A stretch of 64,000 nucleotides of DNA from Algimonas ampicilliniresistens (GTDB taxonomy: Bacteria > Pseudomonadota > Alphaproteobacteria > Caulobacterales > Maricaulaceae), in assembly GCF_030159955.1 (NCBI RefSeq), contig NZ_BSNK01000002.1, positions 1,426,001-1,490,000 of the forward strand, written 5' to 3'. Below, piece by piece: positions 1 through 64,000 of this stretch; within the stretch, counting starts at the first letter, position 1; every line of letters begins with the position of its first letter. The notes beneath the pieces are model-generated. The model ran no database searches and had not been told where the DNA came from. It worked only from the letters and a program-made list of their open reading frames with translations. The translations under genes were made by a program, and so were the position numbers.

Positions 1-121
1 CGTCCGCCCCGGGGCGGCGTGTACTTTTCACCATGGGCTTGATGCGGTCGACGAGGGCGTCCCCCGCATCAATGTCCACGCCGGCGTCCTTATAGGACAG
101 AGGTTTGGTCGGTTTTGTCAT
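1..121 (-). CDS. purM: Phosphoribosylformylglycinamidine cyclo-ligase, N-terminus (partial)
   Basis: Reverse-strand reading from the ATG at 121 gives about 40 residues starting [20 protein letters not shown] and continuing with a DALVDRIKP-like stretch. This is the conserved N-terminus of PurM (AIR synthetase), which closes the imidazole ring in de novo purine synthesis in the cytosol. The rest lies to the left of the window. It is divergent from the DUF2066 gene, with an 87-bp gap that must hold both promoters. Identity rests on the [12 protein letters not shown] signature; only the start is visible. Confidence 0.9.
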
Positions 122-208
122 GGGTTCGCGATGTGTGCCAAAAACGCCGCAATCGCAAGCAATGAGGCGCGACCTTTTCCACAACGCAAAGCCTGCTATA
201 GCCGCCCT

Positions 209-1174
209 ATGAAATTATTCGTCACTGCCCTTGTCGCCAGCCTCCTGGCGCTGCCTGCCCTTGCCGCTGATCCCTTCACGGTCGCCAAGGTCCCGGTCGA
301 TGCTCGGGCGGACTCAGCTATCCAGGCGCAAACCCGTGCGATCGGCAATGGTCAGATCACCGCGGCCCGTCTGTTGCTTGATCGGCTGACGTTGGAAAGT
401 GAGCGATCCGCGCGCGGTTTGCCGCCTATGACGATTGAGGTGGTCGGACCATTGATAAGAGGTTTGTCGATTGACAATGAACGGCGTTCCGCGACTCGTT
501 ATCTTGGGGATGTCTCGATTTCCTTCAATCCATCGGCTGTGCAGACGCTTTTGCGCAGTTCTGGTCTGACCATGGTCACCAGTCAGGCCCGTGAACGGCT
601 GGCTTTACCGATCGGGGTCGGTCTCGACGGTTCCTTGGCCACAGATCTATTGTCAGGTCGCTATGCCCATGCGCTCACGCCGATCAAAGTGCCGAGCGAA
701 GAAGATATGGCGTTTCTATATGAAGAACCGTCCAATGCCCGCCTGCAGGAACTGGCGACTCGCTATGGCGTCAATCAAGTTCTGATTATTCGCCCCCAAG
801 GCGGAGGCAATCTTCAGGCGACCGATCTATCACTCGATACGGGTGCACGGCGTAGCTTAAACGCCAGTGGCGGCATGGCCGGTTTGGTCGCGCGTATGGA
901 GGCGGATTGGAAAGCCGATGCCGCTGTGCCGAGCGACAGCGCTCAAACGTCTGCGGTGACTGTCCTTTATGGGTCTATGGATGAGTGGCAGGGCCTGCAG
1001 CAGGCCATCAATAACTCAGCGCAAGTTCGCGACGCGCGTCTTGATGCTTTGTCTAAAGATGGCGCCTTGATGAGCTTGAGTTATGGCAGCCTTGATCGCT
1101 TAGCGGCGGAAATGGCGCAAAAAGGCGTGCGCGTAATCGATGACCCAAGATTGGGTCTCGTTATCCGTCGGTAG
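209..1174 (+). CDS. DUF2066 domain protein, secreted
   Basis: The chosen start (ATG at 209) gives a clean signal peptide ([20 protein letters not shown] followed by DPF). An upstream in-frame ATG at 131 would put 26 charged residues before it. The mature part of about 300 residues has the DUF2066 pattern: a PFTV opening, the alternating A-I[11 protein letters not shown] segment, and a C-terminal half rich in short beta strands. The family has no established biochemical role. It ends 14 bp before hdaA on the same strand, an arrangement often seen with DUF2066 genes in alphaproteobacteria, so the two are probably cotranscribed. Confidence 0.8.
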
Positions 1175-1188
1175 CCCGTCAGGGATCT

Positions 1189-1806
1189 ATGGTGCCTATC
1201 CGCCAAATTCCGTTTGATCTGGCACCGGAGCCGGACTTCACCTTCGAGACATTCATCGAAGCGCCCTCCAATACGGGGGCGTTTAACGTTGTGCGCGCTT
1301 GGCCCGCTTGGCCCGCGCCCGCAATGATGTTGCTAGGCCCGGAAGGGACGGGAAAGACCCATCTCGGTGAAGCGTGGCTCAAACAATCCCACGGCGTTTT
1401 TCTAGATGACGCACATGCGCGAACGGAAGACGATCTGTTCGCTTTTATCAATCGAGCGTTGCGCGGTGAGATTTCTGGCTTGTTGCTCGCCTCTCGCGTG
1501 CCGCCGAACGAGTGGGGCGTCAGCCTGCCAGATCTGCGCTCTCGGCTCTCTGCGATGCCGATTATTCAATTGCATGAACCTGACGATGACAGTCTTCGCC
1601 CGATAACAAGCGCCTTGTTCCAGCGCCGTGGACGTGAGGTAACGACCGATGTTGTTGATTATCTCTTAAAATATACGGACCGAAGCGTCCCAGCTCTGCG
1701 GGCAACAATCCGCCTGATCGATGAGACAGCTTCAAGTGCAAAGGCGGATGTCACCAAGGCCTTTACGGGAAAAGTTCTGCGCGAAAACGGTGACCTGTTC
1801 GACTAG
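1189..1806 (+). CDS. hdaA: DnaA-related replication regulator Hda/HdaA
   Basis: A 205-residue single-domain AAA+ protein related to DnaA domain III. A P-loop (GPEGTGKTHL) lies near residue 48, a Walker B-like segment (GVFLDDAH) near residue 70, and an Arg-containing sensor region (SVPALRATIRLID) in the C-terminal lid. It lacks the DnaA DNA-binding domain, as Hda does. Hda with the sliding clamp stimulates ATP hydrolysis by DnaA and so prevents re-initiation. The N-terminal QIPFDL is the expected clamp-binding motif location (QLxLxL-like). It overlaps the convergent SDR gene by 4 bp. Confidence 0.88.
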   Translation: MVPIRQIPFDLAPEPDFTFETFIEAPSNTGAFNVVRAWPAWPAPAMMLLGPEGTGKTHLGEAWLKQSHGVFLDDAHARTEDDLFAFINRALRGEISGLLLASRVPPNEWGVSLPDLRSRLSAMPIIQLHEPDDDSLRPITSALFQRRGREVTTDVVDYLLKYTDRSVPALRATIRLIDETASSAKADVTKAFTGKVLRENGDLFD

Positions 1807-2540
1807 AACGGGATTGGTTCGCCGTCCCAAGCGAAATGTTGCCCGGTGTCACTCACGCTGACTTGATCCATCACCGTTAGAAGTTTTGCGGCTGAATAGT
1901 CGGGGGTGAAGAGTTTTCCGTTGGGCACTTGGCTTTGAAACGGTCGCGATAAGTCCGTATCGACCGTGCCCGGATGCAACCCAATAATGATCTGGTTTTT
2001 GAAGCGTCGAGCGACCTCGATCGAGAGTGTTTTGAGCATCATGTTCAACGCGGCTTTAGACGCACGGTAAGCATACCAACCGCCCAGACGGTTGTCAGAA
2101 ATGGACCCGACTCGCGCAGAGAGAGCGGCAAACACGGCTTTAGTGTCACGGCGAAGTAAGGGCAGAAAATGTTTGGCGGTCAGAGCCGGTCCAAATGTGT
2201 TGACATCAAAACTCGTTCGCATGGCGTCGAGGTCAAGCGCGCGCATATTTTTCTCAGGCGCAATCCCGTCGCCCTGCAATAGTCCGGTCGCAACAATGAT
2301 CAGGTCGAAGGCGCCGACTTCACGGAGCGTTTCTGCCGCAGCCATAATGGACGTCTCATCAAGGAAATCGAAAGTCAGGCTGTGAACCTTAGAGGAGGGA
2401 TGCGACGCGCCTGTCCGGGATAAGGCATAGACGGTTTCGACCCGCGCGCTCTCACTCAGCGCATCAACCAGCGCCGCGCCGATCCCGCCAGTGCTGCCAA
2501 TAATGCAGGCTTGAATAGGGGCCTCGAAACTATCTAGCAT
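1803..2540 (-). CDS. Short-chain dehydrogenase/reductase (C-factor/CsgA-like)
   Basis: A 245-residue Rossmann-fold SDR. The nucleotide motif GSTGGIG lies near residue 16, a catalytic-type serine region (LSARVGS) near 143, and YRASKAALN near 160 supplies the Tyr-x3-Lys pair. The short length and [13 protein letters not shown] segment after the active site resemble the CsgA/C-factor subgroup of cytosolic SDRs. The substrate cannot be told from sequence. Its start overlaps the end of the DUF2256 gene by 11 bp, so the two are likely translated from one message. Confidence 0.85.
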
Positions 2541-2679
2541 TGGGCTTGTCCTTCCGGCAGCGGGCGGAACAATATTTCACCTCGTCCCAAGACCGTTCCC
2601 ACTTCTTGCGCCAACTAAAAGGGCGGCCGCAGGTCACGCAGTCCTTGCTCGGAAGATAGCTCTTATTGCCCGTGCTCAC
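2530..2679 (-). CDS. DUF2256 zinc-ribbon-like small protein
   Basis: A 49-residue protein using a GTG start at 2679 ([14 protein letters not shown]). A longer in-frame reading would run into the divergent photolyase gene. It has the DUF2256 signature: a [16 protein letters not shown] block followed by YCSARCR, giving two CxxC-like pairs that probably bind zinc. DUF2256 genes are often found beside cryptochrome/photolyase-related genes, and here it is divergent from one (57 bp between starts). Its function is unknown. The start choice is the least certain point. Confidence 0.8.
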
Positions 2680-2736
2680 GGATTGATTACGGGCGGAATG
2701 GTGAAACGGTTGGGCCGCCGGGTGCGTAATCACCCT

Positions 2737-4284
2737 ATGACCAAGCTTATCCCAATATTTGCCGATCATTTGTCGCATGATCTGTCTGCGCTGCAATATG
2801 CGAACAAGGCGGATGCACGCATCTTAATGGTTGAAGTGCGCGAAGAGGCCGAGACGGTCCCACATCACCGCAAGAAACTGATCTTCCTCTTTTCGGCGAT
2901 GCGCCATTTCGCGGAAGAGCTGCGGGAAGACGGTTGGAGAGTCGATTATATCGCGCTGACGGATCCGCAGAATACACACAGTTTCACGGACGAAGTGAAA
3001 CGGGCCCTGGACCGTCATACCATCTCTGAGATTTTCGTCTGTCAGCCAGGGAACTGGCGCGTCCAAGAGGTGGTGAAAAGCTGGGAAGAGATGTTCGACC
3101 TGCGTGTCACGATTGTACCGGATGACCGCTTTATCTGTTCCTCAGACGAGTTTGAACAGTGGGCGGAGGGGCGCAAACAATTGCGGATGGAGTATTTCTA
3201 CCGTGACATGCGGCGCAAAACCGGGCTGCTCATGGTCAGGGATAAACCAGAAGGCGGCGTGTGGAATTACGATCAAGAGAACCGAAAGCCACCCAAGTCT
3301 GGCTTGGACTATCCAGAGGCCCCACAGTTTCAACCCGATCGGCTGACGCGCTCCGTCATCGACATGGTTGCGGCAGAATTCCCGACGCGGTTTGGAACGA
3401 TTGAAGGCTTTCAATGGGGGGTGACGCGTGACGACGCGCTTGCCTCATTACAGGATTTCGTGGCCCATCGCCTGAATGGCTTCGGCCACTATCAGGACGC
3501 GATGGTGGGCGGCGAACCCTTCCTATTTCATTCGTTGATTGGGTTATATCTGAACTGCGGTCTGTTACGTCCGCTAGAGGTCTGCGAGACGGTTGCGCAG
3601 GCCTATGCAGATGATGCCGCGCCGCTCAATGCGGTCGAAGGCTTTGTTCGACAGATCATTGGTTGGCGCGAATATGTGCGCGGCATCTATTTTCTGAAAA
3701 TGCCGGACTACAAGGACCAAAATTTCTTCGGCAACCTACGCACGCTCCCCGACTTTTACTGGACTGGGGACACCGATATGAACTGTTTAAAGCAGAGTAT
3801 CGATCAGACGATTGACCATGCTTACGCGCATCATATCCAGCGCCTGATGATCACGGGAAATTTCGCGCTGTTGACCAGCATTGACCCGGTTCGCGTGCAT
3901 GAGTGGTATCTGGCCGTCTATGCAGATGCATTTGAGTGGGTGGAACTGCCCAACACGCTGGGGATGAGCCAGTTTGGTGATGGCGGTTTGCTCGGCTCTA
4001 AGCCCTACGCTTCGAGCGGCAATTACATCAACAAGATGAGCGATTATTGCGGTGACTGCCGCTACAAGGTGAAGGAGCGTGTGGGTGAGGATGCTTGCCC
4101 GTTTAACGCGCTTTATTGGCACTTTATGGCGCGGAATGAGGACAAGCTGCGCGGCAATAACCGCCTTAACATGGTCTACCGTAATCTCGACAATATGGAT
4201 GGTGATACTCGCGATGCGCTGATGGATCGGGCCGAGCAGGTCATCAGCCAGCTCAAGCCCTCCCATGCAGACGACTATCTTTAG
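2737..4284 (+). CDS. phrB: Iron-sulfur bacterial cryptochrome/photolyase (PhrB/FeS-BCP type)
   Basis: 515 residues from the ATG at 2737 ([19 protein letters not shown]), the usual length of the family. FeS-BCP enzymes bind FAD, a lumazine-type antenna and a [4Fe-4S] cluster; the characterised Agrobacterium PhrB repairs (6-4) photoproducts. With this start, cysteines fall at 350 (DMNCLKQ), 438 and 441 (YCGDC) and 454 (DACPFN). As I recall, these are the cluster-ligand positions of Agrobacterium PhrB, which supports both start and identity. Expected role: light-driven repair of UV-damaged DNA. The upstream in-frame ATG at 2683 adds an unlikely Arg-rich stretch. Confidence 0.92.
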
Positions 4285-4682
4285 CCAGTAGGCAGCGCGC
4301 CGACGATCACCACGTCAAACTCGCCAATGCCTTCACGTAGTTTGATGGCTTCGGCATATTCCGGTGAGTCCCAGAAGGCTCTTGCCGCGATCTTGGACGG
4401 CCATGCGGAGACGATAACCGCCGAATAATCGCTGTCGCCTTCCGCCACATCAATGTCGGTTTCAAACGCGACATAGCGCCCGCCATATTTTGCGTAAATG
4501 GGCGGCAAGGCGGCGGCGTATGGACCCAGAGATCCGGGCGCGTATCCCTTGCCCTGCACAATCATATAGGCTCCGATGGGCATCGCGGTGTCTGTCGTTT
4601 CAATAGGAGCAGGTGCGGTTGTGTCGGCGGCGGGGGCGCATCCAGCGAACGCGAAGATGGCGATGAGGGCGAAGCGTTTCAT
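4281..4682 (-). CDS. DUF1330 lipoprotein
   Basis: A 133-residue protein with a lipoprotein signal (MKRFALIAIFAFAGC, lipobox Cys at 15), a Thr/Ala/Pro linker, then a DUF1330 domain: AYMIVQGKGY, a YGGRYVAFETDID strand, and IVSAWPSKIAARAFWDSPEYAEAIKLR. DUF1330 is a dimeric alpha-beta barrel family of unproven activity; most members are cytosolic, so the lipidated form is less usual. It overlaps the photolyase 3' end by 4 bp on the opposite strand and lies 9 bp downstream of rluA, probably in the same message. Confidence 0.82.
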   Translation of the reverse strand: MKRFALIAIFAFAGCAPAADTTAPAPIETTDTAMPIGAYMIVQGKGYAPGSLGPYAAALPPIYAKYGGRYVAFETDIDVAEGDSDYSAVIVSAWPSKIAARAFWDSPEYAEAIKLREGIGEFDVVIVGALPTG

Positions 4683-4691
4683 ATGGGTCTC

Positions 4692-5306
4692 CTAAAACGG
4701 AACGGGCGCGCTCACACTAAGCCAGTCTCCGCCCGATGGTTTGAACAGGCTCAAAGTCTCGGCGTGGAGTAAAAGTCGATCGCTGGCGGCCAGCTGGGGC
4801 CCGCTGGCATAAAACTCATCGCCTAAAATGACGTGGCCGATCGCTTTCAGGTGAACGCGCAACTGATGGCTGCGACCCGTTAACGGCGTGAGTTCTAACC
4901 GTGTCCGGTCCTCGCCACGTTCCAGAACGCGCCAGTCTGTCTGGCTCGCGCGGCCCTGTTCATGACAGACCATCTGCAAGGGGCGATTTGGCCAGTCGGC
5001 GCGCAGGGGCAGGTCGATATGGCCTTCATCCGGCTCAACGATACCATCTACGACGGCAATGTAGCGTTTTTTCAAATGGCGGCGTTCAAATTGTAGGCCG
5101 ATATGGCGCTGAGCCGCCTTGTTGCGGGCGAAGACCATGACGCCACTGGTTGCCATATCAAGGCGGTGCACCGTCAGCGTGCCGGGATAACGCGCCCGTA
5201 ACCGGGCTTCGACGCAATCCGGCTCGGTCTTGCCGGGGACACTCAAAAGTCCAGCGGGCTTGTCGATAAAGAGGAGGTCGTCATCCTCATAAAGGACAGG
5301 AATCAC
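4692..5306 (-). CDS. rluA: RluA-family pseudouridine synthase
   Basis: A 204-residue stand-alone catalytic domain with no S4 domain, as in RluA, which modifies 23S rRNA U746 and tRNA U32. Motifs in order: DDDLLFIDKPAGLLSVPGK, then the catalytic HRLDMATSGVMVFARN near residue 47 (Asp is the nucleophile), KKRYIAVV, and the C-terminal LTPLTGRSHQLRVHL. Its start overlaps the stop of the upstream rnd gene by 4 bp, indicating translational coupling. RluA is chosen over RluC/D from the short length and the absence of S4; substrate specificity is inferred. Confidence 0.85.
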   Translation of the reverse strand: MIPVLYEDDDLLFIDKPAGLLSVPGKTEPDCVEARLRARYPGTLTVHRLDMATSGVMVFARNKAAQRHIGLQFERRHLKKRYIAVVDGIVEPDEGHIDLPLRADWPNRPLQMVCHEQGRASQTDWRVLERGEDRTRLELTPLTGRSHQLRVHLKAIGHVILGDEFYASGPQLAASDRLLLHAETLSLFKPSGGDWLSVSAPVPF

Positions 5307-6475
5307 AGCCGCTCTGCGACCACATCATCGCCGTCGAGCCGCAAGCCAATCTCACCACGAAGCAATGCCAAAGCATCTTCGCCGAAGAGCGTGCGCCGCC
5401 ATCCCTTGAGGGCTTGAATGTCTGCGCTCTCACCAAAAGCGGCGAGTTGGTCGATGTCGCGGGCACCGGCTACCAGACGGGGGGCTATGCCTTCAACTTC
5501 GGTGCGTAGTCGCAGCAGGGTTTTCAGCATTTCAACACGCGGCCCCAGATTAGGCGGCATGGCCAGCGGTTTGGTCACGATCGGTGCGTAATCGTCAGCA
5601 TTCTTAAGGGCCTCGTTCATTTTATCGATCAATGATTTTGCGGCCTTGGAGCGCTCGAACCCGCGTGGGATGCCGCGCAACTTACCAAGCGCATCCAGCG
5701 TCCGCGGTTTCTGTGTGGCGAGATCATAGATCGCATCGTCCTTCAGAACCCGTCGGCGCGGGACGTCGCGGTCAATGGCTTCCTGTTCACGCCAAGCAGC
5801 AGCGGCTCGCAAAGCGGCGAGATAAGGTTTGCGCGGATTGCGGACTTTTAGCCGTTGCCAAGCCTCTTCAGGATCAAAGGTGTAGAGGCTCTCCTCCATC
5901 TGCGGTGCCATTTCTTCCATCACCCAAGACAGACGGCCCGCCTCTTCCAATTCGTCGACCATAGGCGGGAACAGATCGCGCAAATGTGTCACATCGGCCA
6001 GAGCGTAGGAGAGTTGTTTGTCGGAGAGCGGACGGCGGGACCAATCTGTGAAGCGGGCGCCCTTATCGAGACTGATGCCAAGCCGGCCTTTGACGAGCCC
6101 GCTATAGCCGACACTATCACCGAACCCAGCGGCCATGGCGGCGACTTGCGTATCGAAGATTGGACCAGGAACAGTGCCGTCGCACATCTCATAGAAGATT
6201 TCCATGTCCTGCCGCGCCGCATGCATGACTTTGACGACCGTATCGTCCATCAACAAGTCGACAAAGGGCGACATGTCGATGTTTTCGGCCATCGGGTCGA
6301 CAATGACTTCGTTGTCCGGCGTGGCTAGCTGAATGAGGCACAGAATGGAGTAGAATGTGGTTTCCCGCATGAACTCCGTATCAACGCAGACAAAGTCATG
6401 CTCACGGGCATCCTCGCAGAATAGCGCAAGCGCATCCGTGTCACGAATGACGGTAATGTCGACTGGATCGGTTAT
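5303..6475 (-). CDS. rnd: Ribonuclease D with probable ATA start
   Basis: A DEDD-type 3'-5' exoribonuclease involved in tRNA 3' maturation. The first ATG in frame (6370, MRETTFYS) falls after the Exo I motif. The reading frame upstream encodes TDPVDITVIRDTDALALFC and then VCVDTEFMRET, with the catalytic D-x-E. No ATG, GTG or TTG exists between this block and the upstream in-frame stop. The natural N-terminus coincides with ATA at 6475-6473, which overlaps the TAA stop of the dienelactone hydrolase gene as ATAA. Downstream are Exo II, Exo III (YALADVTHLRDLF) and an HRDC-like region (RRRVLKDDAIYDLA). Either a rare start codon or a point mutation/sequencing error is implied. Confidence 0.8.
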   Translation of the reverse strand: MTDPVDITVIRDTDALALFCEDAREHDFVCVDTEFMRETTFYSILCLIQLATPDNEVIVDPMAENIDMSPFVDLLMDDTVVKVMHAARQDMEIFYEMCDGTVPGPIFDTQVAAMAAGFGDSVGYSGLVKGRLGISLDKGARFTDWSRRPLSDKQLSYALADVTHLRDLFPPMVDELEEAGRLSWVMEEMAPQMEESLYTFDPEEAWQRLKVRNPRKPYLAALRAAAAWREQEAIDRDVPRRRVLKDDAIYDLATQKPRTLDALGKLRGIPRGFERSKAAKSLIDKMNEALKNADDYAPIVTKPLAMPPNLGPRVEMLKTLLRLRTEVEGIAPRLVAGARDIDQLAAFGESADIQALKGWRRTLFGEDALALLRGEIGLRLDGDDVVAERL

Positions 6476-7221
6476 GCTGTGCCCTCTGCGCTATCGACGC
6501 CGTGCAGCTCGAAATGTTTGCGCAGCAGATCATAAGTGGCCGCCCAGCTCTGAGCGGCTGCGGTCTTGTTATATTTCAAACCCAAATCTGCATCATTAGC
6601 GTCCGGGACCATAAAGGCGTGTTGGGTGTTGCCAAAGGTCATCAAGGTCCAGTCGCAACCCGCTGCGACCATCTCCTCGCCAAAAGTAATAACATGGTCA
6701 GGCGGTGCCATTGGATCGTCCCAGCCATGACAGGCGAGGATATCGGCAACGATTTTGCCACCTTTGAGATCCGGCGCATCCAGCAGGCCATGATAAGAGA
6801 CCGCAGCTTTAAGATCGAGACCCGCGCGGGCCATATCGAGCGTACAGAGTCCACCAAAACAGAATCCGATGGCCGCCATGGCTGTCTCGTCAACCATGTC
6901 CAAGGCGGCTGCAGCCTTATACCCAGCCGTGAGACGTTTGAGCAGGGCTGCGCGATCTTCCTTGAGCGGTCCCATCAGGGCCATTTTGTCATCGACCGTT
7001 TCCGGGCGCGCGCCAGCACCGTAATTATCGAGCGCGATCCCGACATAGCCGTTGGCGGCCATCTGCACGGTGACGCTCTCAGCAAAGTCATCCCGGCCCG
7101 ACCAAGCGTGGTTGACTAGAATGCCGGGTTTGGCGCGAACAATGCTCTCGTCCCACGCCAAATAGCCAACACAATTTGTGTCGCCGTCCGCATATTCGAA
7201 TGTTTTGGTCGAAATTGTCAT
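6472..7221 (-). CDS. Dienelactone hydrolase family protein
   Basis: A 249-residue alpha/beta hydrolase. The nucleophile motif is GFCFGG (Cys in the central position, as in dienelactone hydrolases) near residue 125, the Asp region is ACHGWDDPMAP, and the His is in NTQHAFMVPD. The oxyanion-side segment ILVNHAWSGRDDF is also present. Classical DLH opens dienelactones in chlorocatechol breakdown; most chromosomal homologues have unknown substrates, and nothing nearby suggests aromatic catabolism. Cytosolic, with no signal peptide. It is the first gene of a likely operon DLH-rnd-rluA-DUF1330; its TAA stop overlaps the proposed ATA start of rnd. Confidence 0.85.
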   Translation of the reverse strand: MTISTKTFEYADGDTNCVGYLAWDESIVRAKPGILVNHAWSGRDDFAESVTVQMAANGYVGIALDNYGAGARPETVDDKMALMGPLKEDRAALLKRLTAGYKAAAALDMVDETAMAAIGFCFGGLCTLDMARAGLDLKAAVSYHGLLDAPDLKGGKIVADILACHGWDDPMAPPDHVITFGEEMVAAGCDWTLMTFGNTQHAFMVPDANDADLGLKYNKTAAAQSWAATYDLLRKHFELHGVDSAEGTA

Positions 7222-7338
7222 GAAGTCCTCGTTAAATCGCGCGACGGATAGCCTGTCTTCGCGACAATCGAAAGCCCGCCTTAACCGAAAATTGACTCTA
7301 TTCGCGCAGCTTTCGCTGGAAATTTAATGGAGACAGAC

Positions 7339-7968
7339 ATGTCCGCCCGCATTCTTACCCTTGGAGCCGCTCTTTTGCTTGGAGCCTGCTCGACCGTTCA
7401 GGAAAACCCGAATTATCAATATTCGTCGAAATATGGTGCGCCTGAGACAGCGCCCAATGTACAGGTGGCCGCTCAGACGACGATAGAGCCGACCTATGCG
7501 AAAGCCACAATCGAACCTGTCATGCAGGGCTCAACCACAATTGTTGCGAACCACGACAATGGTCAAAGTACGTCTCCGACGGAACAGGCCTATAATGCCG
7601 ACGCTATGGAGGGCACGCCCGGTTATGCTATTTTTGTGGCCGAAGGTGCGCAAGCGCAGCCTGCGACCCCAGCGCCCCAATCTGCGCCTCAGCCCGTGCC
7701 ACAATCCGCACCTGTCAGCGGACCCAGACCGATTGCCTACGATTATGCGCAAAACATCATTGTGACGGACGAACCGGCTGCAAGGTCCAGCACGGCAGCC
7801 AATGTGCCGACGGCGTCGAATTATACGGTCCAGCCCGGCGATACGGTTTACTCGCTGTCACGGCGCTTATGTACACCGATCACTGAAATCATGACAGCCA
7901 ACGGCATTCGGTCTGATTTCGGTATCGATATCGGCCAGACGCTCAATCTACCTGCGTCTCGCTGCTAG
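7339..7968 (+). CDS. LysM-domain lipoprotein
   Basis: From the ATG at 7339 (GGAGAC 5-10 bp upstream) the protein is 209 residues. It has a lipoprotein signal (ILTLGAALLLGACST, Cys near 17), a long low-complexity Ala/Pro/Gln/Ser region, and a C-terminal LysM domain (YTVQPGDTVYSLSRRLCTPITEIMT to IGQTLNLPASRC). LysM binds peptidoglycan, so this is a cell-wall-attached envelope lipoprotein. No catalytic domain (for example M23 peptidase) follows. It may be an anchoring protein like truncated NlpD relatives, but that is inference. A weak in-frame ATG at 7327 exists. Confidence 0.82.
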   Translation: MSARILTLGAALLLGACSTVQENPNYQYSSKYGAPETAPNVQVAAQTTIEPTYAKATIEPVMQGSTTIVANHDNGQSTSPTEQAYNADAMEGTPGYAIFVAEGAQAQPATPAPQSAPQPVPQSAPVSGPRPIAYDYAQNIIVTDEPAARSSTAANVPTASNYTVQPGDTVYSLSRRLCTPITEIMTANGIRSDFGIDIGQTLNLPASRC

Positions 7969-8000
7969 CCATTCGACCATAAAACCGACTTTTAGGGTGC

Positions 8001-9419
8001 ATGACAGCGCTGTCTCCGCTAGGCGGGGGCATGCGCAAACGTTTCGCCAAAATCCTGGCAACCCTTGGTCCAGCCTCACGAGCCCCAGACACAATGCGGC
8101 TTCTGCATGAGGTCGGCGTTGATGCGTTCCGACTGAACTTCAGTCACGGCAGTCACGAAGACCACCTCGCCAATATCAAAACGATCCGATCAATCTCAGA
8201 GCAGGTCGGTCATCCGATTGCCATTGTCGCCGATATGCAGGGTCCGAAACTCCGTGTGGGGGAGATGGGTGAGGGGCTAGAGCTCCGCTACGGCGATACT
8301 GTCTCCGTAGTTCGGTCCGATGATGCGTCAGAGGGCGCCATCGTCCACCCGCACCCAGAGCTAGAAAAAATCCTCAAGCCCGGTCTCGTTCTGAAATTTG
8401 ACGACGGCAAGCTACAAGCCACAATGATTAGCGAGACCGAGGCGCGTATCGATGTGCCGGGACTGCTGAAATCTCGCAAAGGGATCAACGTCGTCAATGC
8501 AGTACTGCCGATGTCGGCAATGACGAATAAAGACCGTGAAGACATGGCGTTCGCGCTTGAACATGGGGCGGACTGGATCGCTTTGTCTTTTGTGCAAAAT
8601 GCGCAAGACGTCATTGATGCTCGGAAAATCGTCGGCGATCGCGCCGGGATTATCGTCAAGATCGAGAAACCTTCCGCCGTCGAAGATCTCGACGATATTC
8701 TTGCTATCGCGGACGCCGCTATGGTCGCGCGCGGTGATTTAGGTGTGGAACTGCCGCTTGAAGAGGTTCCAGTCGTTCAGCGCAAAATTATCCGCAAAGG
8801 CCGTGAACTGGGTAAACCCGTTATAGTTGCGACCCACATGCTGGAGAGCATGATCGACGCCCCGACGCCGACGCGCGCCGAAGCCTCCGATGTGGCCACA
8901 GCGATTTATCAGGGTGCGGACTGCGTTATGCTGTCGGCTGAGACTGCCGTCGGCCGCCATCCGGCAACGGCCGTTGCAATCATGGACCGAATTATCACCG
9001 CCGCCGAAGGTGATCCGATCCTGTGGGAATATTTTGAACAGACGACGCTGCCGCATGAATCCAGCGCGGAAGACGCCATCTCGCGTTCGGTTGAGACCAT
9101 CGCCCGAACGATCAATGCGAAGGCCGTGTTCGGATATACGCGCACGGGGTCTACCGTTCAGCGTATCGCGCGAGAACGTCCGCCGTGCCGAATCATTGGT
9201 CTGACGCCGGACGCTGGCACAGCGGCTCGCCTTGCGCTTATTTGGGGGACACATCCCGTCGTGACTGAAGACCCAGCCAGTTTCGAAGATATGCTCGGGC
9301 GTGTGCGGGATCTCGCTAAAGGCGTCGGGCTAGAGAGCGGCGATCGCATCATGATCAGCGCAGGCGTCCCCTTCGGCGTGCCGGGAACGACGAATACGCT
9401 GAAAATCGACACGGTTTAG
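8001..9419 (+). CDS. pyk: Pyruvate kinase
   Basis: About 472 residues, normal length for bacterial pyruvate kinase, which converts phosphoenolpyruvate and ADP to pyruvate and ATP. Seen in order: AKILATLGPAS and RLNFSHGSH (substrate loop), ADMQGPKLRVGE, an Mg/K site in IIVKIEKPSAVEDLDDI, MVARGDLGVELPLEEVP, ATHMLESMI and TRAEASDVA, and a C-terminal domain with GYTRTGSTVQRIARERP. A second start at 8031 (MRKRFAKIL) is equally possible. It is followed by a hairpin-rich gap and a convergent receptor gene. Confidence 0.95.
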   Translation: MTALSPLGGGMRKRFAKILATLGPASRAPDTMRLLHEVGVDAFRLNFSHGSHEDHLANIKTIRSISEQVGHPIAIVADMQGPKLRVGEMGEGLELRYGDTVSVVRSDDASEGAIVHPHPELEKILKPGLVLKFDDGKLQATMISETEARIDVPGLLKSRKGINVVNAVLPMSAMTNKDREDMAFALEHGADWIALSFVQNAQDVIDARKIVGDRAGIIVKIEKPSAVEDLDDILAIADAAMVARGDLGVELPLEEVPVVQRKIIRKGRELGKPVIVATHMLESMIDAPTPTRAEASDVATAIYQGADCVMLSAETAVGRHPATAVAIMDRIITAAEGDPILWEYFEQTTLPHESSAEDAISRSVETIARTINAKAVFGYTRTGSTVQRIARERPPCRIIGLTPDAGTAARLALIWGTHPVVTEDPASFEDMLGRVRDLAKGVGLESGDRIMISAGVPFGVPGTTNTLKIDTV

Positions 9420-9452
9420 CCACGTCGATTGTTCAAGTTTTGGGCAAAAAGT

Positions 9453-9576
9453 CTCCCTTGAAGGCGGGGTATGCCCCCAAGGGAGTTCACAACGACGTTA
9501 AAGACGAAACCGTCTAATCAGCCGCCTAACCTGTCGAAACAGGTCTCCCTTGAAGTTGGAACAGTCTCCAAGGGAG
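9453..9576. repeat. Three hairpins between pyk and the TonB receptor gene, two sharing arms
   Basis: Hairpin 1 (9453-9485) has arms CTCCCTTG / CAAGGGAG with an inner GGGG/CCCC stem. Hairpin 3 (9545-9576) has the same outer arms with a different middle, and both are preceded by GT. Between them lies AGACG-AAAC-CGTCT (9502-9515). The site separates convergent genes, so transcription termination is plausible, but neither outer hairpin is followed by a T-run. Confidence 0.7.
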
Positions 9577-9606
9577 GTCGTGACACCTGCTGGAGGCGAA
9601 ACAGTT

Positions 9607-11718
9607 TTAAAGTTTAGCGGTGACTGTGAACCTGAGGTTCCGACCTGGCAGCGGCAGATCGTCCTTCAGGAAGGAGGTGTGCTGGCGCGCGTCCTTATCG
9701 AATAGATTGTTTACACCCAACGAGAATCCGATTTTGTCACCAAAGTCATATCGAGCGAACAAATTGACTAAAGTGTAGCCTTCAGTGCCTCGTTCAAACG
9801 GGGCAGTTTCGGTCTGGTCGTCAGCCCAGTCTACTTCCGCCCGCAAGGTGACAGCGTCGCTTTGTGCTTCCAACCCGGCCAGGATGGATAGGGGCGGAAT
9901 GCGGGGCAAATTCTCAGTATCGGTTTCTGCTTGAACATATTCTGCTAGCGCATCGCCACTGACAGTCCAGCGGCCGGCTTCGAACAGGTCAAGCTGTCCT
10001 AAAGCTTCGATACCGTAGAATTCTGCGTCCTCGCCGACAAACTGGAATACAGGCAGTTCGTCTTCTTCTGCACCGGTCTCAGTCTCAAAAATATAGTCGT
10101 CATAGCTCGTATAGAACAGATTGACTGTTACCGCATGATTGTCCGCCCGGTGTCTGAACGCGACTTCGCCGCCCAGTGCCGTTTCCTTATCCAGCGTAAT
10201 ATCGCCAATTTCGAACTGGTTGGTCGCTAAGTGGGGACCATTGGAGAACAGCTCCTCAGTCGACGGCGCGCGTTCTGTACGGAATAGCGTCGCTCCGAGC
10301 CGGACCGTTTCACTGAGGTGAACGTCGGCCCCGCCGCTGAGGCTGATAGCGGTGAAATCGCGCGATGCACCGGTAACGGTGTTTTCCTGATCGGTTAGTT
10401 CGATCCGACCAGCGCCTTCAAAATGCCAATCGCCCGTATCAATCTCATGGAAGGTATAGGCGGCATATTGCCGTGTTTCAGTGGGCGGGACGAAGGCCTC
10501 TTCGCCGATGGCAGAGAATTCGCGGGTGCGGAGTTGTATGCCGTGCGCCGCAGACCAACTCCCTTGTTGACGCTGCACCAACTCAAGTCGGCCTTCATAG
10601 CCCTCATTGGCGAAAACGGTCCCGACCACGCCCGGACCTTCGAACTCCGTATGCGTGTAATCGGCATAACCGCCGAAGAATTGCAACCTTTCGAAGACGC
10701 CGTCCAGCTCTAGGGCGGCGTTCACGTCAAGACGGGTTTGCTCCAGACCGATGGTGACGTTTTCTTCTTCCTCTTCTTCGTCATGATCCTCATCATCGTG
10801 ATCTTCATCGTCATGATCTTCGTCTTCCTCGTGGCCGTGTTCATGGCCGCCGGGGATGCCGTAATCCGATTCAAAGCGGTGCAAAGCTGCGCCGAAGAAA
10901 CCACGCTCCCCGATCCAGCTTAGTCCAACAGTGGCGGATTTTGTTTCCACGAAACTATTCGGCAAGCGACCGCGGACTTCTTCTTCCTCTTCATGGTCAT
11001 GCTCATCATGATCTTCATCACCATGCTCTTCTTCTTCCGCCTCTTCCTCGGCCCGTAAAGCAGCACTCTCGGCGAAGTCAGGAATACGGAAGTCACCGGC
11101 GTCACGGAATGTGCCGTCCAGATGCAGAACGAGATTGCTGCCAAGTGCCTGATCGACTGAAGCCGCCGCTTCGAACCCGCTATCGACAGTGGTTGCGCTC
11201 ATGCGGAAGTCCGCCTCCGTACCGCCCTCTGGCACGACTGTTGGGATACGTCCGTCGATGACATTCACGATGCCGCCTGCGCCAGAGCTCCCATAACGGA
11301 GAATACCAGCGCCGCGAAGAACCTCGATTTGTTCTGCTTGGGCCGGTTCAGCTGCGACGGCATGATCTGGGGACGCTGATGAGGCGTCAATAGATCCAAT
11401 GCCGTTGGTCAGAACACGAACTCGGTCTCCGCCTTGTCCACGAATGATGGGCCGCGAAGCGCCGGCTCCGAAGAAGGTAGAAGATACGCCAGGTTCGGCT
11501 TTCAGTGTTTCGCCGATCGTGCTTCCGAGGCGGCGTGACAGTTCTTCGCCAGATAGGACAGAGACACCCGTAATGGCTTCGTCAACTGAGCGGGCGAGGG
11601 GAGAGCCGGTGACGATGATTTCGTCTTCGAAGGGTAGGGTATCCTGCGCCTGTGCGGAAAGGACGACAGATAGGCTCAGAAGAGCCACTTGGGCAGAGCC
11701 CATAAGATATTTAGACAT
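9607..11718 (-). CDS. TonB-dependent receptor with His/Asp/Glu-rich loops (likely metal receptor)
   Basis: A 703-residue outer-membrane receptor. Signal peptide (ALLSLSVVLSAQAQ); plug domain with IIVTGSPLARSVDEAITGVSVLSGEEL, RVRVLTNGIGS and GSSGAGGIVNVIDGR; and a beta-barrel ending NNLFDKDARQHTSFLKDDLPLPGR and a terminal aromatic/hydrophobic strand. Two loops around residues 225-245 and 290-312 are almost wholly His, Asp and Glu, the type of loop that captures divalent metals in zinc receptors such as ZnuD. Zinc is the best guess, not proven. It lies 61 bp downstream of a small secreted protein gene on the same strand, probably one operon. No clear Zur box was recognised. Confidence 0.88.
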   Translation of the reverse strand: MSKYLMGSAQVALLSLSVVLSAQAQDTLPFEDEIIVTGSPLARSVDEAITGVSVLSGEELSRRLGSTIGETLKAEPGVSSTFFGAGASRPIIRGQGGDRVRVLTNGIGSIDASSASPDHAVAAEPAQAEQIEVLRGAGILRYGSSGAGGIVNVIDGRIPTVVPEGGTEADFRMSATTVDSGFEAAASVDQALGSNLVLHLDGTFRDAGDFRIPDFAESAALRAEEEAEEEEHGDEDHDEHDHEEEEEVRGRLPNSFVETKSATVGLSWIGERGFFGAALHRFESDYGIPGGHEHGHEEDEDHDDEDHDDEDHDEEEEEENVTIGLEQTRLDVNAALELDGVFERLQFFGGYADYTHTEFEGPGVVGTVFANEGYEGRLELVQRQQGSWSAAHGIQLRTREFSAIGEEAFVPPTETRQYAAYTFHEIDTGDWHFEGAGRIELTDQENTVTGASRDFTAISLSGGADVHLSETVRLGATLFRTERAPSTEELFSNGPHLATNQFEIGDITLDKETALGGEVAFRHRADNHAVTVNLFYTSYDDYIFETETGAEEDELPVFQFVGEDAEFYGIEALGQLDLFEAGRWTVSGDALAEYVQAETDTENLPRIPPLSILAGLEAQSDAVTLRAEVDWADDQTETAPFERGTEGYTLVNLFARYDFGDKIGFSLGVNNLFDKDARQHTSFLKDDLPLPGRNLRFTVTAKL

Positions 11719-11779
11719 GGAATAGACTTCACAAAACGAGTGCGTTTGGGGCGTTGCCCCGGTTTAAGAGGTGTGAAGT

Positions 11780-12058
11780 CTAGTGGGGTGGGGCTCGCGG
11801 TGGCGGGGCCCGGCAAGGATGAGCGTTTTGGAATGTGACTGTTTTGGTCGGACGCAGTGTGATGACCGGACTTTCGTCCACCGGAACGGTTTCGGTCTCA
11901 AGTGGAACAGGTGCAATAGCCTGATCTTCACCGAGTACTGAGACTGTACAGGCAACGCCGTCATGTTCGTGACTGGCGCCAAATTCGACGACGTGCGCCT
12001 GCGCCATGCCCTGTGCAAACATGAACAGAGCGGCAAACAGGACGGCGAGCGTCTTCAT
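11780..12058 (-). CDS. Small secreted protein upstream of metal receptor
   Basis: A 92-residue protein from the ATG at 12058 (MKTLAVLFAALFMFAQGMAQA signal peptide; the in-frame start at 12088 adds ten polar residues before it). The mature part begins HVVEFGASHEHDG, has two cysteines (VACTVS and AHPC) and ends in a Pro/Arg-rich PPPRAPPH tail. Similar short periplasmic proteins with His-rich start and PRxPP tail accompany metal-type TonB receptors in alphaproteobacteria (from memory). A periplasmic metal-handling accessory role is inferred from context. First gene of the likely receptor operon. Confidence 0.7.
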   Translation of the reverse strand: MKTLAVLFAALFMFAQGMAQAHVVEFGASHEHDGVACTVSVLGEDQAIAPVPLETETVPVDESPVITLRPTKTVTFQNAHPCRAPPPRAPPH

Positions 12059-12128
12059 GCCAGATGGTATGAACGGTGAGCGGGTCACGGAGCGTTACCT
12101 AATCACATTATTGGCGTGGATCAATAGA

Positions 12129-13463
12129 TCAAAGCAACTTCGGATCGACCGTGCGCTGCACGACGTTTTTGATCGTGAGACCCTGCACGATGATAGAGAA
12201 GACGACGATGCCATAGGTCGCGGTCAGAATCAGAGGTTTATACTCATTGTCGGGCAGAGACAGCGCCAATGCGACTGAGATACCGCCGCGCACACCGCCC
12301 CATGTCAGTACCGGGATTGCCCCTTGGGTAAAGGTCTTGAACGTACCGAGCGCCTTCATGGGTACGTAAACGGCACAAAGTCGGGCGAGCAGGACCAGCG
12401 GGATAGCGATGAGTGTGATAATTCCAAAGCTTGGTGAGAGGCCGAGCACGAGGAGTTCCAACCCGATCAACAGGAAGAGAACCGAATTGAGGATTTCGTC
12501 GATCATCTCCCAAAAGCCAAACAGCGCTTCGCGGGTCTTATCGGACATGGCAAAGGCCGCGCCCTTATTGCCAATCATCAGGCCTGCTACGACGACCGCG
12601 ATTGGGCCGGAGAGATGGTGGCCAAGAATGTCGATGCGCTGCGCGATGGCGTAGGTTCCAGCGACGAGCGCCAGACTGATCAAGATTTCGATGGCGGGTT
12701 CGTCGATCCGCTCCATCATCTGATAGCCGATCCAGCCTGCGATCAGGCCAAGCACGCCGCCGCCGACCGCATCGACCATGAAGAGCTCAACCACGTCCAG
12801 TACGCCAATGCTTGCACCCGGCGTGGTCGCCATGATTGGCCCCGCCAATAGGGTGGTGTCCATCATGGCATGTGCTGTGGCACCGCCCGTTGCGATGGCG
12901 AGGATCAGGGTGAAGACAACAACGCCGACCCCATCATTGAACAGGCTTTCGCCCGCAATCTTGGTTTCGAGCGACTTGGGCATTTTCACGGTCTTCAGGA
13001 TCGACAGTACAGCGACGGGATCCGTCGGACTAATCAGTGCGCCAAAAACCAGCGCCCAAATATAGGGTAGTTCGACATTAAACAGACCGGCCAGCAACCA
13101 GAAGCCTGTGCCGACGATGAAGGTAGACAGCACCACGCCGAACGTTGCCATCAAGCCAATCGACCATTTTGCGTCGCGTAGCTTGGCGAAATCGACATGT
13201 AGCGCGCCGGCAAAGAGCAAAAAGCCCAACATGCCCTTCATCAGCGTTTCGTTGAAATCGATCTGCCCAATCGCTCCCGTTATAGTCTCATAGACTTGCA
13301 GTCCGGGGGCGATGGCGTGGAGCCCGATGAGCAGAAATGACGCCAGCAACGCCATCACTAATAGACCAATTGTGTGCGGCAATTTTAGATAGGCGCGGTT
13401 GATCCAAGAGAGAACCGCAGAGAGGACAAGCAGCAGCGCTGCAATTTCAAAGATTGAAAGCAT
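12129..13463 (-). CDS. CPA1-type cation/proton antiporter (NhaP-like)
   Basis: A 444-residue inner-membrane protein with about 12 hydrophobic segments. Signature: GALISPTDPVAVLSILK near residue 148 and GESLFNDGVGVVVF near 170, which hold the conserved Asp residues of the CPA1 (NhaP/NHE) ion site, and TWGGVRGGISVALALSLP near 390. These transporters exchange Na+ or K+ for H+ in pH and salt homeostasis, fitting a marine host. The C-terminus is short, with no large regulatory cytosolic domain. The exact ion is not predictable. Confidence 0.88.
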   Translation of the reverse strand: MLSIFEIAALLLVLSAVLSWINRAYLKLPHTIGLLVMALLASFLLIGLHAIAPGLQVYETITGAIGQIDFNETLMKGMLGFLLFAGALHVDFAKLRDAKWSIGLMATFGVVLSTFIVGTGFWLLAGLFNVELPYIWALVFGALISPTDPVAVLSILKTVKMPKSLETKIAGESLFNDGVGVVVFTLILAIATGGATAHAMMDTTLLAGPIMATTPGASIGVLDVVELFMVDAVGGGVLGLIAGWIGYQMMERIDEPAIEILISLALVAGTYAIAQRIDILGHHLSGPIAVVVAGLMIGNKGAAFAMSDKTREALFGFWEMIDEILNSVLFLLIGLELLVLGLSPSFGIITLIAIPLVLLARLCAVYVPMKALGTFKTFTQGAIPVLTWGGVRGGISVALALSLPDNEYKPLILTATYGIVVFSIIVQGLTIKNVVQRTVDPKLL

Positions 13464-13543
13464 GGCCGGGTGTAACAGTTAGATCGGCAGGGGCAATCCC
13501 GGTTTACCGATGATTGGACTGGAATATGATCAGGCTTGGATCT

Positions 13544-14320
13544 CTATCCCGCCCAGTTCGGCTTTCGCTTTTCCAGAAAACTCGCCACGCCTTCGCGGCC
13601 TTCATCGCTCCGAAGACAGGCGGCGAAGGAGTCCGCTGCGCGGTCGAGCGCGTCATCGCGAGAGAGAGTCGTGCTGCTGAGGATAAGCGCCTTGGTCGCG
13701 GCATTGGCGCCCGGCGCACATTTTCTGACGCCACGCCGCACGCTAGCCTGAACGGCGTCCAGATCATCAGTGGCATAATCCGCAAGGCCAAGCGCGTGAG
13801 CTTCGGTCCCGTCAAACCGCGCGCCTGTTAACATGATGCGCCGCGCTGTTGAGAGCCCAACGCGGGCGACGACGAACGGTGCAATCTGCGCAGGCGGAAT
13901 GCCGATCATGGTCTCCGTGAGGCTGAATTTGGCGTCTGGCGTAGTTGCGATGACGTCGGCGCAACACATCAGGCCGAGCCCACCCGCAATCGCGGCCCCC
14001 TCGACCAGAACGAGGGTCGGTTTCGGCAAATGATTAAAGGCATCGAGCATCGTACCAATCCGGCGGTTAAAGGCCGCCGTTTCAGCCAGTGTCTTTTCGT
14101 CAGACTGATAGACCTGAAAGCTGTTCAGATCACCGCCCGCGCAGAAAAACCCGCCGCGTCCTCGCATCGTCACGCCGCGAACCGTCATATCTAACTCCAA
14201 GGCCGTGAAGGTGGCCATGAGTTCGTCGATCATGAGGTCATTCATGGCGTTGCGGCGCTCGGGTCGGTTGAGCCAGATCGTGGCCCAGCCTGCATCGCGT
14301 TCGATTTCGATTGTATCCAT
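13544..14320 (-). CDS. Enoyl-CoA hydratase/isomerase family protein
   Basis: A 258-residue crotonase-fold protein. The oxyanion-hole segment GRGGFFCAGGDLNSF lies near residue 54 and EGAAIAGGLGLMCCADVIAT near 104; the second acidic position in ETMIGIPPAQIAP matches a hydratase/isomerase catalytic Glu site. Members hydrate 2-enoyl-CoA, isomerise double bonds or cleave CoA esters; the exact reaction is not assigned. It is divergent from the thiolase gene, sharing a 160-bp promoter region that contains a perfect palindrome, so it is probably part of the same acyl-CoA degradation regulon. Confidence 0.85.
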   Translation of the reverse strand: MDTIEIERDAGWATIWLNRPERRNAMNDLMIDELMATFTALELDMTVRGVTMRGRGGFFCAGGDLNSFQVYQSDEKTLAETAAFNRRIGTMLDAFNHLPKPTLVLVEGAAIAGGLGLMCCADVIATTPDAKFSLTETMIGIPPAQIAPFVVARVGLSTARRIMLTGARFDGTEAHALGLADYATDDLDAVQASVRRGVRKCAPGANAATKALILSSTTLSRDDALDRAADSFAACLRSDEGREGVASFLEKRKPNWAG

Positions 14321-14392
14321 CCAGCCTGTCTAGGGCAGGGAAAACGGCTTGCAAAGAGACAGCGATCGATGGGGCAACAATATCGCATGGAT

Positions 14393-14410
14393 GTTTACGT
14401 TAACGTAAAC
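14393..14410. promoter_or_regulatory. Perfect 18-bp palindrome upstream of thiolase operon
   Basis: The sequence GTTTACGTTAACGTAAAC is an uninterrupted palindrome lying 70 bp upstream of the thiolase start and 72 bp upstream of the divergent enoyl-CoA hydratase gene. Its length, symmetry and place fit an operator for a dimeric repressor (TetR-type or the MerR-type LiuR class reported for fatty acid and branched-chain degradation genes). The regulator itself is not in the window. Confidence 0.75.
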
Positions 14411-14480
14411 TTGCCTTCTTGGTCTTTGACCCGCAAAAGGCCTCCAACACGTCGATAAGAATTCACTTTAGGAGCCACCC

Positions 14481-15656
14481 ATGCGCGAAGCCGTCCTTGT
14501 ATCCACAGCCCGAACCCCGATTGGCCGCGCCTATCGCGGCGCGTTCAACGCCACGCCGTCCCCAACATTGGCTGGTCACTGTATCGACCACGCGGTCAAG
14601 CGTGCTGGCGTTGACGGTGCTGAAATCCAAGATGTCGTTATCGGCTGCGCGTTGCAGCAGGGCGTGCAGGTCACGGTCGGCCGCAACGCAGTTCTCGCCT
14701 CTAGCCTGCCTGTGACGGTTCCGGCCATGAGCGTGGATCGTCAATGTTCATCCGGTATGGTCGCCATCGGTATTGCTGCGCGCAAGATCATGTGCGGCGA
14801 AATGGATATCGCCATTGGCGGCGGCGTGGACAGTATCTCTATGGTGCAGACCCCAGAAATGCGCGTCGCGCCCGATCCGAAAGTGATCGCTAATCACCCG
14901 GCGGCTTACATGCCGATGTTGCAGACTGCTGAGATCGTCGCTGATCGCTACAAAGTTTCGCGTGACCGGATGGATGAATATGCACTGATGAGCCAGCAAC
15001 GCACACACGCGGCGCAGCAAGCGGGTGCATTTGACGACGAAATTGTTCCGCTGGCTTCGACCATGATGGTCAAGGACCGTGAAACGGGTGAAGTCTCTAA
15101 GCAAGACGTGACGCTGGAAAAGGATGAGGGCAATCGTCCGTCCACGACGCTCGAAGGTCTGCAGGGGCTGAAGCCTGTTTTGGGCCCGGACAAGACGATC
15201 ACGGCGGGTAACGCCTCACAACTGTCTGACGGCGCGTCTGTCTCTGTCCTGATGGACGCTAAAACTGCTGAAAAACGCGGCCTGTCGCCTCTGGGTTATT
15301 ATCGCGGCATGGCTGTCGCAGGCCTAGAGCCGGACGAGATGGGCATTGGCCCAATCTATGCCGTGCCGAAACTGCTCGCGCAGGCTGGCCTGACAATGGA
15401 GGATATTGATCTGTGGGAGCTGAATGAGGCGTTCGCGGTTCAAGTACTTTACTGTGCCGATCAACTCGGCATTCCGATGGAAAAGCTCAACGTCAATGGC
15501 GGCGCAATCTCGGTCGGTCACCCTTACGGTATGAGCGGCGCGCGCATGAGCGCCCACGCCCTAATCGAAGGTAAACGTCGCGGTGCAAAATATGTCGTCA
15601 GCACAATGTGCATCGGCGGCGGCATGGGCGCAGCGGGTCTTTTCGAAGTCGCTTAA
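14481..15656 (+). CDS. Acetyl-CoA C-acyltransferase (thiolase)
   Basis: A 391-residue thiolase with the nucleophilic Cys in [17 protein letters not shown] near residue 91, NEAFAVQVL near 318, [16 protein letters not shown] (catalytic His) near 343, and the C-terminal [13 protein letters not shown] with the second active-site Cys. All catalytic residues are present. It cleaves 3-ketoacyl-CoA with CoA, the last step of a beta-oxidation round, and heads a co-directional cluster of SDR, four acyl-CoA dehydrogenases and a MaoC hydratase, which together make a full cycle. A Shine-Dalgarno-like TTTAGGAG precedes the ATG. Confidence 0.93.
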
Positions 15657-15959
15657 ATGCGTTGGTTCCGATGCTTAGCGCATGGTGAAAACTTTGTCGT
15701 AAGTTCCGAAGGAACGTTAAAAAACAGAGGCTTCTACAAAATTATTTTTGTAGAAGCCTCCTCATCATCGGATGTTGAATTCTTAGCCCCAGAATTGCTC
15801 AGGGCGGACGACTTTCTGTCAGATGATATTTTAATACAAAGATCGCCCAACGCGAGTGTCACTTTTGAAGAAATTGATGAACTTGTTGGGGAGCCTTCAA
15901 AAGGGAAAGCTCCGGCTTTACTTTTTATAATAGTGAAACTGAAGATGGCTAAAGTTTGA
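15657..15959 (+). CDS. Hypothetical 100-aa protein inserted in the acyl-CoA operon
   Basis: The ATG abuts the thiolase stop (TAA-ATG with no gap). The sequence MRWFRCLAHGENFVV then GFYKIIFVEASSSSDVEFLAPELLRADD follows a pattern I recall in uncharacterised small proteobacterial proteins (GFYxxRFVEAxSxxEAExxALxLLR). The body is visibly more AT-rich than the flanking enzymes, suggesting later arrival. There is no signal peptide or membrane segment. Function unknown. It could be coupled to thiolase translation. Confidence 0.65.
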   Translation: MRWFRCLAHGENFVVSSEGTLKNRGFYKIIFVEASSSSDVEFLAPELLRADDFLSDDILIQRSPNASVTFEEIDELVGEPSKGKAPALLFIIVKLKMAKV

Positions 15960-16059
15960 AGACGCAACCCATCACATACGCGGCCCTTACCGCCGCTCCC
16001 TTGCGCGCTCCGGCGCGGAAGAATACCAAACTTACAACCTCGTTACCCAAAGGCCTTTC

Positions 16060-16974
16060 ATGTCCATCGAGTTCAATAACCGCGTCGCAATTGTTACGGG
16101 CGCGGGCGGCGGTCTAGGCCGCTCCCATGCGCTGGCTCTGGCCGCGCGCGGTGTCAAAGTCGTCGTCAATGATCTGGGCGGATCAGTCGACGGCACGGGC
16201 GGTTCGGAAACGATGGCGCAAAAAGTTGTCGCTGAGATCGAAGCCATGGGCGGCGAGGCCATGGCTAATGGTGCCAACGTCACAAAAGAAGACGAAGTTG
16301 AAGCGATGGTCGCCGAGGCTATCGAACGATTTGGCAAAGTCGATATCCTCGTCAACAATGCCGGTATCCTGCGCGATAAATCCTTTTCCAAAATGACGAT
16401 GGCCGACTGGGACCTGGTTGTCGCGGTTCACCTCAAAGGTTCGGCGGTCTGCACTAAGGCCGTCTGGAACCATATGAAGGCCAACCAATATGGTCGGATC
16501 GTTATGACGACGAGTAGTTCTGGTATGTATGGCAATTTCGGCCAAACCAATTACGGCGCGGCCAAGGCGGGCCTGTCGGGCTTCATGCGCACATTGTGCC
16601 TCGAAGGCGCAAAATACGATATCCGCATCAACACGCTGTCGCCAACGGCACGTTCTCGCATGACCGAAGGGCTGATGCCTGAAGAAATCCTTGAGAAGCT
16701 CAAGGTTGAGCCGGTGAGTGCAGGGCTGGTCTATCTTGTCTGTGACGATGCGCCGAACCGGGTTATTCTCGCCGCGGGCGCGGGCGGTTATGCGCTGACC
16801 AAAGTGTTTGAGACCCAAGGGATCAACCTGTCCGAAGGCGAACAGACGGCTGAGAATGTCGCCGCGCATTGGGACCGGATTGCGTCCAATGAGGGCATGG
16901 AAGAGTTTACCAATGGCGGGCAGCAGGGCGCGAAGTTCCTGACCCGCATCGCGAATGGGGAGTTTGCCAAATGA
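16060..16974 (+). CDS. SDR-type 3-hydroxyacyl-CoA dehydrogenase (MFE-2 N-terminal-like)
   Basis: A 304-residue SDR. GAGGGLGRSHALALAARG (NAD site) lies near residue 13, followed by VVVNDLGGSVDGTGG, which is typical of the dehydrogenase unit of peroxisomal multifunctional enzyme 2. Then NNAGILRDKSFSKM, catalytic Ser in TTSSSGMYGN, and YGAAKAGLSGFM with Tyr-x3-Lys. The likely reaction is NAD-dependent oxidation of 3-hydroxyacyl-CoA, partnered by the MaoC-type hydratase encoded downstream, as in MFE-2 where both are fused. It overlaps the next acyl-CoA dehydrogenase by 4 bp. Confidence 0.88.
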   Translation: MSIEFNNRVAIVTGAGGGLGRSHALALAARGVKVVVNDLGGSVDGTGGSETMAQKVVAEIEAMGGEAMANGANVTKEDEVEAMVAEAIERFGKVDILVNNAGILRDKSFSKMTMADWDLVVAVHLKGSAVCTKAVWNHMKANQYGRIVMTTSSSGMYGNFGQTNYGAAKAGLSGFMRTLCLEGAKYDIRINTLSPTARSRMTEGLMPEEILEKLKVEPVSAGLVYLVCDDAPNRVILAAGAGGYALTKVFETQGINLSEGEQTAENVAAHWDRIASNEGMEEFTNGGQQGAKFLTRIANGEFAK

Positions 16975-18155
16975 GCAAGACTGATCTGGACACATTCCGC
17001 GCGGATACACGCGTCTGGCTAGAAGAAAATTGCCCGGAAGAGATGCGCACGCCGATTACAGGCGACACAGATGTCTGCTGGGGCGGTCGCAACTTTGAGT
17101 TTTCAAGCGATGCACAGAAGGTCTGGCTTGAGCGCATGTCGGCCAAGGGTTGGACCGTGCCGACCTGGCCCACTGAATATGGCGGTGCGGGCCTGACGCG
17201 CGTGGAAGAGAAGGTTCTGCTCGGCGAAATGCGCCGCATTGGCGCGCGTTCGCCGCTAACCAGCTTCGGTATTTGGATGCTTGGCCCAGCCTTGTTGAAG
17301 TTCGGCAATGACGAACAGAAAGCCGAACATTTGCCCAAAATTGCGCGCGGTGAAATCCGCTGGTGCCAAGGCTATTCAGAACCCAATGCCGGGTCCGATC
17401 TCGCCGCACTCGCGACCAAAGCTGAAGACAAAGGCGATCACTGGATCGTCAATGGCCAGAAGGTTTGGACGTCCTATGCGGACAAAGCAGACTGGATTTT
17501 CTGTCTCGTCCGGACCGACAACACGCAGGGCAAACATTATGGCATTTCCTTCGTTCTCTTCGATATGGAAACACCGGGCGTTGAAGCCCGTCCGATCAAG
17601 CTGATCTCTGGCCGGTCACCCTTCTGCGAAACTTTCTTTGAGGATGTGAAGGTTCTGAAGAAAAACCTCGTCGGTGAAGAAAACAAAGGCTGGACGATTG
17701 CGAAATATCTGCTGACGCATGAACGCGAAGGCATTGGCGCGGGCAATAGCTCGATGCGACCGTTGCACGAAATCGCAGCGATGAGCCTCGGCTTAGACGA
17801 TGCCGACCGTTTGTCTGACCCGATGCTGCGCGCCAAAATCGCAGAAGCGGAAATCGACGAATGGGCCTTTGGCCTGACCATGTCCCGTAAACTGGCAGAA
17901 TCGAAAGCGGGTCAGAGCATGGGCGCGGACAGTTCGATGCTGAAATATTACGGCACGGAGCTGAATAAGCGGAAGTTTGAACTGATGATGGACTCCGCCG
18001 GTCATGACGGGCTGGAATGGGAAAGCGAACGGTCCAAGGATGGCAAGCTGGCGCGTGGTTGGCTGCGGACAAAGGCGAACTCAATTGAGGGCGGCACGTC
18101 TGAGATTCAGTTGAACATTATCAGCAAGCACATCCTCCAATTGCCCGGCGCTTAA
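16971..18155 (+). CDS. Acyl-CoA dehydrogenase (first of four)
   Basis: A 394-residue flavoprotein of the acyl-CoA dehydrogenase superfamily: W-P-TEYGGAGLT near residue 62, the FAD/substrate motif WCQGYSEPNAGSDLA near 137, WIVNGQKVWTSYA near 160, and C-terminal EGGTSEIQLNIISKHILQLP. It introduces the 2,3-double bond in an acyl-CoA. The pairing of a full-signature subunit with a second dissimilar dehydrogenase (next gene) resembles heteromeric alpha2beta2 enzymes used on bulky side chains, as in sterol degradation. Start overlaps the SDR stop (ATGA). Confidence 0.9.
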   Translation: MSKTDLDTFRADTRVWLEENCPEEMRTPITGDTDVCWGGRNFEFSSDAQKVWLERMSAKGWTVPTWPTEYGGAGLTRVEEKVLLGEMRRIGARSPLTSFGIWMLGPALLKFGNDEQKAEHLPKIARGEIRWCQGYSEPNAGSDLAALATKAEDKGDHWIVNGQKVWTSYADKADWIFCLVRTDNTQGKHYGISFVLFDMETPGVEARPIKLISGRSPFCETFFEDVKVLKKNLVGEENKGWTIAKYLLTHEREGIGAGNSSMRPLHEIAAMSLGLDDADRLSDPMLRAKIAEAEIDEWAFGLTMSRKLAESKAGQSMGADSSMLKYYGTELNKRKFELMMDSAGHDGLEWESERSKDGKLARGWLRTKANSIEGGTSEIQLNIISKHILQLPGA

Positions 18156-18226
18156 CGCATCTATTTTTTGAGGCGCGCTCACGAGCGCGCCTTTCCACTA
18201 TTCAGACCCAATAAGGTGAGCAGACA

Positions 18227-19345
18227 ATGGCTCTAGTTCTCAACGAAGATGAAGTGATGCTCCGCGATACGGCGGAAGGCTTCTTTGCTGATAAGGCGTC
18301 TGTAAAGGCCCTGCGAAAACTCCGTGATGAGCGGGACGAAACCGGTTTTGACCGGGCGCTATGGTCCGAAATGGCCGATATGGGCTTTGCGGGCATTGCC
18401 ATTGGCGAAGATCATGGCGGGGTTGATATGGGCTTTCAAGCGGCAGGCTTGCTGGCGGAACAAATGGGCCGCAATCTGACGGCGTCGCCCTTTCTATCAA
18501 CGGCCATTCTTGCCGCGACGGTGCTGCGCGAAGCGGGCTCCGATGACCAAAAGAATACATGGCTGCCGAAGATCGCGTCCGGCGAAACGGTCATGGCGGT
18601 CGCCTTGGATGAAGGCCCAAAGCACAATCCGGCGGGCATCGAAACGACGGCGGAAAAATCCGGTAATGGCTTCCGGCTTAACGGCTCTAAAGCGATGGTC
18701 GTGGACGGTCACGCGGCTGATCAACTGATTGTCGCCGCCAAGACGGATGACGGTCTGGCGTTCTTCCTCGTGGACCCCAAGGCCAAGGGCGTCGAGATTG
18801 AACGGACGATCATGGTCGACGCGCATAATTCCGCGCGGATTGATCTCGATAATGTCGAGGTGGATGGCGATGCGCTGATCGGCGACAGCAATGCCGAAGC
18901 TGCACTGCACAAAATGTTGGCGGCGGGTCGAGGTATTGTCGCTGCCGAACTGCTCGGCGCGGGCGGTGAAGCGTTTCGCTCCACGGTCGAATACATCAAA
19001 GAGCGCAAGCAATTTGGCGTCGCGGTTGGTAGCTTCCAAGCATTGCAGCATCGGTCTAGTCATCTTTATTCTGAACTGGAAATTGCGCGTTCTGCCGTTC
19101 TGGGCGCGCTGACGGCGCTTGATGCCGGTGATCCTAAAGCCGACCGTTATTGTTCCATGGCGAAGTCCAAACTTGGCGATGTGGCTAAACTCGCCGCGCT
19201 TGAAGGTGTGCAAATGCATGGCGGTGTCGGCATGACGGACGAATATGATATTGGCCTGTTCCTTAAGCGCATTCGTGTGTTGCAGGAATTGCTCGGCGAC
19301 GCAGCCTATCACCAGAATGAACATGCCAAGGCGCATTCATTCTAA
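18227..19345 (+). CDS. Acyl-CoA dehydrogenase (second of four)
   Basis: 372 residues, acyl-CoA dehydrogenase fold, but the mid-domain motif is less canonical: VALDEGPKHNPAGIETTAEKSG replaces the usual QxxTEPxxGSD stretch. The C-terminal domain keeps AAELLGAGGEAFRSTVEYIKERKQFG and VQMHGGVGMTDEYDIGLFLKR. Such partner subunits form heteromers with a canonical dehydrogenase and often supply the other half of the FAD site. It follows the first dehydrogenase by 71 bp, with an inverted repeat GGCGCGCTCACGAGCGCGCC in the gap. Pairing is inferred from gene order. Confidence 0.88.
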   Translation: MALVLNEDEVMLRDTAEGFFADKASVKALRKLRDERDETGFDRALWSEMADMGFAGIAIGEDHGGVDMGFQAAGLLAEQMGRNLTASPFLSTAILAATVLREAGSDDQKNTWLPKIASGETVMAVALDEGPKHNPAGIETTAEKSGNGFRLNGSKAMVVDGHAADQLIVAAKTDDGLAFFLVDPKAKGVEIERTIMVDAHNSARIDLDNVEVDGDALIGDSNAEAALHKMLAAGRGIVAAELLGAGGEAFRSTVEYIKERKQFGVAVGSFQALQHRSSHLYSELEIARSAVLGALTALDAGDPKADRYCSMAKSKLGDVAKLAALEGVQMHGGVGMTDEYDIGLFLKRIRVLQELLGDAAYHQNEHAKAHSF

Positions 19346-19372
19346 GAAAAACAACAAAGAGGGAGAGTGACA

Positions 19373-19831
19373 ATGCCAGCTATCAAAGCAGATGAAATCG
19401 CGGGACGCGTCGGTGAGGCGATGGGAACATCGGAATGGATCGAAGTCGATCAGGAGCGGATCAACCAATTCGCCGAATGTACTGGCGATCACCAATTCAT
19501 TCACGTCAATCCTGACATGGCGAAGATGACGCCGTTCGGCACGACGATTGCGCATGGTTTTCTTACCCTCTCGCTGATCCCGAAGATGAGCTATGGCGAC
19601 GCCGCCGCATCCATCGCCGGTGCGCGCATGGGCGTGAATTACGGTCTCAACAAGCTGCGCTTCATCGCGCCGGTCAAGAACGGTAAAAAGGTTCGCGGTC
19701 ATTTCAAACTGACGGGCTATGAAGAAAAATCGCCGGGTCAGCACTTGCTGACGCAGGAGGTCACAGTCGAGATTGAAGGCGAAGATAAGCCGGCCTTGGT
19801 CGCCGAAACCCTGACTCTTCTGTTTACCTAG
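19373..19831 (+). CDS. MaoC-like enoyl-CoA hydratase
   Basis: About 152 residues with a hot-dog fold. The hydratase-2 signature is visible as INQFAECTGDHQFIHVNPDMA (Asp and His of the catalytic dyad) and FGTTIAHGFLTLSLIPKM. It adds water to trans-2-enoyl-CoA to give (3R)-hydroxyacyl-CoA, fitting the SDR encoded upstream. The ATG at 19373 is preferred over the in-frame GTG at 19367 because GGGAG lies 7 bp before it. It sits between the two acyl-CoA dehydrogenase pairs. Confidence 0.9.
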   Translation: MPAIKADEIAGRVGEAMGTSEWIEVDQERINQFAECTGDHQFIHVNPDMAKMTPFGTTIAHGFLTLSLIPKMSYGDAAASIAGARMGVNYGLNKLRFIAPVKNGKKVRGHFKLTGYEEKSPGQHLLTQEVTVEIEGEDKPALVAETLTLLFT

Positions 19832-19837
19832 ACCCCC

Positions 19838-21049
19838 ATGATAAGCGTCGAGGAATTTACCCAACAGGCCGACGCTTGGTTCGCGGAGCATACGCCCCGC
19901 GACGTGCCGTTCATGTTGCCGCTGACTTTTATGGAGGTCGGCACGGATGAGCAGTTCGAGTTTCTGCGCGCGTGGCAAAATAAGGTCTACACTGCAGGCT
20001 ATCTCGGTGCGCATTGGCCCAAGGATTATGGCGGTGGCGGGCTGACCCAAGCGCATCAGGACGCGGCGACCCGCGTGATGCGTAAATACAACGTGCCAAT
20101 CATGCTCAACGCGATTGGCATTGGTTGGGCTGGGCCGCTCATCCTCGATACGGGTACGGAGGAAGAAAAGCGGAAATATCTACCCGGCATCCTCTCGGCA
20201 GATGATATTTGGTGCCAAGGCTTCTCCGAACCGGATAACGGCTCCGATCTCGGAAATGCGCAGCTTAAGGCGGTCCGTGCCACTAATTCCCAAGGTGAGG
20301 ACGAGTATGTCCTCAACGGCTCCAAAATCTGGACGACGCAGGGCAATTACGCGAAATATATGATCCTGCTGGCGCGGACGAATTTCGACGCGCCGAACAA
20401 ATATGCGGGCTTGTCCTTCTTCCTCGCGCCAATGCGTATTCCGGGCGTTGAAACCACGAAAATTCGCAAGCTGACTGGCGAGTTTGGCTTCACGCAGACT
20501 TTCTTTACCGACGCGCATATCCCGGCGGACACGCTGATGGGCGAAGAGGGCGACGGCTGGAAAGTCGCGATGCGGACGCTAGAGTATGAGCGCGGCGCAC
20601 GCGGCGGACAGGCTGGCGGTTATACGATGAGCCAGACGGATCCACTCGAAGTTCTTGGCCTCGCCAAGCGGGCGATCCGAAACGGGAAGCCTGCCTTAGA
20701 AGACCCCGTCATGCGCGACCGGATGGTGCAACACATTATCGACGCGCAAGCGATGATGGCGAACCGTGAACGCGCGAAAATCTCGCCGCTTGTCAGCGAA
20801 AAACCCTTTGCTTTGCCGCTACTCAGCAAACTGCAATTCACGGAATATGCGCGTGAAACCGGGGAACTGGCGCTAGACCTCGAAGGGGCGCAGGCTGGCT
20901 ACTATGTCGGCGAAGAGAATAGTCGCGAAGACGGGTATTGGCAGCGATCTTATCTGAACGCCTTCTCCGCCACGATTGGCGGCGGCACTTCGCAAATCCA
21001 ACGCAATATCGTCGGGGAGCACGTCCTCGGTCTCCCTAAGTCCAAATAG
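19838..21049 (+). CDS. Acyl-CoA dehydrogenase (third of four)
   Basis: 403 residues with canonical acyl-CoA dehydrogenase motifs: HWPKDYGGGGLT near 47, WCQGFSEPDNGSDLGNAQLKA near 127, YVLNGSKIWTTQGNYAKYMI, FTDAHIPADTLMGEEGDGWKVAM, and C-terminal GGGTSQIQRNIVGEHVLGLP. It follows the MaoC gene by 6 bp and precedes another dehydrogenase by 12 bp, so a second heteromeric pair is likely. Substrate unknown. Confidence 0.9.
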   Translation: MISVEEFTQQADAWFAEHTPRDVPFMLPLTFMEVGTDEQFEFLRAWQNKVYTAGYLGAHWPKDYGGGGLTQAHQDAATRVMRKYNVPIMLNAIGIGWAGPLILDTGTEEEKRKYLPGILSADDIWCQGFSEPDNGSDLGNAQLKAVRATNSQGEDEYVLNGSKIWTTQGNYAKYMILLARTNFDAPNKYAGLSFFLAPMRIPGVETTKIRKLTGEFGFTQTFFTDAHIPADTLMGEEGDGWKVAMRTLEYERGARGGQAGGYTMSQTDPLEVLGLAKRAIRNGKPALEDPVMRDRMVQHIIDAQAMMANRERAKISPLVSEKPFALPLLSKLQFTEYARETGELALDLEGAQAGYYVGEENSREDGYWQRSYLNAFSATIGGGTSQIQRNIVGEHVLGLPKSK

Positions 21050-21061
21050 GGCGAAGAGCTA

Positions 21062-22135
21062 ATGACTCGTCACCTCGCTAGAATTGCCCTGACCGAGATG
21101 CAGGCTGAACTGCGCGATCAGGCGATGCGCTTCTGCGCCGATAAGAGCCCGATTTCGCGCGTGCGCGCGCTCATCCAAGACGAACACGGGTTTGATCTTG
21201 CCGTCTGGACAGAAATGGCGGAGCTGGGCTGGATGGGTATCGCGATCCCGGAAGCGCAGGGCGGACTCGGTTTGGAATTGGCCGATTTGGTTCCGGTCGC
21301 TGAAGCGATGGGCAAACATTTGATGAGTTCGCCTTTCCTATCCACAAACCTAGCAGCGCAGGCTATCCTGACAGGCGGTACAGATGCGCAGAAGGCCGAG
21401 TGGTTATCCAAACTGGCCTCGGGCACGATCGCAACAGTCGCTCTGTTTGAGCCCAGCGGCGCGTGGGATCTGGATGCGGTGGAGGGCAAGACCAAAACTT
21501 TCGCGATGGATTTAGGCGCTGCAGAGATCGTCATCACGACGGTCCGTCATGAGGGCGAAACACGATTGGCGCTCATCCCGCGCAAGCGGATCGAGGCGCG
21601 GCGCGAAACCATCATTGATGAAACCAAGCGAAGCTACGCATTCGACGTGCCGAGGTTTGACGATAGTGATCTGATGCCCGCGGACCTGACCGTGGCAACG
21701 CTGGAACGCATCGAACTGGTCGCGAACTTGTTACAAGCGGCAGAACTGTCTGGCGCTGCAGCAGCCTGTGTCGACTATACGGTCGATTATCTGAAAACCC
21801 GCAAACAGTTCGGCAAATTGATCGGCGCCTATCAAGCGCTCAAACACCCCACGGTCGACGCCTTTCTGGATGCAGAGAATGCGCGGTCGCTACTTTATGC
21901 GGCGGCGACCCATTGCGAGAAGCAGGGTGACGGCGAGATTGCGGTGCGTATGGCCAATGCCAAGGCGGAAGGCGCACTATCTTACGCCGCAGACCGCTCA
22001 ATCCAATTCCATGGCGGGTTCGGTTTCACCTATGATTGTGACGCGCAGCTTTATCGCCGCAAGGCGATGTTCGCTGCCTCACAATTCGGAGATGCCGCCT
22101 TCCACAGAGCGCGCCTGGCTGAGTTGCTTCTGTAG
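21062..22135 (+). CDS. Acyl-CoA dehydrogenase (fourth of four)
   Basis: 357 residues. The N-terminal domain reads WTEMAELGWMGIAIPEAQGGLGLELADLVPVAEAMG and the C-terminal domain YTVDYLKTRKQFGKLIGAYQALKHP with IQFHGGFGFTYDCDAQLYRRK. Like the second dehydrogenase it lacks the canonical central motif (VALFEPSGAWDLDAV instead), the usual state of the partner subunit in heteromeric enzymes. Its last 57 bp overlap the 3' end of the convergent transporter gene, an unusually long antisense overlap. Confidence 0.88.
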   Translation: MTRHLARIALTEMQAELRDQAMRFCADKSPISRVRALIQDEHGFDLAVWTEMAELGWMGIAIPEAQGGLGLELADLVPVAEAMGKHLMSSPFLSTNLAAQAILTGGTDAQKAEWLSKLASGTIATVALFEPSGAWDLDAVEGKTKTFAMDLGAAEIVITTVRHEGETRLALIPRKRIEARRETIIDETKRSYAFDVPRFDDSDLMPADLTVATLERIELVANLLQAAELSGAAAACVDYTVDYLKTRKQFGKLIGAYQALKHPTVDAFLDAENARSLLYAAATHCEKQGDGEIAVRMANAKAEGALSYAADRSIQFHGGFGFTYDCDAQLYRRKAMFAASQFGDAAFHRARLAELLL

Positions 22136-23527
22136 GTCGGCATGGCGGGTCCGCGTCATGGCGTAACGGCGGTATGACGCCCAAGCCAATGTCGCCAATC
22201 CCAGATTGATCGCAATGGAATAGACGGCCAACATACGGGTGGTTTCATTGCCAACTTCGCTGGGCAATGCGGCATCAGGCAAATCAATTAAGGTCAAGCC
22301 GAGCGTTGCCATGACGAGGCCAATCGCAAAAGCGAGTTTGTTCGCAAAGGTGAAGGACGCGAATAAAAGCGCCTCGCGCTTACGGCCCGTCTTAAAAGTC
22401 ACGAGATCTGAGACATCCGCCATCATGGAATAGGATAGGATCAAAGCGCCGACCATTCCCGCATATCCGGTCCCGCTGGTGATCGCGACGAGCCAGAGCA
22501 AAGCGTCAGAGCCGAGCGGCGGCGTCAGTCCTAATAGGTAGAGCGCAAAAGGAAGCGAAAAGGATAGGCCGAAAGTCCATGTCAGCCACAGTACGGCGAT
22601 CCGTTTGTCTTTCCGGCGTGACAGCCAACCCGCAAAAATCGCAGCCGGAATGATGACGGCAAAGGGAACAAGCGAGGCGATGAGCTTTTGCACCTGATCG
22701 AAGCGCCAGACATAGACGCTCACATAGATCGAGAGTTGGCTGATCGAGGAATAGAGAGCGACTAGAAGTGAAAATCCAATCGTGAGCGTTCGGAACTCGG
22801 CGTAACGGAACGCTTTTGCGATATTGCTAAAGGCGTGATGCCATGGTGGGCCGGGGCTCCAGTCGCGAGGCTGGGTCGCGGGTAAGCGGTTCCACGTGCC
22901 CGCCGTCATCACCAAGGCCCCAATGATGCCGATAAGGCCGAGTGTCAGGGCCAGTGGCGCATAGCCTAGCTCGAACAACATGCCATCCTCAAGCCCGGCT
23001 CGATCTGGCAGGAAGACCAGAAATCCAAGTACGAAGACCAGTAAATTGAAGAGGTTCTCGAAAATCGTTCGCAGGCCGACAATCGAGGTTCGTTCGTCAT
23101 ATTGGCTGCTCATATCGGCGGCGAGGGCGAAGTAGGGGACGGTGTAACCGGTGATCATCACCCGCGTGCCGATCATGAATCCCGCCATCCAGAAGAACAA
23201 CGCCGTCTCACTCATCCCGTCTGGTGGGCTGAACAATAATGTCAGAGCCAGTGCGGTTGGCACGCTCGAAATTAGGATCCACCCATGCCGTCGACCCCAC
23301 CGTCTGGACCGCGTATTATCGCTGATCTGGCCCATGACCGGATCGGATATGGCGTCAATCACAATGGCTAGGAATGTCGCTGCCATGACCTGCCATTCCG
23401 GCAGACCTAAAACATTGGCGAAGTAGAACAGAAAGAAGAAGTGGAAGAGCATGTTCTTCGCACTGATGAGGCCATGTCCGGCCCCATAGGAAACCCGGTT
23501 GAGTGTGCTGGTGTCGCGGGTTTTCAC
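22079..23527 (-). CDS. GPH-family MFS transporter
   Basis: A 482-residue inner-membrane protein with about 12 transmembrane segments. The N-terminal signature YGAGHGLISAKNMLFHFFFLFYFANVLGL and DAISDPVMGQISDNTRSRRWGRRHGWI identify the glycoside-pentoside-hexuronide (MelB-type, MFS_2) family, which usually carries sugars or other small organics with Na+ or H+. Its place next to acyl-CoA genes leaves the substrate open. The 3' end is convergent with and overlaps the fourth acyl-CoA dehydrogenase by 57 bp. Confidence 0.88.
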   Translation of the reverse strand: MKTRDTSTLNRVSYGAGHGLISAKNMLFHFFFLFYFANVLGLPEWQVMAATFLAIVIDAISDPVMGQISDNTRSRRWGRRHGWILISSVPTALALTLLFSPPDGMSETALFFWMAGFMIGTRVMITGYTVPYFALAADMSSQYDERTSIVGLRTIFENLFNLLVFVLGFLVFLPDRAGLEDGMLFELGYAPLALTLGLIGIIGALVMTAGTWNRLPATQPRDWSPGPPWHHAFSNIAKAFRYAEFRTLTIGFSLLVALYSSISQLSIYVSVYVWRFDQVQKLIASLVPFAVIIPAAIFAGWLSRRKDKRIAVLWLTWTFGLSFSLPFALYLLGLTPPLGSDALLWLVAITSGTGYAGMVGALILSYSMMADVSDLVTFKTGRKREALLFASFTFANKLAFAIGLVMATLGLTLIDLPDAALPSEVGNETTRMLAVYSIAINLGLATLAWASYRRYAMTRTRHADLQKQLSQARSVEGGISEL

Positions 23528-23639
23528 CCGCTGTTCATGGCGGCCTGCTCATAGCCTGTCTACCCTTTGACAACCATTGGGAACTCACCGTGCTTAAATG
23601 CATTTAATTCCTATCGGGGTAGGGATACGAACGGCCTTC

Positions 23640-25412
23640 ATGCGCATTCTCATTGCCATTTTTAGCTGCTTGGTTGTCTGGTCTCTGCCAGCGATTGCGT
23701 CTGCCTATCCCGCCGAAATCATCTATGAGGGCGACCTGCCGGAAGAGATCCGTGAGCAAATTATTGATCGGATGCCGGAAGAGCCGGACGCAGAAAGTCC
23801 TTTGCACGCTCGGCGGCAAGCGCGTCGCGTCAAAACCCTTATTGAGGGGGTCCTGAACGCCTATGGCTATTTTGACCCGACGGTCGAGATAGCGGTCGTT
23901 GGTCTCGGAGGGGAGGCGCGACCGCAATTGACTGTGACCCCTGGCGTTCAATTCGCCGTGCGTCGCTTGGTCATCCGCTATAATGGCGAAGCGCCGCGCG
24001 AAGTCGATCAAGACGCCGCGCGTATGTCGATCAGTCTGCAACCCGGTATGCCAGCTATTTCGGCTGAAGTGCTTGATCAGGAACGTCAAATTGGCGCGAA
24101 ATTGCGCGGCATCGGTTACCCTTACGCAGAAGTTACAGAGCGCGAGGTCATCGGTGACCGTGAAGGAAAGACAATCAGTGTGCGTTACACGGTCAAAGCG
24201 GGTCCACGCGTCCGACTGGGTGACGTCAAAATTCCCGATGGGCTGCGGACCAAAGACGGCTATATTATGCGGATTAATCCGCTGGAAGTAGGGCAGCTCT
24301 ACGATCCAGCCGAATTAGCGCTCTATAATTCTCGGCTTGCAGAAACGCGTTTATTCCAGAACTCATTGGCAAAATTGACGGACGAACCGATCAGCACAGA
24401 CCCCGACGGGACAGAAGTGCGGGATGTTCAACTGATCCTGAGTGAACGCAAACGCAATACGCTGACGCTCGGGGCCGGCTTCGATACGTCCGAAGGCTTT
24501 GGTGTCGATGCCGAGCTCCTACGGCGCAACCTGACCGGCCGTGGCGATTTACTGATTAGTACGGCCCGGCTGGCCGAGCGCGAATATGGACTCGATTTGG
24601 TTTGGCGACGTCCCAACCAGCTTGGCTATGGCGAAGGTCTGAGCCTTTTTGCCTCCGCATTCGACGAAAATACGGATGCATTTGATCAGCAGACCGGCAA
24701 AATCGGGGCTGGGGTAGAAGTTATCAAAGGACCCGTCTTTCAATATAGTTATGGGGCTGAAGCGCGCTACATCCGCCAGTCTGGAGAGAGCGTGCGCCGT
24801 GACTTTCAGGTGCTCGCATTGAACGGCTCCGCCCGACTCGACCATGCGGACTCTCTGCTCGACCCGCGCAAAGGTTGGCGGGCTGAAGCCAGTATAAAGC
24901 CGACCTATGCTTTCTCGCCGGACGGACCTGATACGCCTTATGTGCGGGGTCAGATTCAGGGCCGTTACTATTTACCGCTGTCACCAGAGGGCCGATTCGT
25001 AGCAGCCGGTCGCGTTCGGTTGGGAACGCTGCTCGGTGCAGAAGCCGTCAATGTCCCGGGTGATGATCGTTTCTTTGCGGGCGGCGGGGGGTCTGTCCGC
25101 GGCTATGCCTTTCAGGCGATTGGGCCATTTGATGCCAACAATGTCCCGCTCGGAGGCCGTAGCTTGGCTGAAGCCAGCTTTGAAGGCCGCGCGCGCATTA
25201 CGGATACGATTGGGGCGGTTGCATTTGTTGATGTCGGGAATGTGTCGGACACCCAATATCCCTCTTTCGATAATTTACGCGCCGGGGTCGGGGTTGGGGT
25301 GCGCTATATGACACCTGCAGGCCCGCTCCGCTTGGACGTCGCTACGCCGCTCAATCCGTCTGAACGGGATGAAGCCATCCAAGTCTATATCTCTATCGGA
25401 CAAGCATTTTGA
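23640..25412 (+). CDS. tamA: TamA, outer-membrane translocation and assembly module
   Basis: 590 residues from the ATG at 23640, giving signal peptide MRILIAIFSCLVVWSLPAIASA; an earlier in-frame ATG at 23598 precedes it. Three POTRA-like domains occupy about residues 25-260 (for example PGVQFAVRRLVIRYNGEAP), followed by a 16-strand Omp85 barrel with VRGYAFQAIGP, which is the lid-lock (V-R-G-Y/F) motif, and a final beta strand IQVYISIGQAF. TamA works with TamB in outer-membrane protein insertion and lipid transport. The stop overlaps the tamB start by 1 bp (TGATG), so translation is coupled. Confidence 0.92.
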   Translation: MRILIAIFSCLVVWSLPAIASAYPAEIIYEGDLPEEIREQIIDRMPEEPDAESPLHARRQARRVKTLIEGVLNAYGYFDPTVEIAVVGLGGEARPQLTVTPGVQFAVRRLVIRYNGEAPREVDQDAARMSISLQPGMPAISAEVLDQERQIGAKLRGIGYPYAEVTEREVIGDREGKTISVRYTVKAGPRVRLGDVKIPDGLRTKDGYIMRINPLEVGQLYDPAELALYNSRLAETRLFQNSLAKLTDEPISTDPDGTEVRDVQLILSERKRNTLTLGAGFDTSEGFGVDAELLRRNLTGRGDLLISTARLAEREYGLDLVWRRPNQLGYGEGLSLFASAFDENTDAFDQQTGKIGAGVEVIKGPVFQYSYGAEARYIRQSGESVRRDFQVLALNGSARLDHADSLLDPRKGWRAEASIKPTYAFSPDGPDTPYVRGQIQGRYYLPLSPEGRFVAAGRVRLGTLLGAEAVNVPGDDRFFAGGGGSVRGYAFQAIGPFDANNVPLGGRSLAEASFEGRARITDTIGAVAFVDVGNVSDTQYPSFDNLRAGVGVGVRYMTPAGPLRLDVATPLNPSERDEAIQVYISIGQAF

Positions 25413-28400
25413 TGTCCGGGGCTGTGAAAAACCCTTGGGCCAAACGGATCGGCTTAATCCTTCTGGGGTTGATCGGACTGGCCTTACTGGCTGTGATCGG
25501 GGTCCGCGTTTGGATCGGTAGCAGCGCAGGTCAAGCTTTCGTCGAAGCCACGATCGAAGATTTGGACATTGCCGGACAGCGCATTGAGATTGATGGTCTA
25601 CACGGCTCCGTATTGGGGCAGTTCAAGGTGGACAGGATTGAGCTTACAGGTCGAGACGGGGTCTGGCTGGTCGCCCGTAATGTTAGCGTTGATTGGAGCC
25701 CGAGCGCGCTCTTATCCAAGACGCTCGACGTCAATGCTGTTCAGGTAGCGGACCTCGATATTTTGCACCGTCCGATCTTTGTGCCGAGCGGGTCCAATGG
25801 CGAAAAGCGTATTGAGACGTTCCATGTCGATGGCATTGAATTGCCGGACATATTCGTCGAAGAGCCGATTGTCGGGCAGGCGATCCAGATGTCAGCCTCT
25901 GGCGATCTACGCCACGGACCGGATGGTGGCGATGCCGTACTGTCGGCTCGCTCCGATCAAGACGATAGTATTGAGGCCGACCTGGCGTGGTCACCGGATT
26001 TAGTGCTGAGCGGCGAGGCCGATATTGACGGCGCACCCGGCGGTCTGGTCGCGGGCTTGCTACGCTTAGATCCGGGTCAGCGGATTACAGCGGATGTGAC
26101 GACGAAGGATGAGCAAACACAGCTCGCCGCCCAAATTGACAGCTCAGACTTTGCGGATATTTTAATCCAGCGCAGCCAGTCGCAAGTCTCAGTATCCGGT
26201 ACGCTGCAGCCCGACGAACTTCCGGTTCTGGCCCGGCTTTCGGATATACTGGGCGGCGAAACCAAGATTGAAGCGACGTTGCCGCTTGATCAGGGCGTCC
26301 GCGCCACAGTCGCTATCCGGTCGCCTTTGGTGACACTCGACGCAAGCGGGACGCAGCAAAACGATGTCATTGTCATTGATAAACTCACAATGGCTGCCCG
26401 CGACCCGCTCCGGTCGTTCAATTTGGAGGATATGAGTATCGGGACGCTCACCGCGACCGGTCAGGCGAGGCTGGGTGAGATTTATAGCTTTGAGGGACAG
26501 GTTGACGGCCAGAACATTCGTTACAAGGATTACGCCGTCGATCGCTTGCATGGTCCGGCGACGCTGACATTGTCCGACAACAGACTCTTAGCGTTCGATA
26601 CGGCTCTGACCGGGCGTGCATCGACGACACAGGCGACCCGCGCCAATGGTGCGCGTGTGATCGCGACTGGACAAATCAATATTGAGACGCGGAATATTGC
26701 CCTGTCTCGGGCCGACATCGCCCTACCGGGACTCGGTTTTCAGGGGCGCGGTTCGATTGACTATGGCGAGGTGCGCAGCACCGAATTTTCAGGGCGCTAT
26801 GATGTCGATACAAAGCTGTTCCGCGATCGACCGCGTGCCAAGCTTTCCGGTCAGGCCACCCTTCGCTCGACGGCCGATGGCCCGGTTGCTGATGTCACGG
26901 GACGGGCTCGCAATATTACGGGCCTCGCCAGTGCGGTTGAGCCGCTCGTGCCGGACGGGTTCACCTATAAAGCGACGCTGCGTTTCCAGAACGGTGCGGT
27001 CATCGTGCCGCGTTTTACCGCGTCCAACACGCTGTTCGACGCCAAGGGTTCGGCGCGTTGGCGCGATGGACGGATCAAGGCGGATATTGACTATGACGTA
27101 GAGCGTTACGCGTTTGCCGCCGTGACCGCGACGGATGCGCAGGGTCGCGCGACCCTGTCCGGCCCGCCGAGCGAGATCAGCTTCGAGACGAGCGCGACAG
27201 TGGCGACGCTGGACGCGGGCGCTCTAAACATGACGGCGGTCGAGATTGACGCAGACGGGACTTATTCGGGGGGCGTGATCGCGATGCAGGGCGACCTTTC
27301 GGGCGATAGCGAACAGGGCCGGATCGGGACGAGCGGTCAGGTCGTGCTGGAAGACGGCGAGTGGAGTGTCAGCGAGCTGCAAGGGTCGCTGGGCGACCTG
27401 ATGACGACAGGCACGCTGTCGGGCATTGGCGGCGATATTGCCGCCTTGCGCGGGGATCTGATCGTGTCGGGAACCAGTCCGATTGTCCCCGCTGACGCGA
27501 TAGAGGCGAAAATCCTGCTCAGCGATGCGCAGGTGGATATTGATACGACCCTGACAGGCTTGAATGTGTGGCGCTTGGATCAGGCCAATGTCCGGTTGCT
27601 CGCTAAAGGGCCGCGCGACGCTGTCGCCTTTGATGTGGATGCTGAAGGCCGAACCACAGTGCGGGATGTTGAGCGCCCGCTAACCCTTACAACGAACGGC
27701 GTGGCTGACCTCAGAACAGACGCCCTCGCCACACGCGGCGATTTCGACATTGCCATCGGCACGCTGACCTTGGCGGGCGAGGCGTCCGCGCGCCAGACAG
27801 AGCAGGGCTGGGCCGGTGCGCTCGACGCCGCCGGGCTGGGCGGCGAGATCAAAGCGGCGCTCGAACCGGACACTAATCAAGGACTGTCATTCGATCTGAA
27901 ATCCGTCTCGATTGCGCAAATCTTGCGGCTCTTGGCGCGCCCAGTCAGCGAAGGCACAATTTCTGGGAAAGGCCGCTTCACGCCTGTTGTAGACGGGATT
28001 GAAGGCTCCGCCATGTTCAGCCTTGATGATCTGCGCAGCCCGATCAGCAACGCCGTCCCGATCTCCGTCGTCACGCAGATAGAGCTGGTGGGCGAGCAGC
28101 TCACCGCCACGATGCGCGCGACCGAAGGCGGCCTTGACGGTCAAGCCGTGATCGAAGGCCCGCTCGACACGCTGCCCACCGCGCCGTTCTTGGTCTATCC
28201 GTTGACGACACCGCTGCAAGGTCGGGCTAACCTGCGCGGCGAAATCGGCCCGGTGGTTGAGCTCTTCTTACCGCCGCGTACGGATGTGGCCGGGCAAATC
28301 GATACGAATATCGAATTTACTGTTCCCGCCACGCCGATTGGATTGGCGGGACGGATCGCTCTGACGGAGGGCCGGTTTGAACAAGGCGTGCTCGGCCTCA

Positions 28401-29470
28401 ACCTGAAAAACATTACCATGATCGCCGAGCTATCCGGCGAAACGATTAATGTGCCGACCCTGTCCGCCGAAGGGGTGAGCGGCGGTACACTCAGCGGATC
28501 GGGGCGCATGGGGCTGGGCGAAGGCACCGGGACAGTGGATATTCAGGCCGAGAAATTGCGGGTCGTCGACCGCCGCGAAGGCCATGCCGAAGTCAGCGGC
28601 GAGCTGACCGTGTCCCGCACGGCGGAGCTGTTCCGCTTGGCGGGAGAGCTCCGCGTCACCGATGCCGATCTTAATATAGCGCGATTGCCCAAGCCGGGCC
28701 TGCCGACGCTAGACGTCGATTTCGGTGATCAGCCGGAAGAAGAGGTCGACCGAAGTTTTGCCACAGCTGTCACCGAACTGGATGTGAAAATCATCTCCAA
28801 CGGACGGATCAAAGTGACGGGTCGCGGCCTGAACGCATCCATGAATTTGAATGCGCGCGTGCGCGGCGCGTTCGATAACCCCGTCGTTGCCGGCGACATG
28901 TCCATCGCGCGCGGACGGTTTGACTTCCTCAGCAAACGGTTCGAGTTTCGGGAAAGCTCCGTCATTCTGCGCGATGATGTGATGCAATCAATCCTCTCGC
29001 TCGAAGCGGTGCGGCAAACGCCAGACCTAACGGCGGTCGTCGCTATTACCGGGACGCTGGATCGACCCGAAATCAAACTGACGTCAGAACCAAACTTGCC
29101 AGAAGACGAAGTGCTTTCGCGCATCCTATTTGGGCGCTCGCCAACCCAACTCTCCGCCATTGAAGCTGCACGGCTCGCCGCCGCTTTGACGCAGCTCTCC
29201 GGCGGGTCGGGCTTCGATCTGTTCGGATCGCTGGAAAATGCGGTCGGGCTCGACACGCTCGAAATCGGTCAGAACGATACGGGGCAGGCACAGCTGACAA
29301 CGGGCAAATATCTATCGGACGACGTCTATCTGGAAGTCCGAACCGCCGCCGAAGGCACACCGGGCATTGCCGTCGAATGGCAGGTCCGAAACAACATCTC
29401 CCTCGAAGCGGAGACCTTGCCAGATGAGCGCCAAAAGCTCTCCGTGCAGTGGAAGAAGGATTTTGATTGA
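25412..29470 (+). CDS. tamB: TamB, translocation and assembly module inner-membrane component
   Basis: 1352 residues from the ATG at 25412. One N-terminal transmembrane anchor (RIGLILLGLIGLALLAVIGVRVWI), then a very long repetitive beta-helical/AsmA-like periplasmic body. The C-terminal DUF490/TamB domain includes FDNPVVAGDMSIARGRFDFLSKRFEF, RPEIKLTSEPNLPEDEVLSRILFG and TGKYLSDDVYLEVR. TamB spans the periplasm as a groove for phospholipids and supports TamA. Length and order with tamA are normal. The 3' end abuts an AT-rich acquired segment. Confidence 0.93.
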   Translation: MSGAVKNPWAKRIGLILLGLIGLALLAVIGVRVWIGSSAGQAFVEATIEDLDIAGQRIEIDGLHGSVLGQFKVDRIELTGRDGVWLVARNVSVDWSPSALLSKTLDVNAVQVADLDILHRPIFVPSGSNGEKRIETFHVDGIELPDIFVEEPIVGQAIQMSASGDLRHGPDGGDAVLSARSDQDDSIEADLAWSPDLVLSGEADIDGAPGGLVAGLLRLDPGQRITADVTTKDEQTQLAAQIDSSDFADILIQRSQSQVSVSGTLQPDELPVLARLSDILGGETKIEATLPLDQGVRATVAIRSPLVTLDASGTQQNDVIVIDKLTMAARDPLRSFNLEDMSIGTLTATGQARLGEIYSFEGQVDGQNIRYKDYAVDRLHGPATLTLSDNRLLAFDTALTGRASTTQATRANGARVIATGQINIETRNIALSRADIALPGLGFQGRGSIDYGEVRSTEFSGRYDVDTKLFRDRPRAKLSGQATLRSTADGPVADVTGRARNITGLASAVEPLVPDGFTYKATLRFQNGAVIVPRFTASNTLFDAKGSARWRDGRIKADIDYDVERYAFAAVTATDAQGRATLSGPPSEISFETSATVATLDAGALNMTAVEIDADGTYSGGVIAMQGDLSGDSEQGRIGTSGQVVLEDGEWSVSELQGSLGDLMTTGTLSGIGGDIAALRGDLIVSGTSPIVPADAIEAKILLSDAQVDIDTTLTGLNVWRLDQANVRLLAKGPRDAVAFDVDAEGRTTVRDVERPLTLTTNGVADLRTDALATRGDFDIAIGTLTLAGEASARQTEQGWAGALDAAGLGGEIKAALEPDTNQGLSFDLKSVSIAQILRLLARPVSEGTISGKGRFTPVVDGIEGSAMFSLDDLRSPISNAVPISVVTQIELVGEQLTATMRATEGGLDGQAVIEGPLDTLPTAPFLVYPLTTPLQGRANLRGEIGPVVELFLPPRTDVAGQIDTNIEFTVPATPIGLAGRIALTEGRFEQGVLGLNLKNITMIAELSGETINVPTLSAEGVSGGTLSGSGRMGLGEGTGTVDIQAEKLRVVDRREGHAEVSGELTVSRTAELFRLAGELRVTDADLNIARLPKPGLPTLDVDFGDQPEEEVDRSFATAVTELDVKIISNGRIKVTGRGLNASMNLNARVRGAFDNPVVAGDMSIARGRFDFLSKRFEFRESSVILRDDVMQSILSLEAVRQTPDLTAVVAITGTLDRPEIKLTSEPNLPEDEVLSRILFGRSPTQLSAIEAARLAAALTQLSGGSGFDLFGSLENAVGLDTLEIGQNDTGQAQLTTGKYLSDDVYLEVRTAAEGTPGIAVEWQVRNNISLEAETLPDERQKLSVQWKKDFD

Positions 29471-29512
29471 GGGGAGAGTAAAAGTGGGATTGTGATTTAT
29501 AAGCGGGGTGGG

Positions 29513-31078
29513 CTACTTTTTAGATGAAATCGTACGAATGCCCTTCGTTAATATATGGAGTATATTATCCTCATCAGCCATGTAACTCTGTTTAAGATGA
29601 GAAACTAACGGCCAAGCCTCTTGCTTTGACCAAGGAATTGCCTTTCCGTCCTTATCTTTTCTCGATGATTTATTGCCAAATATACGTTCAAATATTACTG
29701 GTGCAACTCCAGTTAATACTTCAAATCGGACCTTCTTATCTACTTCATCGGCCGGATTAATGGCTATGCTATCAGGGTACATTTCGTCGGCTTTGCTCTT
29801 TGGATAGGGCTGAAGATAAACTACCCTAATAATACCCGAAGCAACAATATGTTTTGCGCAATTATGGCACGGGAATGTTGTGCAAAATAGAGTCGCGCCT
29901 GCCGTTGATGCATGTGATCGCGAAGCATCAGTAATAGCATTCATTTCAGCATGCACTGCACGTCCGAACTCCCCAATATCAAGAACGAGCATGTCTTTCA
30001 GCCCATCAAGATTTAGCAAATGGTTGTCTTGCAGCTGCTTTTTGAACTTATTCGACGACCTCTTACTTATAAGCTTGTTGGACTCAAGATAACCGAGAGT
30101 TCTCAGAGCTGCATCCTTCGCCATCAATGCTTTCATTTCAGAGTTCGTGTCTTTCCCCAAAGCAACATCACGACCGTCTTGTCCAAGTTCTATAATATCA
30201 TCGGTTTTATAAGTTCCGCCTCCATATTTTGGTACCTCATTTGCGCCTATTGATAGAACCATATGATCAGATCCAAATATCGCAGCTCCTACTTGTCTGG
30301 AGAGATCAAGAGATCTCAAACTTGCAGCATAGGCAATGTAAGCGCCATGTTCATCATTAGTAGGCGATACACTCGGATCCCCAAAATATGCTCGGAGAAA
30401 TTTCCTGATTGTCTCGTTAATTGAGCCCCGCGAAGCTCCATTTATGATCACATCTGCTAATGGGAAAACATCTCTAACATTCTGACCTGATGAATTTCCA
30501 ACTTCGTCTTCATCTCTTTTTATAAGCGCCTCAGCTTCAGAAAAATACTCCTTCCAAGAAATAGAGCTTTTGCTCTTGGCAATTTTTTCTGCGAGGAATT
30601 TTTTTCTCAAATCTATCGGGCAGTATGTAGACACTAAGACAAACCTATCGCCGTAAAGTTCTCTCAAAAAGACCACTTCTTCATGACGTTTAAGCTGCCT
30701 TACGATAAAAGCTCTAGACTGCTTCGTTTCATCACCACCTGACTCTTTTCGTTTTTCGACGATCTCACGCACTGCGAGTTCCGCCATTACGCTGTTACCC
30801 ATCTCTGAGCGGAGTTCATTGCAAACATCCATCGCTGAACCGCAATAAGTTTCGAAACTTGATCTATCTATTTGCTCTTTTGTAAGGCGTTTTATGTCGT
30901 TTGCAGACAGTGTTTCAGTGATTCGAACGCACTCAGATTTGTAACCGTATAACCGCAGCTCATCTTCTAACGCGTCATTGACCGTTTCGATATCTGTACC
31001 GATCTTTGCGACCAAACCAACTACAAGCTCCGGTTTTAGCTTCGTTTTTACCTGCTGCTTCTTCGCCACTTTTTGCAT
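29513..31078 (-). CDS. Anti-phage dCTP/dCMP deaminase (AvcD/DCD type)
   Basis: 521 residues in two parts. The N-terminal half (about 1-230) is a nucleotide-kinase-like domain opening ELVVGLVAKIGTDIETVNDAL. The C-terminal half is a zinc cytidine-deaminase domain with AVHAEMNAI (HAE motif) near residue 380 and FPCHNCAKHIVASGI (PCxxC) near 405. This architecture is that of AvcD/DCD defence enzymes, which deplete deoxycytidine nucleotides on phage infection. The gene is clearly AT-richer than tamB beside it and lies near tRNA-Asn, consistent with acquisition. In Vibrio the enzyme is held by the AvcI RNA encoded upstream; no such RNA could be recognised here. Confidence 0.85.
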   Translation of the reverse strand: MQKVAKKQQVKTKLKPELVVGLVAKIGTDIETVNDALEDELRLYGYKSECVRITETLSANDIKRLTKEQIDRSSFETYCGSAMDVCNELRSEMGNSVMAELAVREIVEKRKESGGDETKQSRAFIVRQLKRHEEVVFLRELYGDRFVLVSTYCPIDLRKKFLAEKIAKSKSSISWKEYFSEAEALIKRDEDEVGNSSGQNVRDVFPLADVIINGASRGSINETIRKFLRAYFGDPSVSPTNDEHGAYIAYAASLRSLDLSRQVGAAIFGSDHMVLSIGANEVPKYGGGTYKTDDIIELGQDGRDVALGKDTNSEMKALMAKDAALRTLGYLESNKLISKRSSNKFKKQLQDNHLLNLDGLKDMLVLDIGEFGRAVHAEMNAITDASRSHASTAGATLFCTTFPCHNCAKHIVASGIIRVVYLQPYPKSKADEMYPDSIAINPADEVDKKVRFEVLTGVAPVIFERIFGNKSSRKDKDGKAIPWSKQEAWPLVSHLKQSYMADEDNILHILTKGIRTISSKK

Positions 31079-31151
31079 TCACTTTTCCCACATTAAGTCC
31101 GCGACAACACCTCGTACTTTATGTACGCTTTAGCATCCACGGAGGGACACT

Positions 31152-31316
31152 ATGACCAAGAGAGCAAAATCAGGCAATACTACTTTAAAAGGCGAAGTAA
31201 AAAGCACATCAAGCTCCCCTCTACCTTACAAGAGGTCCGTAATCAGCCAGCAAATGGAAGTCCGTGGATATGCCGTAGGTTTCTATTCAGCACAAAGAGT
31301 CAAAAGTCGCTCTTAA
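31152..31316 (+). CDS. 54-aa ORF divergent from the defence deaminase
   Basis: ATG at 31152 is preceded at 5 bp by GGAGGG, a near-perfect Shine-Dalgarno. The reading MTKRAKSGNTTLKGEVKS, then SSPLPYKRSVISQQMEVRGY and a basic end, stops at TAA 31314-31316. It is basic and Ser/Lys-rich, with no membrane segment. It faces away from the deaminase gene across a 73-bp gap holding CGTAC-TTTAT-GTACG (31113-31127). I do not recognise it. It might be a regulator or partner of the deaminase, or a remnant. Confidence 0.55.
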   Translation: MTKRAKSGNTTLKGEVKSTSSSPLPYKRSVISQQMEVRGYAVGFYSAQRVKSRS

Positions 31317-31390
31317 TTACTTTTGGTTTTCATTGCTGGCTCATCTGATTTATGATGATAAATATTTTTATCCTCACCTAAACCTCTGAG

Positions 31391-31813
31391 CGGCCTGTGC
31401 CGTTCGGCGCAACGCTATTTTCAATCCCGACCCATTAAAGCCCCTTTGGGGCTTGATCGCTTCGCGATGCTAGCCTTGAGCCACGCACGGTGTGCGCGGT
31501 CCGAAACGCATTGCATTTCGGCAACTCCGCTATGAACATCCAAAGGGATGTTCCCTTAACGCTGCGTGCCCCGTGCTCGCTGCGCTGCGCGCGCCGCCCT
31601 TCGGCTGTGGGGACGATCCGTCCGCGACTCTGTCGCTGTCGCGCCCTTATGGCGGTGGCTATTCTCATAATCCCATCCACCCGGCCCGCCGGTCCGATAG
31701 AGTGGCGACCGTTCGCTACAGACACGGGGAGGTGCATGACCCTTGGCGTAGCGAGCAGGTGTGAGGGCTTGGATTTGCGTGCGGGGGACGTCCCGCGCCA
31801 GAGTGATCTGGCG
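31391..31813. repeat. Dense cluster of unrelated perfect hairpins
   Basis: At least ten back-to-back inverted repeats with mostly 3-4 nt loops. Examples: AAGCCCC-TTT-GGGGCTT (31438-31454), ATCGC-TTC-GCGAT (31456-31468), CGCAC-GGT-GTGCG (31484-31496), CCGAAA..TTTCGG (31501-31521), GAACATCC-AAAG-GGATGTTC (31534-31553), GGACG-ATC-CGTCC (31611-31623), GCGAC-TCT-GTCGC (31624-31636), CCGG-CCCG-CCGG (31681-31692) and CGCCAGA-GTGA-TCTGGCG (31796-31813). Stems differ in sequence, so this is not a simple repeat family. ORFs on both strands here look like by-products. Confidence 0.7.
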
Positions 31814-32217
31814 GCGCTCGGTCAAACGGGAACCGCGTAGACTTAAGCGGGATGCGGGCGGGCTTATGCACCCGCACTGCGCCCTTTGATGTCTCGCCTC
31901 TGTGCGTTGTTGGTCGATGCGGACCCCGAGAGCCAAACATCCTGTTTCGCCGCGTCTGGCAATTCAGGTTAGGCCGGGGACCCCGCAAAGATGGACCGCG
32001 CGCAAAGGCGGCGGCATCAAGCCGATCACCTCGCGCGGGTGTCTTCCCGTCGTAAATAGGTGTGTCTTTTGCTCTATCCTTCGGCGGGTAGAGACCCGCG
32101 CCCTGTGTCACTTCCAAGGGAGTGCCGATCCCCGTCAGGCCAAGCCGTCTGACCGCACGATGGCGCTTGCCCGGACGGCTATTGAGATGAGGATGGTAAA
32201 GAGAAAAGCCCCGCGCG
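31814..32217. other. Non-coding stretch before tRNA-Asn, no gene recognised
   Basis: GC-rich sequence with open frames on several strands, none with a family resemblance or a convincing start. It could be decayed coding sequence or structured RNA. No RNase P, tmRNA or 6S signature was recognised. Confidence 0.5.
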
Positions 32218-32293
32218 TGGCTCCGCAAGTAGGACTCGAACCTACGACCCATTGATTAACAGTCAATTGCTCTACCAACTGAGCTATTGCGGA
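32218..32293 (-). tRNA. tRNA-Asn (GTT)
   Basis: The reverse strand folds as a standard tRNA: acceptor TCCGCAA / TTGCGGA, D-arm TAGCTCAGTTGGTAGAGC, anticodon loop CTGTTAA with anticodon GTT, T-arm GTAGGTTCGAGTCCTAC, discriminator G and an encoded CCA at 32220-32218. It is the nearest RNA gene to the acquired-looking deaminase segment and might have served as its integration point, though no duplicated 3' end was found. Confidence 0.97.
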
Positions 32294-32405
32294 TCACCAC
32301 GCGGGGTGGCGCGCTATATAACGCGCGCATCACACACCTCAAGCCGTTTTCTTCACCGATCCTCATCTTTGCGCAGAGGCGAAAAGGTGAGGGTGAGGCA
32401 CGGGC

Positions 32406-32429
32406 AAAAAAAAGGGCGCCGAAGCGCCC
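32406..32429 (-). terminator. Rho-independent terminator
   Basis: On the reverse strand, GGGCGC-TTCG-GCGCCC (32429-32414) is followed directly by eight T residues (32413-32406): a strong stem with a stable UUCG tetraloop. It would end leftward transcription arriving from the pyrBC' direction, about 110 bp before tRNA-Asn. Confidence 0.85.
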
Positions 32430-32552
32430 GAAGGTATTAGGTGAATGGTGGGTGTCTCATAGGAGACAGGGGTGTGGTAAAGACACAGGGTTAATGAAGC
32501 GATAATAGGAGTCACTTTTGCTTAACCTGTTGGTTTTTGGTAGGGTGGGAGC

Positions 32553-32897
32553 ATGAAAACGATCACAAGCTATGCGGAGTTCTGGCCCTATTATCTGCGC
32601 GAGCATGCGCGGCCAGCCACACGGGCCTGGCACTATGTCGGAACGGCGATTGCGATTGGCGTGTTGATCGCTGTGATTATGACGGGGCGTTGGGCGTTTT
32701 TGCCGTTGGTTTTGGTCGCAGGCTATTTCTTCGCCTGGGTGAGCCACGGGCTGATTGAAAAGAACAAGCCCGCCACCTTTACCTATCCGCTCTGGTCGCT
32801 CTTCTCGGATTTCCGCATGTTGTTTTGCGTATTGACCGGACAGATGGGCGCAGAGCTGCGCAAGGCAGGGGTCACGCCGGATCAGGTCGCGGAGTAG
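32553..32897 (+). CDS. Mpo1-like (DUF962) membrane protein
   Basis: 114 residues with two hydrophobic segments (about 30-60). The signature YYLREHARPATRAWHYVGT near residue 13 and SHGLIEKNKPATFTYPLWSLFSDFRM near 67 place it in the DUF962/Mpo1 family. Yeast Mpo1 is a dioxygenase that alpha-oxidises 2-hydroxy fatty acids; the His residues of the motifs would bind iron. In bacteria the role is unproven. GGTGGGAG precedes the ATG. The 3' end overlaps the convergent pyrC' by 16 bp. Confidence 0.88.
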   Translation: MKTITSYAEFWPYYLREHARPATRAWHYVGTAIAIGVLIAVIMTGRWAFLPLVLVAGYFFAWVSHGLIEKNKPATFTYPLWSLFSDFRMLFCVLTGQMGAELRKAGVTPDQVAE

Positions 32898-34150
32898 ACG
32901 ATTCGGCCAGCCTTGATCGTGTGACGCACGCGTCCGGTCATGCGCCGGTCATCAAACGGCGTGTTCTTAGACCGCGACAACAGCGCCTCTGAATCGAGCA
33001 CCCACGGATCAGTTTCGCTAAAGATGACGAGATCGGCAGGCGCGCCGACACTGAGCCGTCCGCCCTTGAGGCCTAACAGGTCTGCGGGGTTGATGGTGAC
33101 GGCGCGTAGGAACGCCATCAGGTCAAGCTCTTCCTCGGCGGCGAGTTTCAGGCCGACGGCGAGCAGAAGTTCGAGCCCGACCGCGCCAGGGGCGGCTTCG
33201 GCAAAAGGCAGGCGTTTGCGTCCGGCGCTCTGCGGATCGTGATCGGACACGATAATGTCGATCGTGCCGTCTTCGACGCCGCGCAGCAAGGCTTGGCGGT
33301 CGCGTTCCTCGCGCAGCGGCGGGTCGAGCTTGGCAAAGGTGCGGTAATCGCCAATGTCGAGTTCGTTGAGCGCGAGATGGTTGATCGAAACGGAAGCGGA
33401 CACGTCAATGTCGCGGCCTTTGACGCGGCGCACACTATCGACGGTCTCCGCACTGGAAATCAGGTCGAGCAGCAGGCGACCGCCGGTTAACTCGGCCAGC
33501 GCCATGTCGCGCTCGGCCATAATGCGCTCGGAAATCGCTGGAGCGGCGGGCAGGCCAAGACGCGCGGAAACATCCGATTCGTGCGCGCAAGTGCCGTTCG
33601 ACAGAGCGGGCGTGACTGGGCTGTTGCTGATCAGCGCGTTGAAGGTCGCTGAATAGGCCATCAAACGGCGCATGATTTGTGCGTCCTCGACCGGGTTCGG
33701 CCCGGACGCGAAGAACACGGCGCCCGCATCGGTCATCAGGCCAATTTCGGTCATGGTGCGCCCGTCGAGCCCTTTGGTCAGCGCGCCGGCGACATGAACG
33801 TCAACGTCGAGCGCTTCGCCCTTGCGTAGAATGAAGTCGACGAGCGACAAATCATCAATGATCGGTTCGGTCTGGGGTTGGACAACGATCTGCGTCACGC
33901 CGCCCGCCAGCGCAGCTTTCGCAGCCGTGGCGAGTGTTTCTCGGTTCTCTTGGCCGGGCTCTCCGGCTTTGACGCGCGCATCGATCAGCCCCGGCGCACA
34001 GGTCAGGCGGTGTCCGTCAATGACCTCGCCGCGCACGGGCGTGTCGCCGAGAGCGGCAATCCGCCCGTCCTCGATCAGCACATGGCCGACCTCGTCACGG
34101 CCACTTTCTGGATCCATGATGCGAATATCGGTGAGGGTTAGGGCGCTCAT
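32882..34150 (-). CDS. pyrC: Dihydroorotase-like PyrC' lacking the metal motif
   Basis: 422 residues, amidohydrolase fold. Active dihydroorotases carry His-x-His after PGLID; here the stretch is [21 protein letters not shown], with both histidines replaced. [11 protein letters not shown] and the Asp of [13 protein letters not shown] remain. Such PyrC' proteins act as non-catalytic partners that stabilise aspartate carbamoyltransferase, as described in pseudomonads, and another dihydroorotase would be needed elsewhere. It overlaps pyrB by 4 bp downstream of it, matching the usual pyrB-pyrC' operon. Confidence 0.88.
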
Positions 34151-35094
34151 CGGATGCCCTCTGATAAGGCATGAAGGACCGCCATGCGGATCGCGACTCC
34201 GGCAGCGACTTGTTGCGTAATCAGCGACACGTCCGGATCGTCAGCGATGTTGGAGCTAATCTCGACGCCGCGGTTCATCGGGCCAGGATGCATGACGAGC
34301 GCGCCGTCTTTCGCGTAAGTCAGCTTGGTTCTGTCGAGCCCATAATAGTGAAAATATTCGCGTTTTGATGGGACGAACGCCCCACTCATCCGTTCCATTT
34401 GAAGGCGCAACATCATGATCACGTCGCATCCGGCGAGGCCCGACTTCATGTCGTGAAACACATCAACGCCCCATTGATCCGCATCGGTCGGGATCAGCGT
34501 GGGGGGACCGACAAGCCGGACCTCAGCGCCCAGCATATTGAGCAGCTGCACATTGGACCGCGCCACGCGGGAGTGCAGAACATCGCCGCAGATTGCGATC
34601 CGGATGCCAGAGAAGTCACCGTCGAAAGCCTGACGCAGGGTAAGTGCATCCAGTAAAGCTTGGGTCGGATGGGCATGCATGCCGTCGCCTGCATTGATGA
34701 CGGAGCAAGACACTTTCTGTGCCAGCAATGACGGTGCGCTCGAACAGCCATGTCGTACGACCAGCAAATCGGGGTTCATCGCGTTGAGAGTGGCCGCTGT
34801 GTCGAGCAGGGTCTCGCCCTTCTTTACGGAAGAGCTACCAATCTGCATTGAAATCACGTCCGCGCCGAGTCGTTTCCCGGCGAGCTCGAAGGATTTTTCT
34901 GTCCGTGTCGAATTCTCGAAGAAGAGATTGATCAGCGTTTTTCCAGCGAGAGCGTCGCGCGGTCCATGCTTCTGCACATTGAGATCAGAATAATGCGCGC
35001 CGAGCGCCAACAGATTTTCAATATCGGCACGGTTGAAATCGGAAATATCGAGGCAATGCCTCTTTGTGAATTCATATCCCTCGAATGGGGTCAC
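34147..35094 (-). CDS. pyrB: Aspartate carbamoyltransferase catalytic subunit
   Basis: 315 residues, standard for PyrB, which condenses carbamoyl phosphate and aspartate in pyrimidine synthesis. The carbamoyl-phosphate site [20 protein letters not shown] lies near residue 59, DALTLRQAF near 166, and the aspartate-side loop is MLRLQMERM near 230, then [11 protein letters not shown]. All key residues are present. It is the first gene of pyrB-pyrC'. No regulatory pyrI is present, as normal for this class. Confidence 0.95.
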
Positions 35095-35149
35095 AAGCGC
35101 TCCGGTGCAAAACTGTGCGGGCCTTAGAAAGGCAGGGCAGGCGAGTCAA

Positions 35150-35602
35150 TCAAGCGCGCAACCTATCAAGCACACCTTGTAGAATATATCCGGCCGCTAA
35201 TGCATCGACTTTTTCTGCGCGCTTGGACCGTCTGACATCAGCTTCGATCATGTCACGCGTGACGGCCGCCGTCGATAAGCGCTCATCCCAAAGAAAGATT
35301 GGAAGATCATCCAGACGCAGTAGGTTGTTACAAAAATCACGGACGGACTGGACGCGCGGTCCTTCAGAGCCGTTCATATTGAGCGGCAGACCGACGATCA
35401 GCGCGCTGCAGTCATTGACGTGGTAATGCTCAAGTAGCTGGGTGGCATCGGGCGTGAACTTCTTACGCTTGATGGTCAGCAGGGGAGTCGCAATCAGACG
35501 GGTCCGGTCGGAAATGGCCAGACCGAGTGTCTTCGTCCCCGGATCAAGGCCGAGCAGCGCACCAGAGGTCGCGGCAAGCGTGGAAAGATCGATAAAAGCC
35601 AT
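35150..35602 (-). CDS. ruvX: RuvX/YqgF nuclease, pre-16S rRNA processing
   Basis: 150 residues from the ATG at 35602 (MAFIDLSTLAATSGALLGLDPGTKTLGLAISD); a longer open frame extends upstream into the neighbouring gene but has no family match. Catalytic Asp in LGLDPGTK, Glu in FLWDERLST, and Asp in KVDALAAGYILQGVL form the RNase H-like site. YqgF/RuvX matures the 5' end of 16S rRNA and was earlier proposed as a Holliday junction resolvase. Located 12 bp downstream of the membrane hydrolase gene on the same strand. Confidence 0.9.
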   Translation of the reverse strand: MAFIDLSTLAATSGALLGLDPGTKTLGLAISDRTRLIATPLLTIKRKKFTPDATQLLEHYHVNDCSALIVGLPLNMNGSEGPRVQSVRDFCNNLLRLDDLPIFLWDERLSTAAVTRDMIEADVRRSKRAEKVDALAAGYILQGVLDRLRA

Positions 35603-35613
35603 GGGAGAGCGCC

Positions 35614-36210
35614 CTAGCCGGAGACCTGCATGGCGGCAAGCTGCTGCATCGCTGTGCCAATCAGTGTCAGAGCGAGCAAAATAGACAGCACGACGCGAAC
35701 CCAAGTCTTTGGAAAGCGTCGCCAAAGCACAATCGTGCCGACCAACATCAGCGCGGCCTCGACCAGCGAAACCCAGCGTGCGTGTAAATTCCCCTCCCAG
35801 TAGGAGACCGGGCTGTAAAAGCGCCAATCGCTGATCGGCCAGAAATGGCGGTAAGCGTCATGGCCGTGAACGGGCGCATCAAGAGCAATGTGAAGCAGAG
35901 CCGCAGCGGCAAAGGCCAAAAGTAGGCCGCCCCATACTGTTCCTCGCTGCCACCAACCGATCAGTAGCAGCCCGGCATAGACCGGAACACTGTTGAACAG
36001 GGCGACCCATGTCTGCATCGGCTCTTCAAAATAATGCTGATCCCAGATCGCGCCCCAGTCTCGTCCGAGGCCCCAGCGTTGCCACGGGGCCCACAGGAAG
36101 ATGATGGCGTCGGGGATGAGCGCTCCGGCCAAAACCCAGATATTTCGGGTGCGATTCTCGCGGTGCGACAGGGCGGCTAGAGCCACGATGACGTGTGTTG
36201 GCGTGTTCAA
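35614..36210 (-). CDS. Predicted membrane-bound metal-dependent hydrolase (DUF457/YdjM-like)
   Basis: 198 residues with about five hydrophobic segments. It opens MNTPTHVIVALAALSH, has IPDAIIFLWAP near residue 32 and HIALDAPVHGHDAYRHFWPISDWRF near 107. The conserved His/Asp residues typify the YdjM/DUF457 family of putative membrane metal-dependent hydrolases. In alphaproteobacteria such genes are sometimes mislabelled as cobalamin proteins. Substrate unknown. Confidence 0.75.
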   Translation of the reverse strand: MNTPTHVIVALAALSHRENRTRNIWVLAGALIPDAIIFLWAPWQRWGLGRDWGAIWDQHYFEEPMQTWVALFNSVPVYAGLLLIGWWQRGTVWGGLLLAFAAAALLHIALDAPVHGHDAYRHFWPISDWRFYSPVSYWEGNLHARWVSLVEAALMLVGTIVLWRRFPKTWVRVVLSILLALTLIGTAMQQLAAMQVSG

Positions 36211-36270
36211 GGGGCTGATCGTCGCGAGCGGGTGGCGCCTGAGCGTGAGCCTGACTGGCCTATATTTGGC

Positions 36271-36876
36271 TTAGCCATTTCTGGGCTTAATGCCGTTATA
36301 ATGCGCGCTGACATAGGCTCGATGGGCCTCGGCGTCGGCATCAATATCGCCAGTCGTTTCCAACACCTTGTCGAAAATCACGATTTTGTGCCGGGCATCA
36401 ACGCCAAACAGATAGACCGGAACATTGGCGGCCTGCGCAATCCGCAAATAGCCCTTCCTATAACCGGGAACGCTGGACCGGGTTCCTTCGGGTGTAATGG
36501 CGATCCATAGCGTATCTTCTTCCGCAAAACGGTCCGCCATCTGTCCGGTTACATCATTCTTCGACTTCCGGGAGATGGGAATGCCGCCCATCTTCTTCCA
36601 CAAGAGACCCAGAGGCCAGAAAAAGGCCTCCTTCTTCATCATGAAGTAGATCGGCATCCCATAGGCCAGCATGGCGCTGAGGGCGATGATCAGGTCCCAG
36701 TTGGATGTATGCGGCGCGGCGATAATGACGACCTTGGGCATGTCCGGCGGATCACCGAGAGTTTTCCAGCCCAGAATCGACAGGAGGTTACGCCCGATCC
36801 ACCGGGTGAATCGGTTTCCGATCCGGTATTCCGGCTTGACCAGAGAGGTCGGGGCGAGATGTGGATATGGGTCCAT
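36271..36876 (-). CDS. 1-acylglycerol-3-phosphate acyltransferase family protein (copy 1)
   Basis: 201 residues. PlsC-like motifs: APHTSNWDLIIA (H-x4-D catalytic pair) near residue 56, GGIPISRKSKNDV near 95, ITPEGTRSS near 127 and a VPVYLFGVDARHK strand near 152. It belongs to the lysophospholipid/glycerophosphate acyltransferase superfamily that moves acyl groups to lipid or other acceptors at the inner membrane. The neighbouring gene downstream in the window is a clear paralogue on the same strand, so a local duplication is likely. Confidence 0.85.
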   Translation of the reverse strand: MDPYPHLAPTSLVKPEYRIGNRFTRWIGRNLLSILGWKTLGDPPDMPKVVIIAAPHTSNWDLIIALSAMLAYGMPIYFMMKKEAFFWPLGLLWKKMGGIPISRKSKNDVTGQMADRFAEEDTLWIAITPEGTRSSVPGYRKGYLRIAQAANVPVYLFGVDARHKIVIFDKVLETTGDIDADAEAHRAYVSAHYNGIKPRNG

Positions 36877-36924
36877 AGGGTCGAGCCTAATGTGTCGCGA
36901 TCGATAGTTCGCTTTCGGACCTCA

Positions 36925-37551
36925 TTAAACGTCTGACAGGTTGGAGGTCGTCGGCGGGAACTGGTTTTCAGGATTTATACCGACCCAAGTAGCGTCAACA
37001 TAGTCTTTGATCGCTTTCGCATCGACGTCGATGTCGCCCGTCAGCGGGAATTCCCGATCGAGCACGACATGTTTGTTCGGGCCGTCAAAGGCACAAATGA
37101 AGACGGGGACATTGGCGGCATAGGCGACCCGCAGGAAGCCAGTCTTATAGCGATCCACTCTACTACGTGTGCCTTCTGGCGGAAAACCGATGCAGATTCG
37201 GTCATTGTCTTTGAAAATGCGCGTAAGCTGCCGCACGGCATTGCTGCCCTTGCTTCGATCAACGGGATAGCCGCCAATCGCGCGAAACATCGGCCCCATT
37301 GGCCAGAAGAACCACTCTTTCTTGATCAGAAACGTGTATTTGAACCCGCTGGCCAGCATAGCGAGGGACGCGGCGATGGCGTCCCAATTGGATGTGTGGG
37401 GAACGCCAATGATGACGAATTTTGGTGCGTCGGGCATCCGGCCCTTCAGTTTCCAACCGATCAGCCTAAGGCCGAACGATCCAACCCAGCGGGTAAAGGC
37501 ATTGCCCATACGCGGCGAATGCGGAGACATATGTGGGTTGTCGTATTTCAT
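36925..37551 (-). CDS. 1-acylglycerol-3-phosphate acyltransferase family protein (copy 2)
   Basis: About 208 residues from the ATG at 37551; further in-frame starts at 37608 and 37530 are possible. Motifs parallel copy 1: GVPHTSNWDAIAASLAM (H-x4-D), GGYPVDRSKGSNAVR, GFPPEGTRSRV, VPVFICAFDGPNKH. The two proteins share the order of motifs and similar C-termini (DYVDATWVGINPEN versus AYVSAHYNGIKPRN), supporting tandem duplication. Copy 2 probably comes first in transcription. Acceptor specificity is unknown. Confidence 0.83.
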   Translation of the reverse strand: MKYDNPHMSPHSPRMGNAFTRWVGSFGLRLIGWKLKGRMPDAPKFVIIGVPHTSNWDAIAASLAMLASGFKYTFLIKKEWFFWPMGPMFRAIGGYPVDRSKGSNAVRQLTRIFKDNDRICIGFPPEGTRSRVDRYKTGFLRVAYAANVPVFICAFDGPNKHVVLDREFPLTGDIDVDAKAIKDYVDATWVGINPENQFPPTTSNLSDV

Positions 37552-37667
37552 AAGGAAGTGCCCGATAGCGAGGCGTTTCGGATGTTTCAACGTATATGAC
37601 GCGCACAATGCTTGCGAGCCGTCAGCCGCATTGGTAACGGGCGTCGTTTCAACCTTTGGAGAGCCCC

Positions 37668-37970
37668 GTGGCCGAACCAGAACATGGCGTCAGCCGTGAC
37701 GATGTCAAAAAGATCGCCCGTCTTGCACGCCTGCACGTCGAAGATAGCCAATGCGGCGCTATCGCCGATGATTTGAACGGTATTCTCGCTTGGATCGAGC
37801 AACTCGGCGAAGTCAATGTCGAAGGCGTCGAGCCGATGACCTCTGCCGTCGATATGCGTGCGCCGATGCGGCCTGATATCGTCACAGCCGGTGGTATCCG
37901 CGATCAAATTCTCGCCAATGCGCCTAAAGCTGAGGATGGCTTCTTTGTCGTCCCACGTTCGGTGGAATAG
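37668..37970 (+). CDS. gatC: Asp/Glu-tRNA amidotransferase subunit C
   Basis: 100 residues using the GTG at 37668, placed 6 bp after GGAG; an in-frame TTG at 37656 lies upstream. Signature: VSRDDVKKIARLARLHVED near residue 8, LNGILAWIEQLGEVNVEGVEPMTS in the middle and the C-terminal ILANAPKAEDGFFVVPRSVE. GatC clasps GatA and GatB in the complex that amidates Glu-tRNA(Gln) and Asp-tRNA(Asn). It starts the gatC-gatA-(insert)-gatB unit. Confidence 0.93.
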   Translation: MAEPEHGVSRDDVKKIARLARLHVEDSQCGAIADDLNGILAWIEQLGEVNVEGVEPMTSAVDMRAPMRPDIVTAGGIRDQILANAPKAEDGFFVVPRSVE

Positions 37971-37973
37971 ACC

Positions 37974-39440
37974 ATGACAGATCTCACCAAAATAACTCTC
38001 GCGGGGGCGCTTGACGGCCTGACAGCGGGCGACTTCTCCTCCGTTGAGCTGACTGACGCGCATATTGAGGCTTGCGAGGCGGCTAGTGGACTGAATGCCT
38101 TCATCACGCCGACCTTCGACCTAGCGCGAGATCAGGCGAAAGCGTCAGATGAGCGCCGGGCGTCCGGAACGGTTGGGAAGCTCGAAGGGGCGCCACTGGG
38201 CATGAAAGACCTTTTCTGCACGGAGGGCGTGAAGAGCACCGCAGCGTCAAAGATTCTCGGCGACTTCACTCCGACCTACGAATCCACGGTCAGCGCGAAC
38301 ATGAAAGCCGACGGGATGGTGATGTTGGGCAAGCTCAATCTCGACCAGTTTGCGATGGGCTCGGCCAACGAAACATCCTTCTACGGACCTGTGATCAACC
38401 CATGGCGTAATGGCGAAGATTTAGTGCCCGGCGGCTCGTCCGGTGGCTCGGCCTCAGCGGTTGCCGCGGGCTTATGCCTCGGTGCGACGGCCACGGATAC
38501 GGGTGGCTCGATTCGCCAGCCCGCTAGCTTCACCGGCACTGTGGGGATCAAGCCGACCTATGGCCGTTGTTCACGCTACGGTATCGTGGCGTTTGCCAGT
38601 TCGCTGGATCAGGCTGGTCCGATTGCCAAAACAGTCGAAGACGCGGCGATCCTGCTAGAGTCGATGGCCGGTTACGATCCGAAAGATAGCACGTCGCTCA
38701 ATGAGACTGTGCCGGATTGGCGTGGGGCTTGTGGTCAATCCGTCAAAGGTCTGCGCGTCGGTGTGCCGAAAGAATATACGATCGACGGTATGCCGTCCGA
38801 AATTGAAGCGCTCTGGCAACAAGGTGTCGATTGGATGCGCGATGCAGGCGCAGAGATTGTTGAAGTCTCTTTACCGCACACGAAATATGCGCTGCCCGTC
38901 TATTACGTCGTCGCGCCTGCGGAAGCGTCGTCGAATCTCGCGCGTTATGACGGCATGCGGTATGGTCTGCGGGTGGACGGTGAGAACCTTGCTGACACGT
39001 ATGAGCGTACGCGCACAGAAGGTTTTGGCGACGAAGTTCGCCGCCGGATCATGATCGGCACCTATGTGCTGAGCGCGGGTTATTACGACGCCTATTATCT
39101 ACGCGCGCAGAAGGTCCGCACCAAGATCGCCGACGATTTCCGCAATGCGTGGGACAGCTGTGACGTGTTGCTCACACCAACCGCGCCGTCCGCAGCCTTC
39201 CCGGTTGGACGCAAGATCAATGACCCGGTGCAAATGTATTTGAATGACGTGTTCACCGTGACGGCCAATCTCGCGGGTTTGCCCGGGATTTCTGTCCCCG
39301 CCGCCCTCGACGGCAATGGCCTTCCGCTCGGCTTGCAGGTGATCGGCAAAGCGCTGGATGAAAGCACGGTGTTTAAGGCTGCGGGTGCGTTGGAGAAGGC
39401 GGCTGGATTTACGGCGAAGCCAGAGAAGTGGTGGGCTTGA
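37974..39440 (+). CDS. gatA: Asp/Glu-tRNA amidotransferase subunit A
   Basis: 488 residues, amidase-signature family. [21 protein letters not shown] carries the catalytic Lys; [16 protein letters not shown] near residue 156 and [16 protein letters not shown] near 178 supply the Ser-cisSer-Lys triad. C-terminal [24 protein letters not shown] is normal. GatA releases ammonia from glutamine for transamidation in GatB. It lies 3 bp after gatC. The stop TGA overlaps the ATG of the inserted DUF4760 gene (TGATG). Confidence 0.96.
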
Positions 39441-39928
39441 TGGACCTCGGACACTTCAGTTTTCCTGAATTTATTACTCAGCTGCCATCTATCATCGCCG
39501 CTTTGGCGACTGTAGGCATCTTGGTCTTTTCACTGCATCAGTTCCGCGAAGCTCGGAGGGAAGCGAGGTCAAGGGAAACGTTCAACTATTTTACAAATAT
39601 GTACGCAGACGACAAATTTTTGTCGTTCCGAGACTTTTTCAACTCCGTTTGCGAGAGCGCATCTGAAGAAGAACTGGCCGGATATGCAAGACGTAGCGCT
39701 TCGAACGAATACAAAGCTCTGCTATATATGCTGAACCACTATGAGACCGCGGCTCAAGGAATTCGCCAAGGTGCATTAGATGAGCGATTCTATCTGGCGC
39801 AGAACCGTTCAACTTTCATTCGGCATTGGAGAAATCTTGGACCATTCGTTTCCGAGCTAAGGATTATTGCTAGCAATCCAAAGATCGGGGAGGCTGCCGA
39901 CGTGCTTCTTACTGAGATAACAAAATGA
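39440..39928 (+). CDS. DUF4760-like membrane-anchored protein inserted between gatA and gatB
   Basis: 162 residues from the ATG at 39440. One transmembrane segment near the N-terminus ([21 protein letters not shown]) precedes a cytosolic helical part ([32 protein letters not shown] and [26 protein letters not shown]). This matches the DUF4760-type pattern seen in proteins of unknown, sometimes defence-linked, function. It is AT-richer than gatA and gatB and is joined to both by overlapping start/stop codons, so it is translated with the amidotransferase. Confidence 0.7.
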
Positions 39929-41406
39929 CCTTCATTGCACCCCGCGTCGCGGACAAGAAAGACTGGTTATCCGGAGAGACGGGTGACTGGGAATTGATCA
40001 TTGGGCTGGAAGTCCATGCGCAGGTGGCCAGCAAGGCCAAATTGTTCTCCGGCGCGCCGACCGAATTTGGCGCGGAGCCAAATACGCAGGTATCGCTCGT
40101 CGATGCTGGCCTGCCGGGTATGTTGCCGGTCGTGAACGAGTTTTGCGTTGAACAGGCCGTGCGCACAGGTTTGGGCCTGAATGCTCAGATCAATAAGTTC
40201 TCGCGCTTTGACCGGAAGAACTATTTCTATGTCGATCTGCCGCAAGGCTATCAGATCAGCCAGTTCGAGTTCCCGGTTGTCGGTGAAGGTGAGATTGAGA
40301 TTACGCCCGAAGGTGGTGAGCCCGTAAGTGTCGGGATTGAGCGCCTTCATCTTGAGCAAGATGCGGGCAAGTCGATCCATGATCTGTCGCCGGATGAGAC
40401 CTATGTCGATTTGAACCGCTCCGGCGTCGCGCTGATGGAAATTGTGTCCAAGCCGGACATGCGCTCTGCCGCTGAAGCTTCGGCCTATGTCGATGCGCTC
40501 CGCCAGATCGTGCGCGCGCTGGGAACGTGTGACGGCGATATGGAGAAGGGCAATCTGCGCGCCGATGTGAACGTGTCTGTGCGCCGTCCAGGCGGCGAGC
40601 TCGGCACGCGCTGCGAGATCAAAAACGTCAACTCGCTGCGCTTTATTCGCCAAGCGATCCATTACGAAGCGCGCCGTCATATCGAAATTCTTGAAGCGGG
40701 CGGCTCGATTGATCAGGAAACGCGGCTCTTTGATAATGTAAAAGGCGAAACACGGACAATGCGGTCCAAAGAAGACGCGCATGATTACCGTTACTTTCCG
40801 GACCCGGACTTATTACCGCTGGAGCTGACCGATGACTTCATCGCGAAGATCAAAGCGGACCTTCCGGAACTCCCCGAAGCCCGCAAAGCGCGCTTTGTCG
40901 AGCAGTATGGCGTGCCGGCCTATGATGCGGGCGTGCTGACCGCTGACAAAGCGACGGGCGACTATTTTGAAGCTGTGGCCACTGGCCGCGACGCCAAAAT
41001 CGCCTCTAACTGGATGATGGGTGAGCTGTTCGGCGCGCTGAACAATGCTGAGACCGATTTGGCGGACAGCCCGATTAGCGCGGACGCGCTGGGCGGCTTG
41101 ATCGACCGGATCGCGGACAAGACCATCTCGGGCAAGATTGCCAAAGATGTCTTTGGTAAAATGTTCGCGGGTGAGGGAACAGCCGACGAGATCATCGAAC
41201 GCGACGGTCTCAAGCAGGTCACAGATATGGGTGCGATCGAGGGTTTCGTGGATGAGGTCATTGCCGCCAACCCAGATCAGGTCGAAAAAGCCAAACAGAA
41301 CCCGAAACTGCTCGGCTTCTTCGTCGGTCAAGTGATGAAAAAGAGCCAAGGCAAGGCCAACCCGCAAGCCGTCAATGAGTTGCTGCGCCAGAAGCTGGGC
41401 CTTTAG
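39925..41406 (+). CDS. gatB: Asp/Glu-tRNA amidotransferase subunit B
   Basis: 493 residues. Signatures: [21 protein letters not shown] near residue 25, [18 protein letters not shown] near 95, [49 protein letters not shown], and the C-terminal YqeY/tRNA-binding domain ending [12 protein letters not shown]. GatB binds the mischarged tRNA, phosphorylates the acyl group and transfers ammonia. Its ATG overlaps the stop of the DUF4760 gene, implying coupling to the inserted gene rather than to gatA. Confidence 0.96.
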
Positions 41407-41415
41407 GCAGGTCCA

Positions 41416-41586
41416 ATGAAACTCCGTGAAGGTCCGGCTTTTGGCGCGCTGATCATCGGAATGGGTCTCGCCTTTCTGATGAACGGTAAGGGCTTTCCGC
41501 TTTGGCAGGCGCTCGGGGCTGGGCTGATTGTTGGCTTGGCTGATTACTTCTTCATCGTCCTCATCCAAGAGCGTTTCCGCAAATGA
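41416..41586 (+). CDS. Small two-segment membrane protein
   Basis: A 56-residue protein, MKLREGPAFGALIIGMGLAF onward, with two hydrophobic helices (about 9-20 and 30-50) and a basic end ERFRK. It starts 9 bp after gatB and its TGA overlaps the nitroreductase ATG (ATGA), so it is translated as part of this operon. I do not recognise a family. Its hydrophobic pattern and tight junctions argue that it is real. Confidence 0.7.
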   Translation: MKLREGPAFGALIIGMGLAFLMNGKGFPLWQALGAGLIVGLADYFFIVLIQERFRK

Positions 41587-42272
41587 ACTTTACGACCGAT
41601 CCAACGCACACTGTGACCGATGCGATCTTGTCGCGCATCACTGTTCGTGACTTTCTCGATACGCCAGTGCCGGACGATACGCTCAAGACTCTTCTGGAAA
41701 CTTCGTTGCGCAGCCCATCTGGGGGCAATCTTCAACCGTGGAATATCCATGTGATGCAGGGCGAGACGCTGGCCGAGTTCACACGGATCGCGACGGAACG
41801 CACGCTGCGCGGCGATCAGGAAGAGCCGACTTTTCGCGCCTATCCAAGTCCGCTCTGGGAACCGCATCGCTCTTGGCGCTACAAATTGGGCGAAGATATG
41901 TATGCGCGGCTCGGTATTCCGCGTGACGACAAGCCGGGTCGATTGCGCTGGTTTGCCGAAAATGCTCGCTTCTTCGGCGCGCCTGTTGGGCTGATTATTA
42001 CAGGCGATACAAGGCTGGAGATGCCACAACACATGGATATTGGTATCCTGTTGCAATCGATCATGTTGTTAGCGCGCGAGCAAGGGTTGCATACGGCACC
42101 GCAGGGATGGTGGCGAAACTGGCCGTCCGTATGTCACGAAATGCTCGATATTGCTGAAGGACAGCATGTCATGGTGGGCATGGCGCTAGGCTATGCCAAC
42201 CCCGACGCTCCCGTAAATACGCTCTATTCAGACCGTGCGTCGCTGTCCGATGTGGCAAAATTCTACAAATAG
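41583..42272 (+). CDS. Nitroreductase family protein
   Basis: 229 residues. The FMN-binding N-terminal motif is RITVRDFLDTPVPDDTLKTLLETSLRSPSGGNLQPWNIHV; later come GVPGLI-like PVGLIITGD, MDIGILLQSIMLLAREQGLHTAPQ and the C-terminal GMALGYANPDAPVN. These flavoproteins reduce nitro groups, quinones or enones with NAD(P)H; the substrate is unknown. Last gene of the gat operon by spacing. Confidence 0.9.
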   Translation: MNFTTDPTHTVTDAILSRITVRDFLDTPVPDDTLKTLLETSLRSPSGGNLQPWNIHVMQGETLAEFTRIATERTLRGDQEEPTFRAYPSPLWEPHRSWRYKLGEDMYARLGIPRDDKPGRLRWFAENARFFGAPVGLIITGDTRLEMPQHMDIGILLQSIMLLAREQGLHTAPQGWWRNWPSVCHEMLDIAEGQHVMVGMALGYANPDAPVNTLYSDRASLSDVAKFYK

Positions 42273-42323
42273 TCAGAAAATCCGATCTTTTTCGTAACTG
42301 AATGATGAACTGGCATACTTGGC

Positions 42324-42340
42324 CAGCGCTTGCTGTTTTT
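42324..42340 (+). terminator. Weak intrinsic terminator candidate after nitroreductase
   Basis: CAGC-GCTT-GCTG followed by five T residues. The stem is only 4 bp. Just downstream (42342-42363) is AAGTATA..TATACTT, a second inverted repeat with an 8-nt loop in an AT-rich stretch that could be an operator or promoter region for the Sel1 gene. No other feature is seen in 42273-42563. Confidence 0.35.
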
Positions 42341-42563
42341 AAAGTATAGTATTCTTTATACTTGTATTTCGTTCAATTTTATCTTTGAATTAATGGGTAT
42401 AAACGCGAAGTAACAAGACTAAACTCTGGTTAACGCTGAGTCTCTTTACCAGTTGTTAGTCTCGCCCCGCAAAAGTTCTCTCATACCGCAGACATCGGGA
42501 CACACCGATGCTCGGCATGATCCGACCCGAAGGGTTGGGTGAATGGAAATTTTGGAGGGCGAT

Positions 42564-42854
42564 ATGGCCTACACAATGTTGGAAGTGAAAGAAGCGACTG
42601 ATGCGGTCGTAGAGGCGGCGTGCAAGGACGATCTGTTCAAGCTCGGTTTAATCTACTCAACTGATGTCGAAGATCGCGGCCCAGATTATGTCGAAGCACA
42701 TAAATGGTTCAGTCTTGCGGCGATGATGGGATCGGCTCCGGCCAAAGCCTATCGCGACGAAATCAAGTTTGAGATGAGCGCAGAAGATCTAACGCTGGCC
42801 CAAAGAGCCGCGCGGGGTTGGATGGTCGAGCATCGTGAAGTGATGGCCGCGTAA
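42564..42854 (+). CDS. Sel1-like repeat small protein
   Basis: 96 residues from the ATG at 42564 (GGAGGG lies 5-10 bp upstream; an in-frame ATG at 42543 is less well placed). Contains about one and a half Sel1 units: LFKLGLIYSTDVEDRGPDYVEAHKWFSLAAMMGSAPAKAYRDEI. Sel1 repeats are helical pairs that bind other proteins. No signal peptide, so cytosolic. The partner is unknown. It is preceded by about 290 bp of AT-rich sequence that probably holds its promoter. Confidence 0.8.
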   Translation: MAYTMLEVKEATDAVVEAACKDDLFKLGLIYSTDVEDRGPDYVEAHKWFSLAAMMGSAPAKAYRDEIKFEMSAEDLTLAQRAARGWMVEHREVMAA

Positions 42855-42855
42855 T

Positions 42856-42936
42856 CAACAGATTCACCGCTTCGAGCGTGAGCGAGGGGCGGTAGGTGAA
42901 TCTGTTGGCCTGGAGGGTGTGACCGCAAAGCGGTCA
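42856..42936. repeat. Long hairpin and second hairpin after the Sel1 gene
   Basis: CAACAGATTCACC (42856-42868) pairs perfectly with GGTGAATCTGTTG (42895-42907), with further CCGC/GCGG pairing inside. It begins right after the stop codon and is probably a terminator or mRNA-stabilising structure. A second stem TGACCGC-AAA-GCGGTCA follows at 42920-42936. Neither has a T-run. Confidence 0.7.
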
Positions 42937-43063
42937 AATCCGGTCTAAGATAAAGTTATGTCGCGGCTTGTCTCTGCGACTTACGAAATGCGCTCTGCAG
43001 GCGCATGTGGTCCCAACGAGCTCTGGATGACGGTTTTTCCGCAGACCCGACTGGGCAGCCAAA

Positions 43064-44104
43064 CTAAGGTGAGATCACCGTCGTCCCATTCCCGCCATCA
43101 GCGCCAAATTGGTAGCTGAGGTTGAAATCGACGGGCAGGGCGTTGCGGAAGTTTTGCATAAACTGACCCACCTCTGCGATCGTTGAGGACGGAACAAACA
43201 CGATGTCGCCACGGCGCAATTGGATCGTGTCATTATACTCATGGATGTTCAGAAGCCCGCCGCGGATATTGACGGTGCGCAGCATCATGCCGCCATTCGG
43301 TGCGCGTCGTAATACGGCCACTTCGCGTCCCTTGGCTGTCGGTCGCATACCACCCGCCATTAAGATGGCTTCTAGTGCGCCGACGCGGTTGTTTAACGTA
43401 TAGGTTCCAGGCTGGCCGACCTGACCCCCCACATAAATTTGTTCGGGTGCATAGGCACGCGGCGTCACGGATACGCGCGGATCGCGTAACTGTTTGCCCA
43501 ACTCTGCCATCAGAGCAGTTTGTAGGTCTGCGAAGGTTCGACCGGCGGCCATGATCGGCTCACTCATCGGCATAACCACGCGGCCATCGGGGCCGACTGT
43601 AAGCGTGCGTGACAATTCAGGCGCGGACCCAACGACGATATCGAGTTGGTCGCCGGGAACGAGCAAATATTGCGGTTCCCAGTTAATCCATTGCTGAAAT
43701 TGACCGAGCGGTCTGTGCGGCGTCTGATAGGCGACCGTCTTTTGCCCTCTCAAGCGATGGAAAATACTGTCATATTTCTTCGGAGGCTGTTGGCTTAAAT
43801 CATAGCGTCCGGTGCTGACTTGGCCGCGCTGCGTGGCAGGCCCTTGCGAGGTTTGGTATGGGTGCGGAGCAACACCATATCGTCCCATGGTCGGAGATTG
43901 GGGTGTCTGTACGCGATAATTATGGGTTTGAGGCTGCACTGGGGCGGATTTTTGTTGCGTTGTATGCCCATATCGAGACTGAGCCTCGGCGTCATCGACG
44001 CTCGCGCCAACCAGCGCCAGACTGGCGAGTAAAGCCAGAGCGGTCGTCTTTTTCGATGTTGTTATCCACGCGGCCATAGCCATTCCGTTTGAGCGGTTCT
44101 GCAA
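43064..44104 (-). CDS. Polysaccharide export protein (Wza/GumB family)
   Basis: 346 residues with signal peptide (TTALALLASLALVGASVDDAEAQ), a Gln/Pro/Tyr-rich linker, then Poly_export: YLLVPGDQLDIVVGSAPELSRTLTVGPDGRVVMPMSEPIMAAG, followed by SLBB-type domains (YVGGQVGQPGTYTLNNRVGALEAILMAGG and LRRGDIVFVPSS). No lipobox Cys follows the signal, unlike Wza. It forms the periplasm/outer-membrane exit channel for exopolysaccharide. It is divergent from the chain-length gene, the two sharing a 100-bp promoter region. Confidence 0.9.
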   Translation of the reverse strand: MQNRSNGMAMAAWITTSKKTTALALLASLALVGASVDDAEAQSRYGHTTQQKSAPVQPQTHNYRVQTPQSPTMGRYGVAPHPYQTSQGPATQRGQVSTGRYDLSQQPPKKYDSIFHRLRGQKTVAYQTPHRPLGQFQQWINWEPQYLLVPGDQLDIVVGSAPELSRTLTVGPDGRVVMPMSEPIMAAGRTFADLQTALMAELGKQLRDPRVSVTPRAYAPEQIYVGGQVGQPGTYTLNNRVGALEAILMAGGMRPTAKGREVAVLRRAPNGGMMLRTVNIRGGLLNIHEYNDTIQLRRGDIVFVPSSTIAEVGQFMQNFRNALPVDFNLSYQFGADGGNGTTVISP

Positions 44105-44204
44105 GCTCTGTTTCTTAACAAGAATGGATAAGGAATTGTTAAATAGCCCAAGGCATTAACCACGTTAACGCCCCACCTCCGGGACGTGAGTCGAAGGTTG
44201 TCGA

Positions 44205-46100
44205 ATGGGATTGTTCAAACGCAGCGACCGACGGAGCCGTAAATCGGCCCCTGAGCAGGTCAGCGGCGCGCAGCCCGCTTATGCGGCGCCTGTTCGCGCG
44301 GCCGATCTAACGGTCGGCGACTATGCGAACGGCATTCCGAACATCAAGCTTGGCTCGATGTTCGTGTCGTTTCTGCGTCAATTGCTATGGCTTATACCGT
44401 TACTCGTGATTGGCTGGGGTGTGGCATGGGTGATGACAGCCGATTTCAAGCGCACTTATACGGGTGAGGGCACGTTGCTGGTCCAGCTCGGCGATGAATA
44501 TGTCTATCAGCCGATTGCTGGGAGCGACGCTCAGTCGAGCTTATTGCAAACGCCCGACACGATTGCTCTCAATGAAGTGGCGTTGATCAAAAACCCTGAA
44601 GTCATGGACCGGGTTATTCAATCGATCATTGATAGCCCCGGCGGGCTGATGGCGTTTGATGAGCGCATTGCCAAGAAAATGGCCGGCCATTCCGAAGGGT
44701 CGATGGATTACAAATTGGCCTATATGGAATTGCGCAAGACAATGGATAGTAGTTTCCATGTTGCGGCCCGGCCTCGGTCATCCATTATCGACCTGTCATT
44801 CAAACATGAAGATCCGCAACTCGCGGTCTCAACGCTCAATGACTTCATTGACGCCTATATGGACTATCGTCGCCAAGTCTTTGTCGATGGGGCCAGCGTG
44901 CTTGTGACTCAGCGCCGTGAGGATGCGGCAGGACAACTCAAGGCCAATGAGCAACGAATGGCGTCATTCTTGGCGCGCCATCAGATCTCAGACTTCGAGT
45001 CGGAACAGAAAGGCGCGAGCAAACGCACCGAAGATTTGCGTGCATCACTGAATACGCTCCGTGCCCGGATCGTTGAAACAGAGCGCTCGCTCGCCATTGT
45101 TGAAGATCAGCTCCGCCAAACGCCGGCCTCTATCGATCTCTATATTGATGATCGTGCGTCGAACCGGATCGCGCAGGCAGAACTCGAACTGAAACAATTG
45201 CTCGCTAAATATCTCCCCACCGCCGACCCGGTGCGTCAAAAACAACAAGAAATTGAACAGCTTAGGTCTTTACAACAGAGCAATGGCGGTCGGGCCACGG
45301 GTGGTCGTCGTGTCGGTGTAAATACAGTCCATCAGGATCTGACACGTTCGCGCAATACGTTGCAAGCCACAGCAGACAGCCTGCGTGAGCGTGAAATCAC
45401 GATGCAGCGTCAGCTTGAAAGCGTTGATGGGAAGCTCCGTCGCATGACCTCACTCGGTCCGGCCTATAATGACCTGCTGCGCGAACAAGAGACGCTTAAT
45501 ACGCGATTGAAAACCTATCTGAACAAGGAACAAGAAGCGCTGATCAATCAACAGCAAGCTGAAGCGGCGGCTGAGAATGTGCGCGTCCTGTCGGCGGCAA
45601 CCTATCCGATCAAAGGTCGCAACATGCGTCTGATGGCGTTTGCAGGCGCGGCACTTGCGTGGGCGTTCACCTTGTTCATGCTGGCGCTGTTCCGCGTCTT
45701 TTCTGATCCGCGTCTCTATGCAACGCCCGCCATGTCTGCTGCCGCAGAACCGATGCCGAGACAGGCTTACCATCCTTATGAGCCTAATCCAGAGCCCCAC
45801 GGCCAAATGCAACTCAGTCCTCTCGATGCACGGTTGCAACGCTATGAGGCTGCGCCGCAGCCACGCCAAACCGCGACTGACCCCTACGCACCGCAGCCGT
45901 ATCAGCCAGCGGCTCACTATCAACCTCCACAGCAGCACCATAAATGGGATCAGCATCCGCAGGCTTATCAGCAACCTCCCGCACAGAATCTCTTAGCCTA
46001 TCCGGAGGCACCGCAGTCTGGATATGGGTATGATGGGCAAGACGAGACGTCAGACAATCCCTACTTGTCTAGGGGTCGCTCAGCGGGGTCGTTTCGCTAG
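44205..46100 (+). CDS. Wzz/GumC-type polysaccharide chain-length protein without kinase domain
   Basis: 631 residues: a transmembrane helix near 55-75 (SFLRQLLWLIPLLVIGWGVAWVM), a Wzz domain, a long coiled-coil region (about 230-450, with repeated Leu/Glu/Arg/Gln heptads such as LREQETLNTRLKTYLNKEQEAL), and a second transmembrane helix near 480. The C-terminus is Pro/Gln/Tyr-rich instead of a BY-kinase with Walker motifs. It should set polymer length and link the inner membrane to the Wza-type exporter. Tyr-rich tails are phosphorylation targets in Wzc, but no kinase is visible in this cluster. The last 4 bp overlap a convergent GT2. Confidence 0.87.
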   Translation: MGLFKRSDRRSRKSAPEQVSGAQPAYAAPVRAADLTVGDYANGIPNIKLGSMFVSFLRQLLWLIPLLVIGWGVAWVMTADFKRTYTGEGTLLVQLGDEYVYQPIAGSDAQSSLLQTPDTIALNEVALIKNPEVMDRVIQSIIDSPGGLMAFDERIAKKMAGHSEGSMDYKLAYMELRKTMDSSFHVAARPRSSIIDLSFKHEDPQLAVSTLNDFIDAYMDYRRQVFVDGASVLVTQRREDAAGQLKANEQRMASFLARHQISDFESEQKGASKRTEDLRASLNTLRARIVETERSLAIVEDQLRQTPASIDLYIDDRASNRIAQAELELKQLLAKYLPTADPVRQKQQEIEQLRSLQQSNGGRATGGRRVGVNTVHQDLTRSRNTLQATADSLREREITMQRQLESVDGKLRRMTSLGPAYNDLLREQETLNTRLKTYLNKEQEALINQQQAEAAAENVRVLSAATYPIKGRNMRLMAFAGAALAWAFTLFMLALFRVFSDPRLYATPAMSAAAEPMPRQAYHPYEPNPEPHGQMQLSPLDARLQRYEAAPQPRQTATDPYAPQPYQPAAHYQPPQQHHKWDQHPQAYQQPPAQNLLAYPEAPQSGYGYDGQDETSDNPYLSRGRSAGSFR

Positions 46101-47029
46101 CGCGCTTTAGAGCCGTAAAGGCGCGGGCTTAACCCGTCCCACCAGAAAATCTTCCCTAAGCCTTGGGCTAATCGTCCAAAATGGCCGATACGGGATGGGC
46201 GCTTAAGCAGACGATGCAGTAGGTAAAGTGGTCCGTGTATGAGGGTCTGCGCCCCACCAATCAGTGTCCATTTACCGATTTCGGGCCATCCGCGTAGACC
46301 GCGATCCGCCGCTTCGCGTGTGGGAGTCTGACCAAATGCGAAATGCCGACGCCAGAGATAGGACGGGGTCGCGCGATGCGGGGGCACATGTTCCCAGGCT
46401 TTAGTGTTGGCACACCAGCCGACTGTTCCCCCTTGGGCGATGATGTGGGCGAAGAACGCATCGTCTTCGCCGCCCACTTCGTTGAGGGCCGGATCAAAGA
46501 TCGGTGAGGGGAGCGACACCCCTTTTAAGTCGACAAGGCAGCCACCCGTGCCGAGAGTCTCTTCGATGACGCGCGTGTCCCCTTCCACAACCCGTGAGAA
46601 GAGGGGTGAAAGCCAGCGTTCCAGCATCTCAGTTCCTGCCGGTAGCGCGGCTATAGCGGGGGCGAATGTGAGCGCAGTGCCGAGATCACGCGACGTTTTC
46701 AGTATCGGTTCAAGATAGGGCGGGACGACTTCCATATCATCGTCTAGAAACAGAACGTAGCGAGAGTGAACGCCTGACATTCCGACATTTCTTGCATTGG
46801 AAACACCGGGTTCTGGTGCAACCCGGTAGTCGACGGATCGACCCGTCTCAGCGGCGAATGTTTCGACTGCCTTGCGCGCCGTCTCCGCGACGTCATTGTC
46901 GGCAACTATAATTGCAGTGTCATCACGTTGGCCTAGATCCGCGTCGATGCTGTTGAGCAGGCGCGTCAGGTCCTTCGGTCTTTTGAACGTCGGAATGACG
47001 ATGGTTATGAGAGGGGCGCTGAGGGTCAT
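46097..47029 (-). CDS. Glycosyltransferase family 2
   Basis: 310 residues. GT-A fold: ITIVIPTFKRPKDLTRLLNSID at the start, IIVADNDVAETAR, PGVSNARNVGMSG, and the metal-binding LFLDDDMEVVPP near residue 93; GGEDDAFFAHIIAQGG near 200 is the acceptor-side ED motif. It transfers a sugar to the growing exopolysaccharide repeat unit at the cytosolic face. It is last of the leftward operon, overlapping the deacetylase by 4 bp. Donor and linkage unknown. Confidence 0.88.
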   Translation of the reverse strand: MTLSAPLITIVIPTFKRPKDLTRLLNSIDADLGQRDDTAIIVADNDVAETARKAVETFAAETGRSVDYRVAPEPGVSNARNVGMSGVHSRYVLFLDDDMEVVPPYLEPILKTSRDLGTALTFAPAIAALPAGTEMLERWLSPLFSRVVEGDTRVIEETLGTGGCLVDLKGVSLPSPIFDPALNEVGGEDDAFFAHIIAQGGTVGWCANTKAWEHVPPHRATPSYLWRRHFAFGQTPTREAADRGLRGWPEIGKWTLIGGAQTLIHGPLYLLHRLLKRPSRIGHFGRLAQGLGKIFWWDGLSPRLYGSKAR

Positions 47030-47778
47030 GATCGGACCTGTTCCAAAGCGTCGCGCACGGGCAAAACGTCGAGACCGGATTGTTCAATAGTGTTCAAAAC
47101 CGTGGCGAGTTCCGAGGGTGTGCAGCCAAAATCAGAGGGGTTTTCGCGCACGTCATGACCAAACAGGATCAACCAGCGGCGGTCTTTCGCGGCAGTTTCG
47201 ATCAGTGACAGGGTGGTGTCGATCTCACTGCTGTATAGTCGGGCCGAAGCCGTCAAGCGCAGGTCGAGCTGATCGTTCGCGGGCGCATGTATGCCTCTAA
47301 GGAGGTCGAATTCGGGAGCGAGCGTCCGTTTCACTGCCGGTGTCACCTCACCATAGGGGTAGGCAAAGGTTTTAGCTCTAGGTAGGCCAAGCCGTGCAAA
47401 AGCCTCGCGATTGAGGGCGATGTCGGCTGTTACAGCGTTTGCGCCGGAAACCAGTGCGTCAATATGCGAGAATGTATGATCGCCGATCTCATGACCGCGT
47501 GTGTGAGCGGAAATCATGTCCTCCTCGCTCATATGTAAGCCGAGATGGTTGGTGGTCCCGCACAGACCTATCGCCGCGTAAATCGTCGCTCGCCACCCCT
47601 TGGCTTCGACCATCGGCAATGCTGTCTCGAAGGCCGAAAGGGGACAGTCATCGAACGATAGGCTGACCATGCCTCGTGATAGTTGCGGGCGAACGGTGTC
47701 GCATGACAGATAGCGCGCGCTGCGTCGACGCAGCTTAGCGATCAAGTCAGTGCGTGGCTGGTAGGCGGCTGCACTCAT
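47026..47778 (-). CDS. Polysaccharide deacetylase family protein
   Basis: 250 residues from the ATG at 47778, which overlaps the upstream GT2 stop (ATGA); a longer frame upstream is inside that GT2. NodB-type motifs: LSFDDCPLSAFE (catalytic and metal Asp) near residue 45, HTRGHEIGDHTFSHID (metal His residues) near 95, FAYPYGEV near 140 and ILFGHDVRENP near 215. It removes N- or O-acetyl groups from carbohydrates. No signal peptide is evident, so a cytosolic substrate such as a lipid-linked sugar is possible. Confidence 0.87.
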   Translation of the reverse strand: MSAAAYQPRTDLIAKLRRRSARYLSCDTVRPQLSRGMVSLSFDDCPLSAFETALPMVEAKGWRATIYAAIGLCGTTNHLGLHMSEEDMISAHTRGHEIGDHTFSHIDALVSGANAVTADIALNREAFARLGLPRAKTFAYPYGEVTPAVKRTLAPEFDLLRGIHAPANDQLDLRLTASARLYSSEIDTTLSLIETAAKDRRWLILFGHDVRENPSDFGCTPSELATVLNTIEQSGLDVLPVRDALEQVRS

Positions 47779-48668
47779 TTCAGCGCCTCCGCATAGTGAG
47801 ACGCACGCCACATCTTCAGCGCTAAAACCCGAAGCCGTGTCGGCAGCTGTTGCATCCGAACGAGCCACCGTAGCGGCGAACGAGCCAGGCTGTGCCCCGG
47901 CAAATGCCGCAGCTTTGTCGTTATGCGGTAAAGCGGCAAGGCTTGAGCGAGACCCGGATGGGCTTGCACGAAACGGCGATAATTCGCTCCGGATGTCGCG
48001 AAGCGAGACAAGAGGGTTTCCGTACTCTCAAGTCCAAGATGAACTGCTGGATTATCGATGTGGCGCAGGCGATGGCTTTGCGAGACGCGCGCCGCCCATT
48101 CACTATCTTCCCAACCCCAACCTTTAAATTCTGGATCGAATGGTTGCGCATCGAGCACGTTCTTGCGCACACAGAGGTTGGATGATGCTACATTTTGCGC
48201 GCCATTCCGTGCGCGGTCTTCAGCGCTGAGGCAATCGGAGCTGTGGGACAGAAGACGGTGCAAATCCGTGTCGCGGTCGTCAGAATGATCTTCAACCCCG
48301 AAACCACCAAATAGAATATCGCAATCATTATCCGCGATCTGGTCGAGATAGCGGCTTAAGAAATCTGGGTGGTCGATCCGCATATCAGCATCGAGAAACA
48401 GGACCCAATCGGCTTGGGCTTGTTGCTGTAAGGCGTTGCGTGTGGCGGATCGTCCACGGTTAGCAGACGCGGTTGTGAGATGAGTTGGCAGAGCCATCCC
48501 TTCCACGGTGGTCTGTGCGGTTCGGGTCAACGTCGCATCGCCCGTACCATCATCCATAATACAAATTTCGATGGCTTTCGGCGTAACGTCTTGGGCGTCA
48601 AGCGAGCGCAAAAGCCCTGACGGGTCGTCTCGATAGAAAGGGATTAGTATAGATAGGCGAGGGGTCAT
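47775..48668 (-). CDS. Glycosyltransferase family 2
   Basis: 297 residues from the ATG at 48668 (MTPRLSILIPFYRDDPSGLL); the start overlaps the flippase stop. GT-A motifs: IEICIMDDGTGDATL, NRGRSATRNALQQQA, LFLDADMRIDHPDFL near residue 92, and a GWGWEDSEWAARVSQSHRLRH block near 193 typical of chondroitin-synthase-like GT2 enzymes. Likely adds one sugar to the exopolysaccharide repeat. Second glycosyltransferase of the cluster, so the repeat unit may be short unless others are encoded elsewhere. Confidence 0.88.
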   Translation of the reverse strand: MTPRLSILIPFYRDDPSGLLRSLDAQDVTPKAIEICIMDDGTGDATLTRTAQTTVEGMALPTHLTTASANRGRSATRNALQQQAQADWVLFLDADMRIDHPDFLSRYLDQIADNDCDILFGGFGVEDHSDDRDTDLHRLLSHSSDCLSAEDRARNGAQNVASSNLCVRKNVLDAQPFDPEFKGWGWEDSEWAARVSQSHRLRHIDNPAVHLGLESTETLLSRFATSGANYRRFVQAHPGLAQALPLYRITTKLRHLPGHSLARSPLRWLVRMQQLPTRLRVLALKMWRASHYAEALK

Positions 48669-50140
48669 TCGGACATCTCGATGATCTGGTTTCTCTGTCT
48701 TATACCTTGGGCAAATCCTCGGATGATCGTTCGGCAATCAGCTGCATTCAGAACCCAGCAGGTCCCGAGATAGACGAGCGCTCCGACTGATGCTTTAATC
48801 ACCAGGGTCAGGGGTCCAGGCGAAAGAGTATCCAGCGGTAAAGCTGTCACAACGGCGGCCATTGCGAAACAGGCCAGCGCGATCTCGAAGGTGGCTCTCA
48901 GTGGCCAAGGCAGCGGGTAATGACGACGGGCCAATAGCACCGCGAAGACAAAGGCAAGCCCGTAACCGGCAATGGTGGACCAGACTGCCCCCATCAAGCC
49001 GAACTTCGGAACCAGAATTATATTGAGCGCGATGTTGAGAACGACAGGCGGCACCATGACCCAGACAAAGTCGCGGGTCTTCCCAGACAACATAAAGGCG
49101 CGCTGGACGTAGTAGGTAATCAAGCCGTTGATCAATCCGGCAAAGGCGATGAACGGCATCACCGTAACGGCCTCATCACGGACGCTTTCGCCTAAGATGA
49201 ACCCGGCATCCTTAGACACAAGCGCGATCCCCATTGCGGCCGGCATGGCGAGCCAGAGCAGGCTGGCGCCATAGTCGCGCATAATGTCGCGGGATCCGTC
49301 CTGTCCGGCTTTTTCAAACGCTGTGACAGCGACAGGCGTGACAGCCATTGAGAGCCAGATAAACAGAATCTCAAGGGACCGATTAGCGAGATTATAGCCC
49401 GCATTATAATGGCCCGCTGAGGCTTCACCCATAATGGCGGCGATGATATAAACATCCGAGGAATTCAGTGTGTAGCCTAGCAGCAGACTGATGCAGATCG
49501 GAAAGCCATAGGCCGCGTAACGTTTCGCCCGCGCAGTTTGAAACTGGCCCCGCTTTTGCCGCAGGAGCATAAAGGGCAGGTCAATCGCTAAAGCGATCAG
49601 CAGACCGATAATGATCCCGACATAAGGGCCGCTCTCACGCAGCGGTGTGAAGATAACGAGCGCAATACCAATACTAAAAGACAGAAGCATCTGGCTCGAA
49701 TAGGTCAGGCTGTACCGCGTCACCCGGTGAGCCGCTTTGTGCGCTTCCATGCCGAGATTGAAGATGAGTTGTAGTCCGGCTGTGCCAAGCGCGAAGGCGA
49801 GCACGGTTTTAAGTTCGCTGGCGAGAGGCAGAAGATAGATAATGCCAAGAAAGAGCCCAACCGATAGCGCGCCGATGCCGCCACCGAGTAGATAGATAGT
49901 CCGGAGGTGAGACGGTACGTCGCCGTCCTTTTCTGCCCGCGCTTGGAAGCGTGCCATGGCGGCTTCGAGCCATGTAAACGCGCCCATATGCACAAATTGT
50001 AGGGTAATCATCGCAATCGCGTAGCGACCGAATTCCTCAGGGCTCAGCAAGCGTGTGAGCACCACAATCAACCCGAAACTGACCACAATATTGGCCAGAT
50101 TCACGGGCAGGTAGGCCAGAAGCGACCGACCCATTTTCAC
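48665..50140 (-). CDS. Lipid-linked polysaccharide flippase (Wzx-like)
   Basis: 491 residues with about 12-14 hydrophobic segments in the MVF/polysaccharide-transporter pattern (NLANIVVSFGLIVVLTRLLSPEEFGRYAI at the start; NSSDVYIIAAIMGEASAGHYNAGYNLANRSLEI near 230). It flips undecaprenyl-linked repeat units across the inner membrane. Overlapping ATGA junctions on both sides tie it to the initiating transferase and the GT2. A separate Wzy polymerase is not seen in the cluster. Confidence 0.87.
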   Translation of the reverse strand: MKMGRSLLAYLPVNLANIVVSFGLIVVLTRLLSPEEFGRYAIAMITLQFVHMGAFTWLEAAMARFQARAEKDGDVPSHLRTIYLLGGGIGALSVGLFLGIIYLLPLASELKTVLAFALGTAGLQLIFNLGMEAHKAAHRVTRYSLTYSSQMLLSFSIGIALVIFTPLRESGPYVGIIIGLLIALAIDLPFMLLRQKRGQFQTARAKRYAAYGFPICISLLLGYTLNSSDVYIIAAIMGEASAGHYNAGYNLANRSLEILFIWLSMAVTPVAVTAFEKAGQDGSRDIMRDYGASLLWLAMPAAMGIALVSKDAGFILGESVRDEAVTVMPFIAFAGLINGLITYYVQRAFMLSGKTRDFVWVMVPPVVLNIALNIILVPKFGLMGAVWSTIAGYGLAFVFAVLLARRHYPLPWPLRATFEIALACFAMAAVVTALPLDTLSPGPLTLVIKASVGALVYLGTCWVLNAADCRTIIRGFAQGIRQRNQIIEMSE

Positions 50141-51711
50141 CGGATTGTCTCCCGATCACCCAACATGACCGGGATCGTCTTGGCCATGATCAGCAGATCC
50201 CAGAAGATATTGGACCGTTCAATATATTCCACATCCAGCTGGACCCGGCGCTGCACATCATCTCCATTATGAAGCGGGCCGCGTGAGCCGTTGATTTGGG
50301 CCCAACCGGTCATGCCCGGTTTGACCTTGTGACGATGCGCATATTCTTCGACCAGTTCGATAGAGTCGCGTCCGGCCGTCTTCATGCCGACAGCATGTGG
50401 GCGAGGACCGACAAGGCTCATCTCACCGCGAATAACATTAACAAGCTGTGGCAGCTCATCGATCGAGGTTTTGCGAATGAACCGACCGAGGCGCGTGATG
50501 CGTGGATCGTTGGCTTCGGTTTGTCGTTCGGCTTTCACATCGCATTGATCGGTGCGCATAGTGCGAAACTTCAGCACATCGAAAATGCGGTTGTTAAACC
50601 CATGACGGGGCTGGCGGAACAAGACAGGCCCGGGACTATCGCGCTTGATCATAATAGCAATGATGCCTAGCGGAATGGCAAGGACGACTAGAGCGACCGA
50701 ACCGATTACAATGTCAGTCATACGCTTCAGGGCCGTATGGCTACCGGATTTTGGATTGCCCGTAATGTCGTTGAGCGAGACCTCTGCGATTTCAGCGAGG
50801 CGTTGTTTGACGTGATCGAGATTTTCAAACGCATCGGCCACATACGCAATACGGTTGGGCAATAGCCGGACTTTTTCGACAAAATCTTTCTTCCGTGCGG
50901 CGGCGGCGCTTGGCAAGGTGACAACGATCCGGTTGACGTAGGGAAGGCCTTCCCACTGCAGCAGATCACCGATCTTGCCGACAACTGGGACCCCGTAAAT
51001 ATTAAGCGGTGCGCGCGCCAAACGTTCGTCGAAAATAGCGACGATGTTGAGTTCTTTGGTTTTGGCGTTTTCTTCGATAATCCGTCGCGCGCTATCGGTT
51101 GCGCCGAGCATGACAACGGTCGGGGCCAATCGTCCCTTGGCATGCAGACGCTGTAGTTGGCGCGAATAGAGCATGTGTAGAGCCAGCAATACGGCAATGG
51201 CGCAGAGCCCGGCTTGAGCCAGCGCATCGGGCAAGAAGCTGTCAGGGCGGATGATCAGGGCCGTTGACAGCCAGACCCCAAGGGCCGCGAGACCGGCAAC
51301 GAATACGGTTTTAACATGTGCTCCTATCGTTTCGGTCGGCGGGAAGCGGTAAGCCCGCGCAAAGAACATCATGAAGATGAAGACGGCTGAGCCCAATATC
51401 GAAACGATGATCGGGGCCAGAATAGTCTTCTCATTCACACCGACATACCCTTGCCAAATACCCAGCGCGATCACACCGAGCACGGCGGCAATATCCACGG
51501 CCTGCATCCCGAAGCGCACCGCATTCATATTCGTCTGGCGCGTTGGCACGACCAGATCATCAATCGTCCGACGCTTTCGCCGCCTATCCACAGCCGGCGC
51601 GGCACCGTCCGGTCCGGGTCTCGCGACCCGGCGTTCATCTTCGCGTCTTGCTCGGGTCTGCGCGGTTGTGTCCGCAGTCTCGGTCCGAACTGTCTTCAGG
51701 TTTTCAGCCAT
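50137..51711 (-). CDS. Undecaprenyl-phosphate sugar phosphotransferase (WbaP/GumD type)
   Basis: 524 residues: a basic N-terminus, about five transmembrane helices (residues 45-190), a CoA-binding-like domain ([21 protein letters not shown]), and the catalytic C-terminal domain. The latter has [63 protein letters not shown] and [15 protein letters not shown]. It starts repeat synthesis by moving hexose-1-phosphate to undecaprenyl phosphate. First gene of the leftward exopolysaccharide operon. Confidence 0.92.
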
Positions 51712-51916
51712 CTATTCCACCATTTCTATGCGGGCCCAATACAGGCGGCACGGAAACATCCGGTAAACAGCTTGACGAATCTGCAGTTCGGCTTTGTTTG
51801 TGTGGAAACAGACGGTCGAGTGAGCAAACAAGGCAGCCTCGCTCTATCTGTAATTGGCTGAATTCTGGGCAGACAAATGCTTGCGGGGGCGGGTGCGCAT
51901 CGTTAGACGCGCCGAC

Positions 51917-52007
51917 GGAGACGTGGCCGAGTGGTCGAAGGCGCTCCCCTGCTAAGGGAGTATGGGTCAAAAGCCCATCGAGGGTTCGAATCCCTTCGTC
52001 TCCGCCA
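51917..52007 (+). tRNA. tRNA-Ser (GCT)
   Basis: GGAGACG / CGTCTCC acceptor, D-arm with GGCCGAGTGG, anticodon arm CTCCCCTGCTAAGGGAG with anticodon GCT, a long variable arm (TATGGGTCAAAAGCCCATC), T-arm GAGGGTTCGAATCCCTTC and encoded CCA at 52005-52007. It directly borders an accessory region, and serine tRNA genes are common integration targets. Confidence 0.97.
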
Positions 52008-52202
52008 CTACCTTCTGGCAATCCATTGAAATTATTAAAGTTTCCCCGCTCGGGGTAGTTCCGGCCCTACCGCTGGCCCCTACCGCATGATTGGCGCTTT
52101 CGGGAACAACGGCGCTCAAGCCGACGACTTTTGCCCAATCTGTGCCCTTTTCACCGTGTCGCTAAACGCCCCCGGCTAAATCCATTTTAGAACCGGGAAA
52201 GC

Positions 52203-52228
52203 CGCTATTCCGCTATTCCCGCTATTCC
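52203..52228 (+). repeat. Three tandem CGCTATTC(C) repeats after tRNA-Ser
   Basis: CGCTATTC, CGCTATTCC and CGCTATTCC follow each other within 52203-52228, with CCCTTTTTT shortly after. Short tandem direct repeats next to a tRNA 3' end may be arm-type integrase sites. The rest of 52008-52278 holds only a CCCCG-CT-CGGGG stem and no gene. Confidence 0.5.
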
Positions 52229-52278
52229 GTTGATTTCCCTTTTTTCAGGACGCTGACCTCTATCTGGCTAAAGATGTC

Positions 52279-52802
52279 CTAGCCTTCGGTGGGCGGGCTC
52301 TGAACGCGGGGCATATCTCGTCGGCGCTTTTCGAGCCTTTTTGGCAAGGAAGGCTTTGGTAGGGCTAAGAGCTGAGTTATCGTTTCATCAGACATTTTGC
52401 TCTGAATGATTTTGCACGCTGCTCTGATATAATCAGCTAAGTCGGCAGTCGAAATGACAATCTCGTCAATCTCTTCTCGCCCGACTATTCGTTCCTTCAG
52501 GTAATATCGTTTGGCGGTATAGGCCTCGTCGCGAAGGATGAGAACTATTCTGTTTGTCGCGCTATGAAGCCTTACGTCGCTAATGCTGTGCGATAAGAAA
52601 TTACGGTGCTCTCTCAACATATCAGCAGATTTCGTAACAAAAGAGATGTGGGGCAGCACGTCTGCGCGAATGCGACTGTAACCTTCGAGTGAGCGTATTA
52701 CACCGAGGATAGGAAGGTGATTTACCATGATTCTTGTGGGCGCGCCCGCCCCAATCATGTCCACCAACAGCATTCGCAATGTAGTTTCTAAGGCGTTCCA
52801 AC
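52279..52802 (-). pseudogene. HEPN-like protein, C-terminal part, split by transposon
   Basis: The frame is open from the transposon junction (52802) to a stop at 52279. It continues the N-terminal fragment at 56181-56276 without a frameshift once the 3378-bp element and one 8-bp duplication are removed. The rejoined 203-residue protein reads GTLIASWNALETTLRMLL across the joint. It contains MLREHRNFLSHSISD, an R-N-x3-H motif typical of HEPN ribonuclease domains, and ends in a basic, Pro-rich tail. HEPN proteins act in toxin-antitoxin, abortive infection and CRISPR effectors. A TTG at 52779 could still start a shorter product of 166 residues. Family assignment is by motif only. Confidence 0.65.
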
Positions 52803-52929
52803 GGGACCTATATACTTAGCTAGCCAAAAATAAAGGCAGCGAGCGGCTAGTTAGTGGGCTTGATCTTTTCGGCCAAAAAGCCACCTGTGAACAACTTGGT
52901 AAAGCTATCGGCATAGAAAGGCGACGGTT

Positions 52930-53397
52930 ATGTATGACGTTGATGATATTTGCGATTACGTCATTGCTCGCCTCAGAGCTGCTGGCGTTCACATAAATCT
53001 ATTGAAGCTTCACAAGCTTTTGTATTACGTTCAAGCGTGGGCGCTGGCCTATGATAACGAGCCTATGTTCGATGAAGATTTCCAAGCTTGGGTTCACGGT
53101 CCGGTCAGCCGTAGAATTTTTGATCGCTTCAAAGAATCAAAGTCCCTCTATTCATCAGTCGGTGTCCAGGACATAAGAGAAGGCTTTGACGCGGGCTCGC
53201 TGCGAGAAGCGACGGTAAACAACATTAATTCGGTTTTGGACGTTTACGGTGGGTTTTCTGGAGATCAGCTGGAACAGCTAACGCACGAAGAACAGCCTTG
53301 GCTTGAAGCGCGGGCGAACCTGTCGCCTACCGAAAGAAGCACGGAAGTCATTAGCCAAGAAACGATGGGCAGCTTCTATCGCGCGCGCCTGAGTTAA
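52930..53397 (+). CDS. Panacea-domain (DUF4065) antitoxin
   Basis: 155 residues of the SocA/DUF4065 family, now called Panacea: VDDICDYVIARLRAAGVHINLLKLHKLLYYVQAWALAYDN at the start, FQAWVHGPVSRRIFDRFKE near 52, and the acidic HEEQPWLEARANLSPTERS near 118. Panacea domains neutralise many unrelated toxins encoded next to them, or act as proteolysis adaptors. Gene order with the following 246-residue gene (6 bp apart) is the standard antitoxin-toxin layout. Located just inside the left transposon end. Confidence 0.88.
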   Translation: MYDVDDICDYVIARLRAAGVHINLLKLHKLLYYVQAWALAYDNEPMFDEDFQAWVHGPVSRRIFDRFKESKSLYSSVGVQDIREGFDAGSLREATVNNINSVLDVYGGFSGDQLEQLTHEEQPWLEARANLSPTERSTEVISQETMGSFYRARLS

Positions 53398-53403
53398 GTG
53401 ACG

Positions 53404-54141
53404 ATGAAGCCCCTGCTGGCTCATCCGCCCTCTCAAGCAAACCGCCCGGTTACCCGAACGCCCCCAGAGTCGTATTTCCGATTTTCACTGAGGTATTGGA
53501 AACAAATCGAAAACTTTGGTTTGGGAGAGCAAAGCCAAACTTGGTTTGTCGCATTACTCAAGCGCCTGAGATCATTATGCGAAATCACGAAAGACCGATT
53601 CATCCAAGAAGCAAGTCTCAAAGATCAATTTCATTATCACGATATTAAGTGGGATCATGCGCCCATTGACCGAAAGGATTTTGATTGGGTTGACCAAGAA
53701 ATAATTGAGAACGAAAACGAGTATCCGTTCTTTCAATTTTCTGTCTCACAGTCTCTAGGTAGGGTCGTGGGATTCTTCGAAGGCCCAACATTCTTTGTTC
53801 TTCTCCTTGACCCTGCACACAACATCTACCTCACTAAATATTCAAACTATAAAGTCACCAACACTACGATAGGAAGGTGTGACTTCTCTGGGCTGCTAGA
53901 GAAAACAGAAGCGATTGTTTCACTCGCTATAGATCATGGCGTTAACATCCCGGAGCATATTTGGTGCGGTGCACGGGGATATATCGCCAGCCAATATTCG
54001 AACCTCGTGGTTGCGAGAGTTGATGATGATACGGTTCACACGATTGACCAGTTGATAAGTCTTTCGGCAGCGGATGGCACTGCGGACATCGTAAGCGACG
54101 CATTGAAAAGCTATGCGGATCAAATGAAAGATATCGTTTAA
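53404..54141 (+). CDS. Panacea-linked protein, candidate toxin
   Basis: About 245 residues from the ATG at 53404 (GTG at 53398 is in frame). It reads SYFRFSLRYWKQIENFGLGEQSQTWFVALLKRLRSL, then FHYHDIKWDHAPIDRKDF and YPFFQFSVSQSLGRVVGFFEGPTFFVLLLDPAHNIYLTKYSNYKV. Soluble, aromatic-rich, with no membrane segment or known catalytic motif visible. Similar partners of Panacea antitoxins exist (from memory), so a toxin role is inferred from position. It is AT-richer than the host genes. Confidence 0.65.
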   Translation: MKPLLAHPPSQANRPVTRTPPESYFRFSLRYWKQIENFGLGEQSQTWFVALLKRLRSLCEITKDRFIQEASLKDQFHYHDIKWDHAPIDRKDFDWVDQEIIENENEYPFFQFSVSQSLGRVVGFFEGPTFFVLLLDPAHNIYLTKYSNYKVTNTTIGRCDFSGLLEKTEAIVSLAIDHGVNIPEHIWCGARGYIASQYSNLVVARVDDDTVHTIDQLISLSAADGTADIVSDALKSYADQMKDIV

Positions 54142-54212
54142 TTTAGGCCGGATTCCCAAGCTGCTTTCATTGCTGGAAACAACATGCGAACCGCTAGAAA
54201 GCGGAGGATAGC

Positions 54213-54806
54213 ATGGACACAACCTACAACATTAATGGCGGTTTCAAGCCGACTAAGAAGCGCTTCGCGGATATTGACGGGCCGGATTTTTACCCGACAC
54301 CCGCTTGGGCAACGCATGCTCTTTTAGAGAATGAGTGCTTCGATGGCGACATTTGGGAGTGCGCATGTGGAGACGGCGCAATGTCTTCCGTTCTAGCAGA
54401 TCGTGGAGCGCAGGTTTTCAGTTCCGATTTATATGATCGCGGGTTCGGCGAGTCGGGTGTTAATTTCCTTACCCATAATCGGCGGGCGAATAATATAATC
54501 ACGAACCCCCCTTACAACTCAGCCCAAGGCTTTGTTGAGCGCGGATTGCAACAATCCAACAATAAGCTTGCGCTTTTACTCCGCCTCGCTTTCTTGGAGG
54601 GGTCTCATAGAGCGAAAACAATCTTCACAGATCACCCGCCATCGCGCGTATGGATTTTCAGCGAACGCATTACTTTTTACCCTAGGGGCGCTCAGAAAAA
54701 AGGGTCTGGCACGACTGCCTACGCTTGGTTCGTTTGGGACAAAGCCGCAGAAATCGGAACGCAACTTAACTGGATAAACCCCGGCCTGAAAAAGCGTTTC
54801 AGCTAA
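54213..54806 (+). CDS. Class I SAM-dependent DNA methyltransferase-like protein
   Basis: 197 residues. The SAM motif I-like stretch is WECACGDGAMSSVL near residue 47, the acidic end of strand 2 is SSDLYDRGFG, and NPPYNSAQGF near 96 is the catalytic motif IV of N6-adenine (NPPY) methyltransferases. There is no evident target-recognition domain, as in short phage-encoded methylases. It may protect phage or transposon DNA. GGAGGA precedes the ATG. Passenger gene of the IS1595 element. Confidence 0.8.
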   Translation: MDTTYNINGGFKPTKKRFADIDGPDFYPTPAWATHALLENECFDGDIWECACGDGAMSSVLADRGAQVFSSDLYDRGFGESGVNFLTHNRRANNIITNPPYNSAQGFVERGLQQSNNKLALLLRLAFLEGSHRAKTIFTDHPPSRVWIFSERITFYPRGAQKKGSGTTAYAWFVWDKAAEIGTQLNWINPGLKKRFS

Positions 54807-55210
54807 CCGTAAATCTGCTTAAGCAACGAGCGACCTGTCACGGTAATCTGCAAACCCTTTCGGTTGTTATCGTATTCCGCGTAGCCCTTTTTGATGAAGT
54901 TGGTGCTACTTGTTCTATGTGAGATCATATTGCGAGCTATCTGTGAAAACTTTGTGTCAGATCGACCATCTAGTATCTGTGCGTCCTCGCCAGAGATATT
55001 GAATATGGTCTCTAGGTGTTCGATCAAATCTGAGGTTTCAGCGAACCCGCCCGGAGCTGAGTCTAAATAACGAAGCGTTGGGACGTAAAGGTCAGCTTCG
55101 TGAAGTCTGATAGCGGTCTTAATCATAGCAGGGTCCTTTTCTGGCGTGACGATAGCTAGCGCTAAGTCGTCAAAATCGGCATTGATGGGTTCGATTATCT
55201 TCTTAGGCAC
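54803..55210 (-). CDS. Hypothetical protein linked to the transposase
   Basis: 135 residues: MPKKIIEPINADFDDLALAIV at the start, a helical middle and a C-terminal winged-helix-like end (ISHRTSSTNFIKKGYAEYDNNRKGLQITVTGRSLLKQIYG). The KKIIEPI-ADFDD opening is a short motif I associate with C-termini of phage and transposon regulatory proteins. A DNA-binding regulator is plausible but unproven. Its start overlaps the transposase stop by 8 bp and its end overlaps the convergent methyltransferase by 4 bp. Confidence 0.6.
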   Translation of the reverse strand: MPKKIIEPINADFDDLALAIVTPEKDPAMIKTAIRLHEADLYVPTLRYLDSAPGGFAETSDLIEHLETIFNISGEDAQILDGRSDTKFSQIARNMISHRTSSTNFIKKGYAEYDNNRKGLQITVTGRSLLKQIYG

Positions 55211-56114
55211 TGATCAGCTCCGCATAAGTTAGGCGTTTGCCAGCAGCCTTGGTAATTGTTGAGGCGATGAAGTCCATGGTGGGTTGATTGCGTGTGTTGT
55301 GACGATGAGCAAACTCGGTCACATAGCGATGCAAGTGTTTCGGACTCATATAGTGATAGATACCGTAGTGACCGCGCTTCAAAAGCGCCCAAAAGCTCTC
55401 AATGCTGTTCGTATGAGCTTGACCACGCACATATTCACCGACTGAATGATTTACGACGTGATGATCGAAAGTCTGGTCGAGGTGCTTATAAACGCTCGCT
55501 GCGTCCGTCATAACGGTTGCGCCTTGTGCGACATTATCGTGAACCATGCGTGTTGCGGCGCGTCTTTCGACATGAGCGGCGCGGACTTCACCGTCACGCT
55601 TTAGAACGCCAACAACGGCTTGCTTGTTTGTGAATTGCTTGCGCGCCGCGCGGTCACGCGCGTGCATATTCTTGGACTTGCCGCCAATATATGTTTCATC
55701 GACTTCAACAGTGCCTTCCAACTTGTCGCTGTCGCCATTGTTCATCCACGTCTCACGGATGCGCTGGGCTAGGAACCAAGCCGTTTTCTGTGTCGTGCCA
55801 AGCTCTTTAGCCATTTGCACCGATGAGATACCCTTGCGGGCTGTTGTCATCATATACATCGCCAATAGCCACTTCTGGAGCGGCAGACGGCTTTCAGCTA
55901 GGACGGTGCCAGTGCGAACGGAGAAGTGCTTACGGCACGTCTTGCAGCGGTAAGGCATTGGCTTATGATTTTTGCATTCAGAAACGTCTTCGCTTCCACA
56001 GTGACCGCAAGTCGCTTCACCATTCCAGCGACGTTTCTCAAAGTATAGGCGGGCGGCTTCTTCATTCGGGAACTGTTCGAAGAACTTAAACAGGCTAAGG
56101 TGAGTCTCGGTCAT
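55203..56114 (-). CDS. IS1595-family transposase
   Basis: 303 residues, full length. N-terminal zinc ribbon (CGHCGSEDV and YRCKTCRKHFSVRTGTVL), helix-turn-helix-like KGISSVQMAKELGTTQKTAWFLAQRIRE, then the ISXO2-like DDE/N domain: VEVDETYIGGKSKN (first Asp), VMTDAASVYKHLD (second Asp) and NSIESFWALLKRGHYGIYHYMS (Asn/Glu region). The gene starts 66 bp inside the right end of the element and looks functional. Confidence 0.95.
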   Translation of the reverse strand: MTETHLSLFKFFEQFPNEEAARLYFEKRRWNGEATCGHCGSEDVSECKNHKPMPYRCKTCRKHFSVRTGTVLAESRLPLQKWLLAMYMMTTARKGISSVQMAKELGTTQKTAWFLAQRIRETWMNNGDSDKLEGTVEVDETYIGGKSKNMHARDRAARKQFTNKQAVVGVLKRDGEVRAAHVERRAATRMVHDNVAQGATVMTDAASVYKHLDQTFDHHVVNHSVGEYVRGQAHTNSIESFWALLKRGHYGIYHYMSPKHLHRYVTEFAHRHNTRNQPTMDFIASTITKAAGKRLTYAELISA

Positions 56115-56180
56115 ACGACCTTAGAACATAACTAGCCAAAATACGCAAGAGAAACTTGGCTAGCTAAGTATATAGGTCCC

Positions 56181-56276
56181 GTTCCAACTTGCAATGAGTG
56201 TTCCAACACTGGCGAAAACGTCGCGCGCCTCATGTTGGCGATAGTTGGGGACTACAGTTAGGTCATGCTCTTCCAC
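56181..56276 (-). pseudogene. HEPN-like protein, N-terminal part, split by transposon
   Basis: From the GTG at 56276 there are 32 codons (MEEHDLTVVPNYRQHEARDV and on to GTLIASWN) to the transposon junction, in exact frame with the fragment at 52279-52802. An in-frame TGA lies just upstream, and no ATG is available in the fragment, so the GTG start is the best choice although no good Shine-Dalgarno is seen. The hairpin array begins 79 bp upstream of this start. Confidence 0.65.
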
Positions 56277-56354
56277 GAAGACGAATGTGAGACGATTCCT
56301 TCACCAGTGCTAGTGCATCCGTATCGCGTTGCCATTCATCACAGCGAATGCGCG

Positions 56355-56700
56355 TTCACTGTTCTCTCACTGTTTTATCAGTAAAAGCCGGGTCTAAGAC
56401 TTGCTGCAATCTTGCCGTCTAAAGACGGATTGTTCCCTCGTATCGCCTTCGGTGTTCTTTCGGTGTATTATCACCGACCGCCACGCTGTTCTGACACTGT
56501 TTTATCAGGGTCGTCATTTCCCTGTTCTTTCCCTGTATTAACAGGGGCGGGCTGTGCTGTTCTTGTGCTGTATTATCAGCGAGAGGCGAGGTTGCTCAAT
56601 GGCTGTTCTATGGCTGTATTAACAGGCGTGGCGCTGCCTGTTCCACGCCTGTTTTATCAGGCGAGGGGCCAAGCTATTCTTAAGCTGAATTATCAGCTAA
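56355..56700. repeat. Array of eight covarying direct/inverted repeat units
   Basis: Each unit has the form arm - TTCT - arm - hexamer (TATTAT, TATTAA, TTTTAT or AATTAT) - reverse-complement arm. Both direct arms end in (C/G)TG and start exactly 11 bp apart. Examples: TTCGGTG twice then CACCGA (56448-56477); TTTCCCTG twice then CAGGGG (56517-56547); TGTGCTG twice then CAGCG (56553-56581); TGCCTG, CGCCTG then CAGGCG (56635-56663); AAGCT twice then CAGCT (56671-56698). The TGTTCT cores lie at 56360, 56453, 56487, 56523, 56558, 56604, 56639 and 56675, so spacing is 34-36 bp except 93 and 46. An extra stem CCGTC-TAAA-GACGG is at 56415-56428 and TTGGC-CA-GCCAA at 56702-56713. An open frame crosses it by chance. 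Confidence 0.85.
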
Positions 56701-56741
56701 GTTGGCCAGCCAAATGCGAACGATGGGATCGGATACGAGCA

Positions 56742-56975
56742 ATGACCGATTTGGAAGATTTGGAGTACGAAGCCTATCGAGGTTTTCGGGACAACGTGGA
56801 GGCGTTCTCGAAAAACCTCACTGACCTTGATTTACTCGTTGTTAGGTCGATTGATGTGAGCCGTGATCTATATGAGATAATCCGAAAACATGCCCCGGTG
56901 TCGGCATGGACGCCAAATGGTAAGTTCTTCATCGACGGTATCGAGATTGTTCCTGTCCCGCATTCCTCGAAATAA
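56742..56975 (+). CDS. Hypothetical 77-aa protein downstream of the array
   Basis: ATG at 56742 opens MTDLEDLEYEAYRGFRDNVE, then FSKNLTDLDLLVVRSIDVSRDLYEIIRKHAPVSAWTP and ends PVPHSSK. The open frame extends upstream to 56412 through the repeat array, but that part follows the repeats and has no protein character, so the internal ATG is chosen. Acidic, mostly helical, no signal. No family recognised. Located 41 bp after the array, so it may be the gene the array controls. Confidence 0.55.
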   Translation: MTDLEDLEYEAYRGFRDNVEAFSKNLTDLDLLVVRSIDVSRDLYEIIRKHAPVSAWTPNGKFFIDGIEIVPVPHSSK

Positions 56976-57069
56976 TCAACGCCGTAGCGGTTGGCTCGGC
57001 TGGATCGTCTTAGCGTTGGTAATTGCCATGTTGGTAAGTCTTGGACTTGATCTCATTTCATCCCCCTGA
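56947..57069 (+). CDS. Possible 40-aa single-span membrane protein
   Basis: From a TTG at 56947, overlapping the 3' end of the previous gene in another frame: basic start (RIPRNNQRRSG), one hydrophobic span (WLGWIVLALVIAMLVSLGL) and a short end. The positive-inside pattern is convincing, but the start codon and Shine-Dalgarno are weak. Function unknown. Confidence 0.4.
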   Translation: MFLSRIPRNNQRRSGWLGWIVLALVIAMLVSLGLDLISSP

Positions 57070-57089
57070 CCGCTCTGCTTTCGCTCTTG

Positions 57090-57443
57090 CTAGACAGGGT
57101 CTAAGTCCAAGCCTAAAATTGCTTCGACTCTCCCTAACACTTCAAGCATGACCTGACGGTCTACTTTGGAGTGAAAATCGACTTCGCGCGCGATCCAATC
57201 GACGGAGCGCATTTGGTTGCTCACCACGCACCCATCTAACCGCGCGCCACGAGGTAATTTTACATCGAATGGTGACTCGGTAATAGTACTCGTGATGGGG
57301 CAGACGACGGCTGTGCCAGTGGCAATATTAAAATTCTGAGGTGACAGCACGAGCGCGGGGCGGCGCTTTCCTAACTCAACCCCGGTTCTTGGGTCGAGAT
57401 TTAGGAATACTAAGTCACCTCTTTCGGGCTGATAAACTGCCAC
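57090..57443 (-). CDS. mazF: MazF/PemK-type endoribonuclease toxin
   Basis: About 117 residues from the GTG at 57443 (an in-frame GTG at 57461 inside mazE is also possible). Family motifs: YQPERGDLVFLNLDPRTGVELGKRRPALVLSPQNFN, TAVVCPITSTI, and a C-terminal VSNQMRSVDWIAREVDF. MazF cuts mRNA at short sequences and halts translation until MazE binds. It follows mazE directly on the same strand. A stability or defence module of the accessory region. Confidence 0.92.
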   Translation of the reverse strand: MAVYQPERGDLVFLNLDPRTGVELGKRRPALVLSPQNFNIATGTAVVCPITSTITESPFDVKLPRGARLDGCVVSNQMRSVDWIAREVDFHSKVDRQVMLEVLGRVEAILGLDLDPV

Positions 57444-57444
57444 G

Positions 57445-57687
57445 TTAAATGATTTCCTCACCCATCAACTCACCCCATTGAATTTCGGCTGAGTCGTCTT
57501 CTGGCTTTTGGTAATCAGCAAGAAGCTCAGTAAGTTTAAATCGTGGTCTTTGCGGTTTAATGTTGATCTCGCCGTTGTCGTCTACGTCGATAGCAACGTG
57601 CGCGCCCTCAGTTAGCCTAGCTTGTAGGGCAATGTGTGTTGGTATCCTTACTGCGAGGCTGTTTCCCCACTTTTTGATAGTTTGCAT
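57445..57687 (-). CDS. mazE: MazE/AbrB-type antitoxin
   Basis: 80 residues: MQTIKKWGNSLAVRIPTHIALQARLTEGAHVAIDVDDNGEINIKP is the AbrB-like swapped-hairpin DNA-binding domain, followed by an acidic toxin-binding tail (YQKPEDDSAEIQWGELMGEE). It binds MazF and represses its own promoter; candidate operator repeats lie at 57737-57755. GGAGACC precedes the ATG. Confidence 0.93.
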   Translation of the reverse strand: MQTIKKWGNSLAVRIPTHIALQARLTEGAHVAIDVDDNGEINIKPQRPRFKLTELLADYQKPEDDSAEIQWGELMGEEII

Positions 57688-57736
57688 AATGGTCTCCTAG
57701 CCGTGAACCAAAGGTGTGTGTGGCTCCCTTCACAGC

Positions 57737-57755
57737 GTATATACAACGTAGATAC
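57737..57755. promoter_or_regulatory. Candidate MazE operator
   Basis: GTATATAC-AAC-GTAGATAC, two near-identical 8-mers 3 bp apart, one itself a palindrome, 50 bp upstream of the mazE start. This is the expected place for autoregulation. The assignment is positional. Confidence 0.45.
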
Positions 57756-57913
57756 ACTAAAAGTTCCTATCAAGGGGTAAAATTCAGTTGTGATTCAGCC
57801 TTTAAGTAGATTGTCGACCAAGACCGTCTAAGCCTGCGTAGGGTAAATTTTGCCTCTAAGGCTGTCCTTTCGCCACTTCTTCGTGGCGGGGCTTTGCCTC
57901 CCGCTCATAACCG

Positions 57914-58198
57914 TTATTCAACAGTATTTACGGTTATGGGCCGCTCTAGTTCATCACGAACCATTCCCAATGCTGCGGCTCGCAACGCGTCCGGGCGAAG
58001 CTCTCTCGCGGTCCTATAGGCGATGAATAGACGCACGGCATGGGGTCCGTCGATTGTGTCAAACCGAATAGCCAACCGTGCGCCCCCGGTCTTGTCAAAG
58101 CGGACATTCAGAACGCCGCCCGCTTCAACAATCTCGGCTAAGACTTCGCTCGCTTCCCGCGCCTGCCTGTCGCTGTGACGTTCCGGCGCGTCTGTCAT
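57914..58198 (-). CDS. Hypothetical 94-aa protein, phage-type
   Basis: MTDAPERHSDRQAREASEVLAEIVEAGGVLNVRFDKTGGARLAIRF and a helical C-terminal half (YRTARELRPDALRAAALGMVRDELERP). No recognised family. Its start overlaps the upstream HTH gene stop by 4 bp, so it belongs to the leftward run 59421-57914. A CGCCAC-TTCTTC-GTGGCG stem at 57871-57888 lies just after its end and may be a terminator. Confidence 0.6.
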   Translation of the reverse strand: MTDAPERHSDRQAREASEVLAEIVEAGGVLNVRFDKTGGARLAIRFDTIDGPHAVRLFIAYRTARELRPDALRAAALGMVRDELERPITVNTVE

Positions 58199-58746
58199 GC
58201 GGCTTTCTCAATATCGAATTGCCTATCGTAATTCGGGATTTGTCCGGGCCAAATAGCGTCTAAGTCGGATTGTAGCGATTCCATCGCCTCGCTATGTCGC
58301 GGATGGTCTCCGTCATCTGGATTTGTTGAGTCGAGATAGAGGCGCATCTTGTCCAGCAAATCCGCCACGGTTGCCGCTGGCGTCGCCAATGCATCGAAAC
58401 GCGCTTGATCTTCCCTTTCTGCGGCCTTCGTCTGCACCGGGTCAGCGCCTAGGTCTTCTAGCCAATTTGGGTTGGCTTCCCGCGCCTTTTCCATGGCCGC
58501 ATGATAGTCGATCCATTCCGCCATTTGATTAGCAAACGGAGTGGCGAGGGGTGCAAGCAAATGTCCGGGTTCACACTCCATTGAAACGGCAATCGCTTCT
58601 AACTGTGTCTGGTTATAAGGCATTGTCCCGTCTTCCAAGCCCTGTAGGGTCTGTTCGATAATCCCGGTCATGTCGGAAAGCTCTGCAAGGGATAGGCCGC
58701 GCCGTTCGCGCTTCGCCCTGATTTGGTTTGTTGCTGTGGTCATCAT
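58195..58746 (-). CDS. Helix-turn-helix (XRE-type) protein
   Basis: 183 residues from the ATG at 58746, which overlaps the upstream stop (ATGA). N-terminal HTH: NQIRAKRERRGLSLAELSDMTGIIEQTLQGLEDGTMPYNQTQLEAIAVSMEC (residues 6-58), matching the XRE/Cro fold. The remainder is acidic and helical without a known domain. Probably a transcription regulator of the accessory region. Member of a tight leftward operon of small phage-type genes. Confidence 0.75.
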   Translation of the reverse strand: MMTTATNQIRAKRERRGLSLAELSDMTGIIEQTLQGLEDGTMPYNQTQLEAIAVSMECEPGHLLAPLATPFANQMAEWIDYHAAMEKAREANPNWLEDLGADPVQTKAAEREDQARFDALATPAATVADLLDKMRLYLDSTNPDDGDHPRHSEAMESLQSDLDAIWPGQIPNYDRQFDIEKAA

Positions 58747-59084
58747 GCGGCCTTCCCGTCTGGTTTCGAGTGCGCAAACCAAGGTCGTGTGTAGGCTTGC
58801 AAGGTGGTGAGTGTGAGTGTTTCGGTGCATTGATCTAAGAGCCAATCAAGGCGCGCATCATCACCGTAGTGCATTGACGCCATCGCCTCGCGCTCTCGCG
58901 TTTCGATAGCTTCCCGCTCGACATAAGTGAGCCCGGTTCCGTGCTTTTCGCGTCTGGCGTGGGTTGCCCAATAGGTTGCGACAATACGGCCTGTCGGCGC
59001 AGTCAGGAACGATAGGAACGGCTCGCCTATGGCCCGAATATAGATTGGCCCGGCGTCATGGTTTTGAGGTGTCGGATCGGTCAT
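58743..59084 (-). CDS. Hypothetical 113-aa protein, phage-type
   Basis: MTDPTPQNHDAGPIYIRAIGEPFLSFLTAPTGRIVATYWATHARRE, then a helical part (YVEREAIETREREAMASMHYGDDARLDWLLDQ). No family recognised. Start and stop overlap or nearly touch neighbours (4-bp overlap with the HTH gene), the only support beyond plausible composition. Confidence 0.55.
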   Translation of the reverse strand: MTDPTPQNHDAGPIYIRAIGEPFLSFLTAPTGRIVATYWATHARREKHGTGLTYVEREAIETREREAMASMHYGDDARLDWLLDQCTETLTLTTLQAYTRPWFAHSKPDGKAA

Positions 59085-59088
59085 GGCC

Positions 59089-59421
59089 TCACGCTCCCAT
59101 CTGAGTGTGAAGGTAACGCTCGGAACCCTTGCCCCATGCGAGGTGCGCAGGACGCGGGTTGCGATCCAAGAGGGACGCGGTGCGGGGCTGGCGATATTTT
59201 GCCATCATAGCCCGCTGTCTGGCGCGACGGACTTGCGCTTGACGCTCCCGGTCGATTTGTGAGCGGAACGAAGCCCATGCGGCGCGTAGGGCGTCTGCGA
59301 AGGTCACAATGCCCTTTAGGGGGCGCTTCATGAAGCCATGCGCCCGCCACATGATTGCCCGGCGTCCGAAGCGCGAGACAACTTCGCTATTGCTTGCCGG
59401 GGATGGAGTCGTGTTATTCAT
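59089..59421 (-). CDS. Hypothetical 110-aa basic protein, phage-type
   Basis: MNNTTPSPASNSEVVSRFGRRAIMWRAHGFMKR, then IVTFADALRAAWASFRSQIDRERQAQVRRARQRAMMAKYR. The FADALRAAWASF segment resembles a short motif common in small phage or plasmid proteins. Very Arg-rich, so nucleic-acid contact is possible. First gene of the leftward run, divergent from the repressor-like HTH gene across two operators. Confidence 0.55.
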   Translation of the reverse strand: MNNTTPSPASNSEVVSRFGRRAIMWRAHGFMKRPLKGIVTFADALRAAWASFRSQIDRERQAQVRRARQRAMMAKYRQPRTASLLDRNPRPAHLAWGKGSERYLHTQMGA

Positions 59422-59508
59422 CGGGTCTAGCCTTTCATCGGGTTAGCGGGCCGGGTGGTGTGTTTGGCGACTGTCACCCGGTCCAACTCTGTTAGAGCAA
59501 CCCCTAAC

Positions 59509-59570
59509 GTGCATACTATATGCACTATTAGACATGTGAAAACAAGACCCCTTGTGCAAATAATATGCAC
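59509..59570. promoter_or_regulatory. Paired operators in a divergent phage-type control region
   Basis: Two 17-bp dyads: GTGCATA-CTA-TATGCAC (59509-59525, perfect) and GTGCAAA-TAA-TATGCAC (59554-59570, one mismatch), centres 45 bp apart. They lie between a leftward operon and a rightward HTH gene, the classic layout of a repressor with its own operators. Confidence 0.8.
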
Positions 59571-59585
59571 GTTCTAAAGACCGTT

Positions 59586-59843
59586 ATGGCTAGACTTTCA
59601 GATTCCGATTTCACTCCATCGCTTTGCAAGGCCGCGCGAGCGCTAGTCGGGTGGACGGCGCAAGAGCTTGCGGATAGCACCGATGAGGTTGCCCCACGGA
59701 CACTGCGCAAGTTTGAAAATGGTGGGTCTGTCAGGGACGGCACACGCGATGCAATTCGAGCGGCGTTAGAAGCCGCTGGCGTCGAATTTATCAACGGGGG
59801 CAGGCCCGGTGTTCGCTTGATCGGGAGCCCTAGGGATTGCTAA
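59586..59843 (+). CDS. Repressor-like HTH protein
   Basis: 85 residues from the ATG at 59586; the upstream in-frame ATG at 59565 lies inside an operator and is less likely. FTPSLCKAARALVGWTAQELADSTDEVAPRTLRKFENGG is an XRE-type HTH, followed by TRDAIRAALEAAGVEFINGGRPGVRLIG, a tail typical of small phage and transposon-borne repressors. It probably binds the two GTGCATA-type dyads just upstream. Confidence 0.82.
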   Translation: MARLSDSDFTPSLCKAARALVGWTAQELADSTDEVAPRTLRKFENGGSVRDGTRDAIRAALEAAGVEFINGGRPGVRLIGSPRDC

Positions 59844-59931
59844 GCTAAGGGCAGCTCGCGATTAGAGCTGTCTTGGTTTACTTGGTAGCGGCGATGTGGC
59901 TATCACCAGACATTGGAATGCGAGGCGCATA

Positions 59932-60132
59932 GTGATCGATTGGATAAACAGTCCCGTTTCTTACGGCTTATTCTGTTTCATCGCCGCCCTTGTTATTGTC
60001 TGGATAATCCGTCTTGATAACCGGGCAGGTCTTGCGGAAAGACGTTTTGATGAGCTGGTTGACCGGCTTGCTCGTGACGCTGGTTACGAAGACGAGGAAG
60101 ACCGCTTAGACAGTTTTGACGATCCATATTGA
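59932..60132 (+). CDS. Small membrane protein, hypothetical
   Basis: 66 residues from the GTG at 59932 (GAGG 8 bp upstream; an in-frame GTG at 59896 is an alternative). One transmembrane segment (VSYGLFCFIAALVIVWIIRL), then an acidic cytosolic tail (DELVDRLARDAGYEDEEDRLDSFDD). No family recognised. It lies between the repressor-like gene and convergent phage-like genes. Confidence 0.55.
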   Translation: MIDWINSPVSYGLFCFIAALVIVWIIRLDNRAGLAERRFDELVDRLARDAGYEDEEDRLDSFDDPY

Positions 60133-60143
60133 GATTGCCGCGA

Positions 60144-60770
60144 TTACCCAACCTCGCGATTGATAGCTGCTTGCGCTGCCTTGAGCGCTTCGGATGGAAT
60201 AGCTGCGGCGGCGGTTTGATCCGGCTTCTCCATGACATAGCGCCACGGTCCAAACAGGCATAAGCTCCTATGCCCATCGGTTTCCATATCAACCCTAGCC
60301 GTATAGAATGTTTGCAGGTCGCTATTCGTCCGCTGCATGAACGTTAACTCGGCTTTTTCGTATTCGGTATCATCAAAGAGTCGGCTCAATATCTCATAAA
60401 AGGCCGGGCGAGCCGTCAATTCAGACGCGGCTAAATCCTTCATCCGGGCTGGCGTCCAGTTTTGTCCATTATCCTCACTACGCTGAATCTCGGACGCGCC
60501 AAGGTTCGCCACCTCCCACGCTGCGGGCCAGTCCGCTACTTCGCGCAATCCGAACCCCATCCCACCAATCGCGACTATGATAGCAAGCGCATCAACATCC
60601 TCAGACAGTCCGAGTTGCCGCTGTGTTTCGGTAACGAGGGCGGTCCATGCATACGGGTCGCCCGCCGCAGGAATATGAGGGCTTAGGATCGAGCAAAGGT
60701 CGGCCATGATTTGCAGGATCGGCCCGCGAAGGCCAATCTTGCTCCATTCGGTTGTGCAACTTTCCGTCAT
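60144..60770 (-). CDS. Hypothetical 208-aa protein, phage-like
   Basis: Mixed helical protein beginning MTESCTTEWSKIGLRGPIL, with YAWTALVTETQRQLGL and a C-terminal SEALKAAQAAINREVG. No recognised domain, signal or membrane segment. It overlaps the next upstream gene by 4 bp, so it is the last gene of a leftward operon of large phage-like proteins. Confidence 0.55.
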   Translation of the reverse strand: MTESCTTEWSKIGLRGPILQIMADLCSILSPHIPAAGDPYAWTALVTETQRQLGLSEDVDALAIIVAIGGMGFGLREVADWPAAWEVANLGASEIQRSEDNGQNWTPARMKDLAASELTARPAFYEILSRLFDDTEYEKAELTFMQRTNSDLQTFYTARVDMETDGHRSLCLFGPWRYVMEKPDQTAAAAIPSEALKAAQAAINREVG

Positions 60771-62551
60771 TGGGACGGCCCCGCAAGTCTAAGAGCTGCG
60801 TCCTGCTTGTTTTGTCGATAACCCGTCCGGTCTGACTGTGCCGCCGCTGGTGCTGCCCCTTGCCCTAACAGTCGGGCGAGCGCCGCCGCTTGTCGTGGAT
60901 CGGCTAACATTTTTTGGATCTGACTTTCTGGAATATCGAGACCCATAGCCCGGATTCGCAATGACACGTCGCGGGCGGCTCTGATTGTTCCTCGATCCGC
61001 CGCTACTCTTGACCCAAAACCTACCGCGGCGAGAGGAAGCTGTGCGGCTAGGTTCACTCCGCCTGTTACAGGTGTGCCGACTGCCGCCGCAGCCGCTTGT
61101 ATTCCCAAATTCAATTTACTCGTCGTAGGGTCCAACGCGCCCCCGACAAGACGACCCGCATTGTTCAGGGGCGAGCCTTTGACAACTGATAGGGCCTGAT
61201 CCTTGGCCTCTTGTGGTAGATACTTCGAGTGCTTCCCGGTGGCGACTTTCTGCATCGCACGGCGAACATTGTTGTTCGTATTGCCGCCGCTGCCAGACGA
61301 CCATGTAGACTGTCGAGCGGCTTTCAAAGCATCATCAATCCGTCCAACATTCTTACTTTGCGCCCATAGACCATCTGCATTGCGAAGCGCTGCAAAAGCA
61401 TCCGGCATCTGCTCACTCATAAACCCGTCTAACTCTTGATTTAGAAGCTTGGCGGCGTGGTTATCCTCGCCCTTTCCGCCACTGACACGTTTCGCCCGTT
61501 TGCGCAGGTTAATCAGCTCGGCAACGCGGTCATCTGGTGTCAACCTCTTCATGTCGCGAACCACCCGGGATGTGGCGGGCTGCAAGGCTTTGTTTAGCGC
61601 CACGTCAGGGGCATTGAGCCGTCCCGTGACACGAGCAAGTAAATCCTGAATGCTATCGCCCACGGGCTCCGCTCGAGCGCCTAGAGCATCATAGGCGGCG
61701 TTTGCTTTCCCTTTGATCTGCGAGGCGGTCGGCAAGTCCATACGGCGGATTGGATCGGCCATGCGGGCAAGGGACTTTCCCGATCCACGTAAGACTAAAT
61801 CGGCTCCGGCTGTGAGAGCGCCGTCGCGAGCCATCGTCTTTCCGACACTGCCACCGGATAATAGGGCATCCAATCCACCAAGAGCGGCCCCATCGGCGGC
61901 TAAGGCCCCTGTGGAGGCGATTGCGGCCTTTCCCTTGCTCAAACCCTGCGGAACGAAGCGCGTGGCTGTAACACCGCCTCTAGCCAGTTTTCCAAGCCCT
62001 AACCCGGTTCCAAATAGCGAGCCAAGGTCATCACCCGCGCCCGCATCTTCATTGCGCCAATCATAGCGCTGTCGCTGCGCCTCCAAGTGGTCGGCATAAT
62101 TGTTTGGCTTGTCCATATCTTCCGGGCGAAACAGGTTCGCGATCCCGCGTCCGGCAAAGTCCGACGCCGCCGCGAGATACTTCCCGCCTAAGCCTGAACC
62201 GATCCCATCGGCGAATCCGCCAATCGGGCCGTTTCGCATGGCGTTGGGCATGGATTGCAGCTCGCTATTAAGCGCGCGCTGATATTCAGGCGGCAATGCG
62301 CGCTGTCGATTATTTCTCACCAGCGGACGCGGGGCGCTCTCTTGCTCTTGCATAGGTTGGATAGGCGAGGTCTCCACCTGCGCTCTCGACGTGGCGAGGG
62401 CTTTCTTTTGTTGCAACTCATATAGCCGCTTACGTTTGCGAAGATGATCCAAACGAGCCTGCTTTTCTTGAATTGACGGGTCTGTCGGTAAAGCCGCTGG
62501 CGAAAAGCCGGGCTCTCGCGTTGCGAGCATGGGATTTACGTTAGGGTTCAT
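60767..62551 (-). CDS. Hypothetical 594-aa low-complexity protein, possible virion component
   Basis: The N-terminal 80 residues are charged and Gln-rich (EKQARLDHLRKRKRLYELQQKK); then Gly/Ala-rich stretches (LGSLFGTGLGLGKLARGGVTA and AAIASTGALAADGAALGGLDALL) and a helical C-terminal half with AAAAVGTPVTGGVNLAAQLPLAAVGFGS. The Ala/Gly-rich amphipathic pattern resembles internal virion or ejection proteins of podoviruses, but no domain is certain. Joined by 4-bp overlaps to both neighbours. Confidence 0.5.
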   Translation of the reverse strand: MNPNVNPMLATREPGFSPAALPTDPSIQEKQARLDHLRKRKRLYELQQKKALATSRAQVETSPIQPMQEQESAPRPLVRNNRQRALPPEYQRALNSELQSMPNAMRNGPIGGFADGIGSGLGGKYLAAASDFAGRGIANLFRPEDMDKPNNYADHLEAQRQRYDWRNEDAGAGDDLGSLFGTGLGLGKLARGGVTATRFVPQGLSKGKAAIASTGALAADGAALGGLDALLSGGSVGKTMARDGALTAGADLVLRGSGKSLARMADPIRRMDLPTASQIKGKANAAYDALGARAEPVGDSIQDLLARVTGRLNAPDVALNKALQPATSRVVRDMKRLTPDDRVAELINLRKRAKRVSGGKGEDNHAAKLLNQELDGFMSEQMPDAFAALRNADGLWAQSKNVGRIDDALKAARQSTWSSGSGGNTNNNVRRAMQKVATGKHSKYLPQEAKDQALSVVKGSPLNNAGRLVGGALDPTTSKLNLGIQAAAAAVGTPVTGGVNLAAQLPLAAVGFGSRVAADRGTIRAARDVSLRIRAMGLDIPESQIQKMLADPRQAAALARLLGQGAAPAAAQSDRTGYRQNKQDAALRLAGPSQ

Positions 62552-64000
62552 CGTCCGCCCTCCATCTCGCGTGTTAGTCTCGCAAGCTCATCTTCATCTT
62601 GCGGCGACCATCCAGCCCCGCTTCCCGATCCATGTCCAACATAGTCAAGCGGGCGGCGTGGTTCCGACTGTGCGGGCGCATTGAATAAACCTGCCTCCAT
62701 ATCGCGCTGATAGGCAGACTGCATCGCAGTGAGGGATTTTCTATATTGCGACTTATAAGCCGTCAGATTTGCAACAAGTTGTTCAGGAGATTGAGAACGT
62801 TCAAGATTGCCCTTCAACGCTTGCAATAAGCTGATTTCGCGTTCTGTGACCTGTCCAAGCGCGCCGCCCGTTGGGCTTTCATCGCGCATCCGTTGCAGCT
62901 CATCAAAACCGCTATTGGCAACGATACTTTTGATTGTGCCAGACAGGTCCGTCCCACCCGCAAAGGGATTATGCTGTGCGAGCGGGCCAGTGTTGAAGTC
63001 GTTGACCTGATTAATCGCTTGATCAATCCAGCCGTCCAACTGATCGACCTTTGTGCCGAAGGTCTGGAGCATTTGCGCCTGTTTGGGCAGACCTGTTTCC
63101 CTCACGGCGTCGGCTTTACCTCTCGCCGCGCCATAGGACCGCTGCCCGGCTACATCGGCTGGCCCGGCAAAGCGGGCTCCATCCGGCAAACCGTCCGGCA
63201 TTGGCACGACCTGCGCGCCCCCTTGCTTGGACATTTGGACAGGCACGTAATCGCCATTTGGAAGCTGGACGTATTCAGGCGTGAGGCCGTATGTCTGGTC
63301 TCCACCGCCTGCGGCCTCGCGGGCCTCTACTTGGCGAGCAAGGTCAAGCTCGCTGTAGCCTAGCTGGTTCTTAGCCATGTCAGACTGATAGGATAGACTG
63401 TGACCGTCCGCCGTCACGTCATGGCCATAGCGTGCAACGTTATTGCGCTCCGCATCGTTTTCGGCATCCAACAGCCCGATATAGTCGGTGTTGTGGAAGG
63501 CCGGGCGACCATCGCCAAAGACACGGCTTTCACCCGCTCCAACATTGGACGCTTCAAAGTTCGTCGCTAAGCTGTCGCCATATTCCTCTGGGTTCGCAAG
63601 AAAGGCGAGGCGTGATTGCCCTGACAGGCCATACTCGTCTGCCATAGCTTCATTGCGCGTTCGTTGCTGCATGGTCGAACGGTTCTCAAATTCGCCCTCC
63701 ATGTATTGACTAAGGAAGGCCTGGGGGTTCGCTCTGGCAAGCTGCTGCATGGCAGGAGAGAACGACTGTCCAGACGCTTGCGAGGTCATTCCCGACGATC
63801 CGCCTGCGGGGACGTGGTAAGCTCCGGCTTGACCTTGCCCGGCTGGCAGATAGGGCAATGTTGCGCCTGCATTCGGCTGTGGTGTATTTTGTGGCCTCGA
63901 CGGGACCGCCGCCATAGAAGGCCCGCCCTGCGATCCAAAAATACTATCCAGCGTGGATTGCTGATTGTAATTCGCGAGCTTGGTTTTGTAATTGGAATTT
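62548..64000 (-). CDS. Hypothetical phage-like protein, 5' end outside the window
   Basis: An ATG at 63915 gives 455 residues, but the frame stays open to the window edge and its codons read naturally upstream (YKTKLANYNQQSTLDSIFG before SQGGPSM), so the true start is probably beyond 64000. The body is Gln/Gly/Asn-rich (SSGMTSQASGQSFSPAMQQLARANPQAFLSQYMEGEFEN), with a helical C-terminal part (EREISLLQALKGNLERSQSPEQLVANLTAYKSQYRKSLTAM). No known domain. Probably a structural or ejection protein of a prophage. Confidence 0.55.
   Translation of the reverse strand, partial: NSNYKTKLANYNQQSTLDSIFGSQGGPSMAAVPSRPQNTPQPNAGATLPYLPAGQGQAGAYHVPAGGSSGMTSQASGQSFSPAMQQLARANPQAFLSQYMEGEFENRSTMQQRTRNEAMADEYGLSGQSRLAFLANPEEYGDSLATNFEASNVGAGESRVFGDGRPAFHNTDYIGLLDAENDAERNNVARYGHDVTADGHSLSYQSDMAKNQLGYSELDLARQVEAREAAGGGDQTYGLTPEYVQLPNGDYVPVQMSKQGGAQVVPMPDGLPDGARFAGPADVAGQRSYGAARGKADAVRETGLPKQAQMLQTFGTKVDQLDGWIDQAINQVNDFNTGPLAQHNPFAGGTDLSGTIKSIVANSGFDELQRMRDESPTGGALGQVTEREISLLQALKGNLERSQSPEQLVANLTAYKSQYRKSLTAMQSAYQRDMEAGLFNAPAQSEPRRPLDYVGHGSGSGAGWSPQDEDELARLTREMEGGR

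Follow-up and report, generated by a model that had tools for sequence, protein, structure and literature searches.

What keeps the three arms of a short sequence unit matched to each other when their letters differ from one unit to the next? This question is raised by an array (array A) of eight such units at positions 56355-56700, plus strand, of the 64-kb stretch of DNA that was analysed as a whole (the window). A sequence-only reading of the locus had offered a switchable RNA hairpin and, as the alternative, DNA with a protein bound along a single helix face; here both are set against the geometry of the units, the coupling of their arms, similar sites in phages and the element which carries the array.

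Geometry of the array

The units start at 56355, 56448, 56482, 56518, 56553, 56599, 56634 and 56670, with steps of 34 to 36 bp between five of the seven neighbouring pairs, and each is built of a 7-nt arm 1, a TTCT spacer, arm 2, a loop of 6 nt and arm 3, which is inverted (consensus NNNNCTG-TTCT-NNNNCTG-TATTAA-CAGNNNN). With up to 3 mismatches allowed, the pattern TGTTCTNNNNCTGTNTTANCAG gave 8 matches in the 64-kb window, all of them within the array, against a mean of 0.09 in shuffled sequence, which bears out the earlier description of eight units on one plan. Likewise accurate was the description of direct arms 11 bp apart around TTCT, the spacing being present in 8/8 units and the tetranucleotide in 7/8 (TTCC in unit 7); the loop is 6 nt long in all eight.

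All on the plus strand, arms 1, 2 and 3 read TTCACTG / CTCACTG / CAGTAAA in A1 (56355..56385), TTCGGTG / TTCGGTG / CACCGAC in A2 (56448..56478), CACGCTG / GACACTG / CAGGGTC in A3 (56482..56512), TTCCCTG / TTCCCTG / CAGGGGC in A4 (56518..56548), TGTGCTG / TGTGCTG / CAGCGAG in A5 (56553..56583), ATGGCTG / ATGGCTG / CAGGCGT in A6 (56599..56629), CTGCCTG / ACGCCTG / CAGGCGA in A7 (56634..56664) and CAAGCTA / TAAGCTG / CAGCTAA in A8 (56670..56700). The array carries eight arm types, one of them, that of A3, being mixed. Arm 2 matches arm 3 at 4 to 6 of 7 positions per unit and in none of the eight units fully; imperfect pairing, which had been ascribed to units 3 and 6, is indeed found there, but it is commoner than claimed.

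Neither constant repeats with unique spacers nor head-to-tail copies were found at the array, which bears out the earlier exclusion of a CRISPR and of a simple tandem repeat. A 15-bp tandem repeat of 3.3 copies is located elsewhere in the window, at 10772-10821.

Further arrays in the genome

Array A is contained in E1, a ~20.9-kb element integrated at a tRNA-Ser gene. A covariance model of 17 array units (R1), which leaves out unit C3 (33 nt identical to B4) and the 12-bp unit C5, matched at 18 places genome-wide (E <= 0.05): the 8 units of array A, 5 in two clusters at C2:1490582-1491318, which are 8 to 9 kb beyond array A in the same element, and 5 at C1:850480-850701, in a sister element (E2). 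All 18 model-detected units lie on the contig plus strand, in constant orientation relative to the integrase. Arrays B and C have a 120-bp stretch in common, with 95 per cent identity. Several arm types recur across the three array places, and TCACTG, ACGCTG and GTGCTG were seen by eye to come in the same order in all three; the arrays thus share ancestry, and the independent evidence for coupling therefore consists of eight arm types, not of 18 copies.

Weak candidates for single units with other arms were noted as well, TCCCG at L095:6305 and AACCG at L095:7902. In the window, a possible divergent single unit with AACCG arms at 57907..57937 (plus strand) has a homologous copy in the sister element; it overlaps the stop codon of a minus-strand ORF (57914-58198), is found neither by R1 nor by the phage-site model R2 described below, and is weak, about 0.8 such matches per strand being expected by chance.

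Coupling of the arms within units

The two direct arms of array A agree at 26 of 32 outer positions, compared with a mean of 11.7 when arms are shuffled among units, a value reached by none of 20000 shuffles. The inverted arm 3 agrees with arm 2 at 19/32 (shuffled mean 10.4, p 0.002) and with arm 1 at 17/32 (shuffled mean 10.5, p 0.001). The arms do covary between units, as had been proposed. When letters were shuffled within each unit instead, the direct agreement of 26 stood against 12.0 and that between arms 2 and 3, 19, against 9.2; over the 18 units of all arrays the direct arms agree at 57/72 (26.0 expected) and the inverted ones at 46/72 (24.7 expected).

For 17 units the covariation score was 0.461, against 0.142 in shuffled units and at most 0.096 in slid versions. 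Two other measures on the same units were less telling than this score: double-sided-change pairs numbered 5 against 4.0, with 98 of 500 shuffles reaching the observed value, and the number of pair types was reached by 25 of 500.

The identity of the two direct arms is the best-kept feature of the array units, above the inverted pairing. The proposal that base pairing, not sequence, is kept finds no support in this ranking, which holds in the arrays and in the phage sites described next. Likenesses to the PHO box, the LexA box, attI and geminivirus iterons were dropped, as none accounts for the arm coupling.

A matching site at the 5' end of phage terS genes

A pattern scan of genome_contigs returned 49 matches, one per locus, where ~30 are estimated at equal base frequencies, the informative one being L078, from Aestuariivirga, later scored by R1 at 41.3 bits. 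Outside the genus, two matches, L078 and L106 (genome G507), lie within the opening codons of a gene of the DUF5681 family, and other genomes do show the layout. DUF5681 is the annotated terminase small subunit in phage Pam1, and DUF5681 relatives in Rhizobium phages directly precede an annotated terL; in viral loci, 9 of 10 ORFs tested after terS match a TerL family, as does the ORF after one of G507's two terS genes.

We refer to these genes as terS and assembled the best 80 of 346 viral relatives by terS homology, plus L078 and L106. R1 gave 27 matches on these 82 terS sources, a set that includes near-identical contigs, and in 24 of them the matched place is the 5' end of terS; leaving out L078 and L106, the count is 22 of 25. 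All nine fixed letters of the site, CTGN6CAGN8CAG, occurred close to the TerS core in 39 of the 76 loci that had an anchor (the other 6 of the 82 were dropped), whereas none of 668 control windows had them all. A second set, larger than the first and overlapping with it, comprised 160 loci, 66 of which had no anchor under a stricter expression; nine letters were found in 36 and eight in 12 of the 94 anchored loci, against 1 and 19, respectively, of 850 control windows. The sites with 8 or 9 letters share one reading frame in 46 of 48 cases.

The full site is missing in about half of the DUF5681 terS loci, 46 of 94 scoring at most 7 of 9. It is absent from Pam1 and RHph_N2, RHph_N3_2 has arm 2 and arm 3 only, and in the host family the site is lacking at 7 of the 9 places where DUF5681 was found. 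A scan of the 80 viral loci by geometry only counted the 11-bp/6-nt plan 103 times against 54 in shuffled DNA; it did not single out this plan, other 12-bp plans being equally raised. An HGGxSTG-like gene is present in both L078 and E1, and the HGGxSTG-like motif was not enriched upstream of terS (4 of 84 viral loci, 5 of 172 control windows).

Selection on the DNA of the phage site

Because the site coincides with codons, it might owe its existence to a conserved peptide at the N terminus of TerS. When loci were chosen by amino acids alone, with the motif [TASP]xx[TASP]xxxQ of that peptide, 37 distinct loci of 76 were obtained. The third base is T at the first four-fold codon in 35/37 and A at the second in 35/37, whereas in the rest of terS it is T in 460/2003 and A in 356/2003. 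The 37 include L078 and L106, which had been brought in by the unit; leaving them out gives 33/35 for both codons. From this preference at four-fold codons it follows that selection acts on the DNA of the terS-start site and not only on the protein.

The arms of the phage sites are coupled as well. Among 33 non-redundant sites, taken from the 48 with 8 or 9 letters and chosen with no use of the arm letters, the direct arms agree at 63/132 positions (36.1 shuffled), arm 2 with arm 3 at 55/132 (33.2) and arm 1 with arm 3 at 57/132 (34.6). The coupling peaks at the true register, slid versions giving at most 46, 44 and 43, and it exceeds within-unit shuffling too (63 against 41.2 for the direct arms, 55 against 37.4 for the inverted ones). 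The covariation score of 31 phage sites was 0.241, compared with 0.126 when shuffled and at most 0.183 when slid; two of five covariation measures on the phage sites were not above shuffles. Arm letters track TerS protein distance weakly over 30 loci (Mantel r 0.21, p 0.001), the same test giving 0.14 (p 0.014) for the flanks and -0.03 for spacer plus loop.

Array units compared with phage sites

A second model, R2, was built from 31 viral terS sites, none of them from this genome, two out-of-frame sites of the 33 being left out. In the 64-kb window, A1 to A8 were its eight best matches, with E values from 7.4e-6 to 0.016 and the next match at 0.21, and in the whole genome 16 of the 18 matches at E <= 1 were array units; full independence cannot be claimed for this test, since nine letters from the array consensus had served to pick the 31 sites.

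Individual units resemble individual phage sites. The terS start of Rhizobium phage RHph_N3_2, which holds 6 of the nine letters (16.8 bits, E 0.036), has the same arm 2 as A2 (TTCGGTG), a nearly identical arm 3 (CACCGTC) and a different arm 1; viral contig L209 has GACGCTG twice, resembling the ACGCTG type, and viral contig L168 has GCCCTG with CAGGGG, resembling A4. Array units are near to phage sites and not identical to them, 4 to 7 of the 21 arm letters being different, and when the arms of array A are re-dealt among the units, the summed distance to the phage sites rises from 41 to 47.4 (p 0.002). We consider it highly probable that the array units are terS-start sites.

Unit-like sites in other genomes

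Searched with R1 at E <= 0.05, 12 of 138 genomes of the family had matches, including our own, where an estimated ~7 are expected by chance. Class-wide, at E <= 0.005, matches were found in 7 of 385 genomes including our own, the other six having one match each; four of these six carry TTCCCTG-type repeats with a shorter loop. Unit-like sites with no terS in the fetched stretch were found in L341, L343-L346 and L056, and weaker ones in G001, G006, G010 and G015.

The TTCCCTG type is a dispersed repeat of other alphaproteobacteria, TTCCCTG.TTCT.TTCCCTG.TTAAA.CAGGGAA, which follows the three-arm plan with constant arms and also occurs with a 12-bp period and a 4-nt loop. It is located at L101:1501-1530, at L102:1501-1530 and near 1502-1531 in L343-L346; the L101 copy is close to a tRNA-like stretch, and several of L343-L346 have, by eye, a common downstream stretch with transposase-like ORFs nearby. 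An alphaproteobacterial repeat of this type was found in 2 of 190 genomes of the class and in none of the viral_contigs.

Two single sites were noted besides. L341:984-1016, from genome G428 of another family of the class, is a lone perfect unit (TTCGGTG / TTCGGTG / CACCGAA), and no terS core was found on the 2.5-kb stretch around it. L056, an Acidobacteria MAG, has CCACCTG.TTCT.TCACCTG.TTTTAG.CAGGTGA at 720 on the reverse strand, upstream of an ORF; 7 of its 8 outer arm positions match, a result that may be chance among 72 matches.

The element that carries the array

E1 is bounded by attL (51991..52014) at the 3' end of the tRNA-Ser (gct) gene which is its integration site (51917..52007, plus strand), and by attR, a 24-bp exact repeat of attL at window-coordinate 72868-72891 (C2:1498868-1498891), beyond the window; a tyrosine integrase with an arm domain is encoded just inside the attR copy (L339:190-1425). 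To the left of the array there is an IS1595-type transposase gene (55203..56114, minus strand). Cargo comprises a SocA/Panacea-domain gene with the gene following it (52930..54141, plus strand) and a MazE/PemK-type toxin-antitoxin pair (57090..57687, minus strand). More than one HTH regulator is encoded, one of them at 58195..58845 (minus strand), together with an HGGxSTG protein and replication proteins of DUF3987 helicase-like and DUF7146/Toprim primase-like type. A 594-aa protein (60767..62551, minus strand) was assigned no family in scans of phrogs and NCBIfam; its gene adjoins that of a 605-aa protein, also with no family assigned (62548-64366), whose start is beyond the window end.

The gene after the SocA/Panacea gene (53398-54141) has a relative, 39 per cent identical over 168 aa, in Aestuariivirga (L078:6969-7715), ~3.2 kb from terS. 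Directly after the terS of L078 there is no long terL-like ORF, which makes it possible that this locus, too, is a satellite.

No capsid or terminase family was found among the scanned E1 proteins, each compared with at least one library, and neither Terminase_6N nor DUF5681 has a match inside E1. Matches of E1 to Mrr_N and Dam were weak and below the Pfam cut-offs, and PADLOC gave weak matches only for ten element proteins. The TerS core motif occurs in neither E1 nor E2, and a terS with a three-arm site was not found in this genome. The Terminase_6N matches of the genome, at C1:682 kb and C1:485 kb, are outside both elements; the latter, below cut-off, adjoins a second kind of DUF5681 gene with no three-arm site (G000:C1:485017-485959). 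With its own integrase and replication genes and no recognised terminase or capsid, E1 has the anatomy of a phage satellite, and it combines three features of PICI-like satellites: integrase and att sites, a replication module of its own and an incomplete capsid/terminase set.

The sister element E2 is located on C1 beside a tRNA-Arg gene and has blocks in common with E1 whose DNA is 84 to 97 per cent identical; the stretch searched for its att sites showed no repeat of at least 14 bp, and part of the set of its proteins was scanned for families. Large proteins with no assigned family are encoded in E2 too (L095:12075-14249 and L095:14246-15901). The E2 724-aa protein has one relative outside its own genome among 300 genomes and a weak one (24 per cent, 226 aa) encoded downstream of the major capsid gene in Rhizobium phage RHph_I1_23; it would be unusual for a satellite to carry its own virion proteins. 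Three protein queries had no relative in viral_contigs.

A zinc-ribbon gene (L095:10099-10782, minus strand) borders array C with its 3' end. Its relatives include six Streptococcus phage records, five of which are satellite phages such as Javan537, and are present in 28 of 300 genomes of the order; of the 32 places with such a relative, 28 were scanned (own genome and G006 apart), and none of these had an array. Near the tRNA-Arg end of E2, TTACGGTGTCCGAAnAGT is present in two copies (L095:6093-6110 and 6221-6238), perhaps integrase arm sites; for the arrays themselves this identity was rejected, as they lie away from the element ends.

A proposed packaging-site explanation and its alternatives

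The terS-start site is probably a recognition site of TerS for packaging, pac- or cos-like. Each unit would then be the recognition site of a DUF5681-type TerS, in which a pair of direct half-sites, both facing the same side of the helix, is followed by an inverted one, and the DNA alternative of the sequence-only reading, an 11-bp phase suited to a protein on one helix face, fits. The TerS oligomer might read the outer arm letters of all three half-sites with one and the same domain; such reading would make the arms covary from phage to phage with no need of base pairing. That E1 holds a bank of terS-start TerS-recognition sites of various specificities, serving packaging by helpers, is the explanation we favour, with some reserve. 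Helper TerS and TerL would start packaging on the satellite DNA at the array. Both would have to come from helpers, as the satellite has no recognised terS and terL, and the lack of a TerS core motif in E1 and E2 is expected if helpers supply TerS; packaging polarity would need all 18 units on one strand, as found. For the array as a multi-helper packaging bank, in which many arm types would mean many helpers served and eight types would widen the helper range, we see an even chance. A shade less certain is that the bank is matched to the TerS of different helper lineages, the arms being a specificity code of the DUF5681 terminases.

Known systems provide precedents for parts of this explanation. 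In PMC6092414 and PMC5052747, the PICIs EcCICFT073, SaPIbov4 and SaPIbov5 are satellites which, as proposed here, bear the packaging site of a helper, and EcCICFT073 is presented there as having no TerS homolog and depending on phage-type cos sites. By the same account two cos sites are functional in EcCICFT073 and two are putative in SaPIbov4, whereas a single array here brings together eight sites of different arm types; PICIs also differ from E1 and E2 in TerS family (here DUF5681) and in host group. For SPP1 and P22, too, the pac site is placed within terS or at its beginning: that of SPP1 spans the terS start and holds direct repeats (PMC4737164), that of P22 lies in the terS gene (PMC7672466); here, in contrast, the site is a compact 31-bp module of three half-sites with covarying arms. 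For PaP3, the TerS oligomer has been modelled with two of its HTH motifs at the ends of ~20 bp of cos (PMC7672466). PMC4737164 reports weak, little sequence-specific binding by the DNA-binding domain of SF6 TerS, which counts against a code, whereas the covariation observed here predicts one. Lambda cosB, with R1, R2 and R3, also has several TerS binding sites per packaging site (PMC6092414), a likeness of design only. Mobilizable plasmids with several oriT likewise widen their helper range by multiple entry signals (PMC11389934); they do so in conjugation, here it would be phage packaging.

A strand uniform in 18/18 units, which packaging polarity explains and a decoy would not need, together with the need of an element with no recognised packaging genes for some packaging signal, makes it unlikely that the array is there to bind the TerS of incoming phages, block packaging and so protect element or host, for all that its many sites are of several types and mostly set at steps of 34 to 36 bp, that toxin-antitoxin-type cargo lies beside it and that the element has no TerS core motif to match the sites. 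Slightly more doubtful still is the idea that the phage site regulates the terminase operon as an operator, its reader being TerS itself or some other phage regulator, and that the arrays titrate or mimic it: a position at the 5' end of the gene that precedes terL would suit this, and small terminase is mentioned in viral gene regulation for SF6 (PMC4737164), but the site lies mostly inside the frame into terS, often with ATG just before it (start codons being partly analyst-chosen), a position known for pac and unusual for an operator. That the units are decayed, functionless repeats spread by duplication is improbable; duplication is visible in the 120 bp which arrays B and C share, A3 resembles a hybrid of two types and some units are degenerate, but within-unit coupling persists across different arm types and the phage sites are under synonymous constraint. 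Least probable of all, and rejected in its switchable form, is an RNA, or a DNA cruciform, with alternative hairpins kept by base pairing: inverted complementarity is significant and the fold of the region beats that of most shuffled versions (z -3.65, a value equalled by 1 of 100), both of which favour it, but direct identity is better kept than complementarity, the phage copies sit in the frame into terS under synonymous constraint, G-U over A-C counts of 6 to 3 in the arrays and 17 to 14 in the phage sites, small numbers, give no clear bias, and Rfam at gathering scores matched two tRNAs only in the 64-kb window and nothing at the array.

In the open-licence literature, we found no description of a multi-site satellite array or of a DUF5681 terS-start site, and a variant of satellite packaging sites with a recognition code is possibly new here. 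The covarying module of three half-sites is a concrete candidate for the site, and for the code, of a terminase family present in many viral contigs. The bank of TerS-recognition sites, if true, shows how one satellite can use several helpers, and the module offers a route, by sequence only, for linking satellites with their helpers.
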